From: a virus
Virus record (IMG/VR): IMGVR_UViG_3300037847_000963
Coordinates: 1 to 22,003 of that record
DNA length: 22,003 nt
Direction: 5' to 3' (one strand)
How positions within the stretch are numbered: the first letter of the stretch is position 1; each line of letters starts with the position of its first letter. This document shows positions 1 to 22,003 of this stretch, piece after piece. The notes below the pieces were generated by a model. The model saw nothing but the letters and a program-made list of their open reading frames with translations. It searched no databases and had not been told where the DNA came from. The position numbers were made by a program, and so were the translations under genes.

Positions 1-261
1 TCAGCAGTGCCTTCAATCAAAGTCACAGAATATCCTGCATACATCTCGCCAGTTTCTACCAGAAAACTAGGTGGTGGTTATGAAGCGTTCGATCCTGATA
101 GTGAAAAGTCACAGGAAGAGTTACGCAGACAAGCAGGTGTATACCTAGCAGGGTGGTTGAACAGGTACAGAGGTTGTGCCGAACACATAGGCGTAGACCT
201 AACACCCATTGAAGATATCGTTCGTGTGTTGCGTGATGACAAAACAATCGCCGCAGAGTGA
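1..261 (+). CDS. Hypothetical protein, probably 5'-partial at window edge
   Basis: The reading frame is open from the first base and ends with TGA at 259-261. A GTG at 7-9 could start an 84-residue protein, but too little upstream sequence is present to show a ribosome binding site, so I read it as the C-terminal part of a gene that begins outside the window. The visible protein is soluble, with no membrane segment and no motif I recognise. The middle is helical and charged (SEKSQEELRRQAGVYLAGW) and the end is DRK-rich. Its last 26 bases overlap the start of the next small gene, as in a tightly packed phage early operon. Function unknown. Confidence 0.55.
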   Translation, partial: SAVPSIKVTEYPAYISPVSTRKLGGGYEAFDPDSEKSQEELRRQAGVYLAGWLNRYRGCAEHIGVDLTPIEDIVRVLRDDKTIAAE

Positions 262-388
262 CTTACCACAACAGCTATCCCTGTTTCTACGTGAGGTGGG
301 GGTAGCTGAAATAAAAGAAGAGGTGACAGAGCTAGAAAAATATGTAGCATGGATGCCATCATATGAAGGAGAGCAACCACCATTTTGA
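236..388 (+). CDS. Small hypothetical protein (50 aa)
   Basis: This frame starts at ATG 236 and ends at TGA 386-388, overlapping the end of the previous gene by 26 bases and stopping 10 bases before the next start. It fills what would otherwise be a gap of over 130 bases. The product begins MTKQSPQSDLPQQLSLFLRE, followed by a charged helix rich in Glu/Val (VAEIKEEVTELEKYVAWM) and a Pro-rich end. No clear Shine-Dalgarno is visible, so translation probably depends on coupling with the upstream gene. Because the frame is short and unrecognised, the call rests on position, overlap and plausible amphipathic composition. Function unknown. Confidence 0.5.
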   Translation: MTKQSPQSDLPQQLSLFLREVGVAEIKEEVTELEKYVAWMPSYEGEQPPF

Positions 389-398
389 GGAGATAGTT

Positions 399-620
399 AT
401 GGGAAACGAGCAGTTGAGTGAATGGCAAGCGACACAATTAAGAAGTCTGAAACAACAGGTCGATAATTTACAAGATGAAAGTGGGCGCAGAGATGCAAGA
501 CCGAGAATACAACAGGAGTTATTTTCTGCGATGCAAGAGTTAGATGATTACGTGGACGCCTTGAGGAGGGCCGGAGTCGTCATAGAACACAGACGAAGAT
601 CTTGGCAGGGTGTAGTATGA
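399..620 (+). CDS. Small coiled-coil hypothetical protein (73 aa)
   Basis: I chose ATG 399 because GAGGAG lies about 7 bases upstream; the frame is open further upstream but without a comparable site. The product (MGNEQLSEWQATQLRSLKQQ...) is almost wholly helical, with heptad-like Leu/Val spacing in the first half and an acidic helix (QELFSAMQELDDYVDALRRA) in the second, suggesting a small coiled-coil or helical-hairpin protein. Its TGA (618-620) overlaps the ATG of the next gene (ATGA), pointing to translational coupling. I recognise no family. Small proteins of this kind in phage early regions often target host functions, but nothing in the sequence proves this. Confidence 0.7.
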   Translation: MGNEQLSEWQATQLRSLKQQVDNLQDESGRRDARPRIQQELFSAMQELDDYVDALRRAGVVIEHRRRSWQGVV

Positions 621-787
621 GCCGTTGGACTAAACAACAAAAAGAGATGCAAGGATACAAACGTAAGTTGGCGTATGGTCAACAGAAGATTAGTCTTGTA
701 GAAGAGCCTTGGAAGAAAGAAGAGGTGGGGCGAGAAAAGCAAACTCAAAAGGATACGCGTAAAGAAAGGACTAAAAAACCGCGTTAA
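617..787 (+). CDS. Small basic hypothetical protein (56 aa)
   Basis: It starts at ATG 617 inside the stop of the previous gene (4-base ATGA overlap) and ends at TAA 785-787. An alternative start at 602 would add five residues, but the overlap start is preferred. The product MSRWTKQQKEMQGYKRKLAY... is strongly charged, with Lys/Arg throughout and a C-terminal half of alternating Lys, Glu, Arg and Gln. It lacks hydrophobic core segments, so it is probably disordered or nucleic-acid binding. No family recognised. Confidence 0.6.
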   Translation: MSRWTKQQKEMQGYKRKLAYGQQKISLVEEPWKKEEVGREKQTQKDTRKERTKKPR

Positions 788-798
788 AAACTCGCCCC

Positions 799-810
799 TA
801 TAATTATAAT
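799..810 (+). promoter_or_regulatory. Candidate promoter -10 (double TATAAT)
   Basis: The 44-base gap between genes holds two adjacent perfect TATAAT hexamers (799-804 and 805-810). They sit just upstream of the gene at 832, and this is the first real gap in the operon. The region 16-17 bases further upstream (CGTTAA/GTTAAA at 782-788) is only a weak match to a -35 box, so this is a candidate only; AT-rich filler is the alternative. Confidence 0.3.
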
Positions 811-831
811 ACATAAAAATGTGGAGTTGTC

Positions 832-1038
832 ATGGAATATTTTACCTTATTAACGATAGGCTATACCCTTGCGGAACATCAAATGTATTTGACCGCTTGG
901 TTTCCTAGCGAGGATGCTTGTTGGGATGTATTGCTAAATAGCGGTGGATTTTACGATCAAATCAACGCAACAGAAGGTCATTGTGATGTAAGCGAGGTCG
1001 CGTCACGAATAGTAAAACCAAAATTAAGACCTTGGTAG
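832..1038 (+). CDS. Conserved hypothetical phage protein (68 aa)
   Basis: ATG 832 follows a Shine-Dalgarno-like GTGGAG about 6 bases upstream. The product opens MEYFTLLTIGYTLAEHQMYL and continues with an aromatic and Trp/Cys-rich stretch (TAWFPSEDACWDVLL), then a Cys-containing HCDVSEVASRIV and a basic end. It looks like a compact folded domain. From memory, similar short proteins with an opening of this kind occur in marine phage genomes without known function; I could not check this. It ends at TAG 1036-1038, and that stop overlaps the Shine-Dalgarno of the next small gene. Confidence 0.75.
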   Translation: MEYFTLLTIGYTLAEHQMYLTAWFPSEDACWDVLLNSGGFYDQINATEGHCDVSEVASRIVKPKLRPW

Positions 1039-1049
1039 GAGAACAGCAA

Positions 1050-1160
1050 ATGGATGATTTAAAAGAAATGCTTATAGAATATTTGAAAGACATGACTGAA
1101 CGTGGCGATGAAAAAGCTAAACGTTTATTAAGTTTGGTTGAGGATGCGTTCGATGACTAA
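1050..1160 (+). CDS. Very small acidic hypothetical protein (36 aa)
   Basis: A short frame starts at ATG 1050, with the strong site GGAGAACA at 1038-1045, the same extended ribosome binding site seen before larger genes here. It ends at TAA 1158-1160 and overlaps the next gene by 8 bases (next ATG at 1153). The product MDDLKEMLIEYLKDMTERGD plus 16 more residues is a single amphipathic acidic helix ending EDAFDD. The ribosome binding site and the fit between neighbours make it credible despite its length. Function unknown. Confidence 0.6.
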   Translation: MDDLKEMLIEYLKDMTERGDEKAKRLLSLVEDAFDD

Positions 1161-1590
1161 AAAAGAAGTGAGGGTATGGGAATACCTAGTTAAAAATCGC
1201 AAAGCCGACTACGCTACCGTAGCGGACGAGTGTGGGGTAGACATCGAGTTTGTTAAAAACATTACATCTAGAATAAGTTCAGAAAATTGGCGTGAGGAAG
1301 TAAACTCTACTCAATCAACCGGACGCGGCGAGATACTAGACACAGCAAAAGATCTTGTCACTACAGACAGAGCCGAGCAGCACGGTGATGCAGAAGAGAA
1401 CTTTAGAATGATGGCTACGTATTGGAACACGCACCTTGGTCTTATAGATTTTATAAAGGTAGATGATGTTCCGATTATGCTGACCCTGATGAAGATCGCA
1501 AGACTACACGGGGACGGCACAAAGAACATAGACAACTACATAGATGTTTGTGGGTATATGTCATTGGGCGGCGAGATTGCCGAGACCTGA
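1153..1590 (+). CDS. Winged-HTH / DUF6378 domain fusion protein
   Basis: I chose ATG 1153, with GAGGA at 1140-1144 about 8 bases upstream; an upstream TTG at 1138 is possible but unlikely. The 145-residue product has two parts. Residues 1-55 look like a winged helix-turn-helix (VWEYLVKNRKADYATVADE, then EFVKNITSRIS). Residues about 65-143 match the helical DUF6378 pattern: RAEQHGDAEENF, then a helix with Trp-Asn, then VPIMLTLMKIARL, then NIDNYIDVCGYMSLGGEIA. DUF6378 is common in phages and has no proven activity; its conserved HGD..N and helical layout recall nucleotide-handling helical domains, which is only an inference. Its TGA overlaps the polymerase ATG by one base, so it may be linked to replication or act as a local regulator. 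Confidence 0.8.
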   Translation: MTKKEVRVWEYLVKNRKADYATVADECGVDIEFVKNITSRISSENWREEVNSTQSTGRGEILDTAKDLVTTDRAEQHGDAEENFRMMATYWNTHLGLIDFIKVDDVPIMLTLMKIARLHGDGTKNIDNYIDVCGYMSLGGEIAET

Positions 1591-3416
1591 TGGATATTTA
1601 CACGCTAGACTTTGAAACGTACTACGCTCAAGACTATTCGTTATCAAAGCTGACAACTGAAGAATATGTGCGAGACAAAAGGTTCGAGGTAATTGGGCTT
1701 GCGATCAAGAAGAACGACAAGAACACCAAGTACGTAGATGACCCAGCACTAGTACAACGCTTGTTAACACACATAGACTTCTCTCAGTGTGGTATTCTCT
1801 GTCATAATACTATGTTCGATGGGGCAATACTTTCGTGGCGGTATGGGATAAAACCAAAGGCGTGGTTTGATACGATGTGCATGGCTCGTGCCTTGCATGG
1901 TGTAGAGACTAGCGCGTCTCTCAAAGCAGTAGCGGAAAGATACGGTGTCGGCGTTAAGGGAACCGAGGTACACAATGCCAAGGGTAAACGCCGCGCCGAT
2001 TTCACTAGGGAAGAGACTTTACGATATGGCGAGTACGCCAAGAACGATGTAGATTTAACCTACAATCTTTTTAAAAAGATGGGAGCAAAGTTTCCCATGA
2101 AAGAACTCAAGCTAATCGATTTGACATTGCGTATGTTTATAGAGCCTACGCTTGATCTTGACCTTGGACTTTTGGAGCAGCATCTCGAAGATACCAAAGA
2201 ACGTAAGGATAAGTTGTTACGTGACGCCAATGTGGAAGATAAAAAAGATCTGATGAGCAACCAGAAGTTCGCCGATATGCTACGAGAGCTTGGTGTAGAA
2301 CCCCCGATGAAAATCAGCCCCACAACAGGCAAAGAGACGTACGCCCTAGCCAAAGCTGATGAAGGGTTCAAAGCACTGCAAGAACACGAAGATGATAAGG
2401 TACAATCTTTAGTAGCGGCTCGTATGGGTAACAAAAGTACCCTAGAAGAAACACGCACCGAACGGTTCATAAACATATGTAAGCGAGGATTGTTACCAGT
2501 TCCTGTGCGGTATTACGCAGCACACACAGGTAGATGGGGCGGTGCTGACAAGATAAATCTACAAAACCTACCAAGTAGAGGGCCAAACGCTAAGAAGTTA
2601 AAGAAAGCAATCATTGCGCCCGAAGGTTACACTATAGTAGAGGCTGACAGTTCACAGATTGAAGCTAGAGTATTGGCGTGGTTTGCAGGGCAGAACGATC
2701 TTACCGCTGCGTTTGCAAAAGGTGAGGACGTATATGTAAAGATGGCGTCACGTATATATCAATGTGACGAGGCGGATGTCACAAAGGATCAGCGGTTCGT
2801 TGGAAAAACTACTATACTGGGTGCAGGGTATGGCATGGGGGCCGAGAAGTTCGGTACACAGCTCAAGACGTTTGGGTATGAAGTCGAACCCCATGAGGCC
2901 CGGAGAATAATACAGATATATCGTGACGCTAACTATAAGATTAGTAAGGTGTGGCGAGACGCGAACTTCATGGTTCAACAGATGGCAAACAACAGAAAAG
3001 CAGCGTTTGGTTTAAAAGGTATTGTGGAGGTTGATGCTGAAAAGCAATCCCTGATAATGCCAAGTGGATTAAGTATATTGTATGACCAACTAGGTTCAGA
3101 GCAAACCGAAAACGGTTTGGAATATACCTACAAAACACGTCGTGGACGCACTAGGATATATGGCGGTAAGGTAATAGAGAATGTGTGCCAAGCAATAGCA
3201 CGTTGCATTATAGGCGAACAGATGCTACGAATTAATAAGAAATATAAAGTGGTGCTAACGGTACACGACTCAATAGTTTGCTGTGTGAAGGATGATCAAG
3301 TCTCAGCAGCGCAAGCGTACGTTGAAGAATGTATGAGATGGACACCCGATTGGGCAACAGGCTTACCTGTGGATTGCGAGAGCGGCACGGGGAAATCATA
3401 TGGAGACTGCGAGTGA
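1590..3416 (+). CDS. polA: Family A DNA polymerase with 3'-5' exonuclease
   Basis: This 608-residue enzyme copies the phage genome. The N-terminal exonuclease has motif I (D7, E9 in LDFET), motif II (HNTMFD, N73/D77) and motif III (Y149...D153). The polymerase domain has motif A (D353 in EADSSQIEAR), the O-helix motif B R402...K406...L410...Y414, and motif C (H559-D560 in TVHDS), so both activities look intact. There is no 5'-3' exonuclease domain and no obvious insertion between the exonuclease and polymerase domains. The residue equivalent to E. coli Phe762 is Leu (L410). ATG 1590 overlaps the previous stop (TGATG). A TTG 42 bases upstream in frame is possible but would add a non-conserved leader. 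The nuclease gene follows with a 4-base overlap. Confidence 0.96.
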   Translation: MDIYTLDFETYYAQDYSLSKLTTEEYVRDKRFEVIGLAIKKNDKNTKYVDDPALVQRLLTHIDFSQCGILCHNTMFDGAILSWRYGIKPKAWFDTMCMARALHGVETSASLKAVAERYGVGVKGTEVHNAKGKRRADFTREETLRYGEYAKNDVDLTYNLFKKMGAKFPMKELKLIDLTLRMFIEPTLDLDLGLLEQHLEDTKERKDKLLRDANVEDKKDLMSNQKFADMLRELGVEPPMKISPTTGKETYALAKADEGFKALQEHEDDKVQSLVAARMGNKSTLEETRTERFINICKRGLLPVPVRYYAAHTGRWGGADKINLQNLPSRGPNAKKLKKAIIAPEGYTIVEADSSQIEARVLAWFAGQNDLTAAFAKGEDVYVKMASRIYQCDEADVTKDQRFVGKTTILGAGYGMGAEKFGTQLKTFGYEVEPHEARRIIQIYRDANYKISKVWRDANFMVQQMANNRKAAFGLKGIVEVDAEKQSLIMPSGLSILYDQLGSEQTENGLEYTYKTRRGRTRIYGGKVIENVCQAIARCIIGEQMLRINKKYKVVLTVHDSIVCCVKDDQVSAAQAYVEECMRWTPDWATGLPVDCESGTGKSYGDCE

Positions 3417-4084
3417 GCATAGCACCTTGGTCGTTTAGTAAAGCGAAGGCATTTGATACATGCCCGAAGCAATTCTATCACGTTAATATACTAAAAGAAT
3501 ATCCCTTCGAAGAAACAGAGGCCATGCGGTATGGCACTGAGTTTCACAAAGCGTGTGAAGATTATATAGACAAAGAGAAACCACTACCAAAAAAGTTTGG
3601 TTTTATAGAACCTACGTTAGAAGTCCTAAAAGGCAAACGTGGTGTAAAGATATGTGAAAAGAAGTTGGGGCTAACTGAGAACTTGGAACCTTGCGGTTTC
3701 TTTGATAAGAAGGTGTGGTTCCGAGGTATAGCCGATCTTATAATTGTTGACGTATTGGCAGGGGCGGCTTGGGTGATTGACTACAAAACAGGTAAATCAT
3801 CCAAGTACGCTGATAAAGGCCAACTAGAACTAATGGCTCTCACGGTGTTTAAACACTATCCCGAAGTAAAAAAGATAAAGGCGGGACTGCTATTTGTCAT
3901 TGCGGGTAATTTAGTAAAAGAAACATATGAAATTGACTCAGAGTCAATTCTTTGGGAGAAATGGTTATCAACCTATGCTAAGATGCAGACAGCGTTTGAT
4001 ACAGAAGTATGGAATCCCCGCCCTTCTGGTTTATGCAAGCGTCACTGTCCAGTAACGGAATGTCCTCACAATGGGAGCAACTAA
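3413..4084 (+). CDS. PD-(D/E)XK nuclease, Cas4/RecB-like, with Fe-S-type cysteines
   Basis: A 223-residue nuclease of the PDDEXK_1 (RecB/Cas4-like) group. GTG 3413 overlaps the polymerase stop and has GGAGA about 6 bases upstream; the resulting N-terminus MSIAPWSFSKAKAFDTCPKQ is typical of the family. Motifs in order: FDTCPKQFYH (C17), RYGTEFH (H45), GIADLII (D108), VIDYKTG (D123, K125) and KGQLELMAL (Q137), which match the metal-binding and catalytic positions of these nucleases. Three further cysteines lie at the C-terminus (C208, C212, C217 in LCKRHCPVTECPH), matching the one-plus-three layout of Cas4 and AddB iron-sulphur clusters. It probably processes DNA ends or recombination intermediates beside the polymerase. 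No CRISPR array or cas1/cas2 is present. Confidence 0.9.
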   Translation: MSIAPWSFSKAKAFDTCPKQFYHVNILKEYPFEETEAMRYGTEFHKACEDYIDKEKPLPKKFGFIEPTLEVLKGKRGVKICEKKLGLTENLEPCGFFDKKVWFRGIADLIIVDVLAGAAWVIDYKTGKSSKYADKGQLELMALTVFKHYPEVKKIKAGLLFVIAGNLVKETYEIDSESILWEKWLSTYAKMQTAFDTEVWNPRPSGLCKRHCPVTECPHNGSN

Positions 4085-4347
4085 TGCCATACAAGAACAA
4101 ACCTAGACCTTACAAGAAAGAGTACAAACAACAGAAAGCGAGAGGCGAACATGCTGACCGAATGGAAAGGCAACGCGCTCGTAGAAAATTAGATAAGAAA
4201 AAAGTAAATAGAAAAGGTAAAGATATTGCACACAAGAAAGCATTAAGTAGAGGTGGTTCAAATAAAGACGGCTACACTTTACAAAGCCCGTCAAAGAACA
4301 GAGCGGCAGGGGGCCGGATGAGTAAGCCTCCACGTAAAAAGAAGTAG
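4084..4347 (+). CDS. Small basic HNH-like protein
   Basis: An 87-residue protein starting at ATG 4084, which overlaps the nuclease stop codon by one base. Over a third of its residues are Lys or Arg. Residues 43-73 (RKGKDIAHKKALSRGGSNKD, then QSPSKNR) resemble the core of small phage HNH endonucleases: H50, N60 and N72, with the characteristic GGSN and SPSKNR segments. It lacks the CxxC zinc pairs of many HNH proteins, and the last position is Asn instead of His. It may be a minimal HNN-type nuclease or a DNA-binding relative that has lost cleavage. The first 40 residues form a basic helical DNA-contacting arm. Its stop codon lies inside a small hairpin that begins the helicase leader. Confidence 0.7.
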   Translation: MPYKNKPRPYKKEYKQQKARGEHADRMERQRARRKLDKKKVNRKGKDIAHKKALSRGGSNKDGYTLQSPSKNRAAGGRMSKPPRKKK

Positions 4348-4373
4348 CTACAAGCTACCACGGAGAACAACAT
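4344..4373 (+). promoter_or_regulatory. Helicase leader: small hairpin plus extended Shine-Dalgarno
   Basis: The leader holds a perfect 5-bp hairpin, GTAGC (4344-4348), loop TACAA, GCTAC (4354-4358), which overlaps the upstream stop codon. It is followed by CGGAGAACAAC and the ATG at 4372. The segments GCTACAAG (4347-4354) and GGAGAACAACAT (4362-4373) both recur in reverse complement near the operon end (10591-10598 and 10574-10585). The hairpin is short and may be weak on its own. Regulation is inferred, not shown. Confidence 0.45.
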
Positions 4374-5907
4374 GAAAATAATTAGGGATAAAGCGTTACT
4401 GCTAAAAGTTCGTAACCCTAAAGCGATTACAACAGTAATCCCTAAAAGTAAGGAAGTGTCTATGAATGAAGTTGTCGTTAACTGGGGTATTGATGAAGTT
4501 CATACCTTAAAGAATTTAAATATAAAGATACCGTCACCTATTACTAAACGTTATAGCTGGCCCGGACAGTACAAACCGTTTGAACACCAGAAAGACACAG
4601 CATCGTTTCTGACTATGAACAAAAAAGCGTTCTGTTTTAACGAGCAAGGCACGGGCAAAACCGCGTCTTCTATATGGGCTGCTGATTATTTGATGAACCA
4701 AGGTAAGGTAAATAGAGTTCTCGTTATATGTCCTTTGTCGATTATGGATAGTGCATGGAGAAACGACCTGTTTTCTTTTGCTATGCACAGAACAGTTGAC
4801 GTTGCTTATGGTGCAAAAGAGAAACGTAAGAAAATTATCAACAGCGGCGCAGAGTTTGTAATTATAAATTACGACGGTGTAGAGATTGTAAAAGACGAAA
4901 TAGCAAACGGTGGGTTCGATCTGTTTATTGTAGACGAAGCTACGCACTATAAGAATGTACAGACAAAACGATGGAAGACACTCAACAGGATCATAGGAGA
5001 AGATGATTGGCTGTGGATGATGACTGGTACACCCGCAGCACAAAGCCCTTTGGATGCCTACGGCCTAGCCAAGATGGTTAATCCGTTATCCGTGCCAAGG
5101 TTCTTTGGGTCTTGGCGAGACATAGTTATGTGGAAAGTTACGCAGTTTAAATACAAACCAAAAGAGAACGCTAAAGATACCGTATACAACGCGTTACAAC
5201 CCGCGATCAGATTTACAAAAGACGAATGTTTAGACCTACCTGACATGGTATATACTAAACGTTTCGTCGAGATGACTCCGCAACAGAAGAAGTATTACGA
5301 AACGCTTCGCAAGAAGATGGTAATGCAGGTGGCAGGTGAAGATGTAACGGCAGCAAATGCGGCTATCGGGTTGAACAAACTACTACAGATCAGTACGGGC
5401 GCACTTTATACAGACGAAGGAGATACTATACAGTTTGATATAAAGAACAGATACCAAGTTCTCAAAGAGGTTATAGATGAAAGTAGCCAAAAGGTTCTGG
5501 TGTTTGTGCCGTTTAGACACACTATTGATCTACTATCGGAGAAGCTCCAGCAGGACAACGTAACGTCTGAGATCATACGAGGAGATGTTTCTGCGCCTAA
5601 TCGCACCGAGATATTCCGGCGCTTTCAATCAGATCGTGATCCTCGTGTATTAATAATACAACCTCAAGCGGCTGCTCATGGTGTTACCTTGACCGCTGCT
5701 AACACTGTAGTGTGGTGGGGGCCGACTTCATCTCTCGAAACATACGCACAGGCAAATGCTCGTGTGCATAGGTCGGGGCAGAAGCATAAGTGTACTGTTA
5801 TACAGCTTGCGGGATCTAATGCAGAAAAACGTATTTACCGTCTTTTAGATGATCGTATTAACATACACACAGAAATGATAAATTTATATAAAGAAATACT
5901 TGACTAA
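4372..5907 (+). CDS. SNF2-type (SF2) helicase/ATPase
   Basis: A 511-residue SF2 helicase of the SNF2 group, an ATP-driven DNA translocase. Domain 1: a Q-like region (FEHQKDTASFL, about 70-80), Walker A EQGTGKT (91-97), motif Ia (VICPLSIMDSAW), motif II DEATH (188-192) and motif III MTGTP (217-221). Domain 2: LVFVPFRHTIDLL, a GDV segment, QPQAAAHGVTLT and motif VI QANARVHRSGQ, the last being a hallmark of SNF2 proteins. ATG 4372 has GGAG about 6 bases upstream. Phages with family A polymerase often carry such a helicase; it may remodel forks, displace proteins or promote recombination. No DnaB-type helicase is seen here, so replicative unwinding more likely falls to the DUF927 protein downstream. 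Confidence 0.94.
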   Translation: MKIIRDKALLLKVRNPKAITTVIPKSKEVSMNEVVVNWGIDEVHTLKNLNIKIPSPITKRYSWPGQYKPFEHQKDTASFLTMNKKAFCFNEQGTGKTASSIWAADYLMNQGKVNRVLVICPLSIMDSAWRNDLFSFAMHRTVDVAYGAKEKRKKIINSGAEFVIINYDGVEIVKDEIANGGFDLFIVDEATHYKNVQTKRWKTLNRIIGEDDWLWMMTGTPAAQSPLDAYGLAKMVNPLSVPRFFGSWRDIVMWKVTQFKYKPKENAKDTVYNALQPAIRFTKDECLDLPDMVYTKRFVEMTPQQKKYYETLRKKMVMQVAGEDVTAANAAIGLNKLLQISTGALYTDEGDTIQFDIKNRYQVLKEVIDESSQKVLVFVPFRHTIDLLSEKLQQDNVTSEIIRGDVSAPNRTEIFRRFQSDRDPRVLIIQPQAAAHGVTLTAANTVVWWGPTSSLETYAQANARVHRSGQKHKCTVIQLAGSNAEKRIYRLLDDRINIHTEMINLYKEILD

Positions 5908-5954
5908 GTAGTATAAGTTACTATATGTCAGAAAAGTAATAAAAATGGAGAACA
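5900..5954 (+). promoter_or_regulatory. Candidate promoter and leader hairpin after the helicase
   Basis: This is one of the longer gaps in the left arm. It contains TTGACT (5900-5905), a 5/6 match to a -35 box, followed after 16 bases by TATATG (5922-5927), a weaker -10. Within it is a 5-bp hairpin, TAGTA (5909-5913), loop TAAGT, TACTA (5919-5923). Its sequence resembles the hairpin before the helicase (GTAGTATAAGTTAC against GTAGCTACAAGCTAC). An extended Shine-Dalgarno AAATGGAGAACA (5943-5954) then leads to the ATG at 5959. Either an internal promoter or a leader RNA element is possible. Confidence 0.35.
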
Positions 5955-5958
5955 TATA

Positions 5959-6351
5959 ATGTCGGTAAATATCGATAAATTGGTAAAGACCTTCATAAGA
6001 ATAAGGAACAAAAGGTCTGAGTTGTCCGCAGAGTTTAAAGAAGCGGATGAAAAGTTATCTAAACAACAGGATAAAATCAAGTTCGCTATGTTAGACCACT
6101 GCAAAGAGCAAGGGGTGGATAGTGTGAAGACTGCGGATGGTGTATTCTATCGCACTATTAGGAAAAAGATTTGGACAAATGATTGGGAGTCTATGTACAA
6201 GTTTGTACTAAAACATGAGGTTCCTGAACTCTTTGAAAAACGTCTTAATCAAACTAACGTAAAGCAGTTCTTGGAAGAAAACCCTGATCTTCAACCTGCG
6301 GGTCTAAATGTAGACAGTGAATACGTTATATCTGTGAGGAAAAATAAGTGA
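5959..6351 (+). CDS. Conserved coiled-coil phage protein (130 aa), unknown function
   Basis: ATG 5959 follows GGAGAACA 4-5 bases upstream. Residues 1-50 form a charged helix with coiled-coil character (IRNKRSELSAEFKEADEKLS). Then comes VDSVKTADGVFYRTIRKKIW, which looks like a small beta hairpin, then a helical segment TNDWESMYKFVLKHEV and a conserved-looking end (FLEENPDLQPAGLNVDSEYV). The layout recalls Gp157-type phage proteins, where a long helix precedes a short beta unit containing VKT..G, but I would not assign it to that family. It sits between helicase and ssDNA-binding genes and overlaps the next start, so a replication or recombination accessory role is the best guess. Confidence 0.8.
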   Translation: MSVNIDKLVKTFIRIRNKRSELSAEFKEADEKLSKQQDKIKFAMLDHCKEQGVDSVKTADGVFYRTIRKKIWTNDWESMYKFVLKHEVPELFEKRLNQTNVKQFLEENPDLQPAGLNVDSEYVISVRKNK

Positions 6352-6572
6352 TGGAAGATACACCTTATGTAAATATAGGAAAGGTCGCAGATTACTTCCA
6401 AGTGTCTGTGTCCACCATAAGAAAGTGGGTAACCAATAAATCTATTCCAGAGGATACCTACATAAAAGTCGGTGAAGTATATCGATTTCGTTTAGACGAC
6501 GTTGAAGCAGCATTGACACACAATACTAAAAAAGGGCAAGATCAAGCCCTAACTGAAAATGGAGAAACATAG
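6351..6572 (+). CDS. MerR/excisionase-like helix-turn-helix protein (73 aa)
   Basis: ATG 6351 overlaps the previous stop (TGATG); a GTG at 6348 is an equally spaced alternative to the GAGGA at 6336-6340. Residues 6-45 (VNIGKVADYFQVSVSTIRKW, then SIPEDTYIKVGEVYRFRLDD) match the single-domain MerR-like fold of HTH_17/excisionase proteins: helix-turn-helix, then a wing ending in Y-R-F. The C-terminal 25 residues are polar and likely flexible. No effector domain is present. No integrase is in the window, so an excisionase role cannot be claimed. It could be a local transcription factor or an architectural replication protein. It lies directly before the ssDNA-binding gene with no gap. Confidence 0.82.
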   Translation: MEDTPYVNIGKVADYFQVSVSTIRKWVTNKSIPEDTYIKVGEVYRFRLDDVEAALTHNTKKGQDQALTENGET

Positions 6573-7451
6573 ATGTCGGATATGGCGTTATTTGAAGAGG
6601 GCAATTCCCTCATAAGCAAAGATCTTTTCAAGGAACTTACAGCGGTAGATGATTTACTATCGGGCGGTACATCGGTAAGCACTATACCCCCACGCATAAG
6701 CATCAAAGGTGCAAAATTTAGAGAGATGGTAAGTGGCGAACAAACACAAGTTCGCAAAGACGATTTCTTAAATGTGGTAATTGTAAATGCAGGGGCGCTC
6801 TCTCGCACTTACTACGAAGGTGAGTACGATAGCGATAACCCTACACCCCCCGCATGTTGGTCACCTGACAATAAAAAACCTGATGCAGAGGTAGAAAACC
6901 CACAGGCTAAAACTTGTGAGTCTTGCCCTCAAAACGTTAAGGGGTCAGGTAAAGGCGAAAGTCGTGCTTGTAGATTTAATCAGCGTATAGCTGTTTTGCT
7001 TGAGGGAGACCTTGATACTGTGTATCAACTACAACTTCCCGCAACTTCTATATTTGGTAAAGACAAAAAAGGTATGGGTATGCAACAATACGTTGCTTTC
7101 TTAAAGTCAAAAGGTGCGCCATCTATTGGTGTGATTACAAAAATGTATTTTGACGAAGATAGTGCTGTGCCAAAGCTGTTCTTTAAACCAGAGAGACCTC
7201 TCAAGGAAGAGGAGTTGAAGCAAGCACTTGAAGCTAGAGAAAGCCCTCAAGCTCTGAACGCTATTACTATGACTGTATCTAAAGTCGATGCAGTTGAAAA
7301 GAAACGCGAGGTGAAAGTACAGGAAACCGAAGACGTGGTGGACGTTGAGGATACTGTAGAAGAACCAAAGAAGGTCTCCAAGAAGGCAGATGGCGCTGCT
7401 CCGCCGCCTGATGAAGACCTCGCGTCCATTGTTGAAGAGTGGGATGATTAA
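6573..7451 (+). CDS. Probable ssDNA-binding protein with acidic tail
   Basis: A 292-residue protein starting at ATG 6573 (GGAGAA upstream). Residues 60-210 look like a beta-rich core with an inserted cysteine cluster (C95, C115, C118, C133 in PPACW, CESCP and RACRF) suited to one zinc ion. After about residue 235 the sequence is acidic and low-complexity (VVDVEDTVEEPKK), then Pro-rich and ends PPPDEDLASIVEEWDD. Acidic tails ending near an aromatic residue are the partner-docking signature of SSB, T7 gp2.5 and T4 gp32. Position between helicase/polymerase and primase-helicase fits. I infer an ssDNA-binding role; it is not a standard bacterial SSB and the assignment is by analogy. Confidence 0.68.
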   Translation: MSDMALFEEGNSLISKDLFKELTAVDDLLSGGTSVSTIPPRISIKGAKFREMVSGEQTQVRKDDFLNVVIVNAGALSRTYYEGEYDSDNPTPPACWSPDNKKPDAEVENPQAKTCESCPQNVKGSGKGESRACRFNQRIAVLLEGDLDTVYQLQLPATSIFGKDKKGMGMQQYVAFLKSKGAPSIGVITKMYFDEDSAVPKLFFKPERPLKEEELKQALEARESPQALNAITMTVSKVDAVEKKREVKVQETEDVVDVEDTVEEPKKVSKKADGAAPPPDEDLASIVEEWDD

Positions 7452-7479
7452 CCTACTGGGGAACTTTAACAATGGTGGT

Positions 7480-7521
7480 TGTCGTGGTGGGGCTTCCATA
7501 CTTCTCCGCCTCACCACGGCA
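7480..7521 (+). promoter_or_regulatory. 14-bp stem-loop before the primase-helicase gene
   Basis: Bases 7480-7493 pair with 7508-7521 over 14 bp (two G-T wobbles, T7482-G7519 and G7490-T7511), around a 14-base loop. The inner arms are CGTGGTGGGGC and GCCTCACCACG. It fills most of the 87-base gap before ATG 7539, and the Shine-Dalgarno GGAG (7528-7531) begins about 6 bases after the stem. There is no T-tract, so it is not a canonical terminator. Translation control, RNA processing or a replication-origin hairpin are possible. Confidence 0.55.
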
Positions 7522-7538
7522 CATCTTGGAGCAGCATT

Positions 7539-10343
7539 ATGGAAACAACAGAATTTTTACGGGGGGTACTAGGTAGTAACGGTAACTACTGTGTATTCGC
7601 TGCGAGAGCGAAAGATAATATACGGATACAAAAGTTCTACAACACTATCGAAGAGGTAGAACGTGCCGCAAACAAATACGATAACGATGGGTTAGACGTA
7701 TACTTCGCGCTCAGTACATTCAAAGAACCAACAAATCGTAAAGGTGACAACGCTGAAGAATTAAAAGCTTTGTTTCTTGATTTAGACTGTGGGCCTTCAA
7801 AAGAGTACGCTACACAACAGCTCGCAGTGGCCGCATTACGTACCTTCTGTAAAGATCTCTCCCTGCCTAAACCTACAATGGTCAACAGCGGGCGCGGTGT
7901 TCATGTTTATTGGCCTCTTACCGAAGCAGTTTCGGCGGAACAATGGTTAGATGCCGCAGAGCGATTGAAGCAAGCCTGTGCCGATAACGGTTTACTGGCT
8001 GACCCTGCGGTGACCGCTGACGTGGCTCGTATCTTACGAGTACCTAACACTAATAACTACAAAGACGATAACCCTTTGCCCGTTATGTTGTACGGCGTGG
8101 AACCTATAAAGCCTGTGGTTCTCTCGGAGTTTATTGACAAACTTGGCGTTGATTTAAAGCCAGTAAGTAACATTGATATAGGAAAAGACGCGCTCTATGA
8201 AGCGTATGCTGACAACTCTGAGAATGTTTTTAAGACTATTATGCAGAAAACATTGCAAGGACGTGGGTGTGGACAGTTAAAATATATCGCTACGAAACAA
8301 GAAGAGATAAGCGAACCTTTGTGGAGAGCAGGGCTATCGATTGCAAAGTTCTGCATAGATGGAGAGATAGCAGCAGAAAAAATATCTAGTAGGCATCCTG
8401 ATTACAATGCAACTTCTATGTACAAAAAGATGGAAGAGATCAAAGGGCCGTATACTTGTGACAGGTTTAACGAACTAAATGAAGGTATCTGCAACAACTG
8501 CCCGTTGAGAGAACAGATAAAGTCACCTATTGTACTGGGCAAACGTATAAAGGAAGCTGAAGGTGAAGTCACTGTAGAAGCTCCTGTCTCTGGCAAGGTG
8601 TATGATATACCTATATTTCCCAAGCCATATTTTAGAGGCACAGCGGGGGGTGTCTTTCTGCGTAGCAGCAATGCTGACGGGGATATAGAAGAAGAACTAA
8701 TATACCACCACGATATTTATATTACTCGTCGTTTACATGACGAAGAACTTGGCGAAACACTAGTCTTTCGCTTACACTTACCTCGTGACGGTGTGCGTCA
8801 GTTCACTGTGCCGCTTACACACGTAACTTCAAGGGAGGAGTTTCGTAAAAGCATGGCACGAGAGGGCGTCACTGCATGGGGAAAAAACTTGGATAAACTT
8901 ATGGTATATACAACAAAATGGATAGATGAACTACAACACACATCAACAGCTTCTGAGGCGCATAGACAGTTTGGTTGGGTTGATGAAGACATGGAAGCAT
9001 TTGTACTGGGCGAGAAACTAGTTGAAGCAAACGACATAACTTACAACCCGCCTTCTTCCAAAACAGCGGGGTTTATGGACTCCTTTGAGCCGAAAGGGTC
9101 AGAAGAAAAGAACATAGAACTCCTAAACTTCTACGACAGAGAAGGGTTTGAGATGCATCAATACGTGGTTGGTGTAGGTTTTGGGTCTCCTCTCATGGCG
9201 TTGACAGGTCTAAACAGTATGGCAGTGCATCTGTTTGGTGGCACAGGTGTAGGTAAAACAACAGCGCAGTATGCGGCTATGTCCTTATGGGGCAACCCAG
9301 AGCTACTATCCCTACAGAAATCGGATACGCACAACTCACGTATGAACCGTGGCGAAGTCATGCATAGCTTACCTCTAATATCTGATGAGATGACCAACGT
9401 AACAAGCTCAGAGATGTCTGAGTATGTGTATCAAGTATCGGGGGGCCGTCAGAAGAACAGGCTATCGGCAAATGGTAACGAGGAACGTGTACGTGGTAAG
9501 CCGTGGAAACTATTAGCCCTCAGTTCTGGTAACACGAGCGCGTGGGAGATACTGAGCCGTGACAAAGCCACGCCGAAAGCAGAGATGCAGCGGCTGTTTG
9601 AGATAAAGGTGTTGAAGTTAATATCTGGTGCAGAAGATACAAAGACTACAGCAGACTTACACGAAGATATTCAGGTGAACTATGGTTGGATAGGGCCGAA
9701 ATACATACAATGGGTGATAAACAATAAAGAAGAAGCACGTAAGATTGTGCAGTCTATAAAAGCAAAGTTAGATGAAGCGGCAGGGCTTGGGCCTGAGAAC
9801 CGTTTCTGGTCTAATGGCAACGCTGTGATAATAGCAGGGCTGATGATTGCTAGAAAACTAGGGTTTGTTAACTATGACGTAGGCAAAGTGTACAAGTGGG
9901 TAGTCAAAGAACTTATACGTAGAAACACGTTTGTGAATGATATAGGGGCTTCTGTGGACGACACACTAGGTAACTACATATCAGAGAACTATAACAACAT
10001 ACTCAAGATCGAAAGCACTGAGGATCTACGCGGCAAGAACGATAACGGTCTAGATCAGTTAGTACCTGTCACTGCTGTACCGCGTGGGCAGTTGGTTGCT
10101 AGGTATGAACCTGATACCAAGATACTCTTCTTGCGGATCAAACCTTTTAAAGATTGGTGTACAGATCAACAGATAAACTATGCTTCTTTGGTTGATGATC
10201 TTAAACAAAAGAAAAACGCAAAGCGTGTAAAGAAACGTCTAACGAAAGGCACAGACTTCAACATGCCTCCACAAGACGTACTACAGATGAAATTTGAAGG
10301 GTTTGATGAGGTCTCCGATGAATCAGAAGGTGATGAAGCTTGA
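7539..10343 (+). CDS. Primase-helicase: AEP primase fused to DUF927 ATPase
   Basis: A 934-residue replication protein. I chose ATG 7539, with GGAG about 7 bases upstream, over a TTG at 7479 whose extension would cross a strong hairpin. Residues about 1-190 form an archaeo-eukaryotic primase domain: DLD (D81, D83), SGRGVHVYW (H122), and a third motif in ADVARILRVPNTNNYK. A cysteine-containing linker follows (C307, C318, C321 in CDRFNELNEGICNNC). The C-terminal half is a DUF927 helicase-like ATPase: Walker A GGTGVGKTT (K573), Walker B-like LISDEMT (D616, E617), then VSGGRQKNRLS and a sensor-like LALSSGN. It likely synthesises primers and unwinds DNA for the polymerase. The last 30 residues are acidic. 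Its stop overlaps the next gene. Confidence 0.93.
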   Translation: METTEFLRGVLGSNGNYCVFAARAKDNIRIQKFYNTIEEVERAANKYDNDGLDVYFALSTFKEPTNRKGDNAEELKALFLDLDCGPSKEYATQQLAVAALRTFCKDLSLPKPTMVNSGRGVHVYWPLTEAVSAEQWLDAAERLKQACADNGLLADPAVTADVARILRVPNTNNYKDDNPLPVMLYGVEPIKPVVLSEFIDKLGVDLKPVSNIDIGKDALYEAYADNSENVFKTIMQKTLQGRGCGQLKYIATKQEEISEPLWRAGLSIAKFCIDGEIAAEKISSRHPDYNATSMYKKMEEIKGPYTCDRFNELNEGICNNCPLREQIKSPIVLGKRIKEAEGEVTVEAPVSGKVYDIPIFPKPYFRGTAGGVFLRSSNADGDIEEELIYHHDIYITRRLHDEELGETLVFRLHLPRDGVRQFTVPLTHVTSREEFRKSMAREGVTAWGKNLDKLMVYTTKWIDELQHTSTASEAHRQFGWVDEDMEAFVLGEKLVEANDITYNPPSSKTAGFMDSFEPKGSEEKNIELLNFYDREGFEMHQYVVGVGFGSPLMALTGLNSMAVHLFGGTGVGKTTAQYAAMSLWGNPELLSLQKSDTHNSRMNRGEVMHSLPLISDEMTNVTSSEMSEYVYQVSGGRQKNRLSANGNEERVRGKPWKLLALSSGNTSAWEILSRDKATPKAEMQRLFEIKVLKLISGAEDTKTTADLHEDIQVNYGWIGPKYIQWVINNKEEARKIVQSIKAKLDEAAGLGPENRFWSNGNAVIIAGLMIARKLGFVNYDVGKVYKWVVKELIRRNTFVNDIGASVDDTLGNYISENYNNILKIESTEDLRGKNDNGLDQLVPVTAVPRGQLVARYEPDTKILFLRIKPFKDWCTDQQINYASLVDDLKQKKNAKRVKKRLTKGTDFNMPPQDVLQMKFEGFDEVSDESEGDEA

Positions 10344-10545
10344 TGACCTAAACCCTGATGGGCTTAGAGTTACTATAAACTGGGACGCTATGGATGTAGG
10401 TTCTTCGTTCTTTCTACCGTGCATAAATACAGAGAAAGGCACTAAACAACTAAAAAGTGTTGCAAAAATGAAAGCATGGGAGTTTGAAGTGCAGATTTGC
10501 ATAGAAAACAAAAAATTAGGTTTACGTGTGTGGAGAACTATGTGA
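10318..10545 (+). CDS. Small conserved hypothetical protein (75 aa)
   Basis: The start is a choice between ATG 10318, which has GAGG 6 bases upstream, and ATG 10333, where the purine run is only 2 bases away; I prefer 10318. Either way it overlaps the primase-helicase end. The core reads DGLRVTINWDAMDVGSSFFL, then a conserved-looking PCINTEKGTKQL, a short basic helix, and ICIENKKLGLRVWR. This suggests a compact alpha/beta domain with two strands that resemble each other (GLRVTINW and GLRVWR). It is the last gene before the terminator. No family recognised; a basic character and position next to replication genes hint at nucleic-acid or replisome binding. Confidence 0.72.
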   Translation: MNQKVMKLDDLNPDGLRVTINWDAMDVGSSFFLPCINTEKGTKQLKSVAKMKAWEFEVQICIENKKLGLRVWRTM

Positions 10546-10586
10546 TACACAAGATATGACAACTCGATACTCGATGTTGTTCTCCA
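10531..10586 (+). repeat. Inverted repeat TGGAGAAC/GTTCTCCA with nested hairpin
   Basis: TGGAGAAC (10531-10538, in the end of the last gene) and GTTCTCCA (10579-10586) are perfect 8-base inverted arms. Between them CAACTCGA (10560-10567) pairs with TCGATGTTG (10571-10579) around a 3-base loop with one bulged T. The whole forms an extended stem before the terminator. It would hide the anti-Shine-Dalgarno segment described in the next entry. Confidence 0.5.
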
Positions 10587-10598
10587 TTTACTTGTAGC
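10574..10598 (+). promoter_or_regulatory. 3'UTR segment complementary to two gene leaders
   Basis: ATGTTGTTCTCC (10574-10585) is the exact reverse complement of 4362-4373, covering the helicase ribosome binding site and the first two bases of its start codon. CTTGTAGC (10591-10598) is the exact reverse complement of 4347-4354. The spacers are 7 bases in the leader and 5 here. TGTTCTCCATTT (10578-10589) is also a perfect 12-base complement of the leader at 5943-5954. It could be a 3'UTR antisense regulator, or a relic of an inverted gene leader on the - strand. Confidence 0.45.
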
Positions 10599-10623
10599 CC
10601 CCACATTTAGTGGGGGTTTTTTT
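10596..10623 (+). terminator. Intrinsic terminator of the + strand replication operon
   Basis: CCCCCAC (10598-10604), loop ATTTA, GTGGGGG (10610-10616) form a 7-bp GC-rich stem, extendable by A-T and G-T pairs, followed by seven T residues (10617-10623). This is a textbook rho-independent terminator for the rightward operon. On the - strand the same hairpin follows the giant gene's stop but lacks a downstream T-tract, so it is not a canonical terminator in that direction. The T-tract overlaps that gene's stop codon (10622-10624). Confidence 0.88.
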
Positions 10624-13600
10624 AGAATAAGTTAAAACCTTGATCAAACTCTTCTAAACTTCGTTCCATAAATGGAGTATAAGTCATACCACCCCGTATC
10701 TTTCGAGTTGTTTTACCAAAAGATCTATACGAGCGTTCCTTAGTGTCTCTAGTTATTCTAGACTTAAACGCCCCCTCTGGTAACGACGCGTTAAATTCTC
10801 TTATAGCTTCATCTATTGAAAACACTTCTTCAAAATCACCTTCACGCCTTGCCATGTTACGTTTACGCAGTAACTTAGTGCGTCTACTGTTTATAGCTTC
10901 TTGCCTACGGCGGTTGTTTTTATTGAACTCTAAGGCTTGTATATAAGTATTAGGTGCAAACCCTAAGAACTGCATACCTAAATTATAAGCGTTTATCTCT
11001 TCTGTAACTGGATCACCCCTACGTGTGGTAGCGCCTTCAACCGCAAACCGTCCAGTTTTCATTACGTTTCTAAGAGCGGCTGGAACCATTGATTCTATGC
11101 CTCTGTATACTTCGCCTTCAGCTATGTCTTTCACACCACGCTCTGCACTCAAAGCAACGCCTACGACAGGGCCACCAAGCTGTTCTATAAAGGTGAAAAA
11201 AGCACTTTGATCTTTTTCAATTATGGGTTTGCGATATATAAGACTGTTCATAGATATACGGTTTGCTAAGTCTACACCAAGAACTTGATTCGCTAACCCA
11301 CCGTAAATACCTTCACCTACTAACTTACGTGTAGCTGCTTCAAAGTCATCTTCGTCATCATCTGCAAACATGTTGTACAGTGCGCCTAAAAGACCCATCA
11401 TCGGCATACCGCCTAAACCCGCCAGAAGACCTGACATTCCTACAAATCCTGCTAATCCTTTCTGTGCCGCTCTTCTTTCTTCAGGGTTCATATTTTTCAT
11501 GGAATCGTGGCCTAAACGTAACATCATATAATATTTACTGACCGCAAAGCGTTTAAATAAGAACAGGACGTTACCAACACCAGTCTGTGCTATAGTCGGA
11601 CGCCCTGCAGCGGCTGTACCACCAAGAGTAAACTCAGTGTCGTCTATAGCTTCTTGTGCCAACCTGTCTGCTAAGTCAGCATCCAAAGTTTTGCCGTCCT
11701 GTATCGCTTTTCTTACGGATGCAAGGTAGGCTGCAATGAACGTAGTCTCTCTGTTAAATCGTTCTGAGTGGTGAAACATAAAACTCATGTAACGATTGAA
11801 CGTCTCAAGCGGTGCATCTTTTCCAACTTCTAAGGCTTCTTGTGTAAAGGACTGGTTAAACTGTCCTTGTGACGTAGCCTTGTCTATCGCTCTATCTACA
11901 AATAGTTTCTTCATCTCGCTAGGTAGCGCGTCTCCATAGTTACCTGAAGATTTACCTGCAACACCCATATTTATCTCTTGAGGTGTTAACGTACCATCTG
12001 CCCCCGGAACCATAGCTGTGCGTTTCGTAGGAGCTTTAGCAAACAGTCTTACAGCATCACCATACGCTCTCGTCACATTGCTGAGACCATGTTTACCTGC
12101 AAGCACAGGCATAGAAGACATCCCAACATCAAAGAAGGTTATGGCTGCTGAAGAGAAGTTAAGACCCATAGTGTACCCAAAACCTAGACTGTTAACCACT
12201 TGCGATATCCGTGGTATGTTTGGAGCTTGAGCAAACTTTGCTATCTGGTTCATTTTCTCTGCGATCAAGGCGGTTTCAGGATCAGTAAGGTAACTTTGTT
12301 TTGATCCTTCTTCTCTAGGTTCTGCTAACTTCTTTCTAAAACCTTCTAACTTAGCAGCGTACTGCATTTGTACTAGCTGTCTGTTCAGGTCACGCCCTTT
12401 TTCTTTTAGCATTGTAAACGCATCGAAATCCATGTCACCCATACCTGTAGGTGTAATATCCCCCAAGAACCCGCGTTTATCTCCACGTCGTCTAAAGCTC
12501 TGCATGAAAGATCGTTCGGGCATGGCATCCAGTGCTAAATCTATTACTGACTGCAGTGCATCTTTGTAGTCTTCTTCGGTAGTAAACTTATCCTTACGTA
12601 GATTTACTGCGTCTATAACTTGTAGGACAAATCTAGGTGGGGGGCTTCTTTCTATATCCATAGGTCTAGAAGCTAAAGTTATCTCAAAGTCTTTAGTACC
12701 AACGCCCTCAAGCACTACGCTACTCGCTCTCTCCGCAGCTTTCTCTGCTTTTCTACGCGTAGGATAATACTCTATATAACGCTCTCCCGCCTTGTTCTGT
12801 GGGTTTAATAGATCAGGGCCAGTGTACACTAACCTATAGTTACCTTTACGTGTGAGTGGGAAGTAAGGACGTATGACACCTGACTCTTTTTGCAGTAGCT
12901 CTGTTAGCTTCTTCATAGAGCTTATTCTTGCCTCACCATCAGGCATAGTAGCTTCTAATCTTGCTTCCAATGCTTTTATCACATCATTATAGGTATCTTG
13001 GAAATAATTTCTCATTTGTTGATACAGCTTCTGACCTTGCGGGTCTAACTGATTGTACAACGCAAGTAGGTCTGCATGTTCTGCTGTTCTCTGACGATCA
13101 TTACTATAAGTGCTAACGTCTACAGAGGGATCAACACGTAGAAAAGTACTACGAGGTATAAGATTATTTAGTATTTTAGACTGTTCAGGATTAGCTTTTT
13201 TCCATTTGTACAACTCGTTAGCCAAAGAGTTTAGCATATCCGTTTTGTTTCTCAACAACCCACTCATCTCATTTATTAAGATGTTTAATTCAGGTGCAAA
13301 AGGTATTTTAGACTTAGCCATGTCTGATAAAATATTTGAAGGGAGTAAGCTAAGAAAGAACTTCTTAACAGCAGGTGCAGCGTTTTCGTTAAACGCCATG
13401 TCTGCAAAGTTGACCATAGTATCTTGTGTTGTTTCTGGTACTACGTTTGCCACGCTATTTAATAACTTAGCTGAACCTGATGTTGTTGCGTTTATTAGTG
13501 GTATTCTTGGAGCATTACGGTACTCTGGAGCAGGTGCTAACATAGCATCTATTATACGATCTACCTCTGTAAGAGTAGACGCAGGGGGTAGTCTAAGTAC

Positions 13601-16600
13601 TTTACGTATGATCTGTCTAAAAGTACTGCGAAGTTTGTTCCACAAAGAGACCTTACCATCACTTGTTTTTGTCAGGGCTAAAATAGTTTGGAACTCTGGG
13701 TTACTTAGCGCTTCAGCTACAAACTCGTCTAGATCTCTAGTGCCGTACACTTCGCCGATTTGATCACGCACAGTGTTAAAGATAGTCTGTAATTGTTTTG
13801 TAGTTGGTGCAGACTTATTTGCTAGGGAAGCAGAAGTAGCTGCGTGGCCCATTTCATGTAGCAACGTATGGGCATTCATACCAGTATTTCTATTTATGAA
13901 CACAGTGTTTGTTTCAGGCTCAAAGAATCCTGTAGACTCACGTCCTAATATAGGTTCAAGACTGTCAAGCACTTGTACCTTTGTAGTACCTACTATTTTG
14001 TCAAATCTAGCAGCTATCTGCCGTACGCGCTGTACAGGGCTAGTGACTGCTAGGATGCGTAACGCTGATCCGATATCGTTATTTTCCAGTGCTTGTATAG
14101 CATCTGGTAGAAGGCGTAACTCTAACGAAGATACCGCGTTTTCTAAAAACATTCCTTGTTTAAAGCGTTCTGCTATTTCTCGTGTGGTATCCTCACCTCT
14201 AACAGTTTTTAGATCGAACTCTTGGTTGAGTTTCGTTAGGTCTTTCTTTATAGGCTTTTGTTTTGGCCCTGTTGCTGCTTTCTCTGCGGCTCTGCGTTCT
14301 GTTATTTCTCTGTCTCTAGCTTCAATAGCAGCAGCAGATATTGTGTTTTTCCCGTAAACAACTTCGTAATCTAGCACTATGTCTTGTGCTTGCTGAGACA
14401 TGTTTGCTTTCACCCATTCGGAAGCTAGTCTAGCGTTGTCTCTGGTCATGTCTTTGTAATATAAAAATTCTTCTATAGGTGTATCTTCTGTTTTCTTCTC
14501 GCTAAACTTAGTACCTTGTGATTTCAAAGCGCCTATGATTGCTAAAGCATCTGCAGGTCTACGTTTTTTAGTGAAGAATATATAAGCAGCGTTTGCCGCT
14601 TTGTTACGATCTTTAGCTTTAGACTCTTTTAAATCTATGACAGTTTGTTTGTCTGCAACGGTTGTTGTATCGGGTTCTCCGTCTCCTATAGCATCGTATT
14701 CTTTAGCGGCTTGTGCCTCTGCTTGTGATATCTGCCCAACTCTATTTCTTGGCTTCTGCTCAAATTGAGTGTTCAGCTCGGCTTGTTTCTCTTGTTGAGC
14801 AATATCCGTCTCTTCTTGTATAGCTGCTTTAAATTTTTCCGCTTGTTCCCTAGATTGTGGTGTATCTTCAACAACTACAGCTTTCGATCTTTCAACGCCT
14901 TTTATACCTGTTATGGGTATGTTTGGTTGTGTGCGTACACCATCCACTTCGCCTAGCCCATACATATCACGTATCTTAGCAGCGCGTTTTGCTAGTAATT
15001 CTCGTCTTATTTTCTTGGGAGTTCTTTCATTAAATAGAGGTGCAAACTCAGGCATATTATCGATAAAATCTTTAATTGCTTTTTTCTCTGCCAAAGAAAA
15101 TGCAGTCCCCCTACCCTCGTTAGCTTCTTCCTCTGCCCTAACTTCTTGTTTTCGCATTTCTCTCTGCGCTCTAACCATCTCAGCAGCAGCTTCTTCGGGA
15201 TCAAAGGGAAGTTCACTTACAGTATCCTTTGCAGTCAAAGCGCCTACATCTGCGTCTGCGGTGGCGAGCCTAGCCGCTGTCTCTGTGTCTGTTTCTGAAA
15301 TGGGTATGTCTTTAAAAGTTAACTTTTTCTTTTCAGTTAGTGTATCTGACTCTGCTCCAGTTGTGTCTGTAGTATCATCAGTAGTTGACACACCGTCTCC
15401 CACTGCTCCATCGTTAGATGATGCAGACTTCGTGGTACTCTCAGCTCCACTTCCAGTCCTTCCGCTTCCAGCCACGCCAGATTTACCACCCTCAATGCCT
15501 CCTCCAACTCCTGTGACGTTAGCGGTAGCTCCTCCGATAAATCTATCAATTTTCTCTCCTATATCAGGGATTTTTTTCTTCACCATAGGGTTCTTGGCGT
15601 ATTTCTTCAGTATAGTTTGTACTTTTGGGTCAGATACATCTTTGCCTACTACAAGTTTACGTACCCCTGCTCTTTTAGCTACTCCTAGTTCTGTAAGCGC
15701 CTCATCTGTAATTAAGGTAGGTTTGGTGTCCTCTTCAAGTTGCTTTACTAAATTTTGTTCGGCTTCTTTTCTTTGCTGCGTAACTTCTCTAGCACCTGCA
15801 ACCGTGTCTCCAACTGCACCGATAGTAGATCGTACACCGCCACCAACTAGCCCACCTGCAATGGCTGCTTCACGGTATTCTGCAATGGCGTCGTCACTGT
15901 CGATATCTAACCCTGCTTGGGCGCGTTCCATCATCTGCTGCCCAACCTCAGTTAAACTTTCTGATGTTGCGCCTGTACCTGCACGAACTCCGGTTCTAGC
16001 AAACAAGTTTTTGCCCGGTATTGTAAACAAACCACCTAACAAGATCCTGTCAGATATACCTTCAAGTGTTGCTTGGCCAAACGTAGCAAGTAGAGCCTCT
16101 CCTACATCAACACTTTCTTTTCTACCTGCAGCAACTTCATCCTCTTGTCTCTGTATGTTGTTACCAAATAATATAGGTGCAGTTGCAACGCCCGCCGCTG
16201 CCGCACCTGCAATGAACGGAGCTGTAGGAGCAAGAACGGCTGTTGTAGCCGCCGCGCCAAGACCTGCGCCAAGTTGTGGTATTTGCTCACCAAAAACTTC
16301 ACCTGCATAGGTAAGTCCAGAACCTAGTCCTGTTACGTCTGTAGATTGCATACGCCTTGGCTGTTGGAGCAGTAATTCGTTTAGTTCTTGACGAGCATTT
16401 TCTTCTACGCCAAGTCCATAATCTTCCAAGAACTCAAGACCAGTTTGCTCACCAATCGTACCTAGAGTTTCACCAATAGCTTCTTTAAATTGTTTTTTAC
16501 CACGAGCAAACCCGCGACCCAGAGCAGTACCGTCATCAAATTCGGCTATGCGGTCTGCACCGAACTCTGCCTCTAGTTGTGATCTTACGGTTTTGCGATC

Positions 16601-16714
16601 TTCTTCTAAAGCTTGTCTTATTCTGGCAAATTCAGTGTTGCTAGGGGTATCGCCTCTTATGTTAAAATTATAGGCTTGTCCTGTCTGTTGATCGACATAA
16701 TTGTATACGCCCAT
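10622..16714 (-). CDS. Giant virion-associated polyvalent-type protein with zincin motif
   Basis: A 2030-residue protein taking over a quarter of the window. ATG 16714 follows AGGGG about 8 bases upstream, 10 bases after the previous gene. The N-terminus (MGVYNYVDQQTGQAYNFNIR) is followed by an Ala/Gly-rich hydrophobic stretch (about 145-185). Residues about 400-460 are a Gly/Ser/Thr/Asp linker, and charged helical segments follow. A zinc metallopeptidase motif LLHEMGHAAT gives H953, E954 and H957, with DLDEFVAEALSNPEFQ (E997, E1001) as a likely third-ligand region. Near residues 1750-1782 lies a hydrophobic hairpin (GMSGLLAGLGGMPMMGLLGA), then basic C-terminal helices. Large phage proteins of this style are packaged and probably ejected with DNA. 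The enzyme activity and the name of each domain are inferred. Confidence 0.85.
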   Translation of the reverse strand: MGVYNYVDQQTGQAYNFNIRGDTPSNTEFARIRQALEEDRKTVRSQLEAEFGADRIAEFDDGTALGRGFARGKKQFKEAIGETLGTIGEQTGLEFLEDYGLGVEENARQELNELLLQQPRRMQSTDVTGLGSGLTYAGEVFGEQIPQLGAGLGAAATTAVLAPTAPFIAGAAAAGVATAPILFGNNIQRQEDEVAAGRKESVDVGEALLATFGQATLEGISDRILLGGLFTIPGKNLFARTGVRAGTGATSESLTEVGQQMMERAQAGLDIDSDDAIAEYREAAIAGGLVGGGVRSTIGAVGDTVAGAREVTQQRKEAEQNLVKQLEEDTKPTLITDEALTELGVAKRAGVRKLVVGKDVSDPKVQTILKKYAKNPMVKKKIPDIGEKIDRFIGGATANVTGVGGGIEGGKSGVAGSGRTGSGAESTTKSASSNDGAVGDGVSTTDDTTDTTGAESDTLTEKKKLTFKDIPISETDTETAARLATADADVGALTAKDTVSELPFDPEEAAAEMVRAQREMRKQEVRAEEEANEGRGTAFSLAEKKAIKDFIDNMPEFAPLFNERTPKKIRRELLAKRAAKIRDMYGLGEVDGVRTQPNIPITGIKGVERSKAVVVEDTPQSREQAEKFKAAIQEETDIAQQEKQAELNTQFEQKPRNRVGQISQAEAQAAKEYDAIGDGEPDTTTVADKQTVIDLKESKAKDRNKAANAAYIFFTKKRRPADALAIIGALKSQGTKFSEKKTEDTPIEEFLYYKDMTRDNARLASEWVKANMSQQAQDIVLDYEVVYGKNTISAAAIEARDREITERRAAEKAATGPKQKPIKKDLTKLNQEFDLKTVRGEDTTREIAERFKQGMFLENAVSSLELRLLPDAIQALENNDIGSALRILAVTSPVQRVRQIAARFDKIVGTTKVQVLDSLEPILGRESTGFFEPETNTVFINRNTGMNAHTLLHEMGHAATSASLANKSAPTTKQLQTIFNTVRDQIGEVYGTRDLDEFVAEALSNPEFQTILALTKTSDGKVSLWNKLRSTFRQIIRKVLRLPPASTLTEVDRIIDAMLAPAPEYRNAPRIPLINATTSGSAKLLNSVANVVPETTQDTMVNFADMAFNENAAPAVKKFFLSLLPSNILSDMAKSKIPFAPELNILINEMSGLLRNKTDMLNSLANELYKWKKANPEQSKILNNLIPRSTFLRVDPSVDVSTYSNDRQRTAEHADLLALYNQLDPQGQKLYQQMRNYFQDTYNDVIKALEARLEATMPDGEARISSMKKLTELLQKESGVIRPYFPLTRKGNYRLVYTGPDLLNPQNKAGERYIEYYPTRRKAEKAAERASSVVLEGVGTKDFEITLASRPMDIERSPPPRFVLQVIDAVNLRKDKFTTEEDYKDALQSVIDLALDAMPERSFMQSFRRRGDKRGFLGDITPTGMGDMDFDAFTMLKEKGRDLNRQLVQMQYAAKLEGFRKKLAEPREEGSKQSYLTDPETALIAEKMNQIAKFAQAPNIPRISQVVNSLGFGYTMGLNFSSAAITFFDVGMSSMPVLAGKHGLSNVTRAYGDAVRLFAKAPTKRTAMVPGADGTLTPQEINMGVAGKSSGNYGDALPSEMKKLFVDRAIDKATSQGQFNQSFTQEALEVGKDAPLETFNRYMSFMFHHSERFNRETTFIAAYLASVRKAIQDGKTLDADLADRLAQEAIDDTEFTLGGTAAAGRPTIAQTGVGNVLFLFKRFAVSKYYMMLRLGHDSMKNMNPEERRAAQKGLAGFVGMSGLLAGLGGMPMMGLLGALYNMFADDDEDDFEAATRKLVGEGIYGGLANQVLGVDLANRISMNSLIYRKPIIEKDQSAFFTFIEQLGGPVVGVALSAERGVKDIAEGEVYRGIESMVPAALRNVMKTGRFAVEGATTRRGDPVTEEINAYNLGMQFLGFAPNTYIQALEFNKNNRRRQEAINSRRTKLLRKRNMARREGDFEEVFSIDEAIREFNASLPEGAFKSRITRDTKERSYRSFGKTTRKIRGGMTYTPFMERSLEEFDQGFNLF

Positions 16715-16724
16715 AATACAACCC

Positions 16725-18479
16725 CTATGCGTTGTCTGCTACTTGTACAGTTTTTATATTAGCTAGACTAGGCATTAGCTTATTTCGTATGCTTTCCATT
16801 TGAGACAGTCTTCGTGCTTCGTCAGCATTTAGTTTTTTCTTTCTTAACAATTCTTCAAACACTTCGACTCCACCTAGCATATCAAAGGCTTGAACTAGCC
16901 GATCATTTTCAGCTTTCTCAAGAAGCCTTTTTTGTTGATCCATAGCAAGTCCTAACCTTGCTTCTTGCAACCCTAAAGAGTAGTTACTACGTGCCGCTGC
17001 AGCTTTCTGAGCTGCTATTCTTTCTGACAAGCCTAGTATGGCTATCTTATTCTTATTGTAATCTTTCTTACGCTCTTTTTTAGCATCTAATGTACCTATT
17101 GCAGCGTTAGCAATACCTTCACCAATAGTAGCAGTGGGTTTCATAAGAATAGATCCGAATCTAACAAGATCCATAATGGCGTCTTTTTCTTTGTCTTTTT
17201 CCAAGTCTTTAAGAAACTCCATCAAAGAACCAGTAGCTTTTGCTTCTATAGCTTGTAATCTCTCTAGTTCTTTCAACGCAGGATCATCTTCCGGTTTAGG
17301 TTTTTCATCTGCGTCGGGTGTTGTTTTTAAATCTTCTAGGTTTGCTGCTTGTTGAGCGTCAGTCATCAACGGTGCTTTTTGTCCTGCTTGTTCTACGTTA
17401 GGTACAAATCCTTGTAGTATGTTTTTGTTTCCTCGGCTCTTTGCACCCGCAGCAACTCCTAGCGCGGCATCTTGTAAATTCGTCCCTGCAAGAGAATCTA
17501 TCCCCGCTCCTGCAAGACTTAAACCTTGATAGAAAGGTTGGACAACAAGCCTTTGGTACATACCAACAACATCACCTGCGGCATCGTCAATAGCTTGCCC
17601 TATTACACCAAGCGGTAAAGTCTGTAGCTTCATCTCCAAAGCGTCTCTTTGTTCTGTAGTCAAATCAGAATTTTCTAGCTCTGAGAGTAACTTATCCCTT
17701 TTTTGAGAGTACCCTTCCATAATACCACGGTCTGGAAAGATTGATTCAAGACTTAGGTTTCGTATTGAATCTGCTGCACTCCTTAAACCCGGTGGTATGA
17801 ATTCGTAATAGGATGGATCTTTTTCTACTTTTGATGCGTCTATTGCATCAGTGACCATGTTAGTAAAGCTTGGATTAGTAAAAGCACCGGTATCTATTTC
17901 TGTCCCTACAACTGGAGCGGTTGGATCTGATGTAATTGCAGATATGTCTGATGTAGGTTCTGGTATGATTGTTTGGTTTTTAGCGGCGGCTATTGCTTGG
18001 TCTATAATTAACTTATCGTTAGTCATGTTGGGGTCTAGCGGTGTGGTTGGTCGCCCCACCATATCGGGTACAACACGTCCATCTGAGTACACGTTATACT
18101 TAAACCCATCTAAAACAACAGATTTCGGTAGCCCTGTGTTAGCTTTTACAACGCCACCACCTGCCATACGTGTAGGTTGTTTTGGCATCATTGCAGCGAT
18201 ACCTGTGTTTTCAGCCATACTTGTTTTTGGAGCCATAGATTGTGCCATCTGTGCTACCCCGCCCATAGGCATACCTGCCGCTGCAACGGCTTCTTCTGCT
18301 ACCGTAGGGGTGTTGGCGGATTTGGCGGCTGCATGTCTTTCTCGTGATGTCTTTCTACGATTTAGCTCACCTACAACTGATATGGGTCGTATGTTACCAG
18401 ATGGTCTTTGTATTTCCTTGACAAGCTGTTGATCTGAAAAATCTTTTAACGCTTCTTGTTCTTCTATCATATTTAACAT
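16725..18479 (-). CDS. Probable internal/ejected virion protein (584 aa)
   Basis: ATG 18479 overlaps the upstream stop (TAATG); M4 is an alternative start. The N-terminus EEQEALKDFSDQQLVKEIQR, then PSGNIRPISVVGELNRRK, followed by PTVAEEAVAAAGMPMGGVAQ, MAENTGIAAMMPKQ and MAGGGVVK, is a pattern I recall from marine phage virion proteins; I could not verify this. The middle (about 270-360) has Gly/Ala-rich amphipathic segments (FYQGLSLAGAGIDSLAG). The C-terminal third is long charged helix (LKELERLQAIEAKA; ERIAAQKAAAARSNYSLGLQ). Helical, Ala-rich architecture and the position between the Gln-rich protein and the giant protein fit an ejection or internal virion role. No enzymatic motif was found. 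Confidence 0.75.
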   Translation of the reverse strand: MLNMIEEQEALKDFSDQQLVKEIQRPSGNIRPISVVGELNRRKTSRERHAAAKSANTPTVAEEAVAAAGMPMGGVAQMAQSMAPKTSMAENTGIAAMMPKQPTRMAGGGVVKANTGLPKSVVLDGFKYNVYSDGRVVPDMVGRPTTPLDPNMTNDKLIIDQAIAAAKNQTIIPEPTSDISAITSDPTAPVVGTEIDTGAFTNPSFTNMVTDAIDASKVEKDPSYYEFIPPGLRSAADSIRNLSLESIFPDRGIMEGYSQKRDKLLSELENSDLTTEQRDALEMKLQTLPLGVIGQAIDDAAGDVVGMYQRLVVQPFYQGLSLAGAGIDSLAGTNLQDAALGVAAGAKSRGNKNILQGFVPNVEQAGQKAPLMTDAQQAANLEDLKTTPDADEKPKPEDDPALKELERLQAIEAKATGSLMEFLKDLEKDKEKDAIMDLVRFGSILMKPTATIGEGIANAAIGTLDAKKERKKDYNKNKIAILGLSERIAAQKAAAARSNYSLGLQEARLGLAMDQQKRLLEKAENDRLVQAFDMLGGVEVFEELLRKKKLNADEARRLSQMESIRNKLMPSLANIKTVQVADNA

Positions 18480-19342
18480 TACATCATCCCACGGTAGAGA
18501 CCTAACCCTGCTATACCTGCACCTAGTGCCTGTTGCATTGGATTATAGTTTTGGAAGTTAGCTATTTCCCTGTTGGGTTGTATAGGCACACCCTGTAGTA
18601 TGTTGGACAAGAAACCTAACTGATCTTTGTTAAAGTTTTGCTGTGTTAGGAAGTCTTGATAGTTCATGTCTAGACCCGCCTGTTGTTCGCCAAGCTGTGC
18701 TTTACCTATACCTTCTAGTAGCTGTGCGCCCTGAATATCTGCTGCCCTACGTGACCCACCCATCGTAGCCAACTGTCCCAGACCTGTCATACCAACTTGT
18801 CTATCTGCATCAAAACCTGCTCTAGCATCTCTAAAAGCCGCTTCTCTACCTGCAGCGTCTATGTCGCCTAACTGTTGTTGCAAACCTTCTTGCGCTAGGT
18901 AATCATTCACAGCTTGCCTAGAACCACCAAAAGCCCCTGCATTTACAGCATCTGCTGCTCTGGCTGCGCCCATACGGTTAAAATCTCGTATTGCAGCCTG
19001 TTTCTGCCTGTCTACAACCTGCTCCATATAAGGGTTCATGTAGTCTTGCGCTACCTGCCCTGTAAACTGACCGCGCCGTGATATGTCTCGCATACCACTA
19101 ATTGCTTCATCTAGTTCAGGAAGCCCTCTATTTGCCACGCCTCTGACCATATTCCTAGAGTCAACTATGTCTTGGAAATCGTCAGACTGAGCTATTCTTT
19201 GACCTTGGTAAGGTTGATACTGATTAAGAGACTCAGCTTCTGTACGCTTTAACAGGTTGTCTACATACGGACGTGCATACTCTGGTAATTCAGTAATCTG
19301 CGTCTGTGTGCTAGATTGCGCTTGTTTATTACCCTTGCCCAT
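18479..19342 (-). CDS. Gln/Ala/Gly-rich virion-type protein (287 aa)
   Basis: ATG 19342 overlaps the upstream stop by one base (TGATG). The product begins MGKGNKQAQSSTQTQITELP and continues EYARPYVDNLLKRTE. Its middle is rich in Gln, Ala, Arg and Gly with helical repeats such as FNRMGAARAADAVNAGAFGG and SRQAVNDYLAQEGLQQQLGD. It ends with a short hydrophobic segment (ALGAGIAGLGLYRGMM). No catalytic motif is visible. The composition, the AFGGSRQA segment and its place in the late cassette resemble proteins annotated in marine phages as structural or internal virion components. It could be a tail-tube, plug or ejected protein; I cannot decide which. Confidence 0.72.
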   Translation of the reverse strand: MGKGNKQAQSSTQTQITELPEYARPYVDNLLKRTEAESLNQYQPYQGQRIAQSDDFQDIVDSRNMVRGVANRGLPELDEAISGMRDISRRGQFTGQVAQDYMNPYMEQVVDRQKQAAIRDFNRMGAARAADAVNAGAFGGSRQAVNDYLAQEGLQQQLGDIDAAGREAAFRDARAGFDADRQVGMTGLGQLATMGGSRRAADIQGAQLLEGIGKAQLGEQQAGLDMNYQDFLTQQNFNKDQLGFLSNILQGVPIQPNREIANFQNYNPMQQALGAGIAGLGLYRGMM

Positions 19343-19812
19343 CAGTCTACCTCTACTCTTGTTAACTCTGCTTTTATATTCACCTTATAAACTGTATAAT
19401 CTGCCAGCCAATCGTATTTTTTAAGAAAACGGCTCCAACCTTTTCTACCATAACCCTCCATGTGCCAGCAGTTATGATCCTTGGCATAACGTAGTATTTT
19501 ATCGTGAGCCATAGGGAACCATTCGTTCATCCTCGTACCACCTACAAAATCCATAGCCATAGCATGTTGGTTTGGATACCTAATAAGCCTAGTTGTTATA
19601 GCCGCTATAATCTCGTCATCTTTAGCAGGATCTAAAACAACCCATGCGACCAACTCTTCGTCCATAATACGATTATACACATCGTCTGTTGTATACCTAC
19701 CGTCTGTTGTAGCGATAGACTTTTCTAGTACTTTTGCTATCTGAGGCCACAGACGAGTAACATAGTCTGTTGGTAGTGCCGTAAATACTAAATCTGTCTG
19801 CACGTCTTTCAT
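19342..19812 (-). CDS. GNAT-like acyltransferase-fold protein (156 aa)
   Basis: ATG 19812 overlaps the upstream stop by 4 bases. The sequence follows the order of a GNAT fold: an N-terminal helix (LWPQIAKVLEKSIATTDGRY, TTDDVYNRIMDEEL), a strand (VAWVVLDPAKDDEIIAAITT), a central strand with HAMAMDFVGGTRMNEW, an alpha helix (AHDKILRYAKDHNC) and a late strand with MEGYGRKGWSRFLKKYDW. The classical acetyl-CoA loop (Q/RxxGxG/A) is not clear; FVGGTRM lies near its expected place. Similar proteins are often found among structural genes of podovirus-like phages, where any substrate is unknown. It may modify a virion or host protein, or be a non-catalytic fold used structurally. Confidence 0.72.
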   Translation of the reverse strand: MKDVQTDLVFTALPTDYVTRLWPQIAKVLEKSIATTDGRYTTDDVYNRIMDEELVAWVVLDPAKDDEIIAAITTRLIRYPNQHAMAMDFVGGTRMNEWFPMAHDKILRYAKDHNCWHMEGYGRKGWSRFLKKYDWLADYTVYKVNIKAELTRVEVD

Positions 19813-20999
19813 GATAAAGCGGTTCTCATAATGTCTTCAGAGTCTATTTCTTTTGGTTGTATACGTGAACCCGTTGCAGCCTTACGTACTTCTTCACGCA
19901 TATTGTCTAGTTTTTTTGCACCGGCATCGCTAGAGCCGTTACCGATCATGGCTACAGTGGGTGCATCTACCACGTACTCATCTTTGCTCACTAATAAATC
20001 TTGTTTACCGTCTATGGTTGCAGGTATTGAGTCACTCATCCCGTCGCCACCACCCTCGATTTTGCCGTCTGCTTTACCAGTGATCTCGTCATACTCACCG
20101 TTTTTTACGTCTTCGATAAGATCATCCAACGCTTCTTCGCCGTACTCTTCTACAAACATGGCAAGTGCTATAGCGGCTTGTTCTCTAGACATGTTACCTT
20201 TTAAGGCGTTTACAGCATTGATTATAATGTCTTTTTCGTTGACATCAGGCATATCCATTTGCTCTTCTGGTACGTCTCCACCTTCGGCGAAGGTAGCTAT
20301 ACCGCCTTTAGATAGCATTGTAGGGTTTACGTAGTCTGCCATACCACCTTGATTTAGGTATTGCGTCTGTAGCTCTGCAGCAGATGGGTTACGAAATCCG
20401 TAATTAAACTCTGGATCTACACCCGGTCTGTACCCTGCAAAAGGTGTGTTTATGTTTTGTTGAATGGGTACTGTTTCTCTTGGTTTAAAAGGCGCTCTTG
20501 GAGTTACCTCATCACCTTGTTGATTTATGGCGCTTCCAAACATTGTACCACCTGCTAAACCTGCCGTAGCCAGTGGATTAGCCATCGCTGTTCCAGCGGC
20601 TTGTTTTAAAGCAGGTAGGACATTATGTGCGCCACCTTTTTGAAATATGTTTGCTGCTGCCTCTGTAGGCACTGCTAGTTTTGTAGCTAAACTACCTTTG
20701 GCGGCGTCTTGCCCCATTGCATTTGCTAAAGATTGAAAGCCCTCTGGCGCTGCGCGAGCGGTTGCAGATGAAGCTACACCTAGAGGTTTTGATAGACCGC
20801 CTAGTAACTTACCACCCATAAAGCTTGTTATACCTGTGCCTAAAGCCTCTTCGAAAGAATCTCCTTGTGCTAAACTACCTAAACCAGAACCGATAGCCCC
20901 TGCTACAAGGGGGTTTGCCAGCATTGCTGTTGCCCCCGTACCTGCCAGTGCGGGTAAGAATGCTGAACCTAAAAAGCTACCTAAGAGGGGAAGTACCAT
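19809..20999 (-). CDS. Gly/Ala-rich virion protein with GDGMSDSIPA motif
   Basis: I chose ATG 20999, with GGAG 6 bases upstream, over a TTG at 21014, giving 396 residues. The first 75 residues are hydrophobic and Gly/Ala-rich with glycine-zipper spacing (LAGTGATAMLANPLVAGAIG, SFMGGKLLGGL), so they may contact or cross a membrane. The middle contains KGGIATFAEGGDVPEEQMDM and an acidic helical domain (REQAAIALAMFVEEYGEEAL). Residues 316-366 carry GDGMSDSIPATIDGKQDLLV, then SKDEYVVDAPTVAMIGNG and DAGAKKLDNM, a motif class recurrent in phage tail and ejection proteins. A membrane-active ejection or tail-tip part is the likeliest role. It lies between endolysin and GNAT genes. Confidence 0.78.
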   Translation of the reverse strand: MVLPLLGSFLGSAFLPALAGTGATAMLANPLVAGAIGSGLGSLAQGDSFEEALGTGITSFMGGKLLGGLSKPLGVASSATARAAPEGFQSLANAMGQDAAKGSLATKLAVPTEAAANIFQKGGAHNVLPALKQAAGTAMANPLATAGLAGGTMFGSAINQQGDEVTPRAPFKPRETVPIQQNINTPFAGYRPGVDPEFNYGFRNPSAAELQTQYLNQGGMADYVNPTMLSKGGIATFAEGGDVPEEQMDMPDVNEKDIIINAVNALKGNMSREQAAIALAMFVEEYGEEALDDLIEDVKNGEYDEITGKADGKIEGGGDGMSDSIPATIDGKQDLLVSKDEYVVDAPTVAMIGNGSSDAGAKKLDNMREEVRKAATGSRIQPKEIDSEDIMRTALS

Positions 21000-21041
21000 A
21001 CTAATCTCCAACAAGTCTGTGTGTATAATAACATTTGTGTG

Positions 21042-21659
21042 CTAAGATATCCACTCATAAATCTTCTTTGTTTCCTTCTTACGATGGTCTAGTCCAATAT
21101 ACCCACCGTTAATCCGTTTAGTCAGTTTACTAATAACATCGTCATTGACACCTTCGTCGCATATTTTCCATAAATTATTCTTCTTAAAGAACCACAAAGC
21201 TGTATCCATTGCATATTCCTCTTCTAGCAACTGTGGATTGTCTAGGACTTCTGGAACACGCATGTCTGATGCAAACGATCTTACGTTGTTATATCCGGTT
21301 AATTGTAAAAATCCTCGGCCTATGTAGGCGCTGGCTTTTTCTTTGGTATCGTTCCCCATGCGGTCAAAATATACGTTTTCAGCCAATGCTTTAGGGTTTC
21401 TAGCAAATGGCTCTGCGCTTTCTTCTGTGGGAAACCGTTTAGGCCAAGTCTTCATCATAGCTTCTACAGAATAGTTTAGGTTCTCTCTTGTATATTTAAA
21501 AGATCCGCTTTCATGCACAACTTGACCTAACAAATGTGCGCCTCTTTCTGGAGACAACTCGTAGTGTGCTACTATTGCTCTGGCTGTATTTGGGCCAAAT
21601 GCACCATCTGGCTCTACACCGCACTTTTCCTGCAACATTTTCAATGCTTCAAATGCCAT
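21042..21659 (-). CDS. Endolysin, GH19 chitinase-like, with short peptidoglycan-binding start
   Basis: A 205-residue cell-wall hydrolase. ATG 21659 overlaps the holin stop (TAATG). Residues 1-32 (EALKMLQEKCGVEPDGAFGP, NTARAIV) match the second half of a peptidoglycan-binding domain. Residues 40-205 match glycoside hydrolase family 19: LLGQVVHESGSF (E50, probable general acid), YTRENLNYS (E59), AYIGRGFLQLTGYNN (114-125) and a late KRINGGYIGLDHR. GH19 phage endolysins cleave the glycan backbone of peptidoglycan. No signal peptide is seen, so release would depend on the adjacent holin. No spanin genes are visible in the window. Confidence 0.9.
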   Translation of the reverse strand: MAFEALKMLQEKCGVEPDGAFGPNTARAIVAHYELSPERGAHLLGQVVHESGSFKYTRENLNYSVEAMMKTWPKRFPTEESAEPFARNPKALAENVYFDRMGNDTKEKASAYIGRGFLQLTGYNNVRSFASDMRVPEVLDNPQLLEEEYAMDTALWFFKKNNLWKICDEGVNDDVISKLTKRINGGYIGLDHRKKETKKIYEWIS

Positions 21660-22003
21660 TACTTTCTCCTTACAAACTGCTTGTACCCTTTCACACCGAA
21701 AGAGGCACTTATTGCGATACCCAAGCTGTAAAAATACCAGTCCGGTGCTTTGTGAAGCTGTTCAAAGCCTCTGTCCACAATACCCTCTGCACCCGGTATG
21801 AAGGCTAAAACAAGCGGGATTGACAGCACAATTACGAAAAATTCGTCTTTCCAGCTCGAACCGCTGTTTTCTGCCATAATGCGTTCCCAATCAGCCACAG
21901 ACGTTTTCTCAGATAATAGTATCTTGGCTTTCGCCTCGGCCTCAGTAAGTTTTAGCTTTGCTTCTGCAGCTTGCTTTGTAGTCTTTGCATCGAGCCAACT
22001 ACT
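21659..22003 (-). CDS. Holin, 3-TM gene-transfer-agent type, 5'-partial
   Basis: The frame is open to the window edge, so the start is outside; 114 residues are visible. A GTG at 21898 could start a shorter form, but the upstream codons (DAKTTKQAAEAKLKLTEAEA, KAKILLSEKTSVADWERIMA) read as the Ala/Lys/Glu-rich helix usual before the membrane part in this family, so the longer form is preferred. Then come SSWKDEFF, a first membrane segment (FVIVLSIPLVLAFIPG), a short loop, and a second (WYFYSLGIAISASFGVKG), ending in a basic tail (YKQFVRRK). This matches the GTA_holin_3TM group. It would form membrane lesions that let the adjacent endolysin reach the wall. Confidence 0.85.
   Translation of the reverse strand, partial: SSWLDAKTTKQAAEAKLKLTEAEAKAKILLSEKTSVADWERIMAENSGSSWKDEFFVIVLSIPLVLAFIPGAEGIVDRGFEQLHKAPDWYFYSLGIAISASFGVKGYKQFVRRK

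Follow-up and report, generated by a model that had tools for sequence, protein, structure and literature searches.

Introduction

Gp43 of phage T4 represses its own translation via a hairpin that precedes the ribosome-binding site of its gene (PMC3014915, available part). In that part of the source, the gene 43 operators of T4 and RB69 comprise 16–18 bases, share their top letters and are bound by the enzyme. The hairpin described here resembles this operator type in its position just upstream of the ribosome-binding site of the enzyme's gene. It differs in its stem of 12–16 bp, its free loop and its stem letters, which are free between clades, and its binding by a protein is putative.

In pRN plasmids, a stem-loop beside the AEP-helicase gene is conserved in structure and divergent in sequence, and that of pRN1 is the presumed origin (PMC4234260, available part). 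The pRN1 origin belongs to an AEP-SF3 gene, lies 3' of it, comprises 100 nt, is movable and was shown to be needed for replication (same part of PMC4234260). The phage hairpin likewise keeps its structure as its sequence drifts and adjoins an AEP primase-helicase gene. In contrast to the pRN1 origin, it is located 5' of the gene, has a length of about 40 nt and is locked to the start codon.

With intrinsic terminators the hairpin shares the GC-rich stem between genes, whereas the U-tract is missing in the sequence studied. A further related element is the Rfam RNA int-alpA (RF02996), reportedly described in a paper of 2017; to our knowledge, its function has not been described. A three-way junction resembling it stands at the hairpin's place in a sister clade of the phages, and an E. 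coli copy likewise fills a gap between a stop and a start codon.

In this report, the virus record IMGVR_UViG_3300037847_000963 is analyzed; the whole stretch of 22,003 bases is referred to as the window. The hairpin precedes the primase-helicase gene (Table 1). A literature search covering titles and the beginnings of abstracts returned no description of this leader hairpin.

Table 1. Positions of the hairpin, the adjoining genes and related loci (window coordinates unless a locus is named)
Feature	Position	Strand	Remarks
Upstream gene, phrog_27714 ("unknown function")	6573–7451	+	Invariant cysteines and acidic tail
TTAACAATGG box	7466–7475	+	Near-clade phages have a similar box immediately before the stem
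5' arm of the stem	7480–7493	+	TGTCGTGGTGGGGC; sequence read and fold
Loop, 14 nt	7494–7507	+	Sequence and length vary among relatives (4–19 nt, L115 excluded)
3' arm of the stem	7508–7521	+	GCCTCACCACGGCA; sequence read and fold
Shine-Dalgarno GGAG (7528–7531) and spacer	7528–7538	+	Not part of the stem; region reads GGAGCAGCA, the majority form in alignment A1
Primase-helicase gene	7539–10343	+	AEP-like N-terminus and DUF927 domain; hairpin locked to its start
Three-way junctions in L115–L128, L133, L136, L145–L153, L163, L177, L181, L183	just before the primase ATG		
Three-way junctions (continued) in L187, L188, L191–L193, L195	just before the primase ATG		
Two-gene arrangements	L005:1515–2234 and 2206–2913; L036:1486–2202 and 2202–2909		

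Results and Discussion

The hairpin in front of the primase-helicase gene

The N-terminus of the encoded protein matches the DNA polymerase/primase family phrog_2478 (residues 4–186, E 7.8e-12), and its LigD_Prim-Pol score of 22.1 bits is under the cutoff of 27.4. It contains the segments FLDLDCG and GRGVHVYW, which we take to be AEP primase motifs. The DUF927 domain is recognized with 80.2 bits (cutoff 22.6), and the PDB entries 8tch and 5dgk are relatives of this part. DUF927 domains fused to AEP primases were predicted to be helicases by Kazlauskas et al., who also cite a staphylococcal DUF927 helicase shown as such (PMC5862659, available part).

The hairpin is located in a gap of 87 nt (7452–7538) between the upstream ORF and the primase-helicase gene. 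This gap is the widest between the window genes from 1590 to 10343, the others measuring −88 to 51 nt in a gene list set by hand. The original prediction, made from the sequence alone, had placed a 14-bp stem-loop at 7480–7521, about 6 bases from the Shine-Dalgarno sequence and without a T-tract, and had called it the longest stem found in a gap of the window. The coordinates, the spacing and the missing T-tract are correct: both direct reading and folding give 14 uninterrupted pairs, including two G-U, 6 nt separate the stem from the GGAG, and the 8 nt following it are CATCTTGG. Among the contiguous helices of the window, the stem ranks first with a score of 35 (runner-up at 272–308 with 34), and it ends 17 nt before the primase ATG (7539).

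The RNA fold of positions 7470–7530 amounts to −29.5 kcal/mol, shuffles average −17.0 (z −4.31), and none of 200 dinucleotide shuffles folds equally well. Folded as DNA, the same hairpin region reaches −12.1 (z −3.22), again with 0 of 200 shuffles equal. For the longer stretch 7452–7560, z of the RNA fold is just −1.87 and 9 of 200 shuffles are equal. The hairpin observation is thus confirmed, and the hairpin is better supported than a reading of the sequence alone could reveal.

In Rfam, no known RNA family was found for the hairpin; the window gave no match over the gathering score, and the best four matches at E≤10 are far under their cutoffs. The stem is also contained in a 954-aa ORF that would start at TTG 7479. 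A role as coding sequence was rejected, as the 75 nt preceding the ATG contain an in-frame stop in 72 of 98 regions (the window and 97 loci). TTG 7479 is an unlikely start because ATG 7539 is common to the relatives.

Conservation and covariation of the stem

A scan of viral contigs with the primase yielded 55 relatives, three of which (L044, L048 and L056) are without the gene start. All of the 52 usable near relatives have a stem of 12–16 bp that ends 17–22 nt before the ATG. Conservation and covariation in related phages had been proposed as a check of the hairpin, its loss beside retained genes as grounds for rejecting the interpretation; the stem is retained.

From 37 distinct upstream sequences, 29 were picked by eye for alignment A1. 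RNAalifold finds the same stem in A1 with 13 pairs, 8 of which show compensatory double changes. Pairing is preserved in 98.7% of 377 pair cells compared to 87.8% after shuffling (0/500), and the covariation score is 0.513 compared to 0.287 (0/500), with every slid register at or below 0.213. Two weaker measures are the number of pairs with a double change (8 versus 6.6 shuffled, 96/500) and the number of further pair types (20 versus 17.0, 12/500). Four of the 13 pairs are invariant in the near clade, all of them G-C. These count against a purely structural role, since such a role does not require invariance.

Of 117 distinct 90-nt stretches preceding primase genes, 92 contain a helix that no more than 1 in 100 shuffles attains. 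As a control, such a helix is present upstream of the neighboring gene in 2 of 49 cases. Nineteen of the 25 primase-upstream regions without such a helix carry the three-way junction. The other misses are L134, L198, L199 and L200 (3–4 of 100 shuffles), Pseudomonas phage Rollin (29% identity), in which a gap of 21 nt contains no hairpin (58/100), and L211 (28% identity), in which the stem is not significant (40/100 and 18/200). As the sequences are akin, shuffle counts and binomial values are not to be read as probabilities of independent events. The hairpin is kept beyond chance, with compensatory changes on both arms.

More distant relatives were obtained by a profile search with the primase, which confirmed at least 513 of them. 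Eighty loci were examined, including 45 new ones; 44 of the latter have a stem of 11–16 bp and the 45th, L115, has a three-way junction. From a further set of 80 loci, 56 (40 of them distinct) entered the hairpin scan of the deeper relatives. At 57–59% protein identity (L098, L100–L103 and L106) and in L105 (53%), the stem letters are still like those of the near clade. In L107–L114 (50–52%) they are replaced, and L108 and L114 have CCACGG on the 5' arm. The corresponding gap also holds short GC-rich hairpins in Rhizobium phage TM3_14A (25% identity) and in most phages related to it; the gene starts of this group are approximate because they were taken from residue offsets. A hairpin with other letters is present in the same gap of L210, which comes from a Verrucomicrobiales bin (36% protein identity). 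In another search set of 14 loci, L196 and L209 are without a gene start. Genome contigs contributed two loci, both on short MAG contigs, and a DNA search of the phage collection gave no match. Between some clades the stem letters are thus free to change while the fold stays.

The primase-helicase relative of TM3_14A (L058:11761–14844) is designated "putative integrase protein" in the public record.

Strand and position

Mismatches were counted with a search that penalizes G·T and A·C equally. In 43 distinct stems from the near relatives and the profile-search loci, 51 G·T and 1 A·C were found. Across 88 stems of all clades there are 102 G·T and 15 A·C, 13 of the latter in three-way-junction loci. 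Since a G·T on this strand is an A·C on the other, the large excess of G·T indicates that the mRNA-sense strand is what folds. The structure is kept on that strand, most simply as RNA; a sense-strand ssDNA hairpin might give a weaker version of the bias.

Distances were measured in 67 of 68 distinct upstream regions (L115 excluded). The stem lies 10–43 nt behind the upstream stop codon (s.d. 9.2) and 14–26 nt ahead of the ATG (s.d. 1.9). In L131 and L132 the stem starts just 7 nt past the stop as read by eye, which is under the measured minimum of 10 nt. The stem thus keeps its place relative to the start codon of the primase gene and not to the upstream stop, although the constant spacing may merely reflect tight packing of hairpin, Shine-Dalgarno sequence and start.

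With a covariance model of the hairpin (R1), a single site was located in each of 26 out of 28 records; the remaining two records break off within the primase gene. A repeated element was rejected, as R1 gives no second site in any of the 28. The idea of a G-rich transcript or R-loop was also discarded: the G-rich arm is the 5' arm in the near and TM3 groups and the 3' arm in others. The TTAACRATAG box was considered as a phage-wide promoter and rejected for want of a strong excess over shuffles. Its counts compared to mononucleotide shuffles are 9 versus 8.6, 12 versus 8.3, 12 versus 7.7 and 2 versus 4.7; those in the window are 7 versus 3.3 (mononucleotide shuffles) and 16 versus 12.7 (dinucleotide shuffles).

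The genes upstream of the hairpin

Both kinds of upstream protein were searched by tblastn against the DNA upstream of 58 primase genes. At 22 loci, including the window, a full phrog_27714-type gene is present without a gp2.5-like core. Twenty loci have a phrog_27714-like copy that lacks the first 30-odd residues and the tail, followed by a gp2.5-like ssDNA-binding protein (phrog_112). In 15 loci the gp2.5-like gene is found alone in the upstream DNA covered, and L028 has neither type, its upstream ORF matching no PHROG. A swap of phrog_27714 for the gp2.5-like gene is ruled out by the 20 loci that have both. The hairpin or the junction is present in all four arrangements and therefore goes with the primase gene, not with a particular upstream gene.

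In three pairs of loci (window/L005, L033/L036 and L100/L106), the genes adjoining the hairpin share just their last 41–46 residues, which are 67–71% identical. This C-terminal tail is acidic (e.g. DLASIVDDWDD), DNA identity resumes in it, and in these pairs it is always found on the gene adjoining the hairpin, whichever protein type is encoded. The phrog_27714 type has four invariant cysteines. The occurrence of the tail on either protein type suggests that the phrog_27714 type, when bearing the tail, may do ssDNA-binding work, which points to a candidate role for a PHROG family of unknown function. The AlphaFold model of the upstream protein has a mean pLDDT of 61, and searches gave no Pfam match and no PDB match at E≤0.001; the weaker PDB matches include a few ssDNA-binding proteins, which are not evidence.

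Proposed role as a structural leader element

The hairpin is interpreted, with a probability of roughly one half, as a cis-acting structural element in the RNA leader that uncouples primase-helicase expression from the upstream gene and adjusts its level. It is presumably transcribed together with the upstream gene and appears to work by its fold rather than by its sequence. It would fit between a ribosome at the upstream stop codon (at least 10 nt away) and a ribosome starting on the primase gene (at least 14 nt away), spacings that hold for the 67 regions measured. In this position it could stop ribosomes of the upstream gene from running on or reinitiating, and it could prevent base pairing between the ribosome-binding site of the primase gene and mRNA farther upstream. 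As a result, the primase-helicase would be made at its own, probably low, rate.

Three options had been offered by the original prediction: a translational operator, an RNase processing site or a single-strand initiation hairpin. The G·T bias and the spacing to the start codon favor those at the mRNA level (translational element, processing site), and a role of this kind is favored over a DNA initiation hairpin, which found no support. In a large phage family, a structured RNA accompanies the primase-helicase genes, including clades in which its letters have been exchanged. It would provide a defined entry point to the question of how phages control the level of a replication initiator.

Alternative explanations

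An autogenous translational operator is doubtful. Here the primase-helicase, or another phage replication protein, would bind the hairpin when off DNA and repress its own translation. The position directly 5' of the ribosome-binding site of the replication enzyme's own gene, the four invariant G-C pairs of the near clade and the conserved unpaired letters of the three-way-junction clade are consistent with it, and T4 gp43 and gp32 are precedents (PMC3014915, available part). However, the loop varies in sequence and length and some clades have exchanged the letters of the stem, unlike in the gp43 operators of T4 and RB69, whose top 10 bases are identical (same part of PMC3014915). A particular upstream protein is an unlikely binder because different genes stand upstream.

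It is rather unlikely that the hairpin acts as a transcription attenuator or RNA-processing site, which would end or cut some transcripts after the upstream gene and leave less primase mRNA. A stem kept in structure and free in sequence suits both. For attenuation, 26 of 61 distinct near relatives have 5–6 T in the 8 nt past the stem, and the E. coli int-alpA copy, which occupies a comparable gap, precedes TTTATTTTT. On the other hand, 9 of the 61 have 0–2 T, the window tail is CATCTTGG, and a terminator needs no constant distance to the next ATG. The U-tract that immediately follows the GC-rich stem of intrinsic terminators is missing at the hairpin of the window and is not kept throughout the relatives. 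The terminator scan is no test of the hairpin, since its loops were limited to 3–8 nt and the hairpin loop has 14. Processing is disfavored by the stem length, as 12–16 bp are short for RNase III.

The three-way junction of the sister clade around L115, a larger element found at the hairpin's place in many of its loci, allows a broader and quite unlikely reading. Hairpin and int-alpA-type junction would be an interchangeable riboregulator before replication genes that senses the replication state, and integrated elements with int-alpA and DUF927 would have acquired it from phages. The RF02996 model exceeds its cutoff of 35.8 bits in 2 of 44 records, G055 (39.6 bits) and G040 (37.9 bits), and both matches end 8 nt before the primase ATG; L121 is slightly under the cutoff with 34.7 bits. 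In the E. coli element L212, the aligned part of int-alpA (5001–5058) is flanked by the stop codon of an integrase gene (4986) and the following start (5082), and a DUF927 gene lies further along. The clade of the window, however, has the plain hairpin and, like the window itself, no RF02996 match. A junction model (R2) built from 18 sister-clade loci scores above 58 bits in 35 of 80 sources; these all belong to the sister clade, and 18 of them are its own training rows. In the reciprocal test, R2 gave no match in the E. coli int-alpA copies L212 and L213 at E≤1. The junction letters shared between the sister clade and int-alpA were read by eye. The sister-clade junction keeps the unpaired letters CTAGG and GAA, which suggests specific recognition there. 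L131 and L132 have plain hairpins that retain CTAG or CTGG, TTGAAA and CTGG as read by eye, and they look like collapsed junctions. The phage loci provide a possible context for int-alpA.

In some of the junction loci, base pairing between the CCGAAA-type junction and a TTTCGG shortly behind it is conceivable (by eye), which would be a possible pseudoknot.

An ssDNA initiation hairpin, i.e. an origin or primase-loading site recognized by the AEP primase-helicase, is improbable. The primase is the constant partner of the hairpin, the DNA fold also beats shuffles, and in pRN1 and phage BIP-1 a stem-loop lies beside an AEP-helicase gene (PMC4234260, available part). This explanation stays alive because pRN1 uses a stem-loop that is conserved in structure and variable in sequence (same part of PMC4234260). 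Against it, G·T far outnumbers A·C, more than expected for a DNA stem, the distance to the start codon is constant, only a single copy is present, and the hairpin lies 5' rather than 3' of the gene with ~40 nt instead of 100. The GC-skew check proposed for an origin did not point to the hairpin either: none of five contigs has a skew extreme there. In each of them the cumulative skew peaks ~3 kb farther downstream, shortly after the end of the primase gene (window position 10543), and the gene direction in the window switches near this maximum.

Finally, it is most improbable that the hairpin is a recombination linker that lets upstream genes be rearranged beside a fixed primase gene: DNA identity between the window and L005 stops in the upstream gene and resumes in the tail codons 5' of the hairpin (window 7364), with a similar break in L033/L036 and L100/L106, but the shared C-terminal tail suffices for homologous exchange without a hairpin, and the strand bias in mismatches is not expected.

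Other hairpins and motifs

Where the convergent gene sets of the window meet, a terminator-like hairpin with a T-run is present (10596–10618). The runner-up helix at 272–308 has 16 pairs, lies within a small ORF (239–388) and is also found in G013 (29096–29132, minus strand). The protein of this ORF contains QLSLF, presumably a sliding-clamp-binding motif.

Another hairpin, followed by GCCAGTTA, occurs ~30 nt before a gene start in G005 (54493), G008 (3632), G003 (22911) and G013 (31585). The gene behind it in G005 is small and nuclease-like, with the Pfam family Hjc barely over the cutoff (L065:14550–14858). Furthermore, a GCCAGTT motif with shared flanks is present three times at G003 30122–30342 and has no Rfam match.
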